From the NCBI RefSeq assembly GCF_018070325.1, contig NZ_JAGPXY010000020.1:1-64000 (forward strand): DNA of 64,000 nt. The letters are read 5' to 3'. Positions 1 to 64,000 of this stretch are shown in pieces (the stretch's first letter is position 1; each line of letters begins with the position of its first letter). Below the pieces are notes generated by a model. The model was not told where the DNA came from. It worked only from the letters and a program-made list of their open reading frames with translations, and searched no databases. Origin of the DNA: Micromonospora sp. H61. GTDB taxonomy: Bacteria; Actinomycetota; Actinomycetes; Mycobacteriales; Micromonosporaceae. A program made the position numbers and the translations under genes.

Positions 1-816
1 GCCACCGAACTCGTGCCAATGTGGAGCGAGGACATGCCGCGCGCCGGCGCGCCCCGCCCCACCCCGCGCAGCACGCCGGACGCCCAGGCGGTGTTCTTCG
101 CGGCCTGCGTCGGCAGCCTCTTCGCACCCGAGGACGGCTCGTCCGGCGGTTCGGCGGCGGCGTTCCTGCGCCTCTGCGAACTGGCCGGGGTGCCGCTCGT
201 CGTACCGACCGGCACGGCGGGTCTGTGCTGCGGAACCCCGTGGCAGTCCAAGGGTTACCCCGCCGGTCACCGTGAGATGGCCGAGCGGACGCTGGCCGCG
301 CTCTGGGCGGCCAGCGACGAGGGCCGGCTGCCCGTCGTGTGCGACGCGTCATCGTGCACGCACGGGCTGACACAGCTGACCGCCGCGCTGGCCGAGGAGC
401 ACCAGGCGCGGTACGGCGCGCTGCGCTTCGTCGACAGCGTGACCTTCACCGCCGAGCACCTCCTGCCGGCGCTGCCGCAGCCCCGGCGACTGGGCTCGCT
501 GGCCCTGCACCCCACCTGCTCCACAGTGCACCTGGGCGGCATCGACGACCTGCGCGCGGTGGCCGGGGCGGTCGCCGACACCGTCACCGTGCCGGACAGT
601 TGGGGGTGCTGCGCCTTCGCCGGTGACCGGGGGCTGCTGCACCCCGAGGTCACCGCCAGCGCCACCGCGGCGCAGGCCGCCGAGATCAACGAGCGCGACC
701 ACGACGCGTACGCCTCCTGCAACCGCACCTGCGAGATGGGCATGAGCCGGGCCACCGGCCAGCCGTACCGGCATGTGCTCGAGGTGCTCGTCGAGGCGGT
801 CGAGCCGCCAGCGTAG
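1..816 (+). CDS. FAD/Fe-S oxidoreductase (D-lactate dehydrogenase type), C-terminal part
   Basis: The frame is open to the left edge, so the start lies outside the window and about 271 residues are visible. Two cysteine-rich CCG domains can be seen: a CxGS segment followed by GLCCGTPWQSKG (near base 230), and PTCS followed by WGCCAFAGDRG (near base 610). This tandem CCG arrangement is the Fe-S end of large FAD-dependent D-lactate or glycolate dehydrogenases, which oxidise 2-hydroxy acids at the membrane and pass electrons through the clusters. The FAD half should lie upstream. A strong hairpin follows the stop. The family call is good; the substrate is inferred. Confidence 0.8.
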   Translation, partial: ATELVPMWSEDMPRAGAPRPTPRSTPDAQAVFFAACVGSLFAPEDGSSGGSAAAFLRLCELAGVPLVVPTGTAGLCCGTPWQSKGYPAGHREMAERTLAALWAASDEGRLPVVCDASSCTHGLTQLTAALAEEHQARYGALRFVDSVTFTAEHLLPALPQPRRLGSLALHPTCSTVHLGGIDDLRAVAGAVADTVTVPDSWGCCAFAGDRGLLHPEVTASATAAQAAEINERDHDAYASCNRTCEMGMSRATGQPYRHVLEVLVEAVEPPA

Positions 817-869
817 CCGGCGGTCCCTGCTCACGAGGTGCGCTGCTGACCCGGCTCGGCGTTTCCCCG

Positions 870-898
870 GCGGGGCGCTGGCACGGCCAGCGCCCCGC
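870..898. terminator. Bidirectional hairpin between convergent genes
   Basis: Twelve-base-pair perfect stem (870-881 with 887-898) and a five-base loop, placed between the stop at 816 and the opposite-strand stop at 917. There is no clear U-tract, as is common in actinomycetes. Confidence 0.7.
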
Positions 899-916
899 TT
901 CGTCCCGAGTCTTGCG

Positions 917-2950
917 TCACGGGCAGGGTGTCCGTCCGCAGACGTCGACGACCTTGCCGGTGAGCAGGAAGACCGCCTTCTGTTTCTGGGCTCCGGCCTG
1001 GGCGCGGGGGAACTCGTGCGGATCGTCGCCGTGCTCCGGTCCGGCCGGGGCGAGGTTGGTCGGGGGCGGCGCGTACGCCGCGCCGCTGTTCCAGATCACG
1101 ATCGCCGAGCCGGTGTACGGGTAGCGGCGGATCGGCGTGATGCCCCAGTACGGCCGCACGTCCAGCGCCCAGCCGTCGGCGAGAGCGGGAGTGTGCAGGC
1201 GCGCGCCGATGGTGCGCGCCTGCACCTCCGCCGCGGCGGGCGAGACCTGCTGGTCGCCGAAGGCCACGTGCATCAGCACCTGGTGCGCCGGGGTGCGCGG
1301 GAGTGGCCGGTCGGTCATGTGCTGGGCGTACCCGTTGGCCTCGGACCGGTCCCACAACATCTGCAGCAGCGCGAGGACCAGCTGTTGGTCGGCAGTGTCC
1401 GGGTAGTAGCCGTCGAGCACCGTCTGGAACGGCGCGAAGTCCACGCTGCGTTGCAGCAGCGTGGAGTAGTTCATCGCCGGTACGCCGAGCACCGACCGGG
1501 TCCAGTCCTGGGCGATGGCGGTGAGGGCACCTCCGTTGATGCCGCCCTGGCTGTTGCCGTCGTAGTGCAGCCCACCGACGCGATTGATCAGCGGCCGGGC
1601 GGTGTCGTCCCGAAACGCCGGATGCGCGGCGAACCCAGCCGGGTGGATCATCGCGCGACCCAGGAAGAGGAAGTTCAGGAGACTCTGCTGCAACCGGTCC
1701 GCCACCGCGGGAAAGACGCTGAGGTCGGTGAAAGCGTTGGCCACGAAGGGAACGTCGGCGGCGGCCATGCCGATCCAACTGGTCGCGCAGAAGGTGAAGT
1801 TGTGGGTGTTCGACATCGTCCTGACGTTGCCGGCGTTGATCTCGGTCGGTCGGCCGAGCAGTCCGTGGCCGTAGAGCGAGAGATGAGCCGGCCGCGCGGC
1901 CGAGGCGCTGCGCGGAATGTTGCAGACGAAGTCCGCCGCCACCGTCGCGCCGGACGGCGTGGGCACTGCGTTCGGTGTGGGTGGCGTCCCGGCGCCGCCG
2001 GCCGGCCCGTAGTGCAGGCGGGAGCCCGGCCCGCCGTCGCCGGTCAGATAGGACGGTACGCCGATGGTGCCGGTCACCTGCCGGGCGATCAGCGGATCCT
2101 GCTCCGGCGAATAGTCGGTGACCATGTTGACGGTGACCGACGGCGCGGCTCGGCCGAGGTCGGCGAACGCGTCGTCCCGGACCGCCAGCATCCGCCCGGT
2201 CAACCCGTGCCGGCTGGCCACCGTGAAGTCCCAGGCCAGGTAGAGGCTGTGCCGCTTGACGCCGGTCCGGCTCAGCTCGGCGACGATCCGCCTCAGTTGC
2301 GTTCCCCGAGCGTCCCGCTGCCTGAGGCCGGCACTCGTCACGTACGCCGTGAACGCCTTCGGCGCCGGAATCAACGCCCCGTTGCCGTCCCGCAGACCGC
2401 GCAACCCGACGACGTAGCGGGTGCCCTCGGTCAGCGCCACCGCAGGCCGGATGATCAGCAGCTGCCGGTCGGGCTGGCCGGCGGCGTGCGCGTCCAGCTC
2501 GGCCCAGTACGGCGTGCGCTCACCGGTGCGGGTGTTGAGCAGCACGATCGGCGCGTTCGGCGCCAGCGAGCGGCCGATGTCGGTGACCGGCGCGATCCCG
2601 CTCGCCGCGGCGTCGAGACCGGGTACGCGCACCAGGATCGGTGAGCCCGGACTGAACCCGTCCTGCCGGTTCCACTCCGTCGGGTCGATCGGGGTGCCCT
2701 GCACGTTGGCGGGCATCGCGGCGGCGGCGAACCGCACCCGCTTGCCGGTGGCGCTGCTCCGGTCCGGCACTGTGAAGTAGTCGTTCGGAAACGGCAGCAG
2801 GCAGGCGGTCGGGTCGATCGGGTCGCAGGACGGATGCCCGGCCGGGGCGGGAGTCGTTGGCGGTGCGGCAGGGGCCGCCGTGCCGAGCAGGACGGTGCCT
2901 GCTGCCACCAGCACGGACACGGCGAGACGGAGCCCTCTGGAGGTGGTCAC
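917..2950 (-). CDS. Secreted alpha/beta-hydrolase-like protein
   Basis: About 677 residues with a signal peptide (hydrophobic stretch to residue ~32, Ala-rich cleavage region, then a Pro-rich segment). Near residue 360 there is a YGHGLLG oxyanion-type loop and near 467 a GNSQGG nucleophile elbow, so a serine hydrolase fold in the C-terminal half is likely. The N-terminal half is Ig/beta-rich in appearance and unassigned. AAGGAG directly abuts an ATG at 2956 but lies six bases from the GTG at 2950, so the GTG is preferred. The substrate is unknown; extracellular lipase or esterase action is inference. Confidence 0.7.
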   Translation of the reverse strand: MTTSRGLRLAVSVLVAAGTVLLGTAAPAAPPTTPAPAGHPSCDPIDPTACLLPFPNDYFTVPDRSSATGKRVRFAAAAMPANVQGTPIDPTEWNRQDGFSPGSPILVRVPGLDAAASGIAPVTDIGRSLAPNAPIVLLNTRTGERTPYWAELDAHAAGQPDRQLLIIRPAVALTEGTRYVVGLRGLRDGNGALIPAPKAFTAYVTSAGLRQRDARGTQLRRIVAELSRTGVKRHSLYLAWDFTVASRHGLTGRMLAVRDDAFADLGRAAPSVTVNMVTDYSPEQDPLIARQVTGTIGVPSYLTGDGGPGSRLHYGPAGGAGTPPTPNAVPTPSGATVAADFVCNIPRSASAARPAHLSLYGHGLLGRPTEINAGNVRTMSNTHNFTFCATSWIGMAAADVPFVANAFTDLSVFPAVADRLQQSLLNFLFLGRAMIHPAGFAAHPAFRDDTARPLINRVGGLHYDGNSQGGINGGALTAIAQDWTRSVLGVPAMNYSTLLQRSVDFAPFQTVLDGYYPDTADQQLVLALLQMLWDRSEANGYAQHMTDRPLPRTPAHQVLMHVAFGDQQVSPAAAEVQARTIGARLHTPALADGWALDVRPYWGITPIRRYPYTGSAIVIWNSGAAYAPPPTNLAPAGPEHGDDPHEFPRAQAGAQKQKAVFLLTGKVVDVCGRTPCP

Positions 2951-3036
2951 ACGCATCTCCTTCGACGCTGGACGGCGGATCGACGGGTGGTGTTCTTCCT
3001 ACGCGTATGAAAGAGACTCAGCAAGCGAACAAACTC

Positions 3037-3089
3037 GCGGCCGGTGGCCGGGCAGCCCGATCACGCTCTGGCTGCCGGCCACCGGCCGC
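3037..3089 (-). terminator. Long hairpin after the small membrane protein gene
   Basis: Arms 3037-3057 and 3070-3089 pair over about 20 bases with one bulged G and a 12-base loop. It lies just downstream of the minus-strand stop at 3112 and before the next minus-strand start. Confidence 0.7.
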
Positions 3090-3111
3090 ATCGACGACGA
3101 CTGACGGAAGA

Positions 3112-3258
3112 TCAGTCGGTGATCACCGGCCAGGCGTAGGCGAGCAGGGCGCAGGCGGCGCCCAGAAGCGCGAGCGAGACACCCCTCGTGGGCAGCGGCA
3201 GAGCAGCGAGCACGATCAGGATGACGGCGACAACGTAGAGAAATGCCTGGACCGACAT
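3112..3258 (-). CDS. Small membrane protein (48 aa)
   Basis: Forty-eight residues, start ATG at 3258 preceded by GAGGAG with good spacing. Two hydrophobic segments (residues ~5-20 and ~27-44) separated by a short LPLPTRG turn predict a helical hairpin in the membrane. It resembles small membrane proteins common in Micromonosporaceae, but no function can be assigned. A strong hairpin follows it. Confidence 0.65.
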   Translation of the reverse strand: MSVQAFLYVVAVILIVLAALPLPTRGVSLALLGAACALLAYAWPVITD

Positions 3259-3391
3259 GGTGCTCTCCTCGATCAGGGGAAACGAGCGGCTGACTTCATC
3301 CGCCGGGATGCCCCCAGGGGTGATCTCGGAAACCCTCCTTCCGATCACGGTTTGGCCCACAGTGGTACGTGCGGATCGTCCGGTGCGGCGC

Positions 3392-4033
3392 CTACGTCGG
3401 GAGAAGAAGCGCTTCGGCACCCACCGGTCGAAAGCCCGCCGCTTGGAAGGCGCGCACACTTCGCGCGTTGCCGGCGGCCTGCTGGGCCCAGACCGGCTGA
3501 CCGTGGGGCACCAGATGTCGGGCGGCGGTCGCCAGCGCCCGCCCCAGGCCGCGGTGGCGCCGCTCGTCGTCGACCTCGATCGCCGCCTCCCAACGGCCGG
3601 CCACCCCGCGGCCGAGCACGACCACCCCACCCTCGGCGGCCCAGACACGGATGTCGTCACGACGCCGACGCGACCTGACCTCGCGAGGATGATCCGCGTC
3701 CGCCAGCTCAGTCAGTTGCAACGGAGGCGGCCCGTCAAGGCAACTCGCGACGGTCAGCAGGTCGATCGTGTCCATCGAGCGCCGGGTGCGGTCGAGCAGC
3801 GCACCCAGGAACCGCGGATTCATCGTGGCAGCCAGGGGGTCGCAGTCGACGGTGGCCAGCGTACGACGTACCCACTGGGGATCTTCGTCGGTGAACACCA
3901 CCGAGTGTCCGGTGAACGCGATGACTCCGGCGTCGCGGCGGCTCGGCTGCGGCACCACTGTGGTCCCGCCGTCCGACGGCGGGAAACGGCCCTGCGCCGC
4001 CGCGTCCAGGATGTCGGCCAACGTGCGGTCCAT
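3392..4033 (-). CDS. GNAT family N-acetyltransferase
   Basis: 213 residues. The C-terminal third carries the GNAT acetyl-CoA-binding signature HRGLGRALATAA followed by AGNARSVRAFQAAGF, the usual beta4-alpha3 and beta5-alpha4 elements. The ~110 residues before it are not recognisable and could be a substrate domain. GAGGAGAGG lies upstream of the ATG at 4033, which decides this start over longer open frames that run into the upstream region. The substrate is unknown. It is monocistronic in appearance. Confidence 0.8.
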   Translation of the reverse strand: MDRTLADILDAAAQGRFPPSDGGTTVVPQPSRRDAGVIAFTGHSVVFTDEDPQWVRRTLATVDCDPLAATMNPRFLGALLDRTRRSMDTIDLLTVASCLDGPPPLQLTELADADHPREVRSRRRRDDIRVWAAEGGVVVLGRGVAGRWEAAIEVDDERRHRGLGRALATAARHLVPHGQPVWAQQAAGNARSVRAFQAAGFRPVGAEALLLPT

Positions 4034-4194
4034 TGTCGCCTCTCCTCGGTCCCCGACCGCACGGCTGTCGAGGGCGGACGTGGGCAATGCGCTCCCGCCC
4101 CTTGCCACCGCGCGGACCAAACAGTGTCCAGACATCCTCCCGGGTGAGGTGAGCAACTGGGTGCCCGCCGTGTCGTGAATGAGAACAATGACGA

Positions 4195-4231
4195 CCAAGG
4201 GTGTGACCCGGCTTCCGGGTCACACCCTTGG
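4195..4231 (-). terminator. Strong hairpin terminator of the CBM2 protein gene
   Basis: A perfect 17-base-pair stem (4195-4211 with 4215-4231) and a three-base loop, 57 bases beyond the minus-strand stop at 4288. It also insulates the start region of the GNAT gene downstream. Confidence 0.85.
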
Positions 4232-4287
4232 CACATTCACGGATCTGGGGGGCACCGCTGACGGCCCCCGCCCACGACCCCGACGGG

Positions 4288-5502
4288 TCAGCAGCCGATC
4301 CGGCTGGACCCCAGTGCGACGTCGTCGTACCAGAGGGTGTCGGCTCCGCCGCCGTAGCTCTCCCAGCCCAGCTTCAGGTCGGTGAGCTGCGGCCGCCAGG
4401 TGCGGTTGTACCACTGGCCGTCGATGTCGTGCGTGGGTGCGCCGTCAGCGGTCAGCCCGGGGATGGCGGTGCCGTCCACCCAGGTACGCAGCTGACCGGC
4501 CACACCGTCCACCATGAACTCGACGCAGGTCCACCGGTTGGTGGGCAATGGCAGGCTCTGCGCCACCCCGGCCGGGCTCTGCTCGGGCAGGGTCGCGTCG
4601 TCGGAGGCGCGGTTCCACTGCAACGCGCCGTTCTGGCCACCCAACCGCAGGTCCTTGTTGCCGTCGGCGGCGTCGGCCATGGCGATCATCGTGGTGTGTT
4701 CGGTGGGTTGGGCGGTGGTGTGCCGGACCCAGATCCGGCCGTACCGGAGGTTGCCCACGCTGCCGAGGTTCTTCGTGGATCTGACGAAGACGTGGTTGCA
4801 GTACCCGGCGGCGCCGTTGATCCGGACCGACCGACTGCCGCTGTGCGTGATCGCCGTGTCGATGGTGGCGGCACCGGCGCCGGAACAGTCCGGGCTCACC
4901 ACGGCCCAGTCACCGGAGGGCGTCGAACCGGTCTGGCCCTCGAAGCCGTCGCAGAGCGCCGCGCCAGCACACGCAGTCGGCGGCTCGGTGGTGGGCGGCG
5001 GGGTGGTCGGCGGCGGCGTCGTCGGCGGAGGCGTGGTGGGTGGCGGCGTCGTCGGCGGCGGGGTGGTCGGCGGCGGCGTGGCGCCGTTGCACGCTACGCC
5101 GTTCAGGCTGAACCCGGTCGGCGCACCACCACTGGAGCCGTACGTGCCCTGCAACCCGAACTCGGTGGAGCCGCCCGCCGGGATGCTGCCGTTGTACGAC
5201 GCGTTGCGGGCGGTCACCGTCGATCCGGACTGGCTGACCGTGGCATTCCAGCCACTGGTGACCCGCTCGTCCCCGGCGTACGTCCAGGCGACGGTCCAAC
5301 TGGAGACGGCCGCGTCCCCCGGGGAGACCTTGACGGTGGCGGTGAATCCGCCGGGCCACTGGTTGGGCGTGTAGTCGACCCGGCAACCCTGGGCGGCTGC
5401 GGCCGGGCCGCTGAGCACGGCCGCTCCGGTGGTGGTCGCGGCGGCGGCCAGCGCGGCGGCGACCACCAGGGTCGCGGCGGGGCGGGCACGGAAAATCGTC
5501 AT
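4288..5502 (-). CDS. Secreted CBM2 protein with Cip1-like lyase-fold domain
   Basis: 404 residues: signal peptide (1-37), a family 2 cellulose-binding module (about 40-139, Cys at both ends, WNATVSQSG and FGLQGTY motifs), a PPPTT-repeat linker (about 143-172), then a C-terminal domain (about 178-404) resembling the Cip1/polysaccharide-lyase-like beta-jelly-roll found with cellulases. It should bind crystalline cellulose outside the cell; whether the second domain cleaves glucuronan or another uronic polymer is inferred. AAGGA precedes the ATG at 5502; the frame upstream is not coding. A TTGATT-17-TAGATT promoter lies 200 bases upstream. Confidence 0.8.
   Translation of the reverse strand: MTIFRARPAATLVVAAALAAAATTTGAAVLSGPAAAAQGCRVDYTPNQWPGGFTATVKVSPGDAAVSSWTVAWTYAGDERVTSGWNATVSQSGSTVTARNASYNGSIPAGGSTEFGLQGTYGSSGGAPTGFSLNGVACNGATPPPTTPPPTTPPPTTPPPTTPPPTTPPPTTEPPTACAGAALCDGFEGQTGSTPSGDWAVVSPDCSGAGAATIDTAITHSGSRSVRINGAAGYCNHVFVRSTKNLGSVGNLRYGRIWVRHTTAQPTEHTTMIAMADAADGNKDLRLGGQNGALQWNRASDDATLPEQSPAGVAQSLPLPTNRWTCVEFMVDGVAGQLRTWVDGTAIPGLTADGAPTHDIDGQWYNRTWRPQLTDLKLGWESYGGGADTLWYDDVALGSSRIGC
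4984..5088 (-). repeat. PPPTT linker-coding tandem repeat
   Basis: Seven near-identical 15-base units encode the Pro-Thr linker between the CBM2 and C-terminal domains. It is a protein linker and is prone to slippage. Confidence 0.85.
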
Positions 5503-5703
5503 GAACGGTCCTTCTGCCATCGAGCTGAGCGGAGACGGCACGGCGGCGCGTCCTGGACGGACGCGGCGCGACAACGTGCCCTGGATGCGGCGCGGCGGTG
5601 CGCCACAGCGACCGGTCGCGCGTACGACCGAAATGCCCGGCTCGGGGTGGACCTGTCAGCCGCCGACGGCCCGGTCCCCCGGACCCCGGCGGCGCCCACC
5701 CTC

Positions 5704-5732
5704 AATCTATTGACGATCGCCTATTGAATCAA
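5704..5732 (-). promoter_or_regulatory. Promoter of the CBM2 protein gene
   Basis: On the minus strand, TTGATT (5732-5727) and TAGATT (5709-5704) are separated by exactly 17 bases in an AT-rich island. CAATAG occurs twice in direct orientation inside it, a possible regulator site. The leader would be about 195 bases. Confidence 0.6.
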
Positions 5733-5799
5733 GCTTCGGAATTCCGGGTTTCGCCCGGACGGCCCCGCGCCTGCGCGCTCTCCCGCAAGCGAGGTCCGG

Positions 5800-5915
5800 T
5801 GTCCCAGGCGCGAGGGAGTGGTTCCCCCCGTGAAGGGGATCACTCCTGCTCCCAGTTGGTCGACCGTAAAGGCATCGCAGGGCCGCGGTGCCGCGGCCAG
5901 ATTGGGAGGACGACG
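5800..5915 (+). promoter_or_regulatory. Structured 5' leader of the secreted protein gene
   Basis: The 413 bases between the divergent starts at 5502 and 5916 hold no gene. On the plus side two hairpins precede the ribosome site: arms 5813-5825 and 5837-5848 (GGAGTG...CACTCC), and a perfect 8-base-pair stem at 5881-5898. The ribosome site GGGAGGA starts six bases later (5905-5911). It looks like a cis-regulatory leader or attenuator; I could not match it to a named riboswitch class. Confidence 0.4.
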
Positions 5916-6515
5916 ATGCGCAGAACACTCGGATGGGGCATGGCCGCAGCGGCGATGGCAGTCGCGGCGGCGACGCCGGCCGGGGCGGCGGACCATCGAC
6001 CGGCGCGGGTGACCGGATCGGCGGAGTTCGTCCTGCCGTACGGGCAGGACGGCGACGTGCAAGCGTTCACCTTCGACGCCCGGTCGGCGCCGTACAGCCG
6101 CCCGCTCCCGATTCCGAGAGGGGAGAACGGCACCCCGGCGGACGCGGCGGGGACGGTGCGAGTCTCACACTGGCTGGCCGCAGCCGACATCACCGTACGG
6201 TGGGAAGCGTCGGTGGACTGCATGATCACCAGCCCGGGTCACGCGACCCTGACCGGCATCGTCACCCGCGCCGACCAGATGGCCAATGATCTCGTCGGTA
6301 AGCGGGTCGGATTCAGCGTGCAGGACGGCGGGCGCGGCGGCGACCGGGTCGGCTTCACCTGGTCAGCCAGCATGGACCAGGACGAGGAAGGCCAGTGGGG
6401 CCCAGCCCGAATCGGTACGTGCCTCGCACCGGCGGCGTTCGCCACGGTGACTCGCGGCAGCTTCACAGTGCGGCACGCCGAACTGACTGCGCCGCCGGAG
6501 GACGAGCGACCCTGA
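5916..6515 (+). CDS. Secreted protein of unknown function
   Basis: 199 residues with a clear signal peptide (AAAAMAVAAATPAGAA, cleavage near residue 25). The mature part is mostly beta-predicted, with two Cys (in SVDCMIT and GTCLAP) that could form a disulfide. GGGAGGA precedes the ATG at 5916. I do not recognise the family. The structured leader suggests regulated expression. Confidence 0.7.
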   Translation: MRRTLGWGMAAAAMAVAAATPAGAADHRPARVTGSAEFVLPYGQDGDVQAFTFDARSAPYSRPLPIPRGENGTPADAAGTVRVSHWLAAADITVRWEASVDCMITSPGHATLTGIVTRADQMANDLVGKRVGFSVQDGGRGGDRVGFTWSASMDQDEEGQWGPARIGTCLAPAAFATVTRGSFTVRHAELTAPPEDERP

Positions 6516-6589
6516 CCACGCCGCGACAAGGGAAAGATGTTCCGGGGCCCGTGTCGATCCGTGGGCCGCTCGTTCGACGTGGGGATGCT

Positions 6590-6608
6590 GGGGCCGGGAG
6601 ACGGCCCC
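6590..6608. terminator. Short hairpin
   Basis: Seven-base-pair GC stem with a five-base loop, 75 bases after the secreted protein gene. A weak terminator candidate. Confidence 0.3.
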
Positions 6609-6730
6609 GTCGGATCAGTTCTCGGCACCGCTCAGGTCGTCGGTGGTGATCACGCCGCCACGACTCACCACGGCAGGTGCGGTGTCAGGCGGATAATCAC
6701 AGGTCCCAATCGAGTGAGCTGGAGGCCCAC

Positions 6731-7084
6731 ATGCGCGTCATCCGCATTCTGCCCAACCTTCCGGTGGCTGACGTCAGCGCCGCCAAGGGCTTCTACACCG
6801 ACTTTCTCGGTTTGAGCACGGAGGCGTTCAACCTGGGTTGGGTAGCCCGTTACACCTCGCCCGACCCCGACGTGGCCGTGCAGCTCGTCTCCGGCGACGC
6901 GACCGCACCCGAGGACTCGGTCATCAGCGTGCAGGTGGACGACGTGGACGGCGCCTATGCCGAGGCGCAGCGGCTCGGCCATGAGATCGTGCACCCGCTC
7001 ACCACCGAGCCGTGGGGCGTGCGACGGTTCTTCGTCCGCGACCCGGACGGCAACGTCATCAACGTGGCGGCGCACCGTTCCTGA
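6731..7084 (+). CDS. VOC family (glyoxalase-like) protein
   Basis: 117 residues forming one vicinal-oxygen-chelate unit pair: N-terminal NLPVADVSAAKGFYTDFLGL and the typical C-terminal FFVRDPDGNVINV with the metal-ligand-like region. Such proteins act as glyoxalases, dioxygenases or drug-binding resistance proteins; the activity here cannot be told. The ATG at 6731 follows GAGCTGGAGG. It stands alone. Confidence 0.8.
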   Translation: MRVIRILPNLPVADVSAAKGFYTDFLGLSTEAFNLGWVARYTSPDPDVAVQLVSGDATAPEDSVISVQVDDVDGAYAEAQRLGHEIVHPLTTEPWGVRRFFVRDPDGNVINVAAHRS

Positions 7085-7108
7085 GGCGATCCGGACAATC
7101 CCGAGGGA

Positions 7109-7148
7109 TTGACCCTTACCGGCGGGCCGATGTTAACTGCATATCAAC
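7109..7148 (+). promoter_or_regulatory. Promoter region with a LacI-type half-site
   Basis: TTGACC (7109-7114) is followed by CGATGTTAAC (7128-7137) and ATATCAACG. CGATGTTAAC is identical to the left half of the operator at 18876, but the right half is not conserved, so this is a partial match 130 bases upstream of the ThuA-domain gene. Confidence 0.35.
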
Positions 7149-7274
7149 GATGTGGATCGATGTTCATCCGGTTGGCGCCAAGCCGGCCTGGTGGCACCGC
7201 TCCGCGTCGTCTCGACATCGCCCTCGTTTCGGCGGACGCGGGCACATCGGGCACTTCCTCACAAGGAGCCCTGC

Positions 7275-9404
7275 ATGCGCAGACGCGCCATCAGCACGCT
7301 CGCCGCCGCCGTCGTCGCCGGACTCACGCTCGCCGCCGGGGCGGTGACGGTGGCCTCGAGCCCGGCCGAGGCCGCACCGTTGGCCAAGGTCCTGGTGTTC
7401 TCCAAGACCGCCGGCTTCCGCCACTCCTCCATCCCCAACGGCATCGCCGCCATCCAGCAGCTCGGCGCGGCCAACGGCTTCACCGTCACCGCCACCGAGG
7501 ACGCGGCGACCTTCACCACTGCCAATCTCGCCCAGTACCAGGCGGTGGTCTTCCTCAGCACCACCGGCGACGTGCTCAACGCCGGTCAGCAGGGTGCGTT
7601 CGAGGCGTACGTCGCCGCCGGCGGCGGTTTCGTCGGTGTGCACGCCGCCGCCGACACCGAGTACGACTGGCAGTGGTACGGCGGGCTGGTCGGCGGGTAC
7701 TTCGCCTCGCACCCGGCCACCCAGCAGGCGACCGTGCGGATCGAGGACCGCTCCAACGCCTCGACCGCGCACCTGCCGTCGACCTGGACCCGCACCGACG
7801 AGTGGTACAACTACCGGACCAACCCCCGCTCGGCGGTCAAGGTGCTGGCCAGCCTCGACGAGTCGTCGTACACCGGTGGGTCGATGGGTGGTGACCACCC
7901 GATCACCTGGTGCCACAGCTATGGCGGCGGACGCTCCTGGTACACCGGCCTCGGCCACACCGAGCAGAGCTACGCCGACCCCAACTTCACCCGGATGCTG
8001 CTGGGCGGCATCCAGGTGGCGGCCGGGGCGGTGGCGGCCGACTGCCGGCCGGAGCCCGGCTACACCCCGCTGTTCGACGGCAGCCAGGCCAGCCTCGGGC
8101 AGTGGCGGCAGGCGGGGCCGGGCGGCTTCACTGTGGCCGACGGCACCCTCACGTCGAACGGTGGCATGGGGTTGCTCTGGTACCCGGTGCGCACCTTCGC
8201 CAACTACTCACTCAAGGTCGACTGGATGATGCCGGGCGACGACAACGGTGGGGTCTTCATCGGGTTCCCCGATCCGCAGGGCGACCCGTGGGGCCCGGTC
8301 GCCGCCGGTCACGAGATCCAGATCGACGCCACCGACGGCGACCCGACGCGCACCACCGGCAGCGTCTACAGCTTCCAGGCACCCGACCAGGCCACCCGCG
8401 CGGCGGCGCTCAACCCGCCCGGCTCCTGGAACACCTACGAGATCGGCGTGCACGGCCAGCGGGTCGAGATCTGGCTCAACGGCGTCAAGATCAACGATTA
8501 CGTCAGCAGCCGGGCCATCGCCAACGGCTACATCGGGTTGCAGAACGACGGCGCCGGGATGGACATCAACTACCGCAACGTACGGATCAAGACCGACGGT
8601 CCGAGTGAGCCGCCCGCCACCGACCTGGCCCAGGGCCGGCCGGTGGCGGCGTCCAGCGTGGAGCCGGGCAGCGCGCACGCGGCAGCCAACGCGGTGGACG
8701 GCAACACGACCACCCGCTGGGGCAGCGCGTACGCCGACCCGCAGTGGATCACCGTCGACCTGGGAGCCCCGTACGCGATCAACCGGGTTCGGCTGGCCTG
8801 GGAGACGGCCCACGCGCGGGCATACCAGGTGCAGGTGTCGCCGGACAACGTCACCTGGTCGCCCGTGCACACCACGACCGCCGGAGACGGCGGCGTCGAC
8901 GACCTCACTGTCAACGGCACCGGCCGTTACCTGCGGGTGTACGGCACCCAACGCGCCACCCAGTGGGGCTACTCGCTGTGGGACCTCAACGTCTACGGCA
9001 CCGCCGCCGGTGGCACACTGCTCTCCCGGGGCAAGCCGGTCACCGCTTCCAGTGTCGAGCCGGGCAGCGCGCACGCGGCGGCCAACGCCGTGGACGGCAA
9101 CACGACCACCCGCTGGGGCAGCGCGTACGCCGACCCGCAGTGGATCTCGGTGGACCTCGGCGCGCCCCGCACGCTCGACCGGGTTCGGCTGACCTGGGAG
9201 GCGGCGTACGCGCGGGCGTACCAGATCCAGGTCTCCCCGGACAACGTCACCTGGTCGTCGGTGCACACCACGGCCACCGGCGACGGCGGTGTGGACGACA
9301 TCGCCATCTCGGCCACCGGCCGCTATCTGCGCGTGCAGGGCACCCAGCGGGCCCTGCCCGCGTACGGCTACTCGCTGTGGGAGCTGGAGGTGCACGGCCG
9401 CTGA
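7275..9404 (+). CDS. Secreted ThuA / DUF1080 / double F5-8C protein
   Basis: 709 residues: signal peptide (1-33), a ThuA-like glutamine-amidotransferase fold (about 35-255, GGGFVGVHAAADTEY), a 3-keto-disaccharide hydrolase (DUF1080, concanavalin-like) domain (about 262-440) and two F5/8 type C (CBM32) carbohydrate-binding modules (about 455-575 and 585-709). ThuA and DUF1080 proteins are linked to 3-keto-sugar metabolism, so extracellular hydrolysis of oxidised disaccharides or glycans is a reasonable inference. AAGGAG precedes the ATG at 7275. The two F5/8C modules are near-identical in part at DNA level. Confidence 0.85.
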   Translation: MRRRAISTLAAAVVAGLTLAAGAVTVASSPAEAAPLAKVLVFSKTAGFRHSSIPNGIAAIQQLGAANGFTVTATEDAATFTTANLAQYQAVVFLSTTGDVLNAGQQGAFEAYVAAGGGFVGVHAAADTEYDWQWYGGLVGGYFASHPATQQATVRIEDRSNASTAHLPSTWTRTDEWYNYRTNPRSAVKVLASLDESSYTGGSMGGDHPITWCHSYGGGRSWYTGLGHTEQSYADPNFTRMLLGGIQVAAGAVAADCRPEPGYTPLFDGSQASLGQWRQAGPGGFTVADGTLTSNGGMGLLWYPVRTFANYSLKVDWMMPGDDNGGVFIGFPDPQGDPWGPVAAGHEIQIDATDGDPTRTTGSVYSFQAPDQATRAAALNPPGSWNTYEIGVHGQRVEIWLNGVKINDYVSSRAIANGYIGLQNDGAGMDINYRNVRIKTDGPSEPPATDLAQGRPVAASSVEPGSAHAAANAVDGNTTTRWGSAYADPQWITVDLGAPYAINRVRLAWETAHARAYQVQVSPDNVTWSPVHTTTAGDGGVDDLTVNGTGRYLRVYGTQRATQWGYSLWDLNVYGTAAGGTLLSRGKPVTASSVEPGSAHAAANAVDGNTTTRWGSAYADPQWISVDLGAPRTLDRVRLTWEAAYARAYQIQVSPDNVTWSSVHTTATGDGGVDDIAISATGRYLRVQGTQRALPAYGYSLWELEVHGR
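8658..8750 (+). repeat. F5/8C module direct repeat, copy 1
   Basis: This 93-base segment differs from 9054-9146 at only three third-codon positions, giving identical protein. Period 396 bases. It indicates recent duplication or gene conversion. Confidence 0.8.
9054..9146 (+). repeat. F5/8C module direct repeat, copy 2
   Basis: Second copy of the 93-base repeat starting at 8658, in the C-terminal module of the same protein. Confidence 0.8.
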
Positions 9405-9425
9405 CCGCGGGCCGGAACACGCTAC

Positions 9426-9902
9426 CTAGCGCAGTTCCGAGATCCTGGCGCGGGTGTTGGCCGGCGCTTCGGGGTGCCCGCGCTCGACATCGGCCCGGAC
9501 GTCAGCGACGGTCTTGCCGGCCAACTCCCGCCGCCAGGCCAGGTCGGCGCCCCGCATCGCCTGGGCGAACGCGCAGGACTGTCGATAGTCGACGCCCGCG
9601 TGTTCGCCCGGGCCCTTGCGGAGGATCTGGTCGCACTGGAACAGCTCCTCCGGGCCCTCGATCGCGGCCACGATGTCCAGCAGAGAGATCGCCGCCGGGG
9701 TCCGGGCCAGCTGGAAGCCGCCGCGTGGCCCCGAGGTCGACGTGAGGATCCCGGCCCGGGCCAGGGCCTGGAGCTGCTTGTTCAGGTACGCCGGCGGCAG
9801 CTCGTAGTAGGCGGCGAGGGTGCTGGTCGGCACCGGGGCGTCCAGCCAGCTCAGGTTCAGGCACGTGTGGAGGGCCCATTCGACACCCTGACTCATCCTC
9901 AT
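9426..9902 (-). CDS. Rrf2 family transcriptional regulator
   Basis: 158 residues with the Rrf2 winged-helix: MRMSQGVEWALHTC start, LAAYYELPPAYLNKQLQALARAG recognition region and SGPRGGFQLAR wing. Only two Cys (in FQCDQ and RQSCAF) remain in the region where Fe-S Rrf2 proteins carry three, so cluster binding is uncertain. A -10-like TAAAGT lies eight bases upstream of ATG 9902, and a palindrome covers it, implying autorepression. It is divergent from a cupin gene that has the same palindrome. Starts at 9902 and 9896 are both possible. Confidence 0.85.
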   Translation of the reverse strand: MRMSQGVEWALHTCLNLSWLDAPVPTSTLAAYYELPPAYLNKQLQALARAGILTSTSGPRGGFQLARTPAAISLLDIVAAIEGPEELFQCDQILRKGPGEHAGVDYRQSCAFAQAMRGADLAWRRELAGKTVADVRADVERGHPEAPANTRARISELR

Positions 9903-9904
9903 GA

Positions 9905-9927
9905 TCCTGGACTTTACATGTCCAGGA
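9905..9927. promoter_or_regulatory. Rrf2 operator 1 (autoregulatory)
   Basis: Perfect inverted repeat TCCTGGAC-N7-GTCCAGGA next to the Rrf2 start and covering its probable -10. The core CTGGAC-N7-GTCCAG is shared with 9966-9984. Confidence 0.7.
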
Positions 9928-9965
9928 TTTGTGACGCAGGACATGATCGCTGGTGTCGACCGATT

Positions 9966-9984
9966 CTGGACATCTAGTGTCCAG
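9966..9984. promoter_or_regulatory. Rrf2 operator 2 (cupin promoter)
   Basis: Inverted repeat CTGGACA-N5-TGTCCAG with the same 19-base core geometry as operator 1, centre to centre 59 bases. TAGTGT (9975-9980), a likely -10 for the cupin gene, lies inside it. Confidence 0.7.
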
Positions 9985-10012
9985 GAATCGACGGACGACG
10001 AAGGAGCCGACA

Positions 10013-10480
10013 ATGACTTTGGTACGCGCAGCCCAGGCCGAGGTTCTCGACAGCGATCCGGCCAGCGTGATCACGCTGCTCCTCGACCCCGAGCACACCG
10101 GCGGCACCCTGACCAGCAACCGCACCCTGCTCAGGCACGGCACCGACGGTGCGCCGCCGCACCTGCACACCCACTCCGGTGAGCTGTTCTTCATTCTCGA
10201 CGGCGCCCTCGAGATGCTCGTCGACGACGAATTGCACACCCTGCACAAGGGAGACGCGCTCTTCGTCCCGCCGAACACCCCACACGCCTTCGCCCCCGCC
10301 GACGGCCAGGACGCCGACTTCCTCGTCGTGATCACCCCCGGCAAGCCCCGGTTCGACTACTACCGGCTGCTCGACAAGGTGCACCAGGGCGAAGCCACCT
10401 GGCAGGACGTCGGCGAAACCCAGGACCGCTACGACAACCACTACGTGGACAGCCCGTTGTGGGCCGACCGACGCAGCTGA
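10013..10480 (+). CDS. Cupin domain protein
   Basis: 155 residues, single conserved beta-barrel cupin: PPHLHTHSGELFFILDGALEM gives the GX5HXHX3-4E metal motif and FVPPNTPHAFAP the second histidine motif. The C-terminal ~45 residues form an extension ending YVDSPLWADRRS. Quercetin-dioxygenase-like cupins of this size bind Fe, Mn or Ni. AAGGAG precedes the ATG at 10013. It is controlled from a divergent promoter with an Rrf2-type operator, so the pair may respond to redox or an electrophile (inference). Confidence 0.85.
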   Translation: MTLVRAAQAEVLDSDPASVITLLLDPEHTGGTLTSNRTLLRHGTDGAPPHLHTHSGELFFILDGALEMLVDDELHTLHKGDALFVPPNTPHAFAPADGQDADFLVVITPGKPRFDYYRLLDKVHQGEATWQDVGETQDRYDNHYVDSPLWADRRS

Positions 10481-10525
10481 CCGGCGCGACGACGATCGTG
10501 CCGCGATCATCGCGGCCGGGACACA

Positions 10526-10779
10526 GTGTCAGCCGCGCGGCACGCCAGCTACCGGTTTGCCACCGAGGAAGTCCTCCTCACGTCGACGTACCGGATCGCG
10601 ACCCTGGCGAACGACTTCTTCGCCAAGAACGCCACCCCGGCTTCACGGCGCTGTTCGACGCGCGCAGGCAGGACCGCAGCCTGTACAACGGCGGTGACGC
10701 GCTCTGGCCCTACCTGGAGGAGGCGTCGCCGGTCCGCCCGCCCGCGCTGAACCGGGCGACCCCGGCGCCGTCCCACTAG
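10526..10779 (+). pseudogene. Possible frameshifted gene remnant
   Basis: The 468 bases between 10480 and 10949 have no intact gene. One frame reads protein-like YRFATEEVLLTSTYRIATL and NDFFAKNATP to about 10637, after which another frame continues plausibly with TALFDARRQDRSLY and LWPYLEEA to the stop at 10779. This switch suggests a one-base lesion in a decayed small gene. The family is not recognised. Confidence 0.35.
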
Positions 10780-10826
10780 GCCGAACCGATCGGGTGCGGG
10801 CGGGCGGCCGGGCACCGCCCGCACCC

Positions 10827-10863
10827 GAGCCCGGGCTGAGCGATAGAGCGCACACCCGGGCTC
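10827..10863. terminator. Hairpin in the gap before the membrane operon
   Basis: GAGCCCGGG (10827-10835) pairs with CCCGGGCTC (10855-10863). Further on, CCTCCCC (10896-10902) can pair either with GGAGG upstream or GGGGAGG at 10910-10916, a mutually exclusive pair of stems just before the next gene. Confidence 0.35.
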
Positions 10864-10948
10864 AGCTTCCGGCCCGTCCCCCAGCGGAGGGAGCGCCTCC
10901 CCTTTCGTCGGGGAGGAGAATTGATTCGCAGCCGGCGATCGTTGGTCC

Positions 10949-11884
10949 ATGGCTGTCGTTGAAGTACCGACCCGCACCAGACAGTGGGCGCTGGCGTGTG
11001 CCGTGTTCGTCGTCACTGCGATGGCTCAGCGGCTCTACTGGATCGCAGGTGGCCGGTGGGGGTACACCGCCTGCGATCGCACCGATCTGGTAGATCCGGC
11101 GGGCGGGTGCGGTGCGGACCAGGTCGTGGCGTTGCCGTTCTGGTCAGGGTGGGGAGCGGTGGGAGTCGGCGTCGCCCTCGCGGTGGTGCTCGCGTGCACG
11201 GTCCGGATGCCCGGCAGCTGGACGACCACCGGCAGCTGGGCTGCGGCCGCGCTGCTCCTGGTGGTCGCGTTCCCCCTGCACCTGCTTTTCGAGATCCCGG
11301 CGGCGCTGGCGGGGCGGCCCTCGGACTGGCGTGACCTCGGAGCCCGGCTGGCGCTGGTGGCCGGTGGCGTCCTGTTCGCCGGGCTCGCGAACACCTCCGG
11401 GCCCCGGCGTGGACCGGTCGCCGTCGGCTACCGGCCGGTGCCGCGGTGGACACGCCGCTGGGCGTACGTCGCCGTCGCGCTGCCGGTGGTCGGCTGGGCC
11501 GTGCCCCACGCGCTGTGGGTGCTCGGCGTCCCGGTCGGCATTTCCGAGCGGGAACTGAACGACATCGAGCAGAACCTCTCCACGCCGACCGGTGTCGCGA
11601 TCACGCTCGTCCCGCCGCTCGCCGGCCTGCTCGTGCTCGGGCTGGTGCGGCGGTGGGGGCAGCAGTTTCCGCGCTGGGTGCCGGGACTGCACGGTCGACA
11701 GGTCCCCCGACGGCTGGCGGTGATCCCGGCCGGCGTGGTGGCACTCACGCTGGTCACCTACGGCGTGCTGAGCATCGCGGTGCTCGTCGGCGAACTGCTC
11801 ACAGGTGACACCCGCTGGTCCGACGTGTGGGACGGGTGGGCCGACGCCGCCATGACCGACCTCCCAGGATCGGAGCACCCATGA
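10949..11884 (+). CDS. Polytopic membrane protein of unknown function
   Basis: 311 residues with about seven hydrophobic segments (for example residues 14-30, 66-88, 97-122, 130-148, 172-190, 215-235, 250-275). A conserved-looking GLVRRWGQQFPRWVPGLHG stretch near residue 232 recurs in the next protein as GLVHRWGQRVPHWVPRIGG, so the two are distant paralogues in their second halves. The ribosome site is weak. It heads a three-gene operon coupled by ATGA overlaps. No function can be assigned. Confidence 0.7.
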   Translation: MAVVEVPTRTRQWALACAVFVVTAMAQRLYWIAGGRWGYTACDRTDLVDPAGGCGADQVVALPFWSGWGAVGVGVALAVVLACTVRMPGSWTTTGSWAAAALLLVVAFPLHLLFEIPAALAGRPSDWRDLGARLALVAGGVLFAGLANTSGPRRGPVAVGYRPVPRWTRRWAYVAVALPVVGWAVPHALWVLGVPVGISERELNDIEQNLSTPTGVAITLVPPLAGLLVLGLVRRWGQQFPRWVPGLHGRQVPRRLAVIPAGVVALTLVTYGVLSIAVLVGELLTGDTRWSDVWDGWADAAMTDLPGSEHP

Positions 11885-12408
11885 GCCCCACCGACTCCGC
11901 CCGCGTCGAAACCGCCGCCCCGCCGGCCTGGGCGATCTGGGCCGCCTACGCCGTCCCGCTCTGCGTCCTGCCGTCCGCGCTCTGGCGACTGTCGTTGGTG
12001 TTCGCCGACGATGGCACCACGCACCGGTACATGGTCTTCCTGTCCGCGTTGTCGATGGGACTGGCCCTGTTGACACTCGGGCTGGTGCACCGGTGGGGAC
12101 AGCGAGTTCCGCACTGGGTGCCCCGCATCGGAGGCCGTTGCATCCCGGCGCGTCCGGTCGTGCGCATCGCATTGACCGGCGGCTGGTTGCTCGTCGCCAT
12201 CTGCGTGTACCTCCTCCTGAACCACAGGTTCCATCTCGTGCAGAGCGGCTGGGTGGGCATCGGAGAGGACGAACCGGTGCACCCGACCCCCGGATGGGAG
12301 GTGCTCCGCTACTACGCCCCCCTGCTCGCGTGGGGGCCGCTCGTCATCGCCGTGGCCGTCAACCACGGCCGACGCGCAGCCAGGGTTCGAAGAATGGAGA
12401 AACCATGA
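11881..12408 (+). CDS. Membrane protein, partial paralogue of the preceding one
   Basis: 175 residues, about four membrane segments (residues ~20-38, 52-70, 96-116, 145-162). Shares the RWGQ-x-x-P-x-WVP loop with the upstream protein. Its ATG overlaps the upstream stop (ATGA), and its own stop overlaps the next ATG, so all three products are probably made together, as subunits or as a membrane pair with a secreted partner. Unknown function. Confidence 0.7.
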   Translation: MSPTDSARVETAAPPAWAIWAAYAVPLCVLPSALWRLSLVFADDGTTHRYMVFLSALSMGLALLTLGLVHRWGQRVPHWVPRIGGRCIPARPVVRIALTGGWLLVAICVYLLLNHRFHLVQSGWVGIGEDEPVHPTPGWEVLRYYAPLLAWGPLVIAVAVNHGRRAARVRRMEKP

Positions 12409-12944
12409 AAATCCGCAGGTTGCTTGTCGCCCTGCTCGCCGGGGTCGTGACAGTAGTCGGTGCCCCGGTGTCGGCGCAGGCCGACGACCAGGACCCACCC
12501 GAGGTGCCCGCCACGCCGGGTGCGTGGATCGCCGGCCTCGGCGGGTTCGTCTACAACGAGCCCGGGTTGGTCGATCATCAGATCCGGTTCGGCGTCCTGG
12601 GCTGGGTCGACCGCCACGGGACAGGCCACGGCGTGTTCCACTTCCGACACGCGAGGCCCGACGGGAGTGTGGCGAGCGAGGGACAGGCCGAGGTGACGTG
12701 CGTCAGCGTGGTGGGCGACACCGCACTGGTAACCGCTGTCGTCCCGGAGGGCGGCAGCCCAATGGTCAACCACGTCTTCGCTATCAAGATCATTGAGGGC
12801 GGTCCGGGTCGAGCCGACCAGATCGAGACGCTCCAGGCCGGCGGCGATCCGACCAGACCCGCCAAGCGGTACTGCATCGACACCGCGCCGTTCAACCTTT
12901 CCCGCTACCCGGTCCGACCCGGCGGCTACGCGTTCGGGTCGTGA
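12405..12944 (+). CDS. Secreted protein of the membrane operon
   Basis: 179 residues: signal peptide (LLVALLAGVVTVVGAPVSAQA) then a small beta-rich domain with GVFHFRHARPDGSVASEGQ and two Cys (TCVSV, RYCIDT). This resembles small secreted proteins of Streptomyces and Micromonospora with a repeating beta pattern, but the function is unknown. GGAGAAACC precedes the ATG, which overlaps the upstream stop. Likely exported partner of the two membrane proteins. Confidence 0.7.
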   Translation: MKIRRLLVALLAGVVTVVGAPVSAQADDQDPPEVPATPGAWIAGLGGFVYNEPGLVDHQIRFGVLGWVDRHGTGHGVFHFRHARPDGSVASEGQAEVTCVSVVGDTALVTAVVPEGGSPMVNHVFAIKIIEGGPGRADQIETLQAGGDPTRPAKRYCIDTAPFNLSRYPVRPGGYAFGS

Positions 12945-13001
12945 CGTTCCACAGCGATATCACGCCTGCGGGAGCGGGGAGTCCGGTCCTATCCTTGCGC
13001 G

Positions 13002-13139
13002 GTGTCGTACGCCGATCTCACTTTCGCGCAGTGGAACAACCTCTCCGATGGTGCCGCGCGCCGCCTCGCCGAGGAGATCGCCGACCGGCACGGTCTGACC
13101 GTGCCGGTCGGCCTTCAGGACACGGTGTACCCGGCCTGA
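13002..13139 (+). other. Possible small or decayed ORF (45 codons)
   Basis: In the 319-base gap before the GH6 gene, a GTG-started frame gives a protein-like sequence with LTFAQWNNLSDGAARRLAEE and IADRHGLTV. After its TGA the same frame continues with sensible sequence (GYADEILTRPVLELS) to another TGA at 13207. It is either a real microprotein or a remnant of a longer gene with an in-frame stop. No ribosome site is evident. Confidence 0.3.
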
Positions 13140-13263
13140 GGACGACGGCTGCGGATGCGTGGGTACGCCGACGAGATCCTGACCCGGCCCGTCCTTGAGC
13201 TGAGCTGAGCAGCGCCGAACCGGGTCGGTGTCGCCGTCCCAGTGTGTCAGTGTGGAACCACGG

Positions 13264-14619
13264 TCACAGGGGCGGCCAGGCATTGGCCAGCAACTGACGG
13301 AAGTGCGCCGGGAACCACTCTCCGAGCGGCGGGGCGCCGGGCATCGCACCGGTGTCGTACGCGGATCCGCGAGGTGGCAGGTAGTTCGGGTCGCACAACG
13401 GCTCGTACGGCTGGCCGGCGTTCGGGCTGCCGCTGGTGCCATCGGACTCGCCGGGCGGCTTGACCCAGACGTAGGCGTCGATGCCTGGTTCCGGCGTGGC
13501 GACTGGACGCTGCCCGAGGCCGGCACCCCTCTGATTGCACCAGTTCCCGGTCACCGCCCGCCGGTCGATCCGGCTGCCGTCGACGTAACTGTTCAGATCG
13601 ACAAAGGGGCCCGGGCCGGTGGGTCTGTTCGGGCCGCCCCAGCCGTTGCGTGAGGTATCGACGATCACGCCCGCGTCCGGGGAGAAGCCCGCCTCCGTCA
13701 ACAGTCCCCGCAGGTGTCGCGCGTAGGGCACCTCGTCGATGAACGGGTTCCAGTCGACCCACTTCGACTGGTACACCGGTTGGCCGTTGATGACATCGTC
13801 GGCGCGGAAGTACTCCTCGTGCAGGACCGAGTAGTTGGCGGTGTTGGCCACGAAGCCATGGACGTCGGCCACCGTGCTGCCTGCGGTGGTCGCGGCCTGC
13901 GACAGCAGCGCCGTCAGCGGACCGGAGTCCTCCGGCCAGCCGACTTCGGCGTGGTGACTGATGTCGAGGTACGAGTAGACGTTGGACAGGGAACCGAGCC
14001 GGGCCAGGGCGTACCCGACCCCGTGCTGGTAGGTGCCGCGCGCCAGCGCGTCGTCACAGGCCGGTGTGGCCGCGTACCGGTTGCCGGTGTTGACGACAAG
14101 GTCGGGCAGCGAATTCGGTTCGACGAAAACGACGATCCGCAGGTCGGCGTAGTCGGGCGCAGCGAGGATCTCGACAATCGGATCAATGAACTGTGCCCGG
14201 TACCGGGCAAGGTCCCCGATCGACAGCTCACCCTGCGGGGCCCGCCGGCCGCAGTCGCGGGCCGGCAGGTTGTACAGGGTCAACTGGACGAGGTCGGCGT
14301 GCTGTGCCACGGCGGCGTCCAGGTGCTCGCGCAGGCCCATCCTTCCGTCGTCTCCCTCGATCCTGGCGATCCGGTCCAGCCAGACCGCTGTCGGCTGGCC
14401 GGCGACCGCGTCGCCGCCGGGCTCCGCGATGGCGCGGTCGACCCACTCGGGATTGACGTAGAGCTGGGCTCCGACGTAGGGGTTGGCCACCCGGTGCGGC
14501 GGATCGGCGGCGTTGGCCGGACCGGCGGCGCTGAGCAGCACCATGACGAGGACGGACACGGCGGCGGCGAGGACCGCGCGGACCCGGGCGGGTACGCCTC
14601 GCCAACGTGGCATGGTCAT
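13264..14619 (-). CDS. Glycoside hydrolase family 6 cellulase
   Basis: 451 residues: signal peptide (1-38) and one GH6 domain. Seen: YNLPARDC (general acid Asp122), the SRNGWGGPNRPTG segment, the long-loop GNWCNQRGAG segment and VKPPGESDG (Asp of the base region). GH6 enzymes cut beta-1,4-glucan with inversion, as endoglucanases or cellobiohydrolases; loops around the SRNG to VKPP region look like the processive type, but this is inference. No binding module is attached. GAGAGGG precedes the ATG at 14619. An AT-rich stretch (14718-14755) upstream is the likely promoter. Confidence 0.9.
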   Translation of the reverse strand: MTMPRWRGVPARVRAVLAAAVSVLVMVLLSAAGPANAADPPHRVANPYVGAQLYVNPEWVDRAIAEPGGDAVAGQPTAVWLDRIARIEGDDGRMGLREHLDAAVAQHADLVQLTLYNLPARDCGRRAPQGELSIGDLARYRAQFIDPIVEILAAPDYADLRIVVFVEPNSLPDLVVNTGNRYAATPACDDALARGTYQHGVGYALARLGSLSNVYSYLDISHHAEVGWPEDSGPLTALLSQAATTAGSTVADVHGFVANTANYSVLHEEYFRADDVINGQPVYQSKWVDWNPFIDEVPYARHLRGLLTEAGFSPDAGVIVDTSRNGWGGPNRPTGPGPFVDLNSYVDGSRIDRRAVTGNWCNQRGAGLGQRPVATPEPGIDAYVWVKPPGESDGTSGSPNAGQPYEPLCDPNYLPPRGSAYDTGAMPGAPPLGEWFPAHFRQLLANAWPPL

Positions 14620-14836
14620 GGTGGTAGCCCTCTCGGAACCTGACCCGGTGCCGGCCTGCGGCTACCGGCCCGGCCTGGTTGCTCCGACCGCATCGCACCA
14701 CGGCGGACACCCCTGCCATAGATTTACGTACTTCGATAACTCATCGCATTATGCCGCACCGCGTCGGACCCGGGGGCCCGTACCGCGGTGCGGTGGCTAC
14801 CACTGCGAGGCTGGCGCTGGGAGTGCGCCGCGACGG

Positions 14837-15790
14837 TCAGAAGGTGGCGATCGGGTTGACCGGGCTGCCGGACGTGCCGGCGAAGCGGACCGGTGCGACT
14901 GCCAGGTGGAAGTCCCACTGGCCAAGCTCGGCAGCCGTCGTCGCGCACGCCTCCAGGTCGCAGTTGTCGAGCATCCACAGGCCCATCGCGACGAGGCTCA
15001 CGGCGTGGACCGGCATCAACACGTCGTCGTACCCCGACGGCTGAACGTCCTGTGGTGTGTCGGCGCCGATCAACGCCACCCCCCGTTCATGCAGCCACGG
15101 CAGGCAGGACGCGTGCCAGCCGGCCTGCGTGAAGCCGCTGGCCGCACCGTTCTCGTGCCGGAAACGGCCATAGCCGGTCCGCAGGAGTATCGCGTCGCCG
15201 GGGCGCACCCGCACCCCCTGGCGACGCTCGGCCTCCTCGAGATCGTCGGGAGACACGCCCTCCCCCGGCTCCAGCCACGGCACACCGCGGGCCGCCGCGA
15301 CGTCCACCAGGACACCACGCGTGACGATCCCGTTCGCGGCCGCCGTGACGGCCGCCCACGCCGAGCCCGTCGCGGCGTCGACGAACGAGTGCGACCGCCC
15401 GTTGTACATCGTGCCGTCCCAGTAGATGTGGCACGGCGAGTCGAGGTGGGTGAGGGTGTTGCCGTGGAAAGAGATGCCCAGCCGCTCGGACGAGAAGCCC
15501 CAACGCCGGTCGGCGTGGAACGCGGGCGGCATGTTCTCGGCACCCGGCATGTCGGCGGTGCACGGGCACGTCGTCGTCGACCGCTCCATGTCTCCCGGTG
15601 CGACGACCTCCCACGCGCAGGACACGCTCCTGCCGTACCGCACCGCCCGCGCCGCCGCGAGCCGGACGCCGTCGGTGATGTGGTTCAGCGTGCCGAGTTC
15701 GTCGTCGTCGCCCCACCGCCCCCAGTTGGACAGCGTGTCGAAGTACCCGAGCACCTCGTCCTGGGTCGGCATCGGTCGCCCTGCCGTCAT
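14837..15790 (-). CDS. Cyclase family protein (kynurenine formamidase-like)
   Basis: 317 residues of the cyclase family (PF04199). The metal motif appears as HGNTLTHLDSPCHIYWDG, close to the HxGTHxDxPxH consensus, with further conserved RPGDAILLRTGYG and GADTP. The family includes arylformamidases and isatin hydrolases; large versions like this often act on amides in xenobiotic or secondary metabolism. ATG 15790 is chosen: GAGGAG lies 11 bases upstream. The gene lies 217 bases before the GH6 gene and is probably independent. Confidence 0.8.
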   Translation of the reverse strand: MTAGRPMPTQDEVLGYFDTLSNWGRWGDDDELGTLNHITDGVRLAAARAVRYGRSVSCAWEVVAPGDMERSTTTCPCTADMPGAENMPPAFHADRRWGFSSERLGISFHGNTLTHLDSPCHIYWDGTMYNGRSHSFVDAATGSAWAAVTAAANGIVTRGVLVDVAAARGVPWLEPGEGVSPDDLEEAERRQGVRVRPGDAILLRTGYGRFRHENGAASGFTQAGWHASCLPWLHERGVALIGADTPQDVQPSGYDDVLMPVHAVSLVAMGLWMLDNCDLEACATTAAELGQWDFHLAVAPVRFAGTSGSPVNPIATF

Positions 15791-15902
15791 GTCAGCATCG
15801 ACTCCTCGTGTCACGCGGTGTCGAGGCACCGCAGGTCAGGGTAGCCGGCCGCTCGATCGACGGACGACCGCAGGCAGCGCACCTGCGCTGCCTGGCGCTG
15901 TT

Positions 15903-16787
15903 CTACTCACTGAAATCGGTCACGGAGAGCGCCTCGTCCAGCCGACCGGCGGCCAGGTCGTCGTGGCGGATGACGAAGCTGCCGTAGTAGAACTCGTCGG
16001 CCACGGAAAAACGGGCGAGCGACACCCATTCGCTCGTCAGCCGGTGCTTCTCCTTCTCCACCTGGGAATACCACTGCGCCACCGGGACGACAATCTCGCC
16101 GGCCTTCTCCCGTCCGGCGAGGGTCTGCTCCGCGATACTCCTGATCACCTCGTCGTCGGCGTACCCGCCGATATCGGCGCTGGCAAGCCCTCCATCGGGC
16201 GACCAGAGGTCGTCGGCCAGCGCACGGAGCTCCTCCAGGTGCGGCAGGTCACGCTCCAGGTCACGGACCAACTGCTGCTGGAAGGGCGACAGGTCGTCCT
16301 CGTCGTCCTCGTCGTCGTCGTGCGTCGCGATCCAAGGGGGCAGCTCCGCGACCAGCGTGGCGCGGACGTCGTACTGCTCGCCGACGAAGTTGGGGATGCT
16401 CGGTTCTTCCGCCACCTCGGTATCGGTGTCGGCCGGCACGTACACGACCCGCGCGTACCTCCGGTCTCCGGTGCCACCGGCCAGGTGGTCCTCCTGGTGG
16501 GCCAGGAAGAAGAGCAGCGAGCCGTCTGCCGGCAGGCCGAAGCCGTCGATTCTCGGCAGCGCCGCACAGTCCACGGAGAAGATGAATGGCAACGGACTGG
16601 TTCCGGCGGTCGGCCAGTCGGTGCCCACCGGTAGTCGGGGCAACCCACCGAACTGCCCGACCGGGGCACCGCCGGAACCGCCGCTCAACCGGATCGACAG
16701 ACGCAGGTGGTCGGTGAACCTGCTGAGCTCGTCATCCGGAATGCCCACCTCGAGCGCTGCACGACGAAACTGCCCCTGATGATCCAT
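15903..16787 (-). CDS. DUF1963 protein
   Basis: About 294 residues matching the DUF1963/YwqG pattern: GGLPRLPVGTDWP near the start, FIFSVDCAALP, SLLFFLAHQEDH, and a very acidic DDDEDDEDD run near residue 160. YwqG-like proteins are soluble and of unknown function. The start is uncertain: ATG at 16787 is preferred over 16805, and neither has a good ribosome site. The frame continues upstream through a VOC-like remnant, which I exclude. Confidence 0.75.
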   Translation of the reverse strand: MDHQGQFRRAALEVGIPDDELSRFTDHLRLSIRLSGGSGGAPVGQFGGLPRLPVGTDWPTAGTSPLPFIFSVDCAALPRIDGFGLPADGSLLFFLAHQEDHLAGGTGDRRYARVVYVPADTDTEVAEEPSIPNFVGEQYDVRATLVAELPPWIATHDDDEDDEDDLSPFQQQLVRDLERDLPHLEELRALADDLWSPDGGLASADIGGYADDEVIRSIAEQTLAGREKAGEIVVPVAQWYSQVEKEKHRLTSEWVSLARFSVADEFYYGSFVIRHDDLAAGRLDEALSVTDFSE

Positions 16788-16829
16788 GGCCCAGCATGAT
16801 GCCATGGAGATACGACGGGACGACGACCC

Positions 16830-16930
16830 CGGCGAACGGGTGGGCCAAGGACCCTGTCCGACCTCGACCAGACATCCGTCCGGGTCGCGCAGGTGGCGCG
16901 GGGCGCCGACCCCCACCGGCCACACCAGAG
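16830..16930 (-). pseudogene. VOC-domain C-terminal remnant
   Basis: On the minus strand, in frame with the DUF1963 gene, the sequence reads RHLRDPDGCLVEVGQ, the classic last strand of VOC (glyoxalase) proteins. Nothing of the rest of such a gene is present; a 21-base-pair inverted repeat begins ten bases further upstream, suggesting the gene was cut by a rearrangement. Confidence 0.45.
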
Positions 16931-16938
16931 GCACCCCA

Positions 16939-17009
16939 CCTTTGCTCTGCACCCGCCCATTCGCCAGTTACGGACCGTGCGTGGTGCGTGGGCGGGTGCA
17001 GAGCAAAGG
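16939..17009. repeat. Long perfect inverted repeat (21 bp arms)
   Basis: Arms 16939-16959 and 16989-17009 are perfectly complementary with a 29-base spacer; core TTTGCTCTGCACCCGCCCA. It lies in the 374-base gap between two divergent genes, so it is not a normal terminator. It may be a dispersed palindromic element, a small transposable remnant or a structured RNA. Confidence 0.7.
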
Positions 17010-17161
17010 GCGGATTCCGCACGGACACCGTACGGGCGGATCGCTAACTCGGCTGGGGGACGAGACATCGCTCTGGCGAGGGAGGCTGCGCGCACTCGGC
17101 GGTGCGATGGTCAGGCCATGACCGGTGGCAGCTGCGCCGAGCGGTGTGGGATGGGGTGACG

Positions 17162-18349
17162 ATGACGAAACATGCGGTCCGGGTGGCCCGGATGTTCGAC
17201 GGCGAACGGCTCGTGGACGGCGGGGTGCTGGTCCTGGTCGACGGCGGGCGCATCGCCGACGTGCGCCGGGGTAGCGCCGGGGCGCCGGAAGGCTGGCCGG
17301 TGCGCGAGGAGCCGAACGGCACGCTGCTGCCCGGCTTGGTCGACGCGCACGTGCACCTGTGCGCCGACGCCGGGCCCGACGCGCTCGGCCGGCTCGCCGA
17401 TCGTCCCGAGTCAGACCTCGACACGGTCGTCGAGGCGTCACTACGTAGGCACCTGGCGGCCGGCGTCACGACGGTCCGGGACCTGGGCGACCGGCGTGAC
17501 GCGGTGCTGCGTTGGCGGGATCGGCGGGTGCGGGACGACCTTCCGACGGTGGTGGGGTCGGGCGCACCGCTCACCAGCGTCGGCGGGCACTGCTGGTCGT
17601 TGGGGGGTGAGGCGAGCGGTGTCGACGGGGTCCGCGAGGCCGTACGTCTGCGGGCGGCGGCCGGGGCCGATCTGGTGAAGGTCATGGCCAGCGGCGGGGT
17701 GTTCACCCCGGGCACCGACACCACGAGGCCGCAGTTCACCGACGAGGAGCTGACCGCCGCGCTGACGCAGGCCCACGATCTGGGCCTGCCGGTGACCGCT
17801 CACGCGCACGCGCTCGGCGCGGTCGAGCAGTCGCTGCGCGTCGGTGTGGACGGTATCGAACACTGCACCTGCGTCACCTCGGCCGGCGCCCGTGTCCCCG
17901 CTGAGCTCGCGGACCGACTGGCCGCGTCCGGGGTGGCAGTCTGTGCCACGCTCGGCACCGACCCGGCCGTGGTCACGCCACTCGAGGTGGTGGAGATGGC
18001 GGCGCGGGCCGGGCTCAGCGAGGCCGCGCTGCGCGACGGCGTTGCCACGCTGCACCGGGCCGGGGTCCGCCTGGTGGCGGGTTCGGACGCGGGTCTCGGC
18101 CCCGCGAAGCCGCACGGGATCCTGCCCGAGACGCTGGTCGAGTACGTGGTCTGCGGCATTCCCGCCACGGTCGCTCTCGCCGCAGCGACCTCGGTCGGTG
18201 CCGAGGTGTGTGGTCTGGGGCGACGCAAGGGCCGGGTCCGCCCGGGGTTCAACGCTGATCTGCTGATCGTGGACGGCGACCCGACGAGCGACATCACTGT
18301 GCTGCGCCGCCCGCTCGCGGTGTACCTCGCCGGTGACCTCCTGAGATGA
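17162..18349 (+). CDS. Amidohydrolase family protein
   Basis: 395 residues with the metal-dependent amidohydrolase pattern: GTLLPGLVDAHVHL (first metal histidines), VKVMASGGV (bridging Lys region), VTAHAHAL, GIEHCT and GSDAGLG (metal Asp). This is the imidazolonepropionase/prolidase-like branch, which hydrolyses cyclic amides or dipeptides; the substrate is unknown. GGGGTGAC lies five bases before ATG 17162; a GTG six bases upstream is an alternative. It converges with the glutaredoxin gene, 13 bases between stops. Confidence 0.85.
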   Translation: MTKHAVRVARMFDGERLVDGGVLVLVDGGRIADVRRGSAGAPEGWPVREEPNGTLLPGLVDAHVHLCADAGPDALGRLADRPESDLDTVVEASLRRHLAAGVTTVRDLGDRRDAVLRWRDRRVRDDLPTVVGSGAPLTSVGGHCWSLGGEASGVDGVREAVRLRAAAGADLVKVMASGGVFTPGTDTTRPQFTDEELTAALTQAHDLGLPVTAHAHALGAVEQSLRVGVDGIEHCTCVTSAGARVPAELADRLAASGVAVCATLGTDPAVVTPLEVVEMAARAGLSEAALRDGVATLHRAGVRLVAGSDAGLGPAKPHGILPETLVEYVVCGIPATVALAAATSVGAEVCGLGRRKGRVRPGFNADLLIVDGDPTSDITVLRRPLAVYLAGDLLR

Positions 18350-18362
18350 GGGTGCCGTCGGG

Positions 18363-18797
18363 TCAGGACGAGCCGAGCTGCTGGCGGAACCAGGCCCGGT
18401 CGGGGTTCACGACGGCTTGGTCGCCGAGCACGACGGTGGGCACTGTCTCATTGCCGCCGGCTACCGCCCGGACGGCGGCGGCAGCGGCCGGGTCACGCCA
18501 GATGTCCACCCAGTGCGCCCGCCGCGCGAGCCGGCCGAGGGAGAACCGGAGCCGGAGGCAGTAGTGACAGCCGGGACGCCAGTACACGATCGGCCGGCCG
18601 TCGACCGCGCTGGCCCGTTGCGCCTCGGCGGCGCCCATCGAGCGGGGAAAGGCCCACGGTGACAGCAGCAACGCCAACGCCAGGAAGACCACCAACTCGA
18701 CGCCGCCGACGACGGGCAGACCATCGGCCAGTTGCGTCACCGCCACCAGCACGCCGAACGCCGCCATCAGGATCGCCAGAGCCCACCGTCGCAGCAC
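18363..18797 (-). CDS. Membrane-anchored glutaredoxin-like protein
   Basis: 144 residues: two N-terminal membrane segments (about 5-25 and 30-50) followed by a glutaredoxin/thioredoxin fold with a CHYC redox motif (IVYWRPGCHYCLRLR) and the cis-Pro region ETVPTVVLGD. Fused membrane glutaredoxins (mycoredoxin-like) reduce mixed disulfides with mycothiol in actinobacteria; this role is inferred. The gene stands alone. Confidence 0.8.
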   Translation of the reverse strand: MLRRWALAILMAAFGVLVAVTQLADGLPVVGGVELVVFLALALLLSPWAFPRSMGAAEAQRASAVDGRPIVYWRPGCHYCLRLRFSLGRLARRAHWVDIWRDPAAAAAVRAVAGGNETVPTVVLGDQAVVNPDRAWFRQQLGSS

Positions 18798-18862
18798 GCC
18801 GAGGACACTACCTCCAGGTGCGCGACGGCGGCTGCTCCGGCCAGGAGGGCGGCCACCATACC

Positions 18863-18891
18863 TTGACAGCCATCGATGTTAACGCCAACAT
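18863..18891 (+). promoter_or_regulatory. Promoter with LacI-type operator for GH43
   Basis: TTGACA (18863-18868), 17-base spacer, CAACAT (18886-18891). The perfect palindrome ATGTTAACGCCAACAT (18876-18891) with a central CG fills the spacer and -10, as in LacI-family repression. It resembles the site at 41457. The start codon lies 165 bases further on, so the leader is long. Confidence 0.65.
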
Positions 18892-19055
18892 GAACTCCGC
18901 CACCTGATAGCAACGCCACCGTCACATTCCCAGCCCTTCGCGCCTCTCCCCCGGTCCTGCCCGACGTCGCCGCCCGGCGTCGACCGGACCGGCCACGGGA
19001 TTGTCGCGGTGCCACCGGTGCTGGTCATGGCCGTTCCCAAGCTCGCGGAGGACAC

Positions 19056-20558
19056 ATGCCGCTGCCATCCCCTCGAACCGACCCGAACACCCGTCGGGGG
19101 CCTGCCGGCCACGGCGTCACTTGGCGTCTGCGGTCGATGCTGGCCGCGGTGTTGGTGGTCCTCGCCGTGTCGGCCGGCCTGCTCGTGGCGGCGCCGGCGC
19201 AGGCCGCGCCGGCCGTCAACTACACCAACCCGCTGGTGAACCAGCGGGCCGACCCGCACATCTTCCGGCACACCGACGGCTACTACTACCTGACCGCGAC
19301 GGTGCCGCAGTACGACCGGATCGTCCTGCGCCGAGCGACCACACTGCAAGGATTGGCGACGGCCGCGGAGACGACGATCTGGAGCCGCCACACCAGCGGA
19401 GAGATGGGCGCCCACATCTGGGCGCCAGAGATCCACTTCATAAACAATCGGTGGTACATCTACTTCGCTGCCGGCCGCACCGACGACGTGTGGCGGATCC
19501 GGATGTACGTGCTGGAGAACGCCAACGCGAATCCGCTGACCGGTTCGTGGACGGAACGCGGCCGCATCACCACGCCCTGGGACACCTTCAGCCTGGACGC
19601 CTCGACCTTCGTCGCCAACGGGGTGCGCTATCTGACCTGGGCCCAGCAGGAACCGGCGATCGGAAACAACTCCAACGTCTACCTCGCCCGGATGGGTGCC
19701 AACCCGTGGCAGATCACCGGCACCGTGACTCGGCTCGTCGTGCCGACGTACGACTGGGAGACCCGCGGCTACCGGGTTGCCGAGGGACCGGCGGTGATCC
19801 AACGAAATGGCCGGATCTTCCTGACCTACTCCGCCAGCGCCACGGACGCCAACTACTGCCTCGGGATGCTGAGCGCCTCCGCCAGCGCGAACCTGCTCGA
19901 TGCCGCCTCCTGGAGCAAGAGCCCCAGCCCGGTGTTCGCCAGCAACGCGGCCACCAGCCAGTACGGCCCCGGCCACAACTCGTTCACCGTCTCCGAGGAC
20001 GGGCAGAGCGACATCCTCGTCTACCACGACCGGAACTACCGCGACATCACCGGCGACCCGCTCAACGACCCGAACCGACGCACCCGGCTGCAGAAGGTGT
20101 ACTGGAACGCCGACGGCACCCCGAACTTCGGCATCCCGGTGCCCGACGGGGCCACACCGGTGCGGCTGCGGTCACATGATCAGGCCAGCAGCTACATCCG
20201 GCACTACGACTATCGGGCCCGGATCGAGCCGAACGTGACCAACCTGGCCGACTCCCAGTTCCGCATCGTCACCGGCCTCGCCGGCGGCGGTTCGGTGTCG
20301 CTGGAGTCGACCAACTTCCCCGGTTACTACCTACGTCACCGGGGCTACGCCCTGTACGTGGAGAAGAACGACGGCTCGGCGCTGTTCGGCGGCGACGCGA
20401 GCTTCCGTCGTCAAGGCGGCCTCGCCGACAGCGCCGGGATCTCCCTGGAGTCGCAGAACTTCCCGGGCCGCCACGTGCGCCACCGCGACGGACTGCTCTA
20501 CATCGAGGCGGTCAGTTCGAGCGCCGAACGCGCCTCGGCCACCTTCCACCTGGAGTAG
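19056..20558 (+). CDS. GH43 arabinofuranosidase-type enzyme with AbfB domain
   Basis: 500 residues: signal peptide (1-51), a five-bladed GH43 domain (about 53-365; NQRADPHIF catalytic base Asp, WAPEI, RVAEGPAV acid Glu) and a C-terminal AbfB (CBM42) arabinose-binding domain with repeated YIRHYDY / YYLRHRGY / HVRHRDG beta-trefoil motifs. It should release arabinose from arabinoxylan or arabinan outside the cell. GGAGGACAC precedes the ATG at 19056. A LacI-type operator sits in its promoter, implying sugar-induced expression. The next gene starts 62 bases on. Confidence 0.9.
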   Translation: MPLPSPRTDPNTRRGPAGHGVTWRLRSMLAAVLVVLAVSAGLLVAAPAQAAPAVNYTNPLVNQRADPHIFRHTDGYYYLTATVPQYDRIVLRRATTLQGLATAAETTIWSRHTSGEMGAHIWAPEIHFINNRWYIYFAAGRTDDVWRIRMYVLENANANPLTGSWTERGRITTPWDTFSLDASTFVANGVRYLTWAQQEPAIGNNSNVYLARMGANPWQITGTVTRLVVPTYDWETRGYRVAEGPAVIQRNGRIFLTYSASATDANYCLGMLSASASANLLDAASWSKSPSPVFASNAATSQYGPGHNSFTVSEDGQSDILVYHDRNYRDITGDPLNDPNRRTRLQKVYWNADGTPNFGIPVPDGATPVRLRSHDQASSYIRHYDYRARIEPNVTNLADSQFRIVTGLAGGGSVSLESTNFPGYYLRHRGYALYVEKNDGSALFGGDASFRRQGGLADSAGISLESQNFPGRHVRHRDGLLYIEAVSSSAERASATFHLE

Positions 20559-20620
20559 GCGCCCGCGGTCGTCGACACCCGTCCAGTTTCGCCCGGAGCC
20601 CATTCCAGCCAGGAGGAGCG

Positions 20621-22276
20621 ATGTCCGCTACCAGCACGAGAAGACCGTCCGGCAGTGGGACGATGCGTCGCGGCCGGCGTACGGGCCTGGTGCTCGCCAT
20701 GATCACCATGCTGGTCGGCGCGGTTGGTGCCGTTCTGGTCGGCGCACCGCCGGCAGCGGCGGCGAGCATCGACACCAACGCCTACTACGTCCTGGTCAAC
20801 CGGAACAGCGGCAAGGTCCTCGACGTCCGGGACACCTCGACGGCGGACGGCGCGGTGATCCAGCAGTGGTCCCGTAACGACGGCGCGTGGCAACAGTTCC
20901 AGTTCGTCTCCTCCGGCAGCGGCTACTACCGCCTCAAGGCCCGGCACAGCGGCAAGGTCGTCGACCTCTGGGAGTGGAACACCGCTGACGGCGCCGAGTA
21001 CCGCCAGTGGTCCGATGTCAACGGCATCAACCAGCAGTTCCAGGTCCTCGACTCCGACAGCGGTTACGTCCGGCTGATCAACCGCCACTCGGCCAAGGCA
21101 CTTGAGGTCTGGGAGCGGTCCACCGCCGACGGGGGCCGGATCAGTCAGTACGCCGACCTCAACGGCCCGAACCAGCAGTGGCAGCTGGTCGCGGTAGGCG
21201 GCGGCACGCCACCGACCACCGGCTGTGGCAGCGGGTCGAGCAACGCCGAGGCCGTACTGAGCGGGAGCACCTGGACGGCCCGCAACGGCTCGTCGACGGT
21301 CTACTCGGGTTCGGACATGCTGTCGGCGATGCAGGCGGCGGTCAACTCGCTCTCGACGGGTCGTACGTCGAAGCAGCGGGTGGTGGTTCGCGGCTCCGGC
21401 TCGATGAGCGCGGGCTCGCGGTTGTCGCTGCCGTCGTACACGACTCTGGCGGTGTGCGGCACGATCAACGTGACCGGGTCGGGCTCGGGTGACCAGGCGC
21501 CGGTGTACTCGCGGGGGACCACTGACGTCGAGGTGCAGAACCTCACGCTGACCGGTTCACCGTTGTACGGGATCTTCATGCGCAACGTGAACAACCTGAC
21601 TCTCGGGCAGATCGACATGCGGCTCTCCGCCGGGCTGGGCGTACGCATCGACAACCACGGTGGAGATCGGGCGGTGAAGGTTCGCAACGTCCGCATCGAC
21701 AACGTGTACGTGTCGGGGAGCGGCACCCACGGGGTGGAGACGTACGGCGTGGACGGTCTGACGATCGGCACGGTCACGGCCCGGAACACCCGGGACTCCG
21801 GCCTGCTGCTCAACGACACGATCAACGCCACGGTGGGCACTGTCGACGCGCAGGGCGCCGGGGCCGGAACCGGGTACGCGGCGTTCCGGATGGCCAACCG
21901 CAACGGCCGGGTGGGCAACTCGTACCCGACCAATATCCGGGTGGGAACCGTGCTCGCGTCCGGCGGTGGCCGGGGGATCTTCTGCGTGTCGGAGTCCGGT
22001 GGCGCGGTCATCGACCGGGTGACGATCTCGAACACGGGCAACAACGCGATCCTTGTGGAGAACTGCTACAACGTCGTCATCGCCGGGGTGTCCGGGACGG
22101 TGACGGGCGGCGGCGAGGTGCGGATCGCGGCCCGGAGCGAGTTCCCGATCTCCTCCGGCATCCGGTTCCAGAATCTGACCGTCAGCGGCACCAACATCAC
22201 CCAGAGCCCCTGCGGTGGGGCGAACAACACGATCAGCAACGTCACCCGGGTCAACTCGACCCTGACGTGGTGTTGA
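20621..22276 (+). CDS. Ricin-type lectin plus right-handed beta-helix protein
   Basis: 551 residues: signal peptide (to about 48), a ricin-type CBM13 module (about 50-190, three repeats with DV-DxxxTADGA-QW motifs), a Gly/Pro linker, then a parallel beta-helix (about 205-551) rich in NVRIDNVYVSGSGTHGVET-like turns. Beta-helix domains of this kind are pectate lyases, polygalacturonases or related glycan lyases; no catalytic set could be fixed from reading. AGGAGGAGCG precedes the ATG. Probably cotranscribed with GH43 and ended by the hairpin at 22285. Confidence 0.8.
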   Translation: MSATSTRRPSGSGTMRRGRRTGLVLAMITMLVGAVGAVLVGAPPAAAASIDTNAYYVLVNRNSGKVLDVRDTSTADGAVIQQWSRNDGAWQQFQFVSSGSGYYRLKARHSGKVVDLWEWNTADGAEYRQWSDVNGINQQFQVLDSDSGYVRLINRHSAKALEVWERSTADGGRISQYADLNGPNQQWQLVAVGGGTPPTTGCGSGSSNAEAVLSGSTWTARNGSSTVYSGSDMLSAMQAAVNSLSTGRTSKQRVVVRGSGSMSAGSRLSLPSYTTLAVCGTINVTGSGSGDQAPVYSRGTTDVEVQNLTLTGSPLYGIFMRNVNNLTLGQIDMRLSAGLGVRIDNHGGDRAVKVRNVRIDNVYVSGSGTHGVETYGVDGLTIGTVTARNTRDSGLLLNDTINATVGTVDAQGAGAGTGYAAFRMANRNGRVGNSYPTNIRVGTVLASGGGRGIFCVSESGGAVIDRVTISNTGNNAILVENCYNVVIAGVSGTVTGGGEVRIAARSEFPISSGIRFQNLTVSGTNITQSPCGGANNTISNVTRVNSTLTWC

Positions 22277-22284
22277 CCCGGTGA

Positions 22285-22316
22285 AGAGCGGCCGCCCCGG
22301 TAGGGGCGGCCGCTCT
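22285..22316 (+). terminator. Strong hairpin terminator
   Basis: Perfect 14-base-pair stem (22285-22298 with 22303-22316), four-base loop, nine bases after the stop of the beta-helix gene. Confidence 0.85.
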
Positions 22317-22398
22317 CAGTCGGATCGAGGTTGGTGTGCTCCGGCCCGGGCCGGTCGCGGGGTTTCGTCGGCTGTCGCTTGCGGGTAGCCGATGGCCC

Positions 22399-22920
22399 AT
22401 GAACCGCAATCTCGTCAAGGCTCTACAGGTCGCGTGGGAGCTGCCGGAGTTCCGCACCGGGGTGCGACACGTCGTCGATCTCGATGAGGTCGCGGTGCTG
22501 CTGGCCACGCTGTCCGTTCCGGACCATGACCACGAGGTGGAGCGCAGCCTGCTGAGCCTGCTGCGGTCCGCCCTGGACACTGTCGAGATTCGGGAAGCGG
22601 TGTTGCTGCTGCTGGAGCAGGACGAGGTGCGCAGACCGCTCGTCGCGGCCGCGGTGGAGCCGCTGGCTGACCGGCCGGGTCGGGCTGCCGCCATCGCGTC
22701 GGCGGCCGAGGATCCTGTGGTGCGGCGTGAGGTGAGGGCGGTGTTGGCCAGCGCCAAGGTGCGCGAGCTGATCTGGCAGGCGATCGAGAACCAGTTGAGC
22801 GACGACCGGTTCGGCCTGATCCGCCGGGCGGCGGTGCTGTTCGTGCGGCACCCGAGCGTCCGGCGCCTCGCCTGGGCCCTGCGCCGGCACGGGGTGTTGC
22901 GCGAGCTACGCCGCAAGTAG
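22399..22920 (+). CDS. Alpha-helical protein of unknown function
   Basis: 173 residues, almost entirely predicted helix, with repeated acidic/hydrophobic units such as VEIREAVLLLLEQDEVRRPL and DPVVRREVRAVLASAKVREL, reminiscent of HEAT-like repeats. No membrane segment or signal peptide. ATG 22399 is chosen over the earlier open frame because the upstream part is not protein-like. Function unknown. Confidence 0.65.
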   Translation: MNRNLVKALQVAWELPEFRTGVRHVVDLDEVAVLLATLSVPDHDHEVERSLLSLLRSALDTVEIREAVLLLLEQDEVRRPLVAAAVEPLADRPGRAAAIASAAEDPVVRREVRAVLASAKVRELIWQAIENQLSDDRFGLIRRAAVLFVRHPSVRRLAWALRRHGVLRELRRK

Positions 22921-22971
22921 GCCGTGCCGGCCGGCCGGTCGGCACTCGTCGGCCTGCCCTCGGAGGGCAGA

Positions 22972-24237
22972 TCACCGACGGCGGCGGGCCATCCACTGCC
23001 AGATGTGGGTGCCGTTGAGCCTCGGGTCGTTGCGGGCCACGTAGATCCAGGACCAGTGACCGGGGAACTGGTAGCCGTTCCAGACGACGTGGTCGTACAG
23101 GCTGATCAGTGATCCCGGGATGAGGTCGTGGGCGTGGATCGTGTTGGTCTCGGGTGGCACGGTGTCGTCGTCGCGCGAGGTGACCAGCCAGGTCGGGGTC
23201 CGAATCTTCGCCAGCTCCGCGTCGGTGATCAGCGGCGGGCCCTCCCCGCTGAGCGGCTCGACGACACCGCAGATCGGCACCGAGGCGGCGAACAGGTCGG
23301 GGTAGGTCGAGGTCATCTCCAGGGACATGTAGCCGCCGTTGCTGCAACCGACCACGTAGATCCGGTCCGGGTCGACACGCTTGCGGCGTACGAGGTCCTG
23401 AATGATCTCGCGGATCAGCGGGGCGAACCGGGGGCCGTCCTCCATCCAGTAGGAGGTGCTCTGCGGCGCGACGACGTACGCGCCGGAGAAGATCCGCTGG
23501 GCCTGCGGGGTGGCGAAGCCGAGCGCTCCCCGGTTGGCGCGCAGCGTGGTCTCGTTGTCGTAGTAGTCGTCCGGCAGCGAGGCGCCCTCGCCGCCACCGT
23601 GCAGCCAGACGATCAGTGGTCGCCGGCCATGCCGGGGCGAGTGGTCGGGCGAGTACAGCCGGTACTTCATACCCGAGCCCGAGACGTGGTGGCTGAAGGC
23701 GTCCACCTCGGGGTTTGACAGCCCTGCCTGCACGAAGCGGCTGATGGTCACCGGCGAGCCGTGCCGCCGGACGATCGGGGTGTTCTGGGTGATGGTGTAG
23801 ACGAGGTCCAGCCGGACGTTGCGGCCCCTGCTCAGGATGTAGCCGAGGGTGCCACCGCCGGGTTGGCCCTCGGCGTGGCTCAACTCCAGCACGATGTTGC
23901 CGTGCCGGTCGAGTCGGGCCGCGGTCACCGTGCGGTCCAGGTCGTACTCGCTGAAGATCTGGTCGCCGGGAGCGATCGGGATCGGGCTGGTGGCCTTGGC
24001 GTGCACTGTGAACGTGCCGGGGGTCAGCGCGGCCGGGTCGATCGATCCGAGCCGGCGGGTGTCGAGGGTGACCGAGGTGACCTGCTCACCGCCGTCGAGC
24101 GTTCTCGCGCCGAGGGTGAAGCTCACGTTGGTGGGATGGTGTCCACCGGCGTGGGCGGCGGCGCCGGGCAGGGCCAGGCCGATGGCGGCACCGGCCCCAC
24201 CGGCCAGGACGGTGCGGCGAGTGACAGACGTGGACAT
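22972..24237 (-). CDS. Secreted alpha/beta-hydrolase (esterase, CE1/PHB-depolymerase-like)
   Basis: 421 residues. The N-terminus SVTRRTVLAGG is a Tat-like twin-arginine signal with a hydrophobic stretch to ~30. An N-terminal beta domain (about 38-190) precedes the hydrolase domain with LIVWLHGGGEG (oxyanion), IYVVGCSNGGYMSLEM (nucleophile Ser in GCSNGG), SRDDDTVPP (Asp) and GHWSWIY (His). This suggests an exported esterase on plant ester bonds or a peptidase relative. A TTGAGG-17-TACATC promoter is visible at 24257-24285. Confidence 0.8.
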   Translation of the reverse strand: MSTSVTRRTVLAGGAGAAIGLALPGAAAHAGGHHPTNVSFTLGARTLDGGEQVTSVTLDTRRLGSIDPAALTPGTFTVHAKATSPIPIAPGDQIFSEYDLDRTVTAARLDRHGNIVLELSHAEGQPGGGTLGYILSRGRNVRLDLVYTITQNTPIVRRHGSPVTISRFVQAGLSNPEVDAFSHHVSGSGMKYRLYSPDHSPRHGRRPLIVWLHGGGEGASLPDDYYDNETTLRANRGALGFATPQAQRIFSGAYVVAPQSTSYWMEDGPRFAPLIREIIQDLVRRKRVDPDRIYVVGCSNGGYMSLEMTSTYPDLFAASVPICGVVEPLSGEGPPLITDAELAKIRTPTWLVTSRDDDTVPPETNTIHAHDLIPGSLISLYDHVVWNGYQFPGHWSWIYVARNDPRLNGTHIWQWMARRRR

Positions 24238-24256
24238 GCGGGCCCCCGTAGCTTGC

Positions 24257-24285
24257 GATGTAGAAGCTTATCGATGGCACCTCAA
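24257..24285 (-). promoter_or_regulatory. Promoter of the secreted esterase gene
   Basis: On the minus strand TTGAGG (24285-24280) and TACATC (24262-24257) with a 17-base spacer that contains AAGCTT. Confidence 0.5.
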
Positions 24286-24404
24286 CGTAACGCCGCGGAG
24301 ATCCGCTGGCAACCGGTGCCGGCACGAGTGATCAGGGCGCCCCACGTCGTGAAGCTACGCGGAAGACGCCCTGATCAGTCACGGGAGGAAGGCCACCGGC
24401 ACGG

Positions 24405-25004
24405 TCAGCTCAGGCGCTCGAACACGGAGAACGGGTAGACCCAGGCGGGGTTGAAGATGAGGCCCAGCCGGTGCAGGTACCGCTGGCAGGTGCTCGGCTG
24501 CGCCGGGTCGGGGCAGAACGTCACCCACAGCTCGGAGTAGCCGTCCTTCTCGGTCGGGCTGTAGCTGACGATCTGGTCCCGCACCACGAACTGCAGCGAG
24601 GTCAGTCGGGGGTCCTGCACGTCGTTGGGGAAGGCGAGGGACGTGTCCAGGCCGTAGAGCACGATCTCGTTGGCGAACAGGCAGACGCTCGCCTGGAAGT
24701 ACAACTCGTAGATGGTGGTGTAGGTGGCGGTCTCGTACACCTCCTCGGAGACCTCCTCGCGGTAGCACGGGGTGCCCGGCGGGAACGCGGGTGGCGTGGG
24801 CACCGGGATCGCGTTGGTCGTGATGTCACCGGTGGTGCGGGTCGAGCTGCCCGACGACGTCGCGCGCAGGCCGCCGTCGGAGCAGGCCGCCTTCGTCTTG
24901 CAGATGGCCGCGTCGGGCGCCGCCGACGCGGCCGCCGCCGGGACGGTGAGCGTTGCCGCGAGCACGGTCAGGGCCAGGACCAGAGGCTTGAGATGTACGG
25001 ACAC
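24405..25004 (-). CDS. Secreted protein of unknown function
   Basis: 199 residues beginning at a GTG (25004) with GGAGGTTAC just upstream. Signal peptide to about residue 29, then a Ser/Thr-rich stretch and a beta-rich domain with five or six Cys (ICKTKAACSDGG, TPCYREE, ASVCLF, TFCPDP, TCQRYL) that could make disulfides. Not recognised. It is divergent from the STAND regulator gene. Confidence 0.65.
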   Translation of the reverse strand: MSVHLKPLVLALTVLAATLTVPAAAASAAPDAAICKTKAACSDGGLRATSSGSSTRTTGDITTNAIPVPTPPAFPPGTPCYREEVSEEVYETATYTTIYELYFQASVCLFANEIVLYGLDTSLAFPNDVQDPRLTSLQFVVRDQIVSYSPTEKDGYSELWVTFCPDPAQPSTCQRYLHRLGLIFNPAWVYPFSVFERLS

Positions 25005-25081
25005 GTAACCTCCAATGGTTCGATCAGTGCGCTCTGCACCCGAGCAGAATCGCCGAGCGGGCCGGCCCTCTGGCCGGGATT

Positions 25082-25099
25082 CCGTACACCGCCGTACAC
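25082..25099 (+). promoter_or_regulatory. Direct repeats upstream of the STAND regulator
   Basis: CCGTACAC occurs twice with a 10-base period (25082-25089, 25092-25099), one helical turn, about 20 bases before the start. A plausible binding site for the gene's own HTH protein or another activator. Confidence 0.4.
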
Positions 25100-25120
25100 T
25101 GACGAACGTCTATTTTGACT

Positions 25121-27436
25121 GTGGGGGGCAGGACGCTGGATGCTGCGACGGCGCGAACGTCCGACGACCTTGCCGGGTTGTTGCGGGCGTTGCGACGCAG
25201 GCACGCACGCCAACAGGGCGACAGCGAGCTGACCTATCGCGAGCTGGCCGCCCGCACCGGCTGGTCGCACACGGCGATCGCGGAGTACCTCACCGGGAAA
25301 ACGCTGCCACCGACCGACCGGCTCGACGCCCTGGTCCGGCTCCTCGGTGCCACGCCGGCCGAGCAGGGCGCGTTGGCCACCGCCCGGGACCGGATCGAGG
25401 AGAGCCGCCGTCGCGCGCCCCGCGCACCCGCCCGGATGGTGCCCCGGCAGTTGCCCGCCGACGTGGCCAGCCTCGCCGGTCGTGAGGACGAGTTGGCCCT
25501 TCTCGACAAGCTGGTCGCCGCGCCCACCGCCGTCGTGGTCGCCGCCATCTCGGGCACCGCCGGGGTGGGTAAGACCGCCCTGGCCGTGCACTGGGCGCAT
25601 CGCGTCGCCGACCGGTTCGACGACGGTCAGCTCTACGTGAACCTGCGCGGCTTCGACCCGCGCGGGCAGGCGCTGAGCGCGGCGAAGGCGCTGCACGGCT
25701 TCCTGGACGCGCTCGGAGTGCCGGCCGCCCGGGTGCCCGCCGACCTCGACGCCCAGGCCGCCCTGTACCGCAGCGCGCTGGCCGGCAAACGGGTCCTGAT
25801 CGTGCTCGACAACGCCCGGGACGCCGAACAGGTCCGTCCGTTGCTGCCCGGCACACCCACCACCGTGGTGCTGGTGACGAGCCGCAACCAGCTCACCTCT
25901 CTGGTCAGCCTCGACAGCGCGCACCCACTACCGCTCGGCCTGCTCAGCCGCGCCGCGGCCAGTCACCTGCTCACCAACCGGCTCGGCGCTGAACGGGTGG
26001 CCGCCGAGCCGGAGGCCGCCGAGGCGATCATCGCCGCCTGCGCCCGGCTACCGCTCGCGTTGAGCATCGCCGCCGCCAGAGCCCAGCAGTCCGGCTTCCC
26101 GCTGGCCGTCCTCGCGACCGAGCTGGGGACGGTCGGTCGGCGGTTCGGCGTACTGGACGCAGGTGACGCGGTCGGTGAGGTACGGGCGGTGTTCTCCTGG
26201 TCGTACACCGCGCTCACCCCGCCGGCGGCCGACCTGTTCCGGCTGCTGGGCCTGCACCCCGGCCCGGACACCACTGTGCCCGCGGCGGCGAGCCTGGCCG
26301 GTCTTCCGGCGGAAGGCACCCGCCGGTCGCTGACCGAGCTGACCCGAGCGAACCTGCTCGCCGAGTACCGGCCCGGCCGGTTCACGGCGCACGACCTGTT
26401 GCGGGCGTACGCCGCTGAACTCAGCGACGGCACCGATCCCGAGCCGGACCGTCGGGCCGCCACCACTCGGCTTCTCGACCACTACACCCACACCGCCCAC
26501 ACCGCCGACGCCCTGCTGCGCCCGTACGGCGACCCGGTCGACCACCTCGTGACGCCGCCCGCTGACGGCGTGCATCCTGAGCGACCCACCACCCACGCGG
26601 AGGCGATGGCCTGGTTGACCGCGGAACATCCGGTCCTGCTCGCCGCGCTCCGGCAGGCCGCCGGTGCCGGGTTCGACGCGCACACCTGGCGGTTGGGGCG
26701 GGCCCTCGACACGTTCCTTGACCGGCAGGGGCACTGGCACGACCGTGTCGAGACCTGCCGGGCGGCCCTGCTCGCCGCCGAGCGCCTCGGCGACCCGGTC
26801 GCACAGGCGGTCGCGCACCGCTTCCTGGCCGGCGCCCACACGGTGGTCAGCCAGTACGCCGACGCGCTGGGCCACCTCGAACAGGCCCTCGACCTGTACG
26901 TCCGCGCCGGGGACACCGAGGGCGAGGCGCGTACGCACCAGAACCTCGCCTCGTTGTGGGACCGGCAGGGCGAGCCCCGGAAGGCCCTTGAGCACTCGAA
27001 GCGGACCCTTGTGCTGGCCGAGGCCGCCGGCCACCGCAGGGCCCAGGCCGACGCGCTCAACGCGGTCGGCTGGTGCCTCGCCCAGCTCGGCGAGCACCTC
27101 GGGGCGTTGGCGTACTGCGAGCAGGCACTCGAACTCCTTCAGCAGCTCGACGACCGGGCCGGTGAGGCCGCCACCTGGGACAGCCTCGGCTTCGCACACC
27201 ATCACCTCGGCCAGTACGGCCGGGCCGTGGAGTGCTACGAGCGCACGCTCGAGCTGACGCGCGACCTCGGGGACCGCTGGGGCGAGGCGGACACCCTCAG
27301 CCGGCTCGGTGACACCCGCCACGCCCTTGGCGACCCCGTTTCCGGTCGGGCCGACTGGCAGCGGGCACTGGACATCTTCACCGCCCTCGACCATCCGGAC
27401 GCCGCCGCCGTCCGCGCCAAACTTCAGCTCACGTAA
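25121..27436 (+). CDS. STAND NTPase regulator (HTH - NB-ARC - TPR)
   Basis: About 771 residues. An Xre-type helix-turn-helix at ~35-80 (LTYRELAARTGWSHTAIAEY), an NB-ARC/AAA-like NTPase with Walker A SGTAGVGKTAL (~145-153) and Walker B VLIVLDNA, a winged region, and TPR repeats from ~520 to the end (tandem ALEQALELL-type helices). Such proteins are signal-gated switches controlling secondary metabolism or stress. GTG 25121 is used, with a TTG at 25115 as alternative; no ribosome site is seen and TATTTT lies four bases upstream, so the message may be leaderless. Confidence 0.85.
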   Translation: MGGRTLDAATARTSDDLAGLLRALRRRHARQQGDSELTYRELAARTGWSHTAIAEYLTGKTLPPTDRLDALVRLLGATPAEQGALATARDRIEESRRRAPRAPARMVPRQLPADVASLAGREDELALLDKLVAAPTAVVVAAISGTAGVGKTALAVHWAHRVADRFDDGQLYVNLRGFDPRGQALSAAKALHGFLDALGVPAARVPADLDAQAALYRSALAGKRVLIVLDNARDAEQVRPLLPGTPTTVVLVTSRNQLTSLVSLDSAHPLPLGLLSRAAASHLLTNRLGAERVAAEPEAAEAIIAACARLPLALSIAAARAQQSGFPLAVLATELGTVGRRFGVLDAGDAVGEVRAVFSWSYTALTPPAADLFRLLGLHPGPDTTVPAAASLAGLPAEGTRRSLTELTRANLLAEYRPGRFTAHDLLRAYAAELSDGTDPEPDRRAATTRLLDHYTHTAHTADALLRPYGDPVDHLVTPPADGVHPERPTTHAEAMAWLTAEHPVLLAALRQAAGAGFDAHTWRLGRALDTFLDRQGHWHDRVETCRAALLAAERLGDPVAQAVAHRFLAGAHTVVSQYADALGHLEQALDLYVRAGDTEGEARTHQNLASLWDRQGEPRKALEHSKRTLVLAEAAGHRRAQADALNAVGWCLAQLGEHLGALAYCEQALELLQQLDDRAGEAATWDSLGFAHHHLGQYGRAVECYERTLELTRDLGDRWGEADTLSRLGDTRHALGDPVSGRADWQRALDIFTALDHPDAAAVRAKLQLT

Positions 27437-27507
27437 TCGAGACCATCGCCCAGCGACCGGCCACCCGGGTCGTACTTTGGAACGATCTGGAGTCGCACCA
27501 CCGTTCG

Positions 27508-27513
27508 TACGAT
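27508..27513 (+). promoter_or_regulatory. Leaderless -10 of the histidine kinase gene
   Basis: TACGAT lies seven bases before ATG 27521. The ATG at 27512 is part of this -10, which argues that translation begins at 27521. Confidence 0.45.
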
Positions 27514-27520
27514 GAGTCCC

Positions 27521-28660
27521 ATGCATCCTCGCCTGCACGCGGTGTTGACCGAGCCGCGTGTCTCCCCCGCCCCGTCGCGGACGTGGCGCGACTGGGCGAT
27601 GGTCGCCGCCCTCGCGCCGGCGATCGTGGTGGAAGGAATCTTCCGACCCGATCTGCCCTGGCGGGTGGGCTGCGTCGTCGTCGCGCTCGCGCTGCTGCCC
27701 ACGCTCCTGTGGCGGCGTACGGCGCCGCTCGCGATGGTGGTGATCGCGTTCGGCTGCACCACGGTCGCCCCGTTCGTGCTACCCGGCGATCCCTGCCAGC
27801 TGTTCACGGCGAGCTTCCTGGTCCTCCTGGTCTACGCGCTGTTCCGCTGGGGCTCCGGCCGGGAAGCCGTGCTCGGTTCGTTCTTCGTGGTGACCAAGGT
27901 GACCGCCGCCGGCCTGGTCGGCTCGGCCGACGGCGGTGAGCTGGTCGCCGGCTTCGCGGTGATGTTCGCCGCCGCCACGCTGGGTGTCGCCATCCGCTTC
28001 CGCGCCGCCGCCCGGCTGCGCGAGCTGGATCGGGTGAAGCTGTTGGAGCGTGAACGGCTCGCCCGCGACCTGCACGACACGGTTGCCCACCACGTGTCGG
28101 CGATGGCGATCCGAGCCCAGGCCGGCATCGCCGCGTCGGCGACCCAGCCGGATGCCGCCGTCGAGGCGCTGCGCACCATCGAGGCCGAAGCGTCCCGTGC
28201 GCTTGCCGAGATGCGCGCGATGGTCCGCGTCCTGCGCCGCAACGAGCCCGCCGACCTGGCGCCCAACCCGCAGGTCGCCGACATCGGGCGGCTCGCCGGC
28301 CAGTTCCGCACCGGTCCGACCGTCGACGTGGAGCTGCGCGGCGACCTCGGCGAGCTTCCGCCAACTGTCGGCTCCGCGCTCTACCGCCTGGCCCAGGAGT
28401 CGGTCACCAATGCCCGTCGCCACGCGCGCCACGCCACCCGCATCGAGGTCAGCGTCGCTGCCGACGACACGTCCGTGCGCCTGCGGGTCAGCGACGATGG
28501 CGAGGCCGGCGCCGCTCGTCCGACCGGCTCGCCCGGTTTCGGCCTGGTGGGCATGATGGAGCGCGCCGACCTGCTCGGCGGCACCTGCGAGGCCGGCCCC
28601 GATCCCGACCGTGGATGGACCGTCACGGCCGTGCTTCCGCGCGAGGGGGTCGGCGCGTGA
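27521..28660 (+). CDS. Sensor histidine kinase (NarL/DesK type)
   Basis: 379 residues: about five membrane helices (residues ~20-160), then a HisKA_3 dimerisation domain with RERLARDLHDTVAHHVSAM (phospho-His185) and a HATPase_c domain (ESVTNARRHA N-box, VSDDGEAG, GFGLVGMMERADLLGG G-box). No extracytoplasmic sensor domain of note, so it likely senses the membrane. The stop overlaps the response regulator start (GTGA). Confidence 0.9.
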   Translation: MHPRLHAVLTEPRVSPAPSRTWRDWAMVAALAPAIVVEGIFRPDLPWRVGCVVVALALLPTLLWRRTAPLAMVVIAFGCTTVAPFVLPGDPCQLFTASFLVLLVYALFRWGSGREAVLGSFFVVTKVTAAGLVGSADGGELVAGFAVMFAAATLGVAIRFRAAARLRELDRVKLLERERLARDLHDTVAHHVSAMAIRAQAGIAASATQPDAAVEALRTIEAEASRALAEMRAMVRVLRRNEPADLAPNPQVADIGRLAGQFRTGPTVDVELRGDLGELPPTVGSALYRLAQESVTNARRHARHATRIEVSVAADDTSVRLRVSDDGEAGAARPTGSPGFGLVGMMERADLLGGTCEAGPDPDRGWTVTAVLPREGVGA

Positions 28661-29319
28661 CGGTTCGCGTCCTCGTGGCGGACGACCAGGAGATCGTCCG
28701 TACCGGCCTCACCATCATCCTGAACACGCAGCCCGGCATCGAGGTCGTCGGTGGGGCGGGCGACGGCCGCCAGGCGGTCGAACTCGCCCGTCGGCTCCGC
28801 CCCGACGTGTGCCTGTTCGACATCCGGATGCCGGGCATGGACGGCATCGAGGCCACCCGGGCGCTCGCCGGGCCAACGGTCCCTGATCCGCTAGCGGTGG
28901 TCGTCATCACGACCTTCGACCTCGACGAGTACGTGTACGCGGCGCTGCGGGCGGGCGCCCGCGGCTTCCTGCTCAAGGAGGCCGGCCCCGACCTGCTCAG
29001 CCAGGCCGTGCACGCCGCCGCCAACGGGGACGCGCTGATCGCGCCGAGCGTCACCACGCGGCTGCTGAAGGCGTTCGCCGACGCCGATCCGGCCGCACCG
29101 CGCAGGCAGCCCATCGAGGCGCTCACCGACCGGGAGGAGCAGGTCCTGGTCGCCGTTGCGCGGGGACGCACCAACCAGGAGATCGCCGACGAGCTCTACA
29201 TCACGTTGAGCACGGTCAAGTCGCACGTCACCAGCCTGATGACCAAGCTGGGGGTGCGTAACCGGGTCGAGTTGGCGATGTGGGCGTACGAGACCAACCG
29301 CCGCCGACGGCAGTGGTGA
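28657..29319 (+). CDS. Response regulator (NarL/LuxR family)
   Basis: 220 residues: receiver domain (Asp10/Asp11, phospho-Asp55 in VCLFDIRMPGMDG, Lys in FLLKEAGP) and a C-terminal LuxR helix-turn-helix (LTDREEQVLVAVARGRTNQE, LSTVKSHVTSLMTKLG). The GTG start overlaps the kinase stop by four bases, with GAGGGGG upstream. Cognate partner of the kinase before it. Targets are not evident from the window. Confidence 0.92.
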   Translation: MTVRVLVADDQEIVRTGLTIILNTQPGIEVVGGAGDGRQAVELARRLRPDVCLFDIRMPGMDGIEATRALAGPTVPDPLAVVVITTFDLDEYVYAALRAGARGFLLKEAGPDLLSQAVHAAANGDALIAPSVTTRLLKAFADADPAAPRRQPIEALTDREEQVLVAVARGRTNQEIADELYITLSTVKSHVTSLMTKLGVRNRVELAMWAYETNRRRRQW

Positions 29320-29417
29320 CCGGCGGAAGTACGACGACGGCGTCCGACCATGGGCCGACCCGACTGCGGCCCATGTGCCGATGAGCGAGGGCGGGTGCGG
29401 CGTACACCATCGATGGC

Positions 29418-30083
29418 ATGACGATGCGCGAGTGGCGGCTACCGGCCGCGTTGATCCTGCTGGGCCTGATACCGATGCTCGCCGGCGCCGGACGCCTCAC
29501 CGAGCTGGGCAGCGGACCGGAGGTCACCCCGGCCAACGCGCGCTTCGTCGCCGATCCGCTGCCGGTGGTGCTGCACATCGTCGGCGCGGCGGTCTACACG
29601 ATCCTCGGCGCGTTCCAGTTCGTGCCCCGTCTGCGCCGCCACTCCTGGCACCGCCGTACCGGCCGCGTGCTCGTCCCCTGCGGGCTGACGGTCGCCTTCA
29701 CCGGCCTGTGGATGGCCGTCGCGTACGACCTGCCGGCCCATGACAACGACGTGCTCGCCGGCATGCGACTCGTCTTCGGCTCGGCCATGGCCGGCGCGAT
29801 CCTGCTCGGCCTCGCCGCCGTGTTACGCCGGGACATCGCCCAGCACCGCAGGTGGATGGCGCGCGGTTACGCGATCGGCCTCGGCGCCGGTACCCAGGCG
29901 TTCACCCACGCGCCGTATTTCATCGCGACCGGTGAACAGCCCGACGGTAACGTCCGGGCCGGCCTGGTGGTCGCCGGCTGGTTGATCAACCTTGCGGTGG
30001 CCGAGTGGTACCTGCGGCGTCCGACTCGGGCCGTCGCCGCGGTGGCCCTGCGCCGAGCTGAGCCCGCGCCGCAGAGAGGCTGA
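29418..30083 (+). CDS. DUF2306 membrane protein
   Basis: 221 residues with about six membrane segments. The pattern RLRRHSWHRRTGRVLV and AQHRRWMARGYAIGLGAGTQAF matches DUF2306 (predicted membrane protein, haem-b-like His pairs). Function unknown. No ribosome site precedes ATG 29418; a second ATG lies two codons on. A strong bidirectional hairpin follows it. Confidence 0.75.
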   Translation: MTMREWRLPAALILLGLIPMLAGAGRLTELGSGPEVTPANARFVADPLPVVLHIVGAAVYTILGAFQFVPRLRRHSWHRRTGRVLVPCGLTVAFTGLWMAVAYDLPAHDNDVLAGMRLVFGSAMAGAILLGLAAVLRRDIAQHRRWMARGYAIGLGAGTQAFTHAPYFIATGEQPDGNVRAGLVVAGWLINLAVAEWYLRRPTRAVAAVALRRAEPAPQRG

Positions 30084-30113
30084 GGGGCTGTTGTCTCCCC
30101 TCTCGCACCTGAC

Positions 30114-30150
30114 GGTGTGGCTGCCGCGCCGGCGGTACGGCAGCCACACC
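30114..30150. terminator. Bidirectional hairpin between convergent genes
   Basis: Perfect 13-base-pair stem (30114-30126 with 30138-30150) between stops at 30083 and 30157. Confidence 0.8.
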
Positions 30151-30156
30151 CCGGCG

Positions 30157-30489
30157 TCACCTGTTCTGCTTCTCCTGGCACGGCACACAGAAGCGAGCGT
30201 GCGGGAGAATTTCGAGCCGCTCGGTCGGGATGCTCTGGCCGCATCTCTGGCAGGCACCGTAGGTGCCGTCGCTGATCCGGTTCAACGCACCGGTGATCTG
30301 CTCGATGTTCTGACGGGTCGCCAGCAGCAGCGCGGCCTGGTTGTGGGCCTCGCCGGGGTCGCCGGTGTCCGCGTTGAGCTCGGTCAGTTCCCGCAGCCGA
30401 GCCGTCTGGGTGGCGAAGTCGTCCGCCAGGGACACTCGCAGGTCAGCCAGCCAACTCTGGTCGAGAGTACGACGATGATCGACGCTCAT
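30157..30489 (-). CDS. TraR/DksA-type zinc-finger protein
   Basis: 110 residues: a coiled-coil-forming helical part (about 10-70, DFATQTARLRELTEL and RQNIEQITGALNRISDG) and a C4 zinc finger (CQRCGQSIPTERLEILPHARFCVPC). DksA-like proteins act in the secondary channel of RNA polymerase during stringent or stress response; in actinobacteria short forms like this are of unsettled function. ATG 30489 is preceded by GAAAGG. A full intrinsic terminator lies only 28 bases upstream, in the leader. Confidence 0.85.
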   Translation of the reverse strand: MSVDHRRTLDQSWLADLRVSLADDFATQTARLRELTELNADTGDPGEAHNQAALLLATRQNIEQITGALNRISDGTYGACQRCGQSIPTERLEILPHARFCVPCQEKQNR

Positions 30490-30517
30490 GATCTGCCTTT
30501 CAAGGGGAATGGGTGGG

Positions 30518-30554
30518 AAAAACAAAAAGGGCCGAAGCTTGGATAGCTTCGCCC
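30518..30554 (-). terminator. Intrinsic terminator in the leader of the DksA-type gene
   Basis: Read on the minus strand: stem GGGCGAAGCT / AGCTTCGGCCC (one bulge), five-base loop, then TTTTTGTTTTT. This is a textbook Rho-independent terminator, rare in such GC-rich DNA, located just before the ribosome site of the gene at 30489. It suggests transcription attenuation or a separate short RNA. Confidence 0.75.
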
Positions 30555-30710
30555 TGGCGGTCGTTCTGGGTATGCAACGACTCCGCAGGTGGGCCTCGGC
30601 CGGTTCGCATCGGGCTCGACGTTGTGCACGTGGGCGCGGTGTGCGGCGGGCGGACAACCGGCACCCGCATGTCGGCCTTGGGGCGTGTCGTCGTCGGCAC
30701 GCGCACAGCA

Positions 30711-30746
30711 CCGCTCACCGCCACCTCGGTGGCGGCGGGCGAGCGG
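30711..30746 (-). ncRNA. Candidate structured leader hairpin
   Basis: CCGCTC pairs with GAGCGG outside an inner perfect stem CCGCCACC / GGTGGCGG. It lies about 160 bases upstream of the terminator at 30518 on the same transcript. The 480 bases between 30489 and 30970 otherwise hold only the two divergent promoters; a minus-strand open frame from 30763 through this region could be a leader peptide but is not clearly protein-like. Confidence 0.35.
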
Positions 30747-30969
30747 AACGTCACCGGCGGCATGCCCCCACCATAGAGCGGGGTTGCCCTAATGCCAACG
30801 TTCGCGGTGGAGCCTCGTTCGGGCCACGAACTGCCGCTTTTCGCCGCAATAGCGCCGTTGCCCGAACCCGGTTCGCGCCTTTCGATATCGCAGCGAGGTC
30901 ATCTTCTCGAGTCCTAGACTGCGGTGCGTGGCGGGGTCTTTACCCTGCCAACCGGGGGGAGAGAATGGC

Positions 30970-33114
30970 ATGCAATCTCAGTCGACACCGTCCGGGTCCC
31001 CGTCGACAACGCAACAATCCGACAAGGCTCACGGTGGAGCCAACCGGGACATGCCTCCGGAGTTGGGATCGGACGCTGTCGGCATATTCGAAGGCCGCAC
31101 CTTCATGTTGTCCGATCCGGCCGGGAACGTGCCGAGCGACTCCATCGCTGGCCTGGTACACGACGACACCCGCTACCTCAGCCGCTGGGAGCTGACCCTC
31201 GACGGGAATGCTCCACTCGTCCTCAGCGCAAACCCTGTCGATCCCTACTCAGCGGCCTTCTTTCTGGCGAACCCTGAGATCGAGGGCCTGGCGGCGAACC
31301 GGGTCGGCGTGCGACGGGAGCGTTTCGTCGGCGACGGCATGCACGAGCGGATCACTGTGCAATATTTCGGTGCCGAGCCGGTCTCCGTGCGTCTGCGGTT
31401 GGATGTCGGCGCGGACTTCGCTGATTTGTTCGAGATAAAGGGAACGGGACGGAGCAGGCTGGCCGACATCCGGCGGACCCACCGGTCGGACGGCTCAGCG
31501 CTGTCTTTCTCCTACCAGAATTCGCACTGGTCGGCCGTCACCACCATCGAGGCCGAGCCGCGTGCCGATCGGGTCGAGGGCGACGCACTGGTCTGGGACG
31601 TGCACCTGGGGCGAGGTCAGACCTGGGGTTGTGAGCTGCGGGTGCTGCTGAACTGTCGGGGCAGGGACTACCAGCCCGTCAGCCGCACCTTCGGCGAAGA
31701 GCAGGACCCCGGCGCCGACGACGCAGCCTGGCGGTGGAGGGCGAACAAGCCGCACCTGAGCGCCGAATCAGACCTGTTGCGCGACGTGTACCACAAGTCG
31801 GCCAGCGATCTGGTGTCGATGCGGATCGCCAAGGAGATTCGGGGTGAGCAGGTCGTTCTGCTGGCCGCCGGCATGCCCTGGTTCCTGGCGGTCTTCGGAC
31901 GAGACACTTTGATCACCGCCTACCAGAGCGTCAGCTGCGGACCCGACGTCGCGCGGGGCGCGCTGGTCACTCTCGCCGCGCACCAGGGCGGCGCCATCGA
32001 CGACTTCAGCGACGAGGAACCGGGAAAGATCCTTCACGAGTTCCGCTCCGGCGAGCTGACGCAGCTCGGCATCATGCCGTACGGCCCATGCTTCGGTGCG
32101 GCCGACACCACCCAACTGTGGCTCATCCTGCTCTCCGAGTACTGGCGGTGGACGGGCGACGACGCACTGGTCCAGCGGTTGCGGCCGAACGCCGACGCGG
32201 CTCTGCGGTGGATCGACACCTTCGGGGACCGCGACGGCGACGGCTACGTCGAGTACGCCACCCGCTCCCCCGAAGGTATGCGCAACCACTGCTGGCGCGA
32301 CTCACCGGACGGGGTCCAGTTCGCCGACAGCAGCCTTCCCTCCCTGCCGGTCGCGACCTGTGAGATCCAGGGCTACACCTATGACGCGAAGCTTCGCGCG
32401 GCGCAACTCGCCGACGGCCCGTGGGCCGACCGCGCATTGGCGCGACGGTTGCGTACCGAGGCCGCCGAGCTGCGCGAACGCTTCAACCGCGACTACTGGC
32501 TGCCCGCGCGCGGCGGCTACTACGCGATCGGCCTCGACGCCGACAAGCGCCCCATCGACTCGATGACCTCCAACATGGGTCACCTGCTGTGGAGCGGCAT
32601 CGTCCCGCCGGACCGTGCCGCCACGGTGGCCCGGCAGTTGATGTCCGACCAGATGTTCTCCGGCTGGGGTGTCCGGACCCTTTCCACCGAGGACGTGGGT
32701 TACAACCCCATCGGCTACCACCTCGGGACCGTGTGGCCACACGACAACTCGATCATCGCCGCCGGGCTCGCTCGGTATGGCCACCGCGACGCCGCGAACC
32801 GCATCGCTGTGGCGATGCTGGAGGCCGCCGCCCACTTCGAGCACCGCCTGCCCGAGGCGATCTCCGGGTACGACCGCTCGCTCGGCCGACGACCCGTGCC
32901 GTACCCCACCGCCTGCAATCCCCAGGCCTGGGCCAGCGGCGCACCCCTGCTGTTCCTGCGGACGATGCTCGGGCTCGACGTGAACGACGGGATCCTCGCC
33001 ACCGATCCGCACGTTCCCGAGGCGCTGGGGAACATCCGGCTGACCGGGGTCGCCGTCCACGGTGGGCGACAGACGGTCGAGGCGTCCCCGTCGCCACCCG
33101 GTTCCTCGGCCTGA
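30970..33114 (+). CDS. Glycogen debranching-type enzyme (amylo-alpha-1,6-glucosidase family)
   Basis: 714 residues. N-terminal GDE_N_bis domain (about 40-260; SDPAGNVPSDSIAGLVHDDTR and YLSRWEL) and a C-terminal six-hairpin (alpha/alpha)6 domain (about 290-690; AGMPWFLAVFGRDTLIT, STEDVGYNPIGYHLGTVWPHDNSII, YPTACNPQAWASGA). Family members hydrolyse alpha-1,6 or other glucosidic bonds; many are near trehalose or mannosylglycerate genes. Cytoplasmic. GGGGGAGAG lies upstream of ATG 30970, preferred over GTG 30928. Confidence 0.85.
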   Translation: MQSQSTPSGSPSTTQQSDKAHGGANRDMPPELGSDAVGIFEGRTFMLSDPAGNVPSDSIAGLVHDDTRYLSRWELTLDGNAPLVLSANPVDPYSAAFFLANPEIEGLAANRVGVRRERFVGDGMHERITVQYFGAEPVSVRLRLDVGADFADLFEIKGTGRSRLADIRRTHRSDGSALSFSYQNSHWSAVTTIEAEPRADRVEGDALVWDVHLGRGQTWGCELRVLLNCRGRDYQPVSRTFGEEQDPGADDAAWRWRANKPHLSAESDLLRDVYHKSASDLVSMRIAKEIRGEQVVLLAAGMPWFLAVFGRDTLITAYQSVSCGPDVARGALVTLAAHQGGAIDDFSDEEPGKILHEFRSGELTQLGIMPYGPCFGAADTTQLWLILLSEYWRWTGDDALVQRLRPNADAALRWIDTFGDRDGDGYVEYATRSPEGMRNHCWRDSPDGVQFADSSLPSLPVATCEIQGYTYDAKLRAAQLADGPWADRALARRLRTEAAELRERFNRDYWLPARGGYYAIGLDADKRPIDSMTSNMGHLLWSGIVPPDRAATVARQLMSDQMFSGWGVRTLSTEDVGYNPIGYHLGTVWPHDNSIIAAGLARYGHRDAANRIAVAMLEAAAHFEHRLPEAISGYDRSLGRRPVPYPTACNPQAWASGAPLLFLRTMLGLDVNDGILATDPHVPEALGNIRLTGVAVHGGRQTVEASPSPPGSSA

Positions 33115-33135
33115 ACCGCGGCGCTCAAGCTTGAA

Positions 33136-33870
33136 TCAGCCCGGGGTGAGGAGACAGAACTCGTTGCCCTCCGGGTCGGCGAGCACCCGCCACGGAACGT
33201 CTTGCCCCAGGTCGATGGGGCTCGCGCCGAGACTCCGCAGCCTGGCCGCCTCGACCTCCGGGTCGTCACCGGGGTACGGACGGACGTCGAGGTGGACGCG
33301 GTTCCACCCGCTCTTCACGTCAGGGGTACGGACGAACTCCAGGTAGGGCCCGACGCCCTTGGCGGAGCGCAATCTCGCACCCTGATCGGTGACCTCGTGC
33401 AGGGTCCAATCCGTGGCCTCGCTCCAGAATCGGGCCATGGCTCGCGGATCAGCGCAGTCGACCACTACGGCGGCGATCGGTCCGGTGTCCCGGTAGAGCG
33501 CCCTGGGCTCCAGGACGCAGAACTCGTTGCCCTCCGGGTCGGTCATGACCGTCCACGGCACGTCACCCTGGCCCACGTCGGCAACGGTTGCGCCGAGATC
33601 CATCAGGCGTGCGACCACCTGCGCCTGGTGGGCCGTCGAGGTGGTGGCGAGGTCCACGTGCACGCGGTTCTTCACCGATTTGGGCTCCGAGGAGACGACG
33701 AGGTCGACGCAGACAGCGACGGGGTCAGGGTAGACGAAGCCCTCGGGTTCGAGGTTGGTCACGCCGGGTCCCTCACTGGAGACTCCCCAACCCAGCGCCT
33801 GCGCCCAGAAACCGCCCAGCGCGGAGTCGTCGCGAGCCTTCATGTTGATCTGAACAAGCCGTGTCGCCAT
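33136..33870 (-). CDS. Tandem VOC (Glyoxalase_6) protein
   Basis: 244 residues containing two homologous halves. Each ends in the same signature, VPWTVMTDPEGNEFCVLEP and VPWRVLADPEGNEFCLLTP, showing internal duplication. Proteins of this kind are common in actinomycetes and their activity is unknown. The ATG is at 33870. It converges with the debranching enzyme, 21 bases between stops. Confidence 0.85.
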   Translation of the reverse strand: MATRLVQINMKARDDSALGGFWAQALGWGVSSEGPGVTNLEPEGFVYPDPVAVCVDLVVSSEPKSVKNRVHVDLATTSTAHQAQVVARLMDLGATVADVGQGDVPWTVMTDPEGNEFCVLEPRALYRDTGPIAAVVVDCADPRAMARFWSEATDWTLHEVTDQGARLRSAKGVGPYLEFVRTPDVKSGWNRVHLDVRPYPGDDPEVEAARLRSLGASPIDLGQDVPWRVLADPEGNEFCLLTPG

Positions 33871-33983
33871 GCCGTGATGCTAGGACCTATCGAGTCGACG
33901 GTGGCACCCGACCTGACGTGACGGGACGGGCTCACACCGACCGCCGGCACAGCCACGCGAGCACCACTGGAGCCTGTGGCCAG

Positions 33984-34340
33984 CTATCCGTGCTGGTCCG
34001 CAGGCTGCTCCCTCGTCAGGTGCAGCAGCCATCCCTCGCCGGTGCGAATGAGCGCGTATCGCCGGCGACCGGTGCGGCCGTGCAACGTGAACAGCATCCG
34101 GCGGTCGGTGCGATCATGCTCCTCCCAGGTGCCGATGTCGGCGATCGACTTGTCGACGTCCTCGTAGGTGAGGTGATCGAGATCGTGGTCGGGCACGGCG
34201 ATCGCGAGCCGGTTGTCGCTGGAGCTGTCCGGCAGACCGCGAGGCACCGCCCATGAGCGCAGCACACCGTCTTCTTCGAGCCGCAGGTCGAAGTGCGGTC
34301 GTGGTTTGCGGTGGTGATGCAGGACAAAGGCGGGTGCCAC
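33984..34340 (-). CDS. Stand-alone LigD 3'-phosphoesterase domain
   Basis: 118 residues equal to the PE domain of bacterial LigD: FVLHHHRKPRPHFDLRLEEDG with the catalytic His/Asp, LRSWAVPRGLP, LTYEDVDKSIADIGTWE and RRYALIRTGEGWLLHL. In LigD this domain trims 3' phosphate and ribonucleotides at DNA ends for NHEJ. Here it is a separate protein, without polymerase or ligase nearby. GTG start at 34340, with GGGGGA immediately before it. Confidence 0.85.
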   Translation of the reverse strand: MAPAFVLHHHRKPRPHFDLRLEEDGVLRSWAVPRGLPDSSSDNRLAIAVPDHDLDHLTYEDVDKSIADIGTWEEHDRTDRRMLFTLHGRTGRRRYALIRTGEGWLLHLTREQPADQHG

Positions 34341-34390
34341 TCCCCCATTGTCGGCGCCGGCCGGCCCTTCCGCCCGTCAACGCGACCAGC

Positions 34391-35503
34391 TCACGACGCC
34401 TGGTAGGCCGTCCAGTCCTCGATCGGAGTGAGCGGAACCGGCACCGGCCGCTCCACCACCGTCGTCAGCTCGATCCGCTGGCCTTCGGTCGCCGACCGGA
34501 GCAGGCTGGTCATGGTCTCGAGTACGTGCAGTGCGACGTCACCGTCGGCGCGCGGGGGACGCTGATCGTCGGCCCTGACCAGGTCGATCAGACCGATGCC
34601 CCGGGAAGCCCCGGCGTAACCGGCCCGCGGTTCGAGAGCGCGCCATTCGGTGTCGCCGAGCGCGAAGAGGCGGACTTCACCGTCGAAGTAGTTCGGATCG
34701 GGTACGGCGAGCGTGCCGGCCTCGCCGTGCACCTCGATCGGTGCGGCCGTCGTCCTGACGCCGTCGAAGCTCGTCGTGATGGTGGAGAGCGCACCGTTGG
34801 TGTGCTCGAGTACGCCGGTGAGGTGGGTGTCCACCCCCACCGGGATCCGCTGGCCGGTGCGCGGGCCCGAGCCGATGACGCGCTCGGCGCGCAGGCGGCT
34901 GGCGGCTCCGGTCACCGCCCGGACCGGCCCGAGCAGGTGGATGAGCGCCGAGATGTAGTACGGCCCCATGTCCAGCATCGGGCCGCCGCCCGGGGCGTAG
35001 TAGAAGTCGGGATTGGGATGCCAGCGCTCGTGTCCCGGAGTGACCATGACAGCCGATGCGGACATCGGGCGGCCGATGAGCCCGCCGTCGATCGCCGCCC
35101 GCGCCGTCTGCGTACCCGTACCCAGGACGGTGTCCGGCGCGCACCCGACGCGGACGCCGGCCGACACGGCCCGATCGATGATCGAGCGGCCGTCCGGAAA
35201 CGTCACGGCGAGCGGCTTTTCCACATACACGTTCTTGCCGGCGTCGATCGTGCCCAGCGAGATGTCGGCATGGGCCGCGGGGATGGTGAGGTTGAGCACG
35301 GTCTGCACGTCCGGGCGGGCGAGCAGACGCTCGACACTCATCGCCTCGGCTCCAGGAATCGTGGCAGCGACCTCGGCCGACCGGGAGACGTCGAGGTCGG
35401 CCACCGCGACGATGTCGACCTCAGGGTGGCCCGCGAGTGTGTCCAGGTATGCGCGGGAGATGACCCCGAGACCTATGACGCCGACGCGGTGCGGGTCGCC
35501 CAC
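34391..35503 (-). CDS. Gfo/Idh/MocA family oxidoreductase
   Basis: 370 residues: Rossmann GVIGLGVISRAYLDTL at the start, YVEKPLAV (catalytic Lys of EKP), and GGGPMLDMGPYYISAL C-terminal motif. NAD(P)-dependent sugar oxidoreductase. The GTG start at 35503 (AGGGGGA five bases upstream) lies inside the upstream ThuA gene, overlapping it by 31 bases, so both are translated together. ThuA with a Gfo/Idh partner matches the known ThuAB pair of trehalose and 3-keto-sugar utilisation; the exact substrate is inferred. Confidence 0.88.
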   Translation of the reverse strand: MGDPHRVGVIGLGVISRAYLDTLAGHPEVDIVAVADLDVSRSAEVAATIPGAEAMSVERLLARPDVQTVLNLTIPAAHADISLGTIDAGKNVYVEKPLAVTFPDGRSIIDRAVSAGVRVGCAPDTVLGTGTQTARAAIDGGLIGRPMSASAVMVTPGHERWHPNPDFYYAPGGGPMLDMGPYYISALIHLLGPVRAVTGAASRLRAERVIGSGPRTGQRIPVGVDTHLTGVLEHTNGALSTITTSFDGVRTTAAPIEVHGEAGTLAVPDPNYFDGEVRLFALGDTEWRALEPRAGYAGASRGIGLIDLVRADDQRPPRADGDVALHVLETMTSLLRSATEGQRIELTTVVERPVPVPLTPIEDWTAYQAS

Positions 35504-36183
35504 ACCATCCCCCTCTCGATCACGGTACGGACATCCGCGTGCTCCAGCACGTCGAGGCTGTGTCCCGGGGTCGTCACGACGATGCGCCCGGCACCCCACT
35601 CGCGGGTCCAGATCGCCGGTGAGGTGACCGGGCGACGCCACGGATGCCACGCCTGCGTCGGGTGGGTGGTCACGGCCAGCACGTCGATCAGATCATCGTG
35701 CAGCACCCAGTACTGTTCGGTGACCAGGTCGAAGCCCTCGATGCCCGCAGTGATCGGGTGCTCCCGGCCGAGGTCGGTGACGCGCACGGTGTGCGGCAGG
35801 AAGTTGTCCTCCGGGCCACCGTGACGCTCACACGGCTCCCGGCCCGGATGGGTCGCGAACTGGCCGCCCACCAGGTGCAGGTATTCGGAAGACGCGCGGA
35901 ACGAGTCAACGATGCCGCCGTGCCAGCCGGTGAAGCCCGTGCCGGCGATGACCGCCGCGCTGAGGCCCGCCACCTGGTCCGCGGTGATCTGCGACATCGT
36001 CATGCACTGCACGACGAGGTCGGTCGCGGCCATTTCGGCGGCGTCGGCGTAGATCTCAGTCGACTCCTCGACCCTTACGGCATAGCCGCTACGTTCGAGG
36101 AAGGGGAGGAACAACTCCGTCGCCTTGACCGGCTGGTGCCCCTCCCAACCGCCCCGAACCACCAGTGCTCTCCGCTGCGCCAC
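35473..36183 (-). CDS. ThuA domain protein
   Basis: 236 residues, ThuA family (glutamine-amidotransferase-like fold): ALVVRGGWEGHQP at the N-terminus, AVIAGTGFTGWHGGIVDSFR, QFATHPGREP, HPITAGIEGF, and VTSPAIWTREWGAGRIVVTTPGH. Related to ThuA of sugar catabolism. GTG 36183 follows GGGAGGGAGC. First gene of a two-gene operon with the oxidoreductase. A second ThuA domain is found in the secreted protein at 7275. Confidence 0.88.
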   Translation of the reverse strand: MAQRRALVVRGGWEGHQPVKATELFLPFLERSGYAVRVEESTEIYADAAEMAATDLVVQCMTMSQITADQVAGLSAAVIAGTGFTGWHGGIVDSFRASSEYLHLVGGQFATHPGREPCERHGGPEDNFLPHTVRVTDLGREHPITAGIEGFDLVTEQYWVLHDDLIDVLAVTTHPTQAWHPWRRPVTSPAIWTREWGAGRIVVTTPGHSLDVLEHADVRTVIERGMVWATRTASAS

Positions 36184-36433
36184 CGTCGCTCCCTCCCACG
36201 GTCCGTCACCACCGGGCTGGCCGCTCCGGCCCCGACGACGTGCCGCCGACGCCCGTACGTGCCGAGCACCGAAACCGTACCCGTGGTCGCCGACAAAGCC
36301 GACCTACGCCGGCTTGCGGGTGCCACTTTGCCCGGTCGGCATACGCCGCACCACGAACGCACCGGTGCTGGACCGCCGAGAGACTCCGGGCAGGTCGGGT
36401 CGCAATCGCGAGCGTCGTGGCGGGACCCGCTGA

Positions 36434-36652
36434 TCAACCGCTACGGCGGTTACCGTACTGGCGAGGGCTCTGGACCGAGCCGCGGCCACCGAGGTGCTGA
36501 CCCTTTCCATGCGGTTGAGGTGAGGCCACCTTGCCCTTCGCCCGTCGGGCAGCCCGATTCGCGGGAACGGCCGGCTGTTCGGTCTCGGTCTCGGCCGTTG
36601 AGGTGTCGGCAGCCACCGCGGGGTCGTCTTGGGCGGGTTCAGGCTCCGGCAT
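36434..36652 (-). CDS. Small basic protein (72 aa), conserved-looking
   Basis: 72 residues with a perfect AAGGAG seven bases before ATG 36652. Acidic N-terminal half (PEPEPAQDDPAVAADTSTAE) and basic Gly/Arg-rich C-terminal half (RAARRAKGKVA, GRGSVQSPRQYGNRRSG). Predicted disordered. I recall similar short proteins in Micromonosporaceae, function unknown; nucleic-acid or ribosome association is a guess from composition. Confidence 0.6.
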   Translation of the reverse strand: MPEPEPAQDDPAVAADTSTAETETEQPAVPANRAARRAKGKVASPQPHGKGQHLGGRGSVQSPRQYGNRRSG

Positions 36653-36948
36653 CGGGTTCTCCTTGGATTTGGTGGGGTCCTGCGGACCATCGACGGCCGG
36701 CGGACGTGGACTGATCGACGCCGAGGTGCGCGCCTTGACGGTAGCGCAACGCCAGGCCCAGCTGAGTGCTCCCCCACTCCGACGGGACAGTCGTTACCTG
36801 CTGGCTGCCGGCGCAGGCAGCGTCTTCAGCGCTCAGACGATGGTGGGCTCCTCCGGCAGGTGGACGAGGTCGGCGCGAGGTGCGCCTCCACGAGGACTCA
36901 TTCCAGGTGGCCAACGCCTACGCCGAAAGACCGGCGTCAGACGGCGTC

Positions 36949-36993
36949 GCTCCGGCCCGCACATCCCGGGTACCGGGTTGTGCGGGCCGGAGC
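36949..36993 (-). terminator. Terminator of the hemicellulase operon
   Basis: Perfect 15-base-pair stem (36949-36963 with 36979-36993) continuing inward with a 5-base-pair CCCGG/CCGGG stem, 31 bases beyond the stop at 37024. The remainder of the 371-base gap 36653-37023 shows no gene. Confidence 0.85.
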
Positions 36994-37023
36994 GTGGATC
37001 AGTGACTCGGTCGGGACGACAAT

Positions 37024-38499
37024 TCAGACTGCGGTGCGTGACCACTGCTGGTTGGTGCCGGAGTTGCACGAGTACTGCTTGAGGACCACTCCGTCCGCAG
37101 TCGCGGCTGCCGGCACGTCCACGCACTTGTTGCTGTGTCGTGCCCGGAGCTGGAAGTAGCCGCCGTTGGTGACCATCTGGAACTGCTGGTTGGTGCCGGT
37201 GCCGCAGGTGTACTGGACGAGCTCGGCGCCGTCGGCGGTCGACGCGCTCACCACGTCGAGGCACTTTCCGCTGTTACGGCTGATGATGCGCCAGTAGCCG
37301 CTGCCGGCGTCCTGGAACTGCCACTGCTGCCACGCACCACCACCGTACGTGTACTGGCCGACGCGCGCGCCGTTGTCGGTGTTCGGTGACTGGACGTCCA
37401 TGGCCTTGCCGCTGTGCCGCACGTTGATCCGGTAGTACGTCCCCGTCGACGGCGGAGGCGTCGTCGGGTCGCCGCCGACGGTGTCGCCCCACGCGTACCG
37501 GATCCGGTCCGCGCCCGAGGTGTTGCGGACGGTCAGGTTGAGGTCGGTGCCGGTACCGTTCAGCGCGAACATCGAGTACCAGTCGTAGCCGATGGTGCCG
37601 GTCTTGCCACCGAGGGCGGGCCAGTAGGTGCCGCCCATCTGATTGTCGCGCATGACCTGGGCCATGGCGCGGATGTAGCGCACGAAGTTGTCGGTGCTGC
37701 CCGCGTCGGCGTAGTTGCGGCCGTCGTTCATGGGCGCGCCGAACTCGGTCGCGACCGCGCGGGAGGCGCAGTTGCCGAGGCGGGCCTGGATGTGGCTGCG
37801 GAAGGCGTCGTAGGTCATCGCGCCGTAGAAGAAGGCGTAGTAGTGGAAGGACAGCAGCGTCGAGTTGAATCGGCTGTCGTTGCAGATGTCGCGCAGGTCC
37901 TGGCTGAAGCCGGTGCCGCCGATCAGCACCCGGCCGGGCACCGCCGAGTAGTGGTAGCTGAGCCAGTTCGCCGCGACGTTGCGCCACTCCGCCGAGCTGT
38001 AGCCGTGCGGCTCGTTCATCGGCTCGAAGTAGACGTTGGTGTTCGTGCCGTACGTGTTGGTCACTGTGGACCACATCGCGTTCCACGCGGCGAGGTTCGT
38101 GATCCTGCCGCCGGAGGCGGCGCCGTCCTCCCAGTAGGCGAGGATGACCTTGAAGCCGCGGGCGGTGGCCGCGTCGATGGCGCCTCGATATGCCTCCCAC
38201 CAGGCCGTCCCCACCGTGTGGGTGTTGATGGGCAGTCGGATGGTGTTGACCCCCATGGTGGACGCCATGTCGTCGTAGAGGGCATTGGCCTTGGCCCGCA
38301 CGGTCGCGTTGCTGTCGGACATGCTCAGGCCCTGCACGACGAGCGGGCTGGTCTTGAAGTTGTCACCCAGCATGGCCCAGTTCATGCCTCGGAACTGGTT
38401 GGTGGCGGCGGTCGCCGGCGACGACGCGACGGCGACGATGCCAACCATCGCCGTCAACGCGGCCACCAGGGCGCAGAGCACCCGTCGATGTAGTGCCAC
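37024..38499 (-). CDS. GH5 glycoside hydrolase with ricin-type CBM13
   Basis: 491 residues: signal peptide (1-32), GH5 (beta/alpha)8 barrel (about 35-340) with NVYFEPMNEPHGY (acid/base Glu163) and AVATEFGAP (nucleophile Glu252), then a CBM13 beta-trefoil (about 360-491; three repeats with KxLDV-x-NGA-QY and QQWQF). It should cleave a beta-linked plant glycan, for example mannan, xylan or cellulose. GTG 38499 with AAGGAG eight bases before; the long open frame further upstream on this strand is not coding. Last gene of the operon. Confidence 0.88.
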   Translation of the reverse strand: MALHRRVLCALVAALTAMVGIVAVASSPATAATNQFRGMNWAMLGDNFKTSPLVVQGLSMSDSNATVRAKANALYDDMASTMGVNTIRLPINTHTVGTAWWEAYRGAIDAATARGFKVILAYWEDGAASGGRITNLAAWNAMWSTVTNTYGTNTNVYFEPMNEPHGYSSAEWRNVAANWLSYHYSAVPGRVLIGGTGFSQDLRDICNDSRFNSTLLSFHYYAFFYGAMTYDAFRSHIQARLGNCASRAVATEFGAPMNDGRNYADAGSTDNFVRYIRAMAQVMRDNQMGGTYWPALGGKTGTIGYDWYSMFALNGTGTDLNLTVRNTSGADRIRYAWGDTVGGDPTTPPPSTGTYYRINVRHSGKAMDVQSPNTDNGARVGQYTYGGGAWQQWQFQDAGSGYWRIISRNSGKCLDVVSASTADGAELVQYTCGTGTNQQFQMVTNGGYFQLRARHSNKCVDVPAAATADGVVLKQYSCNSGTNQQWSRTAV

Positions 38500-38528
38500 A
38501 GTCGGAACTCCTTGGAGAGGGACCAGGT

Positions 38529-39968
38529 TCAGCTGGTCACGCGGAAGGTGGCGTCGGCACGGCTCTGCGCGTCGGACACCGGGTCGAGCCGGAGCAGGTA
38601 GGCGTAGTGCCGGAGGTAGCGGTCCGGGTGGCTGTAGGACTGGAACGACGTCCACGACGAGTTGGCCAGGCCGGCGACCTGCCGGAAGGTGGCGTCGGCG
38701 GCGAAGGTGGCGGTGCCGTCGTTGGCTTCCAACCGGAAGTCGTATCCGTAGTGGCGCAGGTAGTGGCCCGGGTAGTTGACCGACTGGATGGAGACGGTGC
38801 CGGAGCCGACCAGGCCGGGCACCACCCGCCACTGGCCGTCCTGCGCAGGGCTCACGTTCGGGTCGATGCGGACGTCGTAGTCGTAGTGCCGCACGTACCG
38901 GTCCTGGAAGTTGTACGACTGGATCCGGTTGACCGCTGTGGCGGGCCAGCGGGCGAGCACCCGGTTCTGTTCGGCAGCGGTCAGGTTGAGGATCGAACCG
39001 TGCCGTTTCTTGGTGCCGCCCATCGCGTACGAGCCGGACGCCGGCAGTCGGTAGCTGCCCGGGCTCGACGGATCGGTGGTCAGGACCGGCAGGTAGCCGC
39101 GCCCGCTGGAGTACTGGTCGAGGTAGAGGACCCACTCGTTGCGCGTGTTCATCTTCATCCACATCGGGCCTTCGACCTGCGCACCGGTCAGCCCGATGCC
39201 GGAGAGGTTTCCGAGGCTGGTCCAGGTGCCGAGGATGGAGTTGCTGCCCTCGATGGCGATCTGGCCGTCCCGGGAGGCCCGGACGTAGCGGTAGGCGCCG
39301 ACTCCGGCCGGCACCTCGACGATCTGCGTGTCGATGATTTCCTGGTTTCCCGGCCGGTCGACGTAGACCTGCGGCGTGGTGACGCTGCGGAAGTCCGTCG
39401 TGCGCGCGTAGTAGATGCGGTGCTTGGTCGCGCCGTTGAGCGGGACGTTCGTCGCCCAGTAGAGGACGTAGTCGCCGGTGGCCGGGTTCCAGATCGCCTC
39501 CGGTGCCCAGGCGTTGCGTCCGTCCGGAATTGCGCCGGCGACGTTCAGCAACCACGGCGCCGACCAGTTGACCAGGTCGGTGGACTCCCACACGACGAGG
39601 CTCCGGCTGCCGTTGTTGATCGCGGTCGACCAGTCCTGACCGCAGCCGATGCACAGGTCCGTGGCAATGATCCAGTACCGGTCGCCGGCCGGCGAGCGGA
39701 CCAGGGCGGGATCGCGGACGCCGCGGGTGCCGACCGTGGACCGCAGCACGAGCCCACCGTTGTTGAGGTCGGTCCAGCGTAGGCCGTCGGTGCTGTGGGC
39801 GAGGTAGATCTGCTGGTCGGTCGACGACTCACCGGTGAAGTGCGCCATCAGGTAGCCGACGGTCGGGTCGAGCGCGGCCGCCTCCTTGGGTGTCGCCGCC
39901 GACCAGGTGGAGAACAGCAGGCTCGCGGCCACCGCAACCGCGCAGAGCCGGGCGAGGACTCTCGACAT
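38529..39968 (-). CDS. GH43-type enzyme with C-terminal AbfB domain
   Basis: 479 residues: signal peptide (1-32), GH43 beta-propeller (about 35-330; RDPALVRSPAGDRYWII, APEAIWNPATGDY, GAQVEGPMW) and C-terminal AbfB (CBM42) with YVRHYDY / YLRHYGY / YLRHYAY arabinose-binding repeats. Probably an arabinan- or arabinoxylan-active exo enzyme. AAGGAGAGAGAC precedes ATG 39968. Lies 29 bases before the GH5 gene and 37 bases after the first GH43 gene, one transcription unit. Confidence 0.88.
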   Translation of the reverse strand: MSRVLARLCAVAVAASLLFSTWSAATPKEAAALDPTVGYLMAHFTGESSTDQQIYLAHSTDGLRWTDLNNGGLVLRSTVGTRGVRDPALVRSPAGDRYWIIATDLCIGCGQDWSTAINNGSRSLVVWESTDLVNWSAPWLLNVAGAIPDGRNAWAPEAIWNPATGDYVLYWATNVPLNGATKHRIYYARTTDFRSVTTPQVYVDRPGNQEIIDTQIVEVPAGVGAYRYVRASRDGQIAIEGSNSILGTWTSLGNLSGIGLTGAQVEGPMWMKMNTRNEWVLYLDQYSSGRGYLPVLTTDPSSPGSYRLPASGSYAMGGTKKRHGSILNLTAAEQNRVLARWPATAVNRIQSYNFQDRYVRHYDYDVRIDPNVSPAQDGQWRVVPGLVGSGTVSIQSVNYPGHYLRHYGYDFRLEANDGTATFAADATFRQVAGLANSSWTSFQSYSHPDRYLRHYAYLLRLDPVSDAQSRADATFRVTS

Positions 39969-40005
39969 GTGTCTCTCTCCTTCGCGCAGGGGGCTTACCG
40001 GTCAG

Positions 40006-41427
40006 CTAGAGCGTCGGTGCGACAGGCCGGATGGTGCCGTCGGTGCTGAACTCCATCCGGTCGATGGCGGTCTCGCGATTGGTGCCGTTGCCGGTCGGCA
40101 CGGCGAAGCGGTGGTAGGCGATGTACCAGGTGTCGCTGCCGGGGGCGCGGACCACAGAGTGGTGACCGGTGCCCTTGATGCCGACGTCGAGGCGCTTCTG
40201 CAGCACCACGCCGCGCCTTGTCCACGGCCCGAGGGGTGAGGGGCCGGTGGCGTAGGCGACCCGGTAGTCCTCGCTGCGCGTGTCGTTCTCCGACCACATG
40301 AAGTAGTAGAGACCGTTGCGTTTGAACACGAACGGTGCCTCGTTGTAGCCCGACGGGGTGATGACCCGTGCCTGCGCCGCATCGAAGGAGACCATGTCGG
40401 CGTTCAACCGCACCGCCCGCGCGACGCCCTGCCCCCAGTACAGGTAGGACTGCCCGTCGTCGTCGGTGAACACCATGGGGTCGATCGTCTGCCCGCCGGA
40501 GAACTGGTCGCTGCGGATCAGCGGCCGGCCCAGCGCGTCACGGAACGGTCCGGTGGGGTGGTCAGCCACGGCCACGCCTAGCTGTTTGGCCGTGTTGCCG
40601 CTGGCCGCGCCACCGCTGAAGTACAGGTAGTAGCGGCCGTTGGCGCTGGCCACCGCCGGCGCCCAGGCCGAGTTGTCCGCCCAGGACACGTCCGGACCGT
40701 GGTCGAGGATCACGCCGTGGTCGGTCCAGTTGACCAGGTCGGTCGAGGAGAACGCCTTGTAGTAGGTGCCGGCCCATCTCGCGTAACCGTCAGTGGTCGG
40801 GTACAGGTAGTAGCGGCCGTTGAACACGGTGAGGTGCGGATCGGCGAAGAGACCCGGAATCACCGGCCCCTTGGTGGTCCTGGGCGCCCAGGGCGCGACG
40901 AGGCGGAAGGCGCTGTCCGCCCGGAACGCGGCCGTGTCCTGGTAGGCATCGAGCCAGAGTGCGAAGTCGCGGTGCCGGATCCGCCGGCTCGGGTAGTTAT
41001 ACGAGACCAGCGCCACCGATCCGCTGACCGAGCCCTCCACGGCGCAGAAGGTGGCGTCGGCCCGGAACGCCGCGTCGCCGGTGTTCGCATCGACCCGGAG
41101 CCGGTAGTCGCGGTGCCGCAGGAACATGCCCGTCCTGGTCTGGAACGAGTAGCAGGTCGGCGACGCCAAACCGTTGACCACGGTGAAGGTGGCATCGAGC
41201 TTGGTCTGGTTGGCGCTGCTGGAGGTGACCGGGTCGAGCTGACCGAGATAGTCGATGTGCCGCACGTACCGTCCGGACTGGTTGATCGCCTCCAGCGAGA
41301 CCGCGCCGGTCGGCAGGCTGGCGGCTTGCGCCGGCCCGTCGGCCACCACCACGACAGCCGCGGCGGCCACGGCGGAGAGCACGAGGAGGGCACGTGGACG
41401 CTTGGTCGATGCTCCCGACAGAATCAC
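40006..41427 (-). CDS. AbfB domain plus GH43 enzyme (reversed domain order)
   Basis: 473 residues: signal peptide (1-35), N-terminal AbfB (CBM42; about 38-180 with YVRHIDY / FLRHRDY / RIRHRDF) and C-terminal GH43 (about 185-473; GLFADPHLTVFNGRYYLYP, SAWAPAVASANGRYYLYF, NEAPFVFKRNGLYYFMWSE). The order is opposite to the neighbouring GH43-AbfB protein. First gene of the operon; GTG 41427 with AGAGGGG upstream and a LacI-type palindrome 30 bases before the start. Confidence 0.88.
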   Translation of the reverse strand: MILSGASTKRPRALLVLSAVAAAAVVVVADGPAQAASLPTGAVSLEAINQSGRYVRHIDYLGQLDPVTSSSANQTKLDATFTVVNGLASPTCYSFQTRTGMFLRHRDYRLRVDANTGDAAFRADATFCAVEGSVSGSVALVSYNYPSRRIRHRDFALWLDAYQDTAAFRADSAFRLVAPWAPRTTKGPVIPGLFADPHLTVFNGRYYLYPTTDGYARWAGTYYKAFSSTDLVNWTDHGVILDHGPDVSWADNSAWAPAVASANGRYYLYFSGGAASGNTAKQLGVAVADHPTGPFRDALGRPLIRSDQFSGGQTIDPMVFTDDDGQSYLYWGQGVARAVRLNADMVSFDAAQARVITPSGYNEAPFVFKRNGLYYFMWSENDTRSEDYRVAYATGPSPLGPWTRRGVVLQKRLDVGIKGTGHHSVVRAPGSDTWYIAYHRFAVPTGNGTNRETAIDRMEFSTDGTIRPVAPTL

Positions 41428-41456
41428 CGTCCCGACCCCTCTCGCAAGATCATCTA

Positions 41457-41470
41457 TGTTAGCGTTAACA
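41457..41470 (-). promoter_or_regulatory. LacI-type operator of the hemicellulase operon
   Basis: Palindrome TGTTAGCGTTAACA with central CG, 30 bases upstream of the operon start. It matches the operator at 18877 in 12 of 14 positions when read on the opposite strand. TGTTAGCG recurs at 41605 as a half-site. Confidence 0.7.
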
Positions 41471-41694
41471 AGAGCAGGCGGTATCCGGGCTCAGGCTTGA
41501 GCGGCCCTGGCGACGGGGTGGAGTGTTCGCATGCGGTGCCTCTGGCGCGTCACACGACCACAGACGCAATGTGTTCGGCTCGTTAAGTTCGCGTTGCGGA
41601 CAAGTGTTAGCGATCGCATCTACGAGTGTCAAGGGATCGACCGCGGCCACTCCCCCGGGACCCCGGTCACGCCACCCGTCATCCACAGTCCCGG

Positions 41695-41915
41695 TCAGAC
41701 CGTGCCGCCACCCTCCTGAAGCCATCGATGGACGACGGCGAAGTCCGCTTCGGTCAGGCCCGTGTACGAGTCAACGCGGCGCAGCAGCGCCCGCGCCGGG
41801 TGGTGAGCCCTCACCCATCGGCGGTCGGCTGGCCAACCGGTCGGGCCTTGAAAGTGATCAGCGGTCGGTCCACATCGAGGACGATGACCGGACGTCCGGC
41901 GAAGCCGGGAGTCAC
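41695..41915 (-). pseudogene. Decayed HAD-type hydrolase gene
   Basis: A GTG at 41915 overlapping the NADAR stop starts a reading RPVIVLDVDRPLITFKARP, the N-terminal motif of HAD-fold proteins (usually DVDGPL). It ends at a TGA after about 35 codons; in another frame the last part reads ALLRRVDSYTGLTEADF, then VVHRWLQEGG, like the C-terminal tail of the same family. The middle is missing. So this is an internally deleted, frameshifted gene once translationally coupled to NADAR. Confidence 0.55.
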
Positions 41916-42496
41916 GCCGGAACCGTCCCCTGCCGACCGTGATCCTCAAGCACCTCACGCACCTGCATGAGCGCGAAGCCCAGCAGGTTGAGGCCTCGCC
42001 AACAGGCGGGGTCGACAGCAGCCGGATCGTCGCGGTTCAGGCCGATGCCCCAGATCCGGTCGACCGGGCTGGCCTCCACCAGGACTCGCTGCCCGGTGGC
42101 CAGCAGAAACGCCCGGAGCGCGGGGTGTTGATCGAATTTCGCGAGGTTGCCGGCCACCACGATCGCGATGCGGTGTTCACTCCAGGTCTGCTGATCGAAA
42201 CCCGCGACGCGTCCGCCCAGCACCTTCGCGGCGTGGGGATGCGGCGCGGCGAGGATCTGTTCCGCCATCGCGCGGTCGCCGAACAGGATGGCCTTGCGCC
42301 ACATCATGTAGTGCTCCGCAGTGGCGAACCGCATGTCGCCGGCGGTGAACGGCGCCGGCCACCACTGACTCAGGCAACCTGCGCCGACACCACCGTCACG
42401 TTCGGGCTGGTGCCCCCAGAAGAACAGGAATTTGACCTGACGACCCTGCGCCTGCGCAGCGGCCAGATTCGCGACGCTCCGAACCGATGCCAGCAT
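41912..42496 (-). CDS. NADAR family protein
   Basis: 194 residues of the NADAR (YbiA-like) family: FFWGHQPERDG, CLSQWWPAPF, RFATAEHYMMWRKAILFGD, and IWGIGLNRDDPAA. NADAR proteins are N-glycosidases acting on riboflavin intermediates or ADP-ribosyl adducts. Start ATG 42496; no strong ribosome site. Followed by the HAD-type remnant with a GTGA overlap. Confidence 0.85.
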   Translation of the reverse strand: MLASVRSVANLAAAQAQGRQVKFLFFWGHQPERDGGVGAGCLSQWWPAPFTAGDMRFATAEHYMMWRKAILFGDRAMAEQILAAPHPHAAKVLGGRVAGFDQQTWSEHRIAIVVAGNLAKFDQHPALRAFLLATGQRVLVEASPVDRIWGIGLNRDDPAAVDPACWRGLNLLGFALMQVREVLEDHGRQGTVPA

Positions 42497-42644
42497 GATG
42501 GGTAAGTGTGCGGCACCAGCGCTCCGCGTACCCCGCAATTTTCGACCGCGACGACTGCTCGCGGCCGCCGCGACGCCAGGCATGCCCACAGCGCTGTGAC
42601 ATATTGCCCACGTCCGGCGGCCATCGAACCCGACGTCCGATACC

Positions 42645-42650
42645 TACAGT
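42645..42650 (+). promoter_or_regulatory. Leaderless -10 of the DUF6817-like gene
   Basis: TACAGT lies six bases before ATG 42657 and no ribosome site is present. Confidence 0.45.
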
Positions 42651-42656
42651 CGGACC

Positions 42657-43190
42657 ATGACCATCGACGACGGCGTGCGGGTCTGGCTCCGCCGGCAGGG
42701 AGCTGAACAGATCGCCCATCCCGGAGGCAACCTGTACGTCCACCTGTGTCGAGTCAGCGAACGACTCGCCGTGCTCGGCTGCGCCCGTGACGGGCAAGCA
42801 GCGGGCCTCACCCACGCCGCCTACGGGACCGACGGGTTCGACGTCACCCTGGTTGATCGGGCCGATCGTGCGGTGCTGCGGGATCTCGTTGGCGCCGACG
42901 CCGAGGAGCTCGTCTATCTGTACGGTGCCTGCGACCGTGGACGCAGCTGGCAGGAGCTGGCGAGGACCGGCGAGGTGTTCGACCGCTTCGCACGTCAGGT
43001 GCGGACGCCCGATGAGACTCAACTTCGGTCGCTCGTGGACCTGAGCATCGTCAACGAGCTGGACGTCATCGAGCACGATCCTGCGGTGGCGGACCGGCAC
43101 GGGGCCTACTTCCGGGAGCTGTTCGCGTCGTGGGCCCCGATCGCCTCGGAGCAGGTCATCAGCGATGCGCAGCGGGTCCTGCGGCAGTGA
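42657..43190 (+). CDS. DUF6817-like protein
   Basis: 177 residues, soluble, helical. Pattern LRRQGAEQIAHPGGNLYVHL, CARDGQAAGLTHAAYGTDGF fits my memory of the DUF6817 group; the spaced histidines recall HD-domain-like folds. Unknown function. Leaderless: TACAGT six bases upstream. Confidence 0.65.
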   Translation: MTIDDGVRVWLRRQGAEQIAHPGGNLYVHLCRVSERLAVLGCARDGQAAGLTHAAYGTDGFDVTLVDRADRAVLRDLVGADAEELVYLYGACDRGRSWQELARTGEVFDRFARQVRTPDETQLRSLVDLSIVNELDVIEHDPAVADRHGAYFRELFASWAPIASEQVISDAQRVLRQ

Positions 43191-43313
43191 CACCCGAATC
43201 GTCGCGTCCGACAGCACGGACCTCCGGCCGCGTACGGGTGCGAGCCGTCTAACCCGGCAGCTTCGATCCCTTTGCTCCGGGGCACGTGAATGTGGTCAGC
43301 CGGGCACGCGCTC

Positions 43314-44186
43314 TCATCGACGTGCGCACGCTACGGGCGTGGCGGGCCCGAGTAGGGCGGCAACCATCGTTTCGGGCTCGATGGTGGTTGGTCGATCGCT
43401 GACCTGCCCGTCGCCGAGTTCGATGACCCGCCACACGCCGTCGGCGCGTAGGGCGAGGTCCACGGTGACGAAGGGCAGACCGAGCCCGGCGATCATCGGC
43501 GCGAGCGACTCCAGGTCGACCTCGACCGAAGGGCGGTCGTTCGGGCTGTCCGGATGAGGGCCGATCAGGACGCAGTCTCCGTTGACCCACCAGGTGCGTA
43601 CCTCGGCGGAGGTGAACCGCTCGAAGCGGCGCAGCACGAGCCCGCCCACGAAGTCGTCCTCACGCAATTCCAAAAAGCGGCTCGCCACTCTCCAGACGGC
43701 CACCGCGTCGTCGAGCTCGGGGATGAAGGCCGCGTCGTCCCAGTAGTGCTTCATCGACTTGGTGTAGTCACGTAGTACCGCGGGTCCCGCCCCGAGCGCG
43801 ACGCGCGCCTGGTCAAGATCCGCCTGATCCGAGCCCCGGGTCCACACCGATGCGGGAGTGACCGCCGCCAGCGCCGCGTACCAGCCGGGCAGCTCATGTG
43901 CCCGCCGATACTGCTCAGCAGTGGTTCTCAACACCACACCGCGCTCGGCGAGAGCCTCGGCGAACGCCGCGTACCGCTCGCTGCGCAGCATCCAACCGCG
44001 GTAGACCGCCGCACCGGTCCCCGAGACTGAGGCCATCGCCGGACGTACGTCACCGCCCCGCGCCAACGCGTCGTGGTCGACCATCGCCACCTCGAATCCC
44101 GCAGCACGGGCCGCTTCAGCCTCGGCCACGAAGTGCTCGTCCGGGCGGCGTGGACGCAGCGGGTTCGCGGGAACGATCAGGATCAC
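43314..44186 (-). CDS. ATP-grasp domain protein
   Basis: 290 residues. VLRDYTKSMKHYWDDAAF, FVGGLVLRRFERFT, EVRTWWVNGDCVLIG, and DLALRADGVWRVIELGDGQVSD are the ordered ATP-grasp elements (Lys, phosphate loop, metal-binding Glu/Asp). This is a short ATP-grasp protein of the DUF4343/R2K-like sort. Such enzymes ligate a carboxylate to an amine; substrate unknown. GTG start 44186. Confidence 0.75.
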   Translation of the reverse strand: MILIVPANPLRPRRPDEHFVAEAEAARAAGFEVAMVDHDALARGGDVRPAMASVSGTGAAVYRGWMLRSERYAAFAEALAERGVVLRTTAEQYRRAHELPGWYAALAAVTPASVWTRGSDQADLDQARVALGAGPAVLRDYTKSMKHYWDDAAFIPELDDAVAVWRVASRFLELREDDFVGGLVLRRFERFTSAEVRTWWVNGDCVLIGPHPDSPNDRPSVEVDLESLAPMIAGLGLPFVTVDLALRADGVWRVIELGDGQVSDRPTTIEPETMVAALLGPATPVACARR

Positions 44187-44247
44187 CCCCGTATCCTGCC
44201 CCCGGAAACTGGTTGCCTGTCGCGGGGGTCGCGCCGACGATCACTCG

Positions 44248-44841
44248 ATGCCCAGTGACCAGGAGACCCCCGACTTCTCGATCAAGCCCACCCTCACCGG
44301 TGAGCGAGTGATCCTGCGGCCCTTCGTCGACGACGACCTGGACACCTTCCGGGCGGCGGTGGCCGACCCCGAGGTGGCCAGGCTGACCGGCAGCCCGGCC
44401 GACGACGCTCCCGACGAGGAGCGGATGCGTTCCTGGTACGGCAGCCGCAACGCGCAGACCGACAGACTCGACCTGGCGGTCGTGGACCGCGCCACCGGGG
44501 CCTGCGTCGGCGAGGTCGTTCTCAACGACTGGGACCCCGCCAACCGGAACTGCAACTTCCGCACCCTGCTCACCGCCGCCGGCCGCGACCGCGGCTTGGG
44601 CACAGAGGCGGTACGCCTGATCGTCGGCCACGGTTTCGAGAGGCTCGGCCTGCACCGCATCTCCCTGGAGGTGTTCGCCTTCAACCCCCGGGCCCGGCGG
44701 GTGTACGAGAAGGTCGGCTTCGTTGCCGAGGGTGCGCTGCGGCAGGTCCTGCGCGACGGCGACGACTGGGTTGACGCCACTGTGATGTCGATCCTCGCGC
44801 CCGAGTGGGCGGAGCACCGGGGACATCCCGAGCGCCGATGA
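44248..44841 (+). CDS. GNAT acetyltransferase (RimJ/RimL-like)
   Basis: 197 residues, RimJ-type GNAT: LTGERVILRPFVDDDLDTF start, GRDRGLGTEAVRLIVGHGF acetyl-CoA loop, HRISLEVFAFNPRARRVYEK. Members acetylate ribosomal protein N-termini, antibiotics or other amines. Start ATG 44248. Divergent from the ATP-grasp gene. Confidence 0.85.
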   Translation: MPSDQETPDFSIKPTLTGERVILRPFVDDDLDTFRAAVADPEVARLTGSPADDAPDEERMRSWYGSRNAQTDRLDLAVVDRATGACVGEVVLNDWDPANRNCNFRTLLTAAGRDRGLGTEAVRLIVGHGFERLGLHRISLEVFAFNPRARRVYEKVGFVAEGALRQVLRDGDDWVDATVMSILAPEWAEHRGHPERR

Positions 44842-44847
44842 TGGGCG

Positions 44848-45429
44848 TCAGCCCGCACACCCTCGATGCGAACCCGCCGCCACTCCACTATCTTGCGATG
44901 TCGCGGAACGGCCGCCCGTCCTCGATGGCGGCCGGCCGGCGGTTTCGATGCCGGCCACCGCATGGGCGTTGACGTGGGTCACGTTGCGGCCACTGGCCTT
45001 GTGCCGGTACTTGACCCAGTTGTTGTACCGCGCTGGCGGCACCTCGCCCAGACCGTTGGTGTCACAGACGAAAATCGAGCCCTTGTCGAGTACGTCGAAC
45101 ATGCTCTTCTTGGCGATCAACGCCTCGCCGGCCTGGTTGGTGCCGCCCGGCGCGTACAGCCACCAGCCGTTGTCGGCGGCCCAGTTCGCCAGGAAAGCCT
45201 TGCGGGCGTCGACCTCGTTGAGTCCGACGAGGTCGGCCTTGGACGCGATCAGGTTCAGGTCGTGCACGAAGTCGGCCTGGCTCAGCCCGTAGTAGATGTT
45301 CAGCGTGGCCGCCTTGAAGCCCACGCTCGCGGCAGCGGCCGGCGCCGCCGGCAGCAGGGCCGCCACCAGCGCGACCGCGCCCGCGAGAGCGCCCAGGGCG
45401 CGGGCCGACCAGTCCGTTGTCGTGCGCAT
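44848..45429 (-). pseudogene. Truncated secreted endonuclease/exonuclease/phosphatase-fold gene
   Basis: GGAGGGAGTTCG precedes ATG 45429. A signal peptide (1-35) is followed by the start of an EEP (DNase I-like) domain: FKAATLNIYYG, ADLVGLNEVDARK, KYRHKASGRNVTHVNAHA. The fold is then cut at residue ~165 and replaced by a low-complexity tail (TAGRPPSRTGG) that does not resemble the family, which normally runs 250-300 residues. Likely a 3' truncated gene. Confidence 0.6.
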
Positions 45430-45581
45430 CGAACTCCCTCCGCATGGGCCGCCGGCGCTGGCCGACCAACGGACACTATCGATTCGAGCCGACGCGACGC
45501 CGAACCTCCGGTGACGAAGCATCGACAGACCTGGGTCGACCAGTGCGGGGGTACCCGACTCCCCCGTCGGCAGCGGTGGAG

Positions 45582-46208
45582 CTACGCGAAGGTGAGGCCG
45601 TCGGACCGGGCGCGTTTGAGTTCGGAGAAGGCCGGGCAGCCGGCCAGCAGGCGAGCGCCGTCGAAGACGCGGACGGCCTCCTCGCCACGAGGGATCGAGG
45701 TCAGCACGGGGCCGAAGAAGGCCACGTCGTCGACGACGACAGTCGGGGTGCCGAGGTCCTCGCCCACCAGTTGCTGTGCGTGGGCGGTGCTCGCCCGCAT
45801 CTGCGGGTCGAGGTCGCTGCGGTGGGCGGCGTCGGCCAGGTCGGCGGGGAGGCCGGCCTCGGTCAGGGCCAGCGGGACGACGGTGTCGAAGTCCTTGTCG
45901 CCGGCGTCGTGGATCCGGCGGCCGAGCGCCGGGTACAGCCGTGCGAGGGCGGCGGGGCCGTGATGCGTGGCTGCCGCCACACACACCCTGGCCGGCCCCC
46001 ACGCCCGATCGTTGAATTCGCGGTACCAGGGCTCCAGGTCACGGTGCTCGTTGATCACCGCGAGGCTCATCACCTCGAACCGCAGAGTGAGCGGCCGCAT
46101 CTTCGCGACCTCCATCAGCCAACGGGAGGTGATCCAGGCGAACGGACAGGACGGATCCACGTACGCCGTGACCACCGGAGTTGACGTTCGAGGCGAGTTG
46201 TCTTCCAC
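45582..46208 (-). CDS. DsbA-like oxidoreductase (mycothiol-dependent nitroreductase type)
   Basis: 208 residues, DsbA-like thioredoxin fold: VTAYVDPSCPFAWITSRW gives the CPxA active-site Cys of the Rv2466c-type group, followed by the helical insert and GTPTVVVDDVAFFGPV cis-Pro loop. Family members use mycothiol to reduce nitro compounds or protect against oxidants. GTG 46208: TAAGTT sits seven bases upstream, so the message is leaderless and both promoter and start lie in MarR-type operators. Divergent from its probable regulator. Confidence 0.85.
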   Translation of the reverse strand: MEDNSPRTSTPVVTAYVDPSCPFAWITSRWLMEVAKMRPLTLRFEVMSLAVINEHRDLEPWYREFNDRAWGPARVCVAAATHHGPAALARLYPALGRRIHDAGDKDFDTVVPLALTEAGLPADLADAAHRSDLDPQMRASTAHAQQLVGEDLGTPTVVVDDVAFFGPVLTSIPRGEEAVRVFDGARLLAGCPAFSELKRARSDGLTFA

Positions 46209-46219
46209 GGAAGGCAACT
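46196..46219. promoter_or_regulatory. MarR-type operator 1
   Basis: Near-perfect inverted repeat AGTTGTCTTCC-AC-GGAAGGCAACT (10 of 11 paired). It spans the DsbA-like start codon and most of its -10. Centre is exactly 21 bases from operator 2. Confidence 0.7.
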
Positions 46220-46240
46220 TATCTTCCCTGGAAGGTAAGA
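46217..46240. promoter_or_regulatory. MarR-type operator 2
   Basis: Inverted repeat ACTTATCTTCC-CT-GGAAGGTAAGA, same half-site as operator 1. TAAGAT (46236-46241), the -10 of the MarR gene, lies in its right arm, six bases before the GTG. Confidence 0.7.
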
Positions 46241-46247
46241 TGCAACG

Positions 46248-46775
46248 GTGAATGACGACCGGATCGCCGACATCGTTGGGCAGTGGGGTCGCGAGCGACC
46301 GGACCTCGACCCCACCCCGTTGCTGATCATCGGTCGCATCCAACAGTTGGCTGCCGTACTCGATGAGGCCCTGCGGCCGCCGTTCGCCGCGGCGGACCTC
46401 GGCAACGGTGACTTCGACGTGCTCGCGGCGCTGCGCCGCGAGGGCGAGCCCTACACGCTCACGGCAGGCCAGCTGAGCCAACGGATGCTCGTGACCACCG
46501 GAGCCGTGACCAAGCGGGTGGACCGGCTGATCGCCCGCGGCCTCGTGTCGCGCTCGGTCTCCGCAGCCGACGCGCGCGGCAGAGTGGTCGGGCTGACGCC
46601 GACCGGCGTGGCGTTGACCGACCGGCTCATCGAGGAACATCTGGCCAACGAGGCGGCAATCCTCCGCGGCCTGACCGACAACGACCGCCGAACCCTCGAG
46701 CGCCTACTGACGGCGATGAGTCGGACCCTGACCTCCGGGGACTTCGGACCTGGGGGTGGGGGTCAGGACGGGTGA
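46248..46775 (+). CDS. MarR family transcriptional regulator
   Basis: 175 residues: winged helix with TLTAGQLSQRMLVTTGAVTK, RVDRLIARGLVSRSVSAAD and RVVGLTPTG. The GTG start at 46248 is six bases after TAAGAT and has no ribosome site, so translation is leaderless. Two tandem operators between it and the DsbA-like gene indicate repression of both. It likely senses phenolic or oxidising compounds. The next gene may overlap its stop by GTGA. Confidence 0.88.
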   Translation: MNDDRIADIVGQWGRERPDLDPTPLLIIGRIQQLAAVLDEALRPPFAAADLGNGDFDVLAALRREGEPYTLTAGQLSQRMLVTTGAVTKRVDRLIARGLVSRSVSAADARGRVVGLTPTGVALTDRLIEEHLANEAAILRGLTDNDRRTLERLLTAMSRTLTSGDFGPGGGGQDG

Positions 46776-46807
46776 CGCCCTCGATCGTGATCGGCCATTC
46801 CTCGGAT

Positions 46808-46813
46808 TACCAT
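46808..46813 (+). promoter_or_regulatory. Leaderless -10 of a GNAT gene
   Basis: TACCAT, six bases before ATG 46820. Confidence 0.4.
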
Positions 46814-46819
46814 TCGGTC

Positions 46820-47347
46820 ATGGACACCACCGCCGGCGTACGCATCAGACGCGGTGGCCCGGCCGACGCGCCCGCCGTACTGACCATGCTCGATTCCGCG
46901 GTGGTGTGGATGAACGACCGCGGCAACACCGAGCAGTGGGGCACGACGCCGTTCTCGGAGAAACCCGAAAGGGCCGCACAGGTCGATCGGTACCTGACCG
47001 AGAACCTCCCGTTCATCGCGGAGGTGGACGGGACGCCGGCCGCAGCCCTCGTGTTGGATTCCGGGCCCGACCCGCGGGCACCGATCGCGCCTGCGGAAGA
47101 ACCAGAGCGATTCGTCCGCCTCCTGGTCTCCGATCGACGATTCGCCGGGCGGAAGCTCGGGTCGGCCCTGTTGGCACACGCGGTGGAGGAAACCCGGCGA
47201 GCCGGCGTGCGGTTGCTACGGGTCGACTGCTGGGCGGGCGGTGGCGGCGAGTTGGTGGCGTACTACGAGCGCAACGGGTTCACTCCCACCGAGACGTTCC
47301 TGGCCGGATCCTGGCCGGGGCAGGTGCTGGCCCAGCGGGTCGATTGA
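46820..47347 (+). CDS. GNAT acetyltransferase
   Basis: 175 residues: VRIRRGGPADAPAVLTML start, ERFVRLLVSDRRFAGRKLGS acetyl-CoA loop, LLRVDCWAGGGGELVAYYER, NGFTPTETF. Two starts are possible: ATG 46820, with a -10 (TACCAT) six bases before it, or GTG 46772, which overlaps the MarR stop (GTGA) and would couple the two. I prefer the ATG from protein similarity to other GNATs. Substrate unknown. Confidence 0.8.
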   Translation: MDTTAGVRIRRGGPADAPAVLTMLDSAVVWMNDRGNTEQWGTTPFSEKPERAAQVDRYLTENLPFIAEVDGTPAAALVLDSGPDPRAPIAPAEEPERFVRLLVSDRRFAGRKLGSALLAHAVEETRRAGVRLLRVDCWAGGGGELVAYYERNGFTPTETFLAGSWPGQVLAQRVD

Positions 47348-47439
47348 GCCGTGCGCCCCCTCCCACCGAGGACGGGGCAGGGGCCATCGGGCCGATATTC
47401 GGGCGTCTCGCCGGGGTGCGTCCACTAGCGTCCCGCCTC

Positions 47440-48042
47440 ATGGAGAACACCACAGTACGCACTGAACGCCTCGAGCTTCGCCCGGTGCGGGACGAGGACG
47501 TCGACCGGATGCTGGAGTACCGCAATCTGCCGCAGGTCACGCGCTGGCTACTCCGCACGCAGGTCGACCCCGCGTCCTTCCGCGCGGCGTGGCGACGCGC
47601 GGCCGCAGACCCCGACGACCACAGCATGGCGGCCACGCTCGACGGCGTGGTGATCGGAACCGTCTCGCTCGACGTCGTCGACGGCATGGGTCAACCCGGC
47701 ATGCCACCACGGACCGAGGCCCAGCTTGGCTACATCTTCGATCCCGCCTTCGGCGGACGTGGGTACGCGACCGAGGCGGTGACCGCTGTGGTGGCGCACG
47801 CATTCGACCGGCTCGGCGTTCGGAGAATCACCGCCGGCTGCTTCGCGGACAACCTCGCCTCGGTGCGAATCCTCGAGAAGGTCGGCATGCGTCGGGAGCA
47901 GCACGGCGTCGGCGATTCCTGGCACGCCGAACTGGGCTGGGTGGACGGCTACACCTACGCCCTCCTCGCCGAGGCATGGCATCGAGAGGCAGCACCGTCG
48001 GAGCAGCCGGCCGTGTCCATACCGGTGCCGCGAGCGCGGTGA
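47440..48042 (+). CDS. GNAT acetyltransferase (RimJ/RimL-like)
   Basis: 200 residues: TERLELRPVRDEDVDRML, QLGYIFDPAFGGRGYATEAV, HAFDRLGVRRITAGCFADN, ASVRILEKVGMRRE, all GNAT blocks of the RimJ type. ATG 47440 is preceded by TAGCGT eight bases upstream, without a ribosome site, hence possibly leaderless. Substrate unknown. Confidence 0.85.
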   Translation: MENTTVRTERLELRPVRDEDVDRMLEYRNLPQVTRWLLRTQVDPASFRAAWRRAAADPDDHSMAATLDGVVIGTVSLDVVDGMGQPGMPPRTEAQLGYIFDPAFGGRGYATEAVTAVVAHAFDRLGVRRITAGCFADNLASVRILEKVGMRREQHGVGDSWHAELGWVDGYTYALLAEAWHREAAPSEQPAVSIPVPRAR

Positions 48043-48074
48043 ACCTACGGCGTTCACGGCCGGCAGCGGCGAGG

Positions 48075-48623
48075 CTAGCCGCTGGTGGACTCCAGCTGAT
48101 CGAAGGCCGTGCTCCACCAGGACTTCGGGTCGGCGAACGCTGACGAGTCGACGCCCGTCAGTTCCTCGCGGATCGCGGCGGCGCGGGCGGCGCGGGCGGC
48201 GCGGGCCCGACCGCCCGGATCCGTGGCGATGAGCCCTCCGAGCCGGTAGAGGAACTCGACGAACGCGGCGAAGGTCGCGTTGACCGTCTCGAAGTTGGGG
48301 GTTTCCAGATCCAGCAACACGACGGCACCGGTCAGCGCGTCGAGGCAGAAGAGCAGCTGCGGGTCCTCGGGTGAGCTGCCGAGGACGATGTGGATGCGCG
48401 GGCTGGCCTCGCCGATCTCGATCTTCAGCTTGGAGAACAACTCCATGCCGGGAACGTCGACGTCGACAGTGAACAGGATCGGCACGTCGACCGGGATGGC
48501 CCCGAACGGCGGGAAGACCTCTGGCGTCAGCGGACCGAGCACGTCGTCGAACCGGTCGAGCGGAAAGTAGATCATCCCATCGGCGCCCCAGAGCGCCGTG
48601 AGCTCCTCATGCGTCGCGGTCAA
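48075..48623 (-). CDS. SUKH-4-like immunity protein
   Basis: 182 residues. Pattern MIYFPLDRFDDVLGPLTPEVFPP, IEIGEASPRIHIVLGSSPEDP, LFCLDALTGAVVLLDLETP and a final FVEFLYRLGGLIA segment match the SUKH-4 group of immunity proteins. TTG 48623 overlaps the previous stop (TTGA). Last gene in the toxin operon; with the other SUKH protein it should neutralise the nuclease encoded just upstream. Confidence 0.75.
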   Translation of the reverse strand: MTATHEELTALWGADGMIYFPLDRFDDVLGPLTPEVFPPFGAIPVDVPILFTVDVDVPGMELFSKLKIEIGEASPRIHIVLGSSPEDPQLLFCLDALTGAVVLLDLETPNFETVNATFAAFVEFLYRLGGLIATDPGGRARAARAARAAAIREELTGVDSSAFADPKSWWSTAFDQLESTSG

Positions 48624-49162
48624 TCGTCCGCCTCCTCGTCATCGTCACCGGGCGTCGTCAGACCGTGCTCGTCGAGGAAGCTCCACCACTCGTCGTCGTC
48701 GAAGGCGACCTCCCCGTACCCGGCGCCGAAGACGTAGTAGGCGAGGAACGAGTCGAGGTCCGGCGCGACGTCGAGGAACATCTCACGCATGAACCACTCG
48801 TCGGTGGTCTCCGCCGGGAAGTACCAGACCGCGCCGGTGTCGCGTCGGATCAGCAGCGGCTCGTCGTTCAGTGTGCCGATGACCAGCCATTCGGCGGGTT
48901 CGTCGGCGACACCGGTGAACTCGGGCATCTGCTCGATGTAGTACTGGACGTCGTCGAGGTCCGCGAGCGCGGGCAGGTCGAACGCTCCGGCCAGGATGCC
49001 GTTGGCGGTCGCCAGCAGCTCCCGGACCGGCTGCGGCAGCTCGGCGGGAATCTGGTCGGCCGGGGCACCCTCGTTGATCTGGGCCCACGCCAGCGTCGTC
49101 GGCTGGCCCGCCTCCAGGTCGGTACGCAGCTCCGCGATGAGCTCCCGCAACTCGAGATTCAA
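48620..49162 (-). CDS. SUKH (SMI1/KNR4-like) immunity protein
   Basis: 180 residues: LPQPVRELLATANGILAGAF, YYIEQMPEF, EWLVIGTLNDEPLLIRRDTGAVWYF, and FLAYYVFG give the SUKH fold (alpha-plus-beta, nucleic-acid-toxin immunity). Very acidic C-terminal tail. TTG 49162 overlaps the stop of the nuclease gene (TTGA), so toxin and immunity are made in fixed ratio. Two different SUKH proteins follow one toxin, so one may be a relic against another toxin. Confidence 0.8.
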   Translation of the reverse strand: MNLELRELIAELRTDLEAGQPTTLAWAQINEGAPADQIPAELPQPVRELLATANGILAGAFDLPALADLDDVQYYIEQMPEFTGVADEPAEWLVIGTLNDEPLLIRRDTGAVWYFPAETTDEWFMREMFLDVAPDLDSFLAYYVFGAGYGEVAFDDDEWWSFLDEHGLTTPGDDDEEADD

Positions 49163-49689
49163 TCCACTACCTCTATTCGGATCGGTGTGCCGTCAGGCAG
49201 GTTCATGATCTGACGCCAGATTTGCCCGCCGACATCCCAGTTTGTTCTACCGTCCAGGAGCTTCAGATTACTAACGTCGTCGGCGCCGCCGAGTTGCAGC
49301 TCCCACACATGGTCGGGCTGCTGCTTGCGGAGCCGGGCGGCGAGGGCGTTCGCCATCTTCTTGTCGTGGGGCCAGTACTTGTCGAAGATCTTCTGCCGGA
49401 TGCGCTTCTTGTAGTCGGCCGTGATCGTCTTGTCCCGGCCGACCGGGTTCGCCTGCTTGAACAACTTGCCCTCGTCGCTGAGCTTCTTCAGCGCGTTCAT
49501 CTTGCGGTCGAACTGGCCGCGCGCGTGGAACGGCCTGCGCTGCACCTTGATCGTGACCTCGGGCAGGTCGTTGTTGCGCACCACCGGCTTGGCGGCGGCC
49601 TTCTTCACCGCCGCGCGGACGCCCTTGCCAACCTTCGGCTTGCCCGCGCCGCCGCGCTTCTTCGAGCTTTTCGGCGCCCTGCTAGGCAT
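49159..49689 (-). CDS. HNH-like nuclease toxin (separate C-terminal toxin gene)
   Basis: 176 residues: a basic Lys/Arg-rich N-terminal region (1-60) and a C-terminal domain with QPDHVWELQLGGADDVSNLK, DH at 126-127, ELQ at 130-132, Asn141, and DGTPIRIEVV. This DH-x2-ELQ-N pattern is what HNH/ENDO VII-type polymorphic toxins show. No signal or trafficking domain, so it must be delivered with, or as a partner of, the preceding WXG-like protein. ATG 49689 lies within the last codons of that gene (8-base overlap). Confidence 0.7.
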   Translation of the reverse strand: MPSRAPKSSKKRGGAGKPKVGKGVRAAVKKAAAKPVVRNNDLPEVTIKVQRRPFHARGQFDRKMNALKKLSDEGKLFKQANPVGRDKTITADYKKRIRQKIFDKYWPHDKKMANALAARLRKQQPDHVWELQLGGADDVSNLKLLDGRTNWDVGGQIWRQIMNLPDGTPIRIEVVD

Positions 49690-50176
49690 CGAGGAGCTCC
49701 TGAATCACCTGGTCGATCAGCAGACCGACGATCTCTCGCGTGATCATCTGGAAGATCGGGACCTCGGCCAGCGACGCGCCGAACGTGACGACGGCGGTGG
49801 CGATCGCCTGAGCCACCGCGAAGGCGAGGATCGCCAGCTGCACGATCACTTGGATCTTCAGTGCGAGCACGATCGCGGCGGCGATGATCAGCCCGGTGCC
49901 GATCAGCATCGCGGCCTCGGCGTAGTCCGGCAGTGTTCCGGGACCGGTCTCCGGGTTGGACCACCACTTCTGGAACGCCTGCATCGACTCGCCCCGGTGC
50001 TGCGACCAGATCGCCGCAGCAGCCGAACCGGCCTCCCCGGAGGCGTCGGCGACCGTGCCGGAGAAGTCCAGCCAGGCCTGGCCCATCTCGAAAAGCTTCT
50101 CCTCGTCGGCCTCGGGCCAGCTGTAGCCGATCCAGCCGAGTGCCGTGATCAGTTCACCCGGCAGTTGGAGTCCCAC
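49682..50176 (-). CDS. WXG100-like trafficking protein with membrane segments (half-toxin)
   Basis: 164 residues. The N-terminal LPGELITALGWIGYSWPEADEE, LFEMGQAWLDF motif opens many actinobacterial polymorphic toxins and is a WXG100-like alpha-helical hairpin. A hydrophobic region (about 88-130, AMLIGTGLIIAAAIVLAL) follows. In most genomes this part continues into a long toxin; here the protein ends with QVIQELLDA and the nuclease follows as a separate gene overlapping by eight bases. GTG 50176, two bases after the stop of the previous gene. Confidence 0.75.
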   Translation of the reverse strand: MGLQLPGELITALGWIGYSWPEADEEKLFEMGQAWLDFSGTVADASGEAGSAAAAIWSQHRGESMQAFQKWWSNPETGPGTLPDYAEAAMLIGTGLIIAAAIVLALKIQVIVQLAILAFAVAQAIATAVVTFGASLAEVPIFQMITREIVGLLIDQVIQELLDA

Positions 50177-50180
50177 ACCG

Positions 50181-50504
50181 TCACCCCAGCATTCCCTGGA
50201 TGTCCCGCAGCGCGCCCGCGGCGGCGTCCTCGACCAGCTCGAAGTTGTCGGCCATCTTCGTCAGATCGCTGCCGGCCGAGCCGATCTCCTCGGCGGCAAC
50301 GCCGATGCAGTCCAGAACCCAGGTGGACGCCTCCGTGTACGCGATACCGATCAGCGAGCCGATGTCGTCGGCGCCCCACGGCTCGCCGTACCCCTGCATC
50401 TGCGCCTCGAAGCTCTCCAACTGCCCGATGAAGCGTTCGGCGGCGCCGATGACCTCATCGCCGCCGGAACGCAGCAGCGCGGGCTCGACCTCGAAGCCGT
50501 TCAT
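50181..50504 (-). CDS. WXG100-like (ESX substrate-type) protein
   Basis: 107 residues, two helices around a turn with EPWGADDIGSLI, the typical position of the WxG-like motif in ESX/type VII substrate families. GAGGAGG precedes ATG 50504, which overlaps the stop of the YbaB-like gene (ATGA). Expected to be exported, possibly as a heterodimer with the next protein. No type VII core genes are in the window. Confidence 0.75.
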   Translation of the reverse strand: MNGFEVEPALLRSGGDEVIGAAERFIGQLESFEAQMQGYGEPWGADDIGSLIGIAYTEASTWVLDCIGVAAEEIGSAGSDLTKMADNFELVEDAAAGALRDIQGMLG

Positions 50505-50923
50505 CGGGAACCTCCTCGGGCCATCCGCTCCTGCGCGTCAGTGAGCGCCTGCAGGAACGCACCGAGCCGCGGCACGGCCGTGTCACGAACCTGCTCCAGC
50601 TGCTCGGTGAGCTGCGAGAGGTCGCCGGAGGCCACCGCCGGGCCACCGCCGCGCATCGAGTCGATCGCCGCGTTCACGGCCGCGATCACGTGGTCGCAGA
50701 CCTCGGCCGCGCCGAGCCGCATCATCCGTGGATCCAGCGTCAGCGACTCCAACCGGCCGTCAGCGCCAAACTCGGCGCGGACCTGCCCCTCGGCGGACTC
50801 ACCGACCCGACGTAGGCGCGCGGCCTCCTCGTCCTCCGGCGCGGTGCCGGCGGCGCGCAGCGCGCCGACCGTCGCGTCCAGCATGCGAGCGAACTCCCCG
50901 CTCGCCGGCTCATTCACCGACAT
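50501..50923 (-). CDS. YbaB/EbfC-like protein
   Basis: 140 residues: an N-terminal helix, a beta-hairpin (VRAEFGADGRLESLTLDP) and long C-terminal helix (VCDHVIAAVNAAIDSM), the YbaB/EbfC fold. Such proteins head actinobacterial type VII toxin operons and may be chaperones or DNA-binding. TGGAGGGCGC precedes ATG 50923. First gene of the coupled six-gene toxin operon. Confidence 0.75.
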   Translation of the reverse strand: MSVNEPASGEFARMLDATVGALRAAGTAPEDEEAARLRRVGESAEGQVRAEFGADGRLESLTLDPRMMRLGAAEVCDHVIAAVNAAIDSMRGGGPAVASGDLSQLTEQLEQVRDTAVPRLGAFLQALTDAQERMARGGSR

Positions 50924-51114
50924 GCGCCCTCCATCGATCGCCTCCGAGACAGTGGAAAGCGTAGTCAGATCCGGCAAATCGCGTCGTCCCGGGAGGTGCA
51001 CGTCCTATCGAGGGTTGTCGAATGGCACGAGCCGTCGACGGACCTGGAGAGGCGACGGGTACGCCCTGCGCGCGCTGTGGGAGACGCTGGCCGGCGGCGC
51101 CACCGTTCGTTGCC

Positions 51115-52131
51115 TCAGGCGGTCGCCAGGCGGACCATGAACTGGCAGCCGTCGGGGGTGTTGCGCACCTCGACCCGACCGCCGTGCGCCTCCACCAGGC
51201 CATGCACGATGGCCAGGCCGAGCCCTCCGGACGCCCCGCCGTCGCCGGGGCCGGGCGTGCGGGCCGGTTCACCACGGAAGGCGATGTCGAACAGCCGGGG
51301 AAGGTCGGCCGGGGGGATGCCGCCACAGGTGTCGGCTACCGACAGCCAGGCATGGTCGTCCTCCCGGCCGGCTTCGATGCGTACGGTGCCGTCCTCAGGG
51401 GTGTAGCGGACCGCGTTGAGCAGCAGGTTGGCCACGACCCGGGCCAGCTCCGGTTCGCTCGCGGCGACCGTCGGCCACCCCGACTCGCTGGCGATCAACT
51501 TGATCCGGCGAGCGTCGGCCAACGGGATGGTGCTGGCCAGCGCGTCCGAGACCACCTCTCCGAGCGGCACCGCCGTCAGCGACAACCGCAACGCTCCCGC
51601 GTTGATCCGGGACAGCTCGAACAGGTCGTCGACGAGTCGGGTCATCCGGTCCGTCTCCAGTCGGATGCGTCGGTGGTACTCGTCGACAGTGTCCGGATCA
51701 CGAACCACCCGGTCCTCCAGCGCCTCGGCCATGGCTCTCAGCCCGGCGAGCGGGGTCCGCAGGTCGTGGGAGACCCAGGCGACCAGGTCGCGCCGGCCCT
51801 TCTCCAGTTGCCGTTCCCGCTCCCGGGCCTGGTCGCGCCACACCGCGGCGCGGGCCAGTCGCCGACCGAAGTGCCCGCCGACGGCGAGGCTGACCACCGC
51901 TGCCGCCGCGACGGTGATCAGGACCACCTCAAGGTCGTGCGCGGAGAGGAACATCGCCTCCGCGACCGCCATCACCCCGACGGCGACGGCGACCACGGTG
52001 GTGGTGAGCAGCACGTTGAGGTGCACGGTGATCGAGCTGCGTCGAAGCGCGCGCAGCAGCACCGCGCCGGCGAGCCCGATGCCGAGCGCCGCGCCGAGGG
52101 CGAGCGCGAAGATCAGGAGTACGTCACGCAT
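51115..52131 (-). CDS. Sensor histidine kinase (OmpR partner)
   Basis: 338 residues: N-terminal membrane helices (about 4-28, 38-60, 67-90), HisKA with DLVAWVSHDLRTPLAGL (phospho-His122), HATPase_c with NLLLNAVRYTPEDG, DTCGGIPP and GLGLAIVHGLVEAHGG. Very little sits outside the membrane, so an envelope or membrane signal is likely. ATG 52131 overlaps the end of the response regulator gene by eight bases; same operon. Confidence 0.9.
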   Translation of the reverse strand: MRDVLLIFALALGAALGIGLAGAVLLRALRRSSITVHLNVLLTTTVVAVAVGVMAVAEAMFLSAHDLEVVLITVAAAAVVSLAVGGHFGRRLARAAVWRDQARERERQLEKGRRDLVAWVSHDLRTPLAGLRAMAEALEDRVVRDPDTVDEYHRRIRLETDRMTRLVDDLFELSRINAGALRLSLTAVPLGEVVSDALASTIPLADARRIKLIASESGWPTVAASEPELARVVANLLLNAVRYTPEDGTVRIEAGREDDHAWLSVADTCGGIPPADLPRLFDIAFRGEPARTPGPGDGGASGGLGLAIVHGLVEAHGGRVEVRNTPDGCQFMVRLATA

Positions 52132-52819
52132 GGGCCGGCTCGTAGCGGTAGCCGACGCCCCAGACGGTCACGATCCGCTGCGGATCGGCCGGGTTTGCCT
52201 CGATCTTCTCCCGCAGCCGGCGTACGTGCACTGTCACTGTCGAGTGGTCCCCGAAGTTCCAGCCCCAGACCTGTTCAAGGAGTTCGGCCCGGCCGAACAC
52301 CCGGGACGGATGCCGCATGAGGTGGACGAGCAGGTCGAATTCGCGCAGTGTCAGGGCCAGATCCGCACCGGCGAGGCGGGCGGTTCGGGAGGCCGTGTGC
52401 ACCACCAGGTTGCCGTCGGTGAGTGCCTCCGGCCGCTCGGGTGGCGTCGCACCGCCGGCGCGACGGAGCACCGAACGGACCCGCAGCACCAGTTCCCGGG
52501 GTGAGAAGGGCTTGGTCAGGTAGTCGTCCGCGCCGAGTTGCAGCCCGAGGATCCGGTCGGCCTCGTCACCGCGGGCGGTGAGCATGACGATCGGTACGCC
52601 GTCCGGGCGTACCCGCAGTGCCCGGCACACCTCCAGCCCGTTGAGCAGCGGCAGCATCAGGTCGAGCACGACCAGGTGTGGTGCCTCCCGCTCCACGGCA
52701 GCCAGTGCCGCCGCACCGTCCGCCGCGAGGCTGACCTGGAAGCCGTCGTTCTCGAGGTAACGACGGATGACGTCGCTCACTGTCTGATCGTCGTCGACCA
52801 CCAGCACCCGCTGTGTCAC
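52124..52819 (-). CDS. OmpR/PhoB-type response regulator
   Basis: 231 residues: receiver (Asp9-Asp11, phospho-Asp53 in VVLDLMLP, Thr in MLTARGDE, Lys in YLTKPFSP) and a winged-helix DNA-binding domain (LTLREFDLLVHLMRHPSRVF, WNFGDHSTVTVHVRRLREKI, IVTVWGVGYRYE). GTG 52819 with GGGGAAGG close upstream. The upstream region carries direct repeats (52911-52927) also found before two other genes in this block; such repeats are usual OmpR-family sites, so autoregulation and control of the block is inferred. Confidence 0.92.
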   Translation of the reverse strand: MTQRVLVVDDDQTVSDVIRRYLENDGFQVSLAADGAAALAAVEREAPHLVVLDLMLPLLNGLEVCRALRVRPDGVPIVMLTARGDEADRILGLQLGADDYLTKPFSPRELVLRVRSVLRRAGGATPPERPEALTDGNLVVHTASRTARLAGADLALTLREFDLLVHLMRHPSRVFGRAELLEQVWGWNFGDHSTVTVHVRRLREKIEANPADPQRIVTVWGVGYRYEPAHA

Positions 52820-52910
52820 GGACCTTCCCCGTTCCGCCCCGTCAACGTCTCCCCCAGATGTCCATCGGCCCAGCGTAGCCACGTACCAGACTCCGCCCGC
52901 ACCGGCAAAC

Positions 52911-52927
52911 CTTGCGAGGTTCTTACG
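52911..52927 (-). promoter_or_regulatory. Direct-repeat site 1 (candidate response regulator box)
   Basis: On the minus strand CGTAAG-N5-CGCAAG with an 11-base period. It lies between the response regulator (start 52819) and the divergent epimerase (start 52979), whose -10 TACGGT (52966-52971) is seven bases before its ATG. Confidence 0.6.
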
Positions 52928-52978
52928 GCTGCGCGCGAAAACCCGAGCGGGCGTACGCGAGGTCATACGGTGACCGGA

Positions 52979-54058
52979 ATGCGGATCCTTGTCACCGGTG
53001 CGGCCGGGTTCATCGGCTCACACGTCGCCGACCTGCTCACCGACGACGGGCACGAGGTGGTGGCAGTGGACGCGCTCCTGCCCGAGGCGCACGCTGCGAC
53101 GGCGCCGCCGTGGACCGAGCGGCACGACGTGGTGGTCGGTGACGTACGCGACGGCGAGCTGCTGACCCGGCTACTGGCCGGGGTCGACGCGGTCTGCCAT
53201 CAGGCGGCCATGGTCGGCCATGGCATCGACCCGGCCGACGCCCCCCGGTACGCCGCGCACAACGACCTCGGCACCGCCACCCTCCTCGCGGCGATGCACG
53301 CCACCGGCGTACGCCGGTTGGTGCTGGCCAGCTCGATGGTGGTCTACGGCGAGGGCCGCTACCACTGCCCCACCCACGGGATCGTCCGGCCGGCCAACCG
53401 CCGGGTCGTCGACCTGGCCGAGGGCCAGTACGAGCCGACCTGCCCTCGCTGCGACCAGGCGCTCTCCCCCGGTCTCGTGCCCGAGGACGCGCCGCTGGAG
53501 CCGCACAGCACGTACGCCGCCACCAAGCTGGCTCAGGAACACCTCGCCGGTGCCTGGGCCCGGCAGACCGGCGGATCGGTCTGGGCCCTGCGCTACCACA
53601 ACGTCTACGGTCCGCGAATGCCCCGTGACACTCCGTATTCGGGGGTCGCGTCGATCTTCCGGTCGGCCCTGGCCGCCGGACGACCGCCCCGGGTGCTCGA
53701 GGACGGCCGGCAACGGCGCGACTTCGTGCACGTGACCGACGTGGCCACTGCCAACCTGCTGGCCCTCACGACACCGGCACCGGATCCCCTGACCCCGATC
53801 AACGTCTGCTCGGGCGAACCACACACCGTCGGCGAGTTGGCCCACGAGCTGGCGGCGGCGATGGGCGGGCCACCGCCGGTCACGGTCGGGGGCGGACGGG
53901 CGGCGGACGTACGGCACGTCGTGGCGGATCCGGCGCGCGCCGCCCGGGTGCTCGGTTTCACCGCCCGAGTCGGCTTCGCCGCTGGCATCGCCGACTTCAC
54001 CACGGCGGTGATGCGGGACCCGGCATCGGTCACGACACCGTCCACAGTAGGTGGTTGA
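52979..54058 (+). CDS. NAD-dependent epimerase/dehydratase with zinc-ribbon insert
   Basis: 359 residues, extended SDR: ILVTGAAGFIGSHVADLL (NAD), YGEG, STYAATKLAQEHL (catalytic YxxxK), NVYGPRMP. Between residues ~125 and 160 there is an insert HCPTHGIV...TCPRCDQ giving a C-x(n)-CPxC zinc-ribbon-like set that ordinary epimerases lack. Acts on a nucleotide sugar in the cytoplasm. Leaderless: TACGGT seven bases before ATG 52979; GTG 52970 is an alternative. Tail-to-tail overlap of 29 bases with the next gene. Confidence 0.85.
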   Translation: MRILVTGAAGFIGSHVADLLTDDGHEVVAVDALLPEAHAATAPPWTERHDVVVGDVRDGELLTRLLAGVDAVCHQAAMVGHGIDPADAPRYAAHNDLGTATLLAAMHATGVRRLVLASSMVVYGEGRYHCPTHGIVRPANRRVVDLAEGQYEPTCPRCDQALSPGLVPEDAPLEPHSTYAATKLAQEHLAGAWARQTGGSVWALRYHNVYGPRMPRDTPYSGVASIFRSALAAGRPPRVLEDGRQRRDFVHVTDVATANLLALTTPAPDPLTPINVCSGEPHTVGELAHELAAAMGGPPPVTVGGGRAADVRHVVADPARAARVLGFTARVGFAAGIADFTTAVMRDPASVTTPSTVGG

Positions 54059-55394
54059 CGGCGAGAGCCGTGGCGGCCTGGGCGGCCAACCACCACCGTC
54101 GGTGAGAGTGGGGCAGGTGCGCGGTGGCGACCAGCAGCCAGACGGCGAACGGTAGCCAGATCCGCTCGACCTCGGCCTTGCTGAGCCCGGACAGGTCCGC
54201 CGCGAGCACCGCCGCCGTCGCCGCGATGGGCAGCCACACAGTGGGCCCGGCGCTGGCGATCCGCTGCCGGAGGGCCGTCGCGAGCGGCGGGTGCGGTGCT
54301 CGGATCGACACGGCGGCCACCGCCCGCCGCAGCGCCGGCCCGACCACCGGGCCGGCCGAGAGCAGCAGGGCGGCGAGATTCGCCCAGACCCAGTAACCGT
54401 ACGGACGTTCCGCCGCCCAGCCCTGGTAGTAACGACGTGCCACCAGGTGGTAGCCGTCCAGCCACCAGAAGCCGGCGAGGGTGAAGACGGCGACGACGGC
54501 CGCGACCGCCGTCGCCGCGACCAGGAGCACGCCGAGGCGGTCCCGCGCCCGGAGCAACACCACTGTCAACGCGAGCAACCCGACCAGGACGAACCCGTAC
54601 GACAGGTAGAGCGCGAAGCCGAGTAGCAAGCCGCCCAGTACAGCCCCTGGTCGGCCACCCACCGCCAGCAACGCCAGCCCGGCCGCGACCACCGCTGCGA
54701 AGATCCCGTCCGCGGACGCGCCCACCCAGACCGCTCCCGGGAGGAGCACCAGGAACGGCCACACCGCTCTGGCCGCGTCCTCGGCGCCGAGTGCCCGCAA
54801 CGTCACCGGAACCGACACCGACACCGTGGCGCCGAGCAGCACGCAGGCGAGCCCGGCGGCGGTCCCGCCGCCCAGGCCGATCCGCTCCAGCCAGACGAAG
54901 AACAGCAACGCTCCCGGTGGGTGAGCGGCAGCGTGGGTGGACCACGAGTCGGGCTGGAAGTCGAGAATCCGGTCGGCGAAGCCGGACAGCATGATGCCGA
55001 CGTCAGTCACCCGGGGCACCTCGTGCAGGTACTCGGCCTGCACTGTGAGCCGCTCGGTCAACCCCGCGGACCAGCCGTCCACCAGGGCCAGTGACAGCGT
55101 CCAGAGCAGCGAGGCGAGGTAGCCGACCGCCAGCAGTCGCGGCCACGGCGTGTCGGTTCCCCAGCGCACGCCCCGCCAGACGAACAGCGCGGCGACGAGA
55201 AGCGCGGCGGGGGTGCCGGGCCCCAGGTGGGGCTGCCAACTCGCGTAGAGCGGCGCCGCGTCGGCGTGCAGCCGTACGCCCTGGTGGTTGAGCAGGGCGC
55301 CGACGGCGACGGCGACGGCGAGCAGAGCCACCTCGGCGCCGAGGACGATCAGGTCGGCGGACCGGGTTCGTCCCGGCCGGGTCATCATGGTCAT
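54030..55394 (-). CDS. Polytopic membrane protein (GT-C glycosyltransferase-like)
   Basis: 454 residues with about ten membrane helices. WSTHAAAHPPGALLFFVWLERIG and FWWLDGYHLVARRYYQGWA recall polyprenyl-phosphate-dependent GT-C transferases, with the acidic first loop (TDVGIMLSGFADRILDF) in place of the usual DxD. Likely transfers a sugar on the outer membrane face. It overlaps the 3' end of the epimerase and is divergent from the GT2 operon. The family assignment is tentative. Confidence 0.7.
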   Translation of the reverse strand: MTMMTRPGRTRSADLIVLGAEVALLAVAVAVGALLNHQGVRLHADAAPLYASWQPHLGPGTPAALLVAALFVWRGVRWGTDTPWPRLLAVGYLASLLWTLSLALVDGWSAGLTERLTVQAEYLHEVPRVTDVGIMLSGFADRILDFQPDSWSTHAAAHPPGALLFFVWLERIGLGGGTAAGLACVLLGATVSVSVPVTLRALGAEDAARAVWPFLVLLPGAVWVGASADGIFAAVVAAGLALLAVGGRPGAVLGGLLLGFALYLSYGFVLVGLLALTVVLLRARDRLGVLLVAATAVAAVVAVFTLAGFWWLDGYHLVARRYYQGWAAERPYGYWVWANLAALLLSAGPVVGPALRRAVAAVSIRAPHPPLATALRQRIASAGPTVWLPIAATAAVLAADLSGLSKAEVERIWLPFAVWLLVATAHLPHSHRRWWLAAQAATALAVNHLLWTVS

Positions 55395-55477
55395 GGTGAC
55401 GGCCGACGATACGACCTCCCACCAGGCATTCGGCGGCCAGACGGTGAGACGTCAGCGAGTCGTAAGATCCGTTGCCG

Positions 55478-55494
55478 TGTAAGCGATTCGTAAG
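55478..55494 (+). promoter_or_regulatory. Direct-repeat site 2 (candidate response regulator box)
   Basis: TGTAAG-N5-CGTAAG, 11-base period, with a further CGTAAG at 55461. TAGCGT (55529-55534), a -10, follows after 34 bases and lies seven bases before ATG 55542: the GT2 gene is leaderless. Confidence 0.65.
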
Positions 55495-55541
55495 GAGAAA
55501 CCGCGGTCCGGGCGGCCGGTGGCGGGCCTAGCGTCGCCGGT

Positions 55542-56219
55542 ATGCACACAACGATCGACGTGGTGCTGCCGTGTCTGGACGAGGCGGCCGCACTGCCTGC
55601 CGTACTGAGCGGGCTACCGCCCGGCTACCGCGCCATCGTGGTCGACAACGGCTCCACCGACGGTTCGCCGGGCGTCGCGGCCGAGCACGGAGCCCGGATC
55701 GTCCACGAGCCGCGACGCGGGTACGGCGCTGCCGTGCACGCCGGCCTGCTGGCGGCGGAGGCGGATCTGGTCTGCGTGCTCGACGCGGACGGCTCGTTCG
55801 ACCCGGCCGAGTTGCCCAGGCTCTCCTCGGCGGTGCTCGACGGGCGAGCCGATCTCGCCGTGGGGCGGCGTCGGCCGGTCTCGGCGGATGCCTGGCCGTG
55901 GCATGCCCGCGCCGGGAACGCGCTGGTCGCGGCCCTGCTGCGGCGTCGTGGCGTGCCGGTGTACGACATCAGCCCGATCCGGGTGGCCCGCAGGGCGGCG
56001 CTGCTGGGCCTCGGGGTCGACGACCGGGCGTTCGGCTACCCCCTGGAGTTGCTGCTGCGCGCCGCCGGAGCGGGCTGGCGGATCCTCGAACTGGACGTCG
56101 CGTACGCGCCCCGGGCCGCCGGCACCCGCTCGAAGGTCTCCGGGTCGGTCCGGGGCACGCTGCGGGCGACCCGGGACTTCGCCGGAGTGCTGCGCGCCGA
56201 CGCCGGTGGTGGCCGGTGA
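55542..56219 (+). CDS. Glycosyltransferase family 2
   Basis: 225 residues, GT-A fold: DVVLPCLDEAAALPAVL, IVVDNGSTDGSPGVA, VCVLDADGSFDPAEL (DxD-like) and a C-terminal segment RAFGYPLELLLRAAGAGWRI. Cytoplasmic, UDP/GDP-sugar donor expected, possibly forming a polyprenyl-phosphate sugar for the neighbouring membrane protein. First gene of an operon coupled by GTGA overlaps. Leaderless start at 55542. Confidence 0.88.
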   Translation: MHTTIDVVLPCLDEAAALPAVLSGLPPGYRAIVVDNGSTDGSPGVAAEHGARIVHEPRRGYGAAVHAGLLAAEADLVCVLDADGSFDPAELPRLSSAVLDGRADLAVGRRRPVSADAWPWHARAGNALVAALLRRRGVPVYDISPIRVARRAALLGLGVDDRAFGYPLELLLRAAGAGWRILELDVAYAPRAAGTRSKVSGSVRGTLRATRDFAGVLRADAGGGR

Positions 56220-56896
56220 ACGTCCTGCTCCTGGTCGCGAAGGCGCCGGTCCCCGGGCAGGCGAAGACGCGCCTCTGCCCGCCAGCCGATCCCACCCAGG
56301 CGGCCCGGATCGCGGCGGCGTCGCTGCTGGACACCCTCGCGGCGGTGCGCGCCACCGCCTCGACCATTCCCGTGCTGGCCCACACCGGTCGGTTCGCCGA
56401 TGCCGAGTTCGGCGCGGAGTTGACCGCAGCGTTGGCGGGCTGGCACCTGCTTCCGCAGCGCGGCGGCACGTTCGCCGACCGCCTCGCGAACGCCCACGCC
56501 GACACCGCTGCGGCATTTCCCGGCCGACCGGTGCTGCAGATCGGCATGGACACCCCGCAGATCGGGCCGGCAGTGCTCACCGCCGCGCTGGACCGGCTCG
56601 CCGAACACGAGGCGGTGTTCGGGCCGGCGCTGGACGGTGGCTGGTGGGCACTCGGGTTACGCGATCCGAGGTACGCGAGCGCGTTACGCGACGTACCCAT
56701 GTCGACCGACGACACCGGGCGCCGCACCCTCGCCGCGCTGCGCGGGCACGGCGTACAGCCGGCGATCCTGCCCGTGCTGCGCGATGTCGACGACTGGTCG
56801 ACGGCGCTGGCGGTCGCGGCCGGCCTACCCGGCACCCGGTTCGCGGACGCCGTCGCGTCGGTGGGCGGCCATCTGCTGAGCGGACACCCCCGGTGA
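56216..56896 (+). CDS. DUF2064 (TIGR04282-like) nucleotidyl/glycosyltransferase-fold protein
   Basis: 226 residues: NVLLLVAKAPVPGQAKTRL opening, IGMDTPQIGPAVLTAAL and FGPALDGGWWALGLRDP motifs of DUF2064, which share the CofC/GT-A fold. Members occur next to GT2 genes in sugar-transfer clusters; TIGR04282 is linked to arsenosugar formation in some bacteria. GTG 56216 overlaps the GT2 stop (GTGA). Confidence 0.85.
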   Translation: MNVLLLVAKAPVPGQAKTRLCPPADPTQAARIAAASLLDTLAAVRATASTIPVLAHTGRFADAEFGAELTAALAGWHLLPQRGGTFADRLANAHADTAAAFPGRPVLQIGMDTPQIGPAVLTAALDRLAEHEAVFGPALDGGWWALGLRDPRYASALRDVPMSTDDTGRRTLAALRGHGVQPAILPVLRDVDDWSTALAVAAGLPGTRFADAVASVGGHLLSGHPR

Positions 56897-57606
56897 ATCC
56901 GACGATCAGTCTCGACGGTTTCGACGTGGTGCTGGGCAGACTCGGCGGTTGGTCCGCCGACCAGGACGCCCATGGCACGCCGGTCGGCCCGAGGCCGGCG
57001 ACCCAACCCGAGCATTGGCTGGTGCACACCGACGGGCGACGTGACCTGTTGCCGGTACGGCGCTGGCACGGCCCGCCCGAACCGGCAATCGAGTCCGTCG
57101 CCGCACGCTGCACCGGGCCCACGATCGATCTCGGCTGCGGCCCCGGCCGGCTGACCAGGGCACTCGCCCAGCGCGGCCTCGTCGCACTGGGTGTGGACAT
57201 CTCCGCCGAGGCGGTACGTCTGACCCAGGGCCGAGGTGTGGTGGCCCTGCGACGCGACGTCTTCGAACCGCTTCCCGGCGAGGGGAGGTGGGCGCACGCC
57301 CTGCTCATCGACGGCAACATCGGCATCGGCGGCGACCCGGTCCGCCTGCTGCGCCGGTGCGGCACCCTGGTCGCGGCCGACGGAACGCTGGTGGTCGAGG
57401 TGGAACCCCCGGGGGCCGGGCTGTGGCAGGGGCAGGCGTACGTCCTGTCCGGATCGTCCGGCGATCGGGAACTGCGCGGGCCGGCGTTTCGCTGGGCGCG
57501 GGTCGGGGCGGAGGCGGTGGCCCGTGCCGCCGCCGCTGCCGGCCTGCGCGTCGTCGACCGTTTCCGGTTCGGTCCACGCTGGTTCGTCGAGTTGGCACGC
57601 TCATGA
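56893..57606 (+). CDS. Class I SAM-dependent methyltransferase
   Basis: 237 residues with motif I TIDLGCGPGRLTRALAQRG, VALGVDISAEAVRL (motif II), and HALLIDGNIGIGGDPVRLLRR. Acceptor unknown; it sits between the DUF2064 protein and a membrane molybdenum oxidoreductase, so the product of the sugar step may be methylated. GTG 56893 overlaps the upstream stop (GTGA), and its own stop overlaps the next ATG. Confidence 0.85.
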   Translation: MNPTISLDGFDVVLGRLGGWSADQDAHGTPVGPRPATQPEHWLVHTDGRRDLLPVRRWHGPPEPAIESVAARCTGPTIDLGCGPGRLTRALAQRGLVALGVDISAEAVRLTQGRGVVALRRDVFEPLPGEGRWAHALLIDGNIGIGGDPVRLLRRCGTLVAADGTLVVEVEPPGAGLWQGQAYVLSGSSGDRELRGPAFRWARVGAEAVARAAAAAGLRVVDRFRFGPRWFVELARS

Positions 57607-58769
57607 TCCGCCGGCCACGCGTCCCCGCCCCCGAGGACTTCACCGGGCCCTCGCACTCACCGCTGGTCACCGCCCGGCTCGGCCTCTGGCTCGGGGTGGC
57701 GTTCGGGCTGTGTTTCGGCACCGGGTTGCTCAGCCACTACATCCAGCACCCGCCGGGCTGGTTCACCTGGCCGACCCGACCGGTCAACCTGTACCGGGTC
57801 ACCCAGGGCGTTCACGTGCTCTCCGGTGTCGCGGCGATCCCGTTGCTGCTGGCCAAACTGTGGAGCGTCTACCCCCGGCTGTTCGTCCGTCCGCCCCTCC
57901 GTCAGCCGATCCGGTTGTCCGCCCACACCCTCGAACGGATCTCCGTCCTGGTGCTGGTCTGCGGCGCGTTCTTCGAACTGGTCACGGGCCTGTTCAACGT
58001 CGCCCAGTCGTACCCGTGGGGGTTCTTCTTCCCGACGGCGCACTACGCGGTCGCCTGGCTGGTGGTCGGGGCGATGCTGCTGCACGTCGCGGTGAAGCTC
58101 CCGGTGGCCCGCGCGGCGCTGAGCACGCCACTGCGGCGCAGCGGAGCGCTACCGGCCGCGACACCAGGGCCCGACGATCGGGACTCGTCCGAGCGACGCG
58201 CGTTCCTGCGTACCTCGGTGGGCGTCGCCGGCGTCGCCGTGCTGGCCACCGCCGGGGTCACAGTGCCGTGGCTACGTCGGGTGTCACCGCTGGCGTGGCG
58301 TTCCGCGTCCGGGCCGCAGGGCGTACCGATCAACCGTACGGCGGCTGCCGCGCGCATCGTCGTTCCCCCGGACTGGCGACTGGAGATCGTCTGGCCGGGC
58401 GGGCGAGACAGCCTGTCCCTGGCCGACCTGGCGGCCCTGCCGCAACGGACGGCGGAACTGCCGATCGCCTGCGTCGAGGGCTGGAGCGCCTCGGCCCACT
58501 GGACCGGCGTGCCCGTCGTTCAGTTGCTCCGCCGGGCCGGCGCACCGGCCGGCCGACCGGTTCGGGTCACCTCGCTGGAGACCGACGGCCTGTACGCGGC
58601 CAGCACGCTCCCTGCGGCCCATGCCCGCGACCCGCTGACCCTGCTCGCGCTGCGAATCAATGGCGAGCAACTCTCGCCCGACCACGGTTACCCGTGTCGA
58701 CTCATCGCGCCGAGTCGGCCCGGCGTCCTGCAGACCAAGTGGGTGGCCCGGCTGGAGGTGTTGCGGTGA
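57603..58769 (+). CDS. Membrane molybdopterin-dependent oxidoreductase
   Basis: 388 residues: four N-terminal membrane helices (about 23-205) with His pairs at helix ends (SHYIQHPP, GVHVLSG, AHYAVAWLV, LLLHVAVKL), like cytochrome b561, then a Tat-like RRAFLRTSVGVAGVAVLA segment and a sulfite-oxidase-type Mo domain (about 270-388) with the Mo-ligand Cys in PIACVEGWSAS and GYPCRLIAPS. A self-contained membrane redox enzyme, Mo site outside, electrons to or from quinone through the haem part. ATGA overlap with the previous gene. Confidence 0.85.
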   Translation: MIRRPRVPAPEDFTGPSHSPLVTARLGLWLGVAFGLCFGTGLLSHYIQHPPGWFTWPTRPVNLYRVTQGVHVLSGVAAIPLLLAKLWSVYPRLFVRPPLRQPIRLSAHTLERISVLVLVCGAFFELVTGLFNVAQSYPWGFFFPTAHYAVAWLVVGAMLLHVAVKLPVARAALSTPLRRSGALPAATPGPDDRDSSERRAFLRTSVGVAGVAVLATAGVTVPWLRRVSPLAWRSASGPQGVPINRTAAAARIVVPPDWRLEIVWPGGRDSLSLADLAALPQRTAELPIACVEGWSASAHWTGVPVVQLLRRAGAPAGRPVRVTSLETDGLYAASTLPAAHARDPLTLLALRINGEQLSPDHGYPCRLIAPSRPGVLQTKWVARLEVLR

Positions 58770-59191
58770 GAACCGTCCGGCTGCTCCTGTTCGTGGTCGG
58801 TGCCGCGGCCACCGCGTACGGCGGTTGGTTGCTGCTTCCCCAGTTCGGCACCGCCCTGCCATGGCTGATCGGCGGCCCGGTGCTGCACGACGTCCTGGTG
58901 GCACCGCTGGTCGGACTGGCCGGGTTGGCGCTGGGTCGACTGGTGACGAATCGGTTGCGCCGGGCCTGGATCGCCGCGGGTCTGCTGGCCAGCGCCACAT
59001 TGCTGCTGATCGCGGTGCCCCTGCTGTGGCGACCACCCTCGGCGCCTCCGAACCCGGGCCTACCGGACCGCGACTACCCGCTGGGGCTCGCTGTCGGGCT
59101 GGCTGTCGTGTGGGCCGTGATCGTGGTCGTCCTGGTCGTCGCCACCACCGTCGACCGACGCGTCGCGCACCGACGGGCAGACCGTCGCTGA
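58766..59191 (+). CDS. Small polytopic membrane protein
   Basis: 141 residues with four hydrophobic segments (about 5-22, 42-60, 68-88, 105-127). GTG 58766 overlaps the stop of the molybdenum oxidoreductase (GTGA), so it may be an accessory membrane subunit. No recognised family. Confidence 0.75.
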   Translation: MRTVRLLLFVVGAAATAYGGWLLLPQFGTALPWLIGGPVLHDVLVAPLVGLAGLALGRLVTNRLRRAWIAAGLLASATLLLIAVPLLWRPPSAPPNPGLPDRDYPLGLAVGLAVVWAVIVVVLVVATTVDRRVAHRRADRR

Positions 59192-59235
59192 GTCGACCCC
59201 CACCCGTTTTCACTGTTCGCCCAGGAGGGGCACAC

Positions 59236-60075
59236 ATGTCAGCAGGAGACACCAGCACGACCGATCGCCCGCCGGTCGCCGTGATCGGCGGATCGGGGTT
59301 CTACGAGTTCCTCGACGACGTCGCAGAGGTCACCGTCGACACACCGTACGGACCGCCGAGCGACGCGCTGTCCGTCGGGAGTGTCGCCGGGCGGCCGGTG
59401 GTGTTCCTGCCCCGCCACGGACGCCGGCACACCCTCCCCCCACACCGCATCAACTACCGGGCCAACCTGTGGGCGCTGCGCGCACTCGGCGTCCGCCAGG
59501 TGCTCGCACCGGGCGCCGTGGGCGGCCTGCGACCGGATCTGGGCCCGGGGACGCTCGTCGTACCGGACCAACTGGTCGACCGGACCAGCGGCCGGGAGCA
59601 GACCTACTACGACGGGCAGCCCCGCGCGGACGGGAAGCCCTCCCAGGTCGTTCACGTGCCCTTCGCCGACCCCTACTGTCCGGTCGGACGGGCCACTGTC
59701 CTCGACGCCGCCCGATCCGCCGGTTGGCAGCCGGTCGACGGCGGGACGATGGTCGTCATCGAAGGGCCCCGATTCTCCACCCGCGCCGAATCGCGCTGGT
59801 ACGGCCGGGAGGGCTGGTCGGTCGTCGGCATGACCGGCCATCCGGAAGCGGTGTTGGCCCGCGAACTGGCACTGTGTTACACAGCGCTGTCAGTGGTGAC
59901 CGACCTCGACTCGGGCGTCGAGGTTGGCCAGGGCGTGACCCAGCAGGAGGTGTTCACTGTCTTCGCCCGGAACATCGATCGCCTGCGCCTCCTGCTCGGT
60001 GACGCGGTGAAGACGTTGCCGGAGGACCAGGGAGCCTGCCCGTGCGGACTGGCCCTGGCAGATACGGAGCGGTGA
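59236..60075 (+). CDS. mtnP: S-methyl-5'-thioadenosine phosphorylase
   Basis: 279 residues of the PNP/MTAP family: VAVIGGSGFYEFLD, RHGRRHTLPPHRINYRANL, VDRTSGREQTYYDG, GTMVVIEGPRFSTRAES, GMTGHPEAVLAREL. It splits methylthioadenosine into adenine and methylthioribose-1-phosphate in methionine salvage, or acts on methylthioinosine in some actinobacteria. AGGAGGGG precedes ATG 59236, 44 bases after the operon, so it may be read through or separate. Confidence 0.9.
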   Translation: MSAGDTSTTDRPPVAVIGGSGFYEFLDDVAEVTVDTPYGPPSDALSVGSVAGRPVVFLPRHGRRHTLPPHRINYRANLWALRALGVRQVLAPGAVGGLRPDLGPGTLVVPDQLVDRTSGREQTYYDGQPRADGKPSQVVHVPFADPYCPVGRATVLDAARSAGWQPVDGGTMVVIEGPRFSTRAESRWYGREGWSVVGMTGHPEAVLARELALCYTALSVVTDLDSGVEVGQGVTQQEVFTVFARNIDRLRLLLGDAVKTLPEDQGACPCGLALADTER

Positions 60076-60079
60076 GCGT

Positions 60080-60096
60080 CGTAAGAGTTCCGAAAG
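60080..60096 (+). promoter_or_regulatory. Direct-repeat site 3 (candidate response regulator box)
   Basis: CGTAAG-N5-CGAAAG, 11-base period. After 33 bases comes TACGCT (60130-60135), a -10 six bases before GTG 60142. The spacing matches site 2. Confidence 0.65.
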
Positions 60097-60141
60097 GGTT
60101 CGCGAACAGTTCGACGGCGGCTGCGGCCGTACGCTGCGGGG

Positions 60142-60726
60142 GTGAGAAAACGGATGTTCCGGTCGCCGGTGGTCCGAGCCGGTCTCGCAGTCGCTGTCGT
60201 CGTGGCGATGCTGGGCCTCTACTGGTTCCAGCCGTGGAAGCTGTTCACCGACACCTACGTCGACGAGGCGATTCCCCGCGTAGCGACGACATCGGCCGCC
60301 CCAGTCCCGGCGTCCGCGACCCCGGAGTCCTCGACGCCGGCCCCCGCGACCTCGGCGGCCACCCCAGCGGCGAACGAGATCCTGACCACCGGCGAGTTCG
60401 TCACCCATGAGCACCGGACGACCGGCAGTGCCGAGATCCACCGGCTCGCCGACGGGCGCCACCAGCTCATCATCCGAGACCTGAACACGTCGAACGGTCC
60501 GGACCTTCGGGTGTGGCTGACCGACCAACCGGTCATCCGGGGCACGGCCGGCTGGCGGGTGTTCGACGACGGCGAATGGGTCGAGCTCGCCAAGCTCAAG
60601 GGCAACAAGGGCAACCAGGTGTACGAGCTGCCGGCGTCGGTGGACCCGGCCGACTTCCGCAGCGTCTCCATCTGGTGCAAGCGGTTCGCGGTCTCCTTCG
60701 GCGCGGCAGATCTCACGAGCGCCTGA
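60142..60726 (+). CDS. Membrane-anchored DM13 domain protein
   Basis: 194 residues: one N-terminal membrane segment (about 12-30), a Ser/Thr/Pro/Ala linker (45-78) and a DM13 domain (about 80-190; TTGEFVTHEHRTTGSAEIHRL, DLRVWLTD, SVSIWCKRFAVSFG with the conserved Cys). DM13 is predicted to carry a redox Cys, related to DOMON. Faces the outside. Leaderless GTG at 60142. Upstream repeat matches the box of the GT2 operon, so it is probably co-regulated with the molybdenum enzyme. Confidence 0.85.
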   Translation: MRKRMFRSPVVRAGLAVAVVVAMLGLYWFQPWKLFTDTYVDEAIPRVATTSAAPVPASATPESSTPAPATSAATPAANEILTTGEFVTHEHRTTGSAEIHRLADGRHQLIIRDLNTSNGPDLRVWLTDQPVIRGTAGWRVFDDGEWVELAKLKGNKGNQVYELPASVDPADFRSVSIWCKRFAVSFGAADLTSA

Positions 60727-60762
60727 CCGGTCCAGCCGGGTCGCAACCTGCCGGACACGGCA

Positions 60763-62450
<1,688 letters not shown>

Positions 62451-62518
62451 GCCCGGCGAGGTTCCCGGGACGGGGACCGGCCCAACGGATGTTCAACCAC
62501 CCACAAGGAGGATCGGCC

Positions 62519-63856
62519 GTGCCAATTCGCAAACTCTCCGCCCCCTGGCTGGGGGCAGCCATGGCGGTGATGGTCCTGATCGCCGTAGGAATGTACGTCC
62601 TCACGACAGTCTCACCGGCGGCAGCGGCCACCACCGCCGGCTGCGGCAAGGCGCCCGGACTGAACAGCGGCACCCACACCATCCAGAGCAGCGGAAAGAG
62701 CCGCAGCTTCATCCTTCGGCTGCCGGACAACTACAACAACACCTACGCCCACCGGTTGGCCTTCGGGTTCCACTGGTTGGGCGGCACCGCCAGCCAGGTC
62801 GCGGGCGGCGGCTCCGACGGGGCCGCGTGGGCCTACTACGGCATGCTCTCCCAGTCGAACAACACCACCATCTTCGTCGCCCCGCAGGGCCTCAACAACG
62901 GCTGGGGCAACTCCAACGGTGAGGACGTCACCTTCACCGACGACATGATCCGCATGATCGACAACGCTCTCTGCGTCGACACCACACAACGCTTCTCGGT
63001 CGGGTTCAGCTACGGCGGCGCGATGAGCTACTCGTTGGCGTGTTCCCGGCCGACGGTGTTCCGGGCGGTCGCGGCGATCGCGGCCCCGGGGGCGATCAGC
63101 GGATGCAGCGGCGGCACCCAGCCAGTGGCGTACCTGGGGATTCACGGCATCAACGACAACATCCCCAGCGGACGGTCGCTGCGCGACAGGTTCGTCCGCA
63201 ACAACGGATGCGCCGCACAGAGCCCGCCCGAGCCGAGGGCTGGCAGCCTGACCCACATCACCACCGCGTACTCCTGCCAGCCCGGATACCCGGTGCTCTG
63301 GGCCGCGTTCGACGGCGGCCACCAGCAGGGCCCGGTGGACGGGTGCGCCGGCTGTGAGAGCGGCGCGCGGAGCTGGGTCAAGCAGGAAGTGTGGCGGTTC
63401 TTCACCCAGTTCGGGTCGGACGTGCCGCCCACCACTCCCCCGCCGACCACCCCGCCGCCCGGCCAGCAGAACGTGCTGATCGCGGGGAGCCAGTCCGGCC
63501 GGTGCATCGACATCCCCAACTCCAGTACCGCCAACGGCGCCCGCCCGCAGCTGTGGGACTGTCACGGTGGCACCAACCAGCGCTGGACCCACACCGCCAA
63601 CCGCACCCTGACCGTCTACGGCAACAAGTGCCTCGACGCCAGCGGCGCGGGCACCAGCAACGGCACCGCGGTCCTCATCTGGGACTGCAACGGCCAAGCC
63701 AACCAACAGTGGAACCTGAACTCCAACGGCACCATCACCAGCGCCCAATCGGGGCTGTGCCTCGACGCCGTCGCATCCGGCACGGCCAATGGGACGCAAC
63801 TTCACCTCTGGGCCTGCCACGGCGGCGCCAACCAGCAGTGGGCCAGGCGCGCCTAG
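62519..63856 (+). CDS. CE1-type secreted esterase with CBM13 (tandem paralogue)
   Basis: 445 residues, same architecture as the previous protein: signal peptide (1-38), hydrolase domain with FILRLPDNYNN, LAFGFHWLGG, RFSVGFSYGGAMSYSLA, AFDGGHQQG, a PPTTPPP linker and CBM13 (GRCIDI, NKCLDASGAG, GLCLDAVASG). The hydrolase halves are closely alike, so this is a tandem duplication with later divergence. GTG 62519 with AAGGAGGATC upstream; 68 bases after the first copy, likely one operon. Confidence 0.88.
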   Translation: MPIRKLSAPWLGAAMAVMVLIAVGMYVLTTVSPAAAATTAGCGKAPGLNSGTHTIQSSGKSRSFILRLPDNYNNTYAHRLAFGFHWLGGTASQVAGGGSDGAAWAYYGMLSQSNNTTIFVAPQGLNNGWGNSNGEDVTFTDDMIRMIDNALCVDTTQRFSVGFSYGGAMSYSLACSRPTVFRAVAAIAAPGAISGCSGGTQPVAYLGIHGINDNIPSGRSLRDRFVRNNGCAAQSPPEPRAGSLTHITTAYSCQPGYPVLWAAFDGGHQQGPVDGCAGCESGARSWVKQEVWRFFTQFGSDVPPTTPPPTTPPPGQQNVLIAGSQSGRCIDIPNSSTANGARPQLWDCHGGTNQRWTHTANRTLTVYGNKCLDASGAGTSNGTAVLIWDCNGQANQQWNLNSNGTITSAQSGLCLDAVASGTANGTQLHLWACHGGANQQWARRA

Positions 63857-63890
63857 TACCGCACCAGGCAACGCCCCTCATGTCGTAGAT

Positions 63891-63920
63891 GCGCCGCTCG
63901 GTTCCTTTCCCGGGCGGCGC
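63891..63920. terminator. Bidirectional hairpin between convergent genes
   Basis: Eleven-base stem (63891-63901 with 63910-63920, one G-U pair) between the stops at 63856 and 63928. Confidence 0.7.
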
Positions 63921-63927
63921 GTTGCCG

Positions 63928-64000
63928 TCAGGCGGTGGGAGCGGCGGAGACTGAGACGTGCGCGGTGACGATCCGCCAGCCGACGGGCAGGCGTACCCAG
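63928..64000 (-). CDS. AtzH-like/NTF2-fold protein, C-terminal end only
   Basis: Only the last 23 codons are in the window, reading WVRLPVGWRIVTAHVSVSAA on the minus strand, ending at TGA 63930-63928. This closely resembles the end of AtzH-like and other SnoaL/NTF2-fold proteins (QxWxR-x3-GWRIVAAHVS). The identification rests on this short tail. Confidence 0.45.
   Translation of the reverse strand, partial: WVRLPVGWRIVTAHVSVSAAPTA

Follow-up and report, generated by a model that had tools for sequence, protein, structure and literature searches.

A conserved 11-bp-period direct repeat as the probable binding site of an OmpR-family regulator in Micromonospora sp. H61

Within the window, a stretch of 64,000 nucleotides from Micromonospora sp. 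H61, a two-component system is followed by genes for glycosyltransferases and redox proteins, and the same short direct repeat recurs in several of their control regions. The question is whether this repeat is an operator of the neighbouring regulator and whether the genes behind it form a regulon. The candidate operator, YGTAAG-N5-CGNAAG with an 11-base period, has three exact matches in the window, at 52911-52927 (minus strand), 55478-55494 (plus strand) and 60080-60096 (plus strand), precisely where an initial sequence-only reading had placed them. We propose, with a probability of about 0.85, that the MtrA-like OmpR-family regulator of this system binds the repeat and activates its own operon, a GT2 operon and a DM13 gene. 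The repeat itself is very probably the binding site of this regulator, because most relatives that carry the regulator retain it, whereas in relatives without the regulator it is broken.

In the whole genome (7,165,426 bases; 7.17 Mb) the exact repeat was found three times, all inside 7.2 kb of the block, and the same pattern read backwards as a control was found twice. The genome-wide frequency check proposed with the sequence-only reading thus speaks for a non-random repeat, with 3 of 3 exact matches in the block. When one mismatch is allowed, the window contains 4 matches compared with 0.59 expected from shuffles; the fourth lies at 55450-55466, so that the earlier observation that the window showed no further pair of this kind holds for exact matches only. 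Weak matches are not in excess genome-wide (37 with up to one mismatch compared with 88 for the reversed control). For further targets in the same genome, the 27 one-mismatch loci examined out of 34, including the one at 55450-55466 (L233), showed no TA...T hexamer at 22-34 bp, nor did 6 looser matches outside the block show one at the right distance when inspected by eye. Covering open frames are uninformative as a measure here, since long stop-free frames occur nearly everywhere at this GC content, including at four likely true sites.

The two-component system consists of a sensor histidine kinase of 338 aa (51115..52131, minus strand) with HisKA and HATPase_c domains, in which a Pfam scan found no HAMP and no sensor domain, and of an overlapping response regulator gene (52124..52819, minus strand; 231 aa). 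The regulator combines a receiver (Response_reg, 3.4e-32) with a winged-helix C-terminal domain (Trans_reg_C, 1.8e-27), the architecture of the OmpR/PhoB family. By PDB matches it is nearest to RegX3 and MtrA; its best NCBIfam model is MtrA (NF040689), at 233.3 bits under the cut-off of 300. Upstream of it lies site A, CGTAAGAACCTCGCAAG (52911..52927, minus strand), which is direct with respect to the regulator and inverted with respect to the divergent epimerase. Site A is a putative mark of autoregulation: it stands in direct orientation 33 bp before the regulator’s own -10 element TACGCT (52872..52877, minus strand), and site and -10 both have a mean column identity of 0.99 over 19 genomes. 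The sequence-only reading had placed this repeat between regulator and epimerase and related its spacing to the epimerase, and had missed the regulator’s promoter, to which it belongs above all; the inverted spacing to the epimerase stands nevertheless. The epimerase -10, TACGGT (52966..52971, plus strand), lies 38 bp from inverted site A, as read before, and 7 nt before the ATG of the NAD-dependent epimerase/dehydratase (52979..54058, plus strand; Pfam Epimerase 1.7e-49, scanned from 52970), which is apparently leaderless from this start. Of 20 genomes examined, 18 have this gap at 38 and one has it at 39; the remaining genome, G005, has another arrangement with no epimerase beside site A.

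Site B, the exact repeat TGTAAGCGATTCGTAAG (55478..55494, plus strand), would serve the GT2 operon. It is followed after 34 bp by the -10 element TAGCGT (55529..55534, plus strand; invariant in 18 genomes), 7 nt before the ATG. The overlapping operon encodes a GT2 resembling dolichyl-phosphate-hexose transferases (55542..56219; Glycos_transf_2 1.8e-20, best NCBIfam rows under their cut-offs), a DUF2064 protein (56216..56896; PF09837 3.6e-28; TIGR04282 118.2 bits, under the cut-off of 134; scanned from 56237), a SAM methyltransferase of the Pfam Methyltransf families (56893..57606), a membrane-fused molybdopterin oxidoreductase of the sulfite-oxidase superfamily (57603..58769; Oxidored_molyb 2.8e-25 at residues 254-387; PDB matches to sulfite oxidases, best 1.2e-7) and, as its last gene, a small membrane protein whose start overlaps the preceding stop (58766..59191), all on the plus strand. 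Upstream of site B lies the weaker fourth pair, site B’, CGTCAGCGAGTCGTAAG (55450..55466, plus strand; one mismatch; 0.92 mean column identity, 18 genomes), which is inverted with respect to a gene divergent from GT2. This gene (54030..55394, minus strand) encodes a multi-helix membrane protein for which a structure model tentatively suggests a GT-C-like glycosyltransferase fold. The model is of modest confidence (pLDDT 67.5, pTM 0.76), and its first 12 Foldseek rows, which we take to be GT-C enzymes, are weak matches, none reaching E <= 0.001. The protein has no Pfam match, and DUF6057 appears weakly in 4 of 28 orthologues. Its -10 element TATCGT (55406..55411, minus strand; 0.95 mean column identity, 18 genomes) lies 11 nt before the ATG and 38 bp from inverted site B’, a gap that, among the 18 genomes with the pair (19 examined), measures 38 in 17 and 39 in the other. 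The epimerase, through inverted site A, and the GT-C-like gene, through inverted site B’, are probable further targets, the conserved spacing being the sole evidence for the use of inverted sites.

After an S-methyl-5’-thioadenosine phosphorylase gene (59236..60075, plus strand; NF005876 422.5 bits, cut-off 306), which belongs to the block and has no site of its own, follows site C, the exact repeat CGTAAGAGTTCCGAAAG (60080..60096, plus strand). It would serve a DM13-domain protein (60142..60726, plus strand; PF10517 2.4e-30) whose membrane anchor was read from the sequence. The DM13 -10, TACGCT (60130..60135, plus strand), lies 33 bp after site C and 6 nt before the GTG, with 0.98 mean column identity over 24 genomes (G053 and G106 excluded). 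The gaps between repeat and -10 and the distances of 7 and 6 bases to the start codon had been given identically for GT2 and DM13 in the sequence-only reading. Its further proposal of one local regulon is strongly supported as to the regulon and fails for strict locality, since in several relatives DM13 and its site are found on another contig or far from the two-component system. DM13 keeps its site when thus separated, for example in G128, G046, G087, G055, G101 and G044.

Conservation at orthologous loci, on which the proposal depended, was found throughout the genus, at the GT2 and DM13 loci as well as upstream of the regulator. Among 125 regulator orthologues, 117 have an upstream repeat that matches at no fewer than 9 of its 11 positions and 8 lack it, and the reversed control never matched at more than 8 positions. 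From these 117 repeats the gap to the -10 is 22-23 bp in 48, 32-34 bp in 66 and 21 bp in 1, with none found by the rule in 2; 114 of the 117 thus show one of two spacings about one helical turn apart. Mean column identity is 0.94-0.99 in the repeats and 0.98-1.0 in the -10 elements compared with 0.80-0.82 in the spacers between them, and the matrix of the 117 sites gives the half-site CGTAAG, with G at position 6 in 91%. The recognition helix STVTVH[VI]RRLR is nearly invariant (124 of 125 sequences within the genus, and all 26 that were readable from other families), with a one-residue difference in Pseudarthrobacter and Mycolicibacterium. Outside the genus a clear site was recognized in 15 of 27 orthologues, with a pattern that had itself been derived from these loci. 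In other families GT2-DUF2064 adjoins the regulator and kinase genes at 12 of 27 loci; it does so in Mycolicibacterium as well, and lies about 8 kb from them in the same block in Pseudarthrobacter; these named relatives come from at least 80 loci of a contig search, mostly of 37-57% identity, ten of which were compared. In one clade a thioredoxin-like lipoprotein is a further, unlinked putative target. The regulator is present in 125 of 151 sampled genus genomes (126 with G014) and, at E <= 1e-70, in 84 of 197 genomes of a class-wide sample, absence being defined by an E cut so that a broken gene such as that of G014 escapes the search.

The shared site thus occurs in several promoters, the regulator’s own included, and for GT2 and DM13 it is lost together with the regulator. 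Of 64 genomes with the regulator, 59 preserve both half-sites of GT2 and the other 5 lack an intact site at 32-34 bp; of 7 genomes without the regulator, none preserves both (Fisher 6e-7). The DM13 site reaches a score of 9 with the regulator-derived matrix for 45 of 63 DM13 genes from genomes with the regulator (18 of 63 score lower) versus 0 of 6 from genomes without it; under the strict spacing rule the counts are 30 of 63 and 0 of 6 (p 0.03). On the GT2 tree, absence of the regulator requires 6 changes, at least 5 of them forced by well-supported branches; GT2s from genomes without the regulator are separate from the second copies, and three of them are sister to GT2s that bear the site. 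Contrary to this pattern, a distal pair upstream of GT2 can still be made out in G108 and G132, and in part in G148, all of which lack the regulator, and unlinked second copies of the GT2 block in 9 regulator-carrying genomes, examined after the first tests, have an intact site in 0 of 9. A site can therefore be missing despite the regulator, which weakens the co-loss argument; with these copies included the counts become 59 of 73 versus 0 of 7 (p 4e-5).

We propose that the neighbouring kinase phosphorylates the regulator, which would then bind as a head-to-tail dimer to the repeat, with a half-site of about CGTAAG, and activate the adjoining promoters: its own operon through site A, the GT2-DUF2064-methyltransferase-molybdoenzyme operon through site B and DM13 through site C. 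Since the two distances between a direct site and its -10, 22-23 and 32-34 bp, differ by about one helical turn, the dimer would meet RNA polymerase on the same face in both cases.

The probability that the repeats arose by chance, or are conserved for reasons other than regulation, is negligible. Genus-wide there are at least 150 exact matches; among the 150 listed, 63 were not assigned to regulator, GT2 or DM13 promoters, and these include a recurrent CGTAAGTTGACCGAAAG, which in L033 lies within an open frame 2486 or more bases long. However, at least 87 of the 150 listed fall in three short windows, up to 150 bp upstream of orthologues of the regulator, GT2 or DM13, each of these 87 in the orientation of its gene, and the fixed spacing to the -10 and the broken sites where the regulator is absent likewise argue against chance. 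It is also unlikely that binding of the regulator at these sites serves mainly to repress the genes. Regulators bound upstream can also repress, but the sites here lie at or above the -35 area, with 22-34 bp between their ends and the -10. In the available part of one study, MtrA of C. glutamicum activates when bound upstream of -35 and represses when bound near -10 (PMC3353115), and in that of another, the MtrA autoactivation peak of S. venezuelae has its centre at -50 relative to the start site and the S. coelicolor mtrAB transcript lacks a leader (PMC5487470).

The repeat might instead be read by a different regulator of the OmpR type whose half-site is similar, MtrA in particular, its location in the block then being coincidental. 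This is quite improbable, although MtrA is the best NCBIfam model of the regulator and some genomes without the regulator retain the distal pairs. All 25 genomes lacking the regulator keep one match (E 8e-65 to 1e-60; 47-50% identity where listed), taken as MtrA, and despite this presumed MtrA the GT2 sites (7) and DM13 sites (6) examined in such genomes are not intact. MtrA moreover has many targets, which fits poorly with three exact repeats in the genome. In favour of MtrA, its C. glutamicum site, as given in the excerpt of PMC3353115, is an 8-bp direct repeat with a 3-bp linker, (A/G)TAACAATttn(A/G)TAACAAT, and so also has an 11-bp period. The block’s own regulator would share with the MtrAB systems of Corynebacterium and Streptomyces, as far as the consulted sections of PMC3353115 and PMC5487470 describe them, the OmpR family, the repeat period, a G/ATAAC-type half-site, an activating site upstream of -35 and, as in S. 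coelicolor, leaderless transcription. It differs in its half-site, CGTAAG and not of the RTAACAAT type, in its few targets and in its helix, where STVTVHVRRLR aligns with RLVNVHVQRLR of the MtrA chain. An MtrA-like gene would usually be present in addition to the regulator gene, judging from a second, weaker match.

With RegX3/SenX3 the system shares 2oqr as the closest solved structure by sequence. RegX3 answers phosphate and SenX3 has a PAS domain, whereas none was found in the kinase here. In E. coli, the two-component system YedVW/HprSR controls MsrPQ, in which an enzyme of the sulfite-oxidase family is paired with a membrane haem protein, and so resembles the present one, although its gene content is otherwise different and nothing in the block points to hypochlorite sensing. 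Rv0535-Rv0541c of M. tuberculosis presumably contains phosphorylase, epimerase, GT2, DUF2064 and membrane genes in like order, and to our knowledge has no adjacent two-component system. Streptomyces CutRS is a two-component system tied to the extracytoplasmic state, according to the portion available of PMC12802291; the CutR motif was rejected as a candidate, its site TAWATAAA given there differing from the repeat. The sco5282/5283 system was set apart by the HAMP domain its partial description assigns to the kinase, which the kinase here lacks, and for Actinosynnema CrsR the accessible part of the source gives no defined motif.

In one open-licence library, judged partly by title and abstract, no paper on this two-component system or on a CGTAAG site was found; the regulon would be new, though of a known kind. 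The repeat provides a binding-site candidate and a target list for a system that is common in the genus. It also links a conserved cluster of unknown envelope function, present in Pseudarthrobacter and Mycolicibacterium too, to one regulator, so that the function of the cluster becomes directly testable. Where the regulator is absent, and at unlinked second copies of the GT2 block, the broken sites form a natural experiment on genes leaving a regulon. From the gene content we infer a role in an envelope glycan or lipid-linked sugar pathway together with extracytoplasmic redox proteins, and perhaps the system answers oxidative damage of the envelope. We tentatively speculate, as a broader possibility that we would not favour over its opposite, that this two-component system is ancient among actinobacteria and separate from MtrAB, and that it governs a conserved envelope pathway and an extracytoplasmic electron-transfer and thiol-redox set through bidirectional sites at two helical-phase spacings. 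If so, envelope glycan modification would be coupled to oxidative damage. The envelope pathway would then comprise GT2, the GT-C-like protein, DUF2064, the epimerase and the methyltransferase, a combination unstudied in the open-licence literature searched, and the redox set would consist of the membrane-fused sulfite-oxidase-like enzyme, DM13 and, in one clade, the thioredoxin-like lipoprotein.

The regulon candidate studied here lies in a 7.17 Mb genome (70% GC), in which an OmpR-family regulator (52124-52819) and a kinase (51115-52131) occupy 51115-52819 on the minus strand. The block further comprises an operon with overlapping starts and stops, in the order GT2 (55542-56219), DUF2064, methyltransferase, molybdopterin oxidoreductase and small membrane protein, as well as an epimerase (52979-54058), a divergent membrane protein (54030-55394, minus strand), an MTA phosphorylase and a DM13 protein (60142-60726). 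A pattern search for YGTAAG-N5-CGNAAG gave three matches in the whole genome, identical to the three of the window; the reversed-pattern control gave two. Read in the direction of the respective gene, site A (52911-52927, minus strand) lies 33 bp before the TACGCT of the regulator, site B (55478-55494) 34 bp before the TAGCGT of GT2 and site C (60080-60096) 33 bp before the TACGCT of DM13. The regulator is not leaderless, its start codon being 52 nt past its -10.

The sequence-only reading had assigned site A, inverted, to the epimerase. Although the standard layout on the minus strand belongs to the regulator gene, the inverted reading is not wrong, because a TACGGT is present 38 bp away on the plus strand and is followed by an ATG 7 nt later. 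This distance is 38 bp in 18 of the 20 close genomes read and 39 bp in one, while G005 lacks the epimerase at this place. The remark that no other such pair was noticed in the window is not quite right: a pair with one mismatch, B' (55450-55466), lies inverted at 38 bp from the TATCGT of the divergent membrane-protein gene. Here the distance is 38 bp in 17/19 and 39 bp in 1/19 close genomes read, and in G071 the divergent arrangement is lost.

Across 151 genomes of the genus, an orthologue of the regulator (E 1.5e-90 or better) was found in 125. Another 25 genomes gave a single hit only (E 8e-65 to 1e-60; 47-50% identity where listed), which is taken to be MtrA; G014 gave no hit in the search, and its regulator gene is broken over two frames. 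The proposal that the repeat marks one regulon of this two-component system is supported by the comparison of orthologous loci, in which the repeat (present at ≥ 9 of 11 specified positions) is kept upstream of 117/125 regulator orthologues; the reversed consensus never exceeded 8/11 in the same 125 regions. Among these 117, the gap to a -10-like hexamer is 32-34 bp in 66 (a spurious hexamer precedes it in one), 22-23 bp in 48 (likewise in six) and 21 bp in one, the two main spacing modes being about one DNA turn apart. Two have no -10 by the rule used, with TACTCT (G125) and TAGCTT (G012) nearby. In close genomes, per-column identity is 94-99% in the repeats and 98-100% in the -10s, compared with 80-82% in the spacers between them; for other flanks the values are 59% upstream of the DM13 site and 83-85% on the side of the regulator. 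Where the repeat is missing, DM13 is divergent beside the regulator in five genomes (G097, G059, G021, G062, G019) and upstream on the same strand in G003; in G075 and G131 no DM13 is placed beside or upstream of the regulator to account for the absence. The regulator-DM13 intergenic region of G059, the only one of the five scored on the DM13 side, carries a DM13-directed site at 22 bp. The divergent regulator and DM13 of G001 (L330) share one intergenic region with two opposed sites, one per gene.

In a class-wide sample, 84/197 genomes encode an orthologue at E ≤ 1e-70. A clear site (≥ 11/13 positions of a pattern drawn from the loci outside the genus themselves) was present in the divergent orientation in 15 of the 27 loci read outside the genus and in the other orientation in none; G164, among the 27, is displaced by a contig end. 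GT2-DUF2064 is the divergent neighbour in 12/27 loci. Five of these 12 have a TA...T hexamer at 22-23 or 33-34 bp (L262, L265, L278, L279, L282), the site being weak in L262 and L265 (9/13 positions), and seven have no hexamer at standard distance within the stretch read. The recognition helix STVTVH[VI]RRLR is found in 124/125 genus sequences and in 26/26 readable others. In Pseudarthrobacter albicanus, a stretch of about 9 kb encodes regulator, kinase, epimerase, phosphorylase, molybdoenzyme, methyltransferase, DUF2064 and GT2. The genes for regulator and kinase of Mycolicibacterium palauense are grouped with the GT-C-like gene, methyltransferase, DUF2064 and GT2. In these two, one residue of the helix is different, and the site is weaker or hard to make out.

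Genomes with and without the regulator offer a natural comparison. Upstream regions were read for 71 GT2 and 69 DM13 matches, a subset of those listed, covering all seven regulator-less genomes with GT2 and six of the seven with DM13 (the fragment G095 was excluded). With a score matrix built from 117 regulator sites and a cut-off of ≥ 9 (99% of block-shuffled upstream regions score ≤ 6.1), GT2 sites were found in 57/64 genomes with the regulator vs 1/7 without, and DM13 sites in 45/63 (G106 counted twice) vs 0/6. The strict rule, both half-sites intact and 32-34 bp before the -10, gave 59/64 vs 0/7 for GT2 (p 6e-7) and 30/63 vs 0/6 for DM13 (p 0.03), both p-values ignoring kinship. On the GT2 tree, where support is below 80 on 34 of 68 inner branches, regulator absence amounts to six changes, at least five of them forced by well-supported branches.

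Several results count against the proposed regulon. A second, unlinked block of GT-C-like gene, GT2, DUF2064 and methyltransferase (L468-L476) is present in nine of the genomes that carry the regulator. None of these nine second GT2 copies has an intact site; on the GT2 tree they fall into two distinct clades. A copy can thus drop out of the regulon in a genome that retains the regulator, and the broken sites of regulator-less genomes are no proof by themselves. When the second copies are counted in, the GT2 contrast becomes 59/73 vs 0/7 (p 4e-5). The regulator-less GT2 stand apart from the second copies on the tree; site-bearing sisters from regulator-carrying genomes are G116 for G110, G025 and G125 for G132 and, less firmly placed, G046 for G108. 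A distal pair upstream of GT2 is still readable in regulator-less G108 and G132 and partially in G148. Such a distal pair, of the CGTCAT/C-N5-GGTAAG type, is kept at the regulator-less loci L115, L316 and L313 (partially in L313), where the proximal pair is broken. Exceptions also occur with the regulator present: the proximal GT2 site of G005 is not intact, the diverged GT2 clade of G120, G115, G008 and G006 has pairs at other positions, and the upstream regions of the linked DM13 of G053 and G106 are without a site.

Among the genus matches listed, 150 exact matches were taken, and at least 87 of them, a lower bound given the partial entry of GT2 and DM13 orthologues, lie ≤ 150 bp upstream of an orthologue (regulator 53, DM13 19, GT2 15), all oriented with their gene. 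The other 63 were not assigned to these promoters, and in 30 of the 34 read among them a TA...T hexamer at 22-34 bp is absent. The other four (L444-L446, L460), from one clade, show the full layout near position 1500 of the loci, with TAGCAT at 22-23 bp and ATG 6 nt on, before an unlinked gene for a thioredoxin-like lipoprotein, a putative clade-specific extra target. In nine genomes (G128, G046, G087, G055, G101, G044, G119, G038, G105) DM13 is separated from the regulator, by at least about 490 kb or by lying on a different contig, and nevertheless keeps the site, 33-34 bp from the -10; sharing of the site is thus not a mere effect of adjacency.

The regulator resembles both RegX3 and MtrA in structure-database sequence matches, but it falls under the cut-off of the MtrA model and its recognition helix is another than that of MtrA. 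The C. glutamicum MtrA site is an 11-bp direct repeat, like the candidate site of this block, with a TAAC core, and activation proceeds from upstream of the -35 (PMC3353115). By analogy, we infer that the regulator binds the site and activates the promoters: it would sit as a tandem dimer on the CGTAAG half-sites and may then recruit RNA polymerase. The -10 is visible in the promoters of the block, and no clear -35 was seen by eye. Judged by its gene content, the block may serve envelope glycosylation and extracytoplasmic redox functions. The fold model of the divergent membrane protein is GT-C transferase-like at modest confidence, the molybdoenzyme is a member of the sulfite-oxidase superfamily by domain and structure-database matches, and DM13 and the thioredoxin-like lipoprotein are redox-type domains. 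An autoregulated OmpR-type regulon is of a well-known kind; this member, with its candidate site and target set, appears to be new, and no paper on the regulator or the site was found in searches of open-licence papers.

At 61032-63856, two neighbouring, similar secreted proteins have the look of a tandem duplication, by eye each with an esterase-like part and a lectin-like C-terminal repeat region. On the minus strand at 49159-51001, a protein whose C-terminus may be nuclease-like comes after small helical proteins of secretion type; by eye, the region resembles a type VII-linked polymorphic toxin locus that may be split over two frames.
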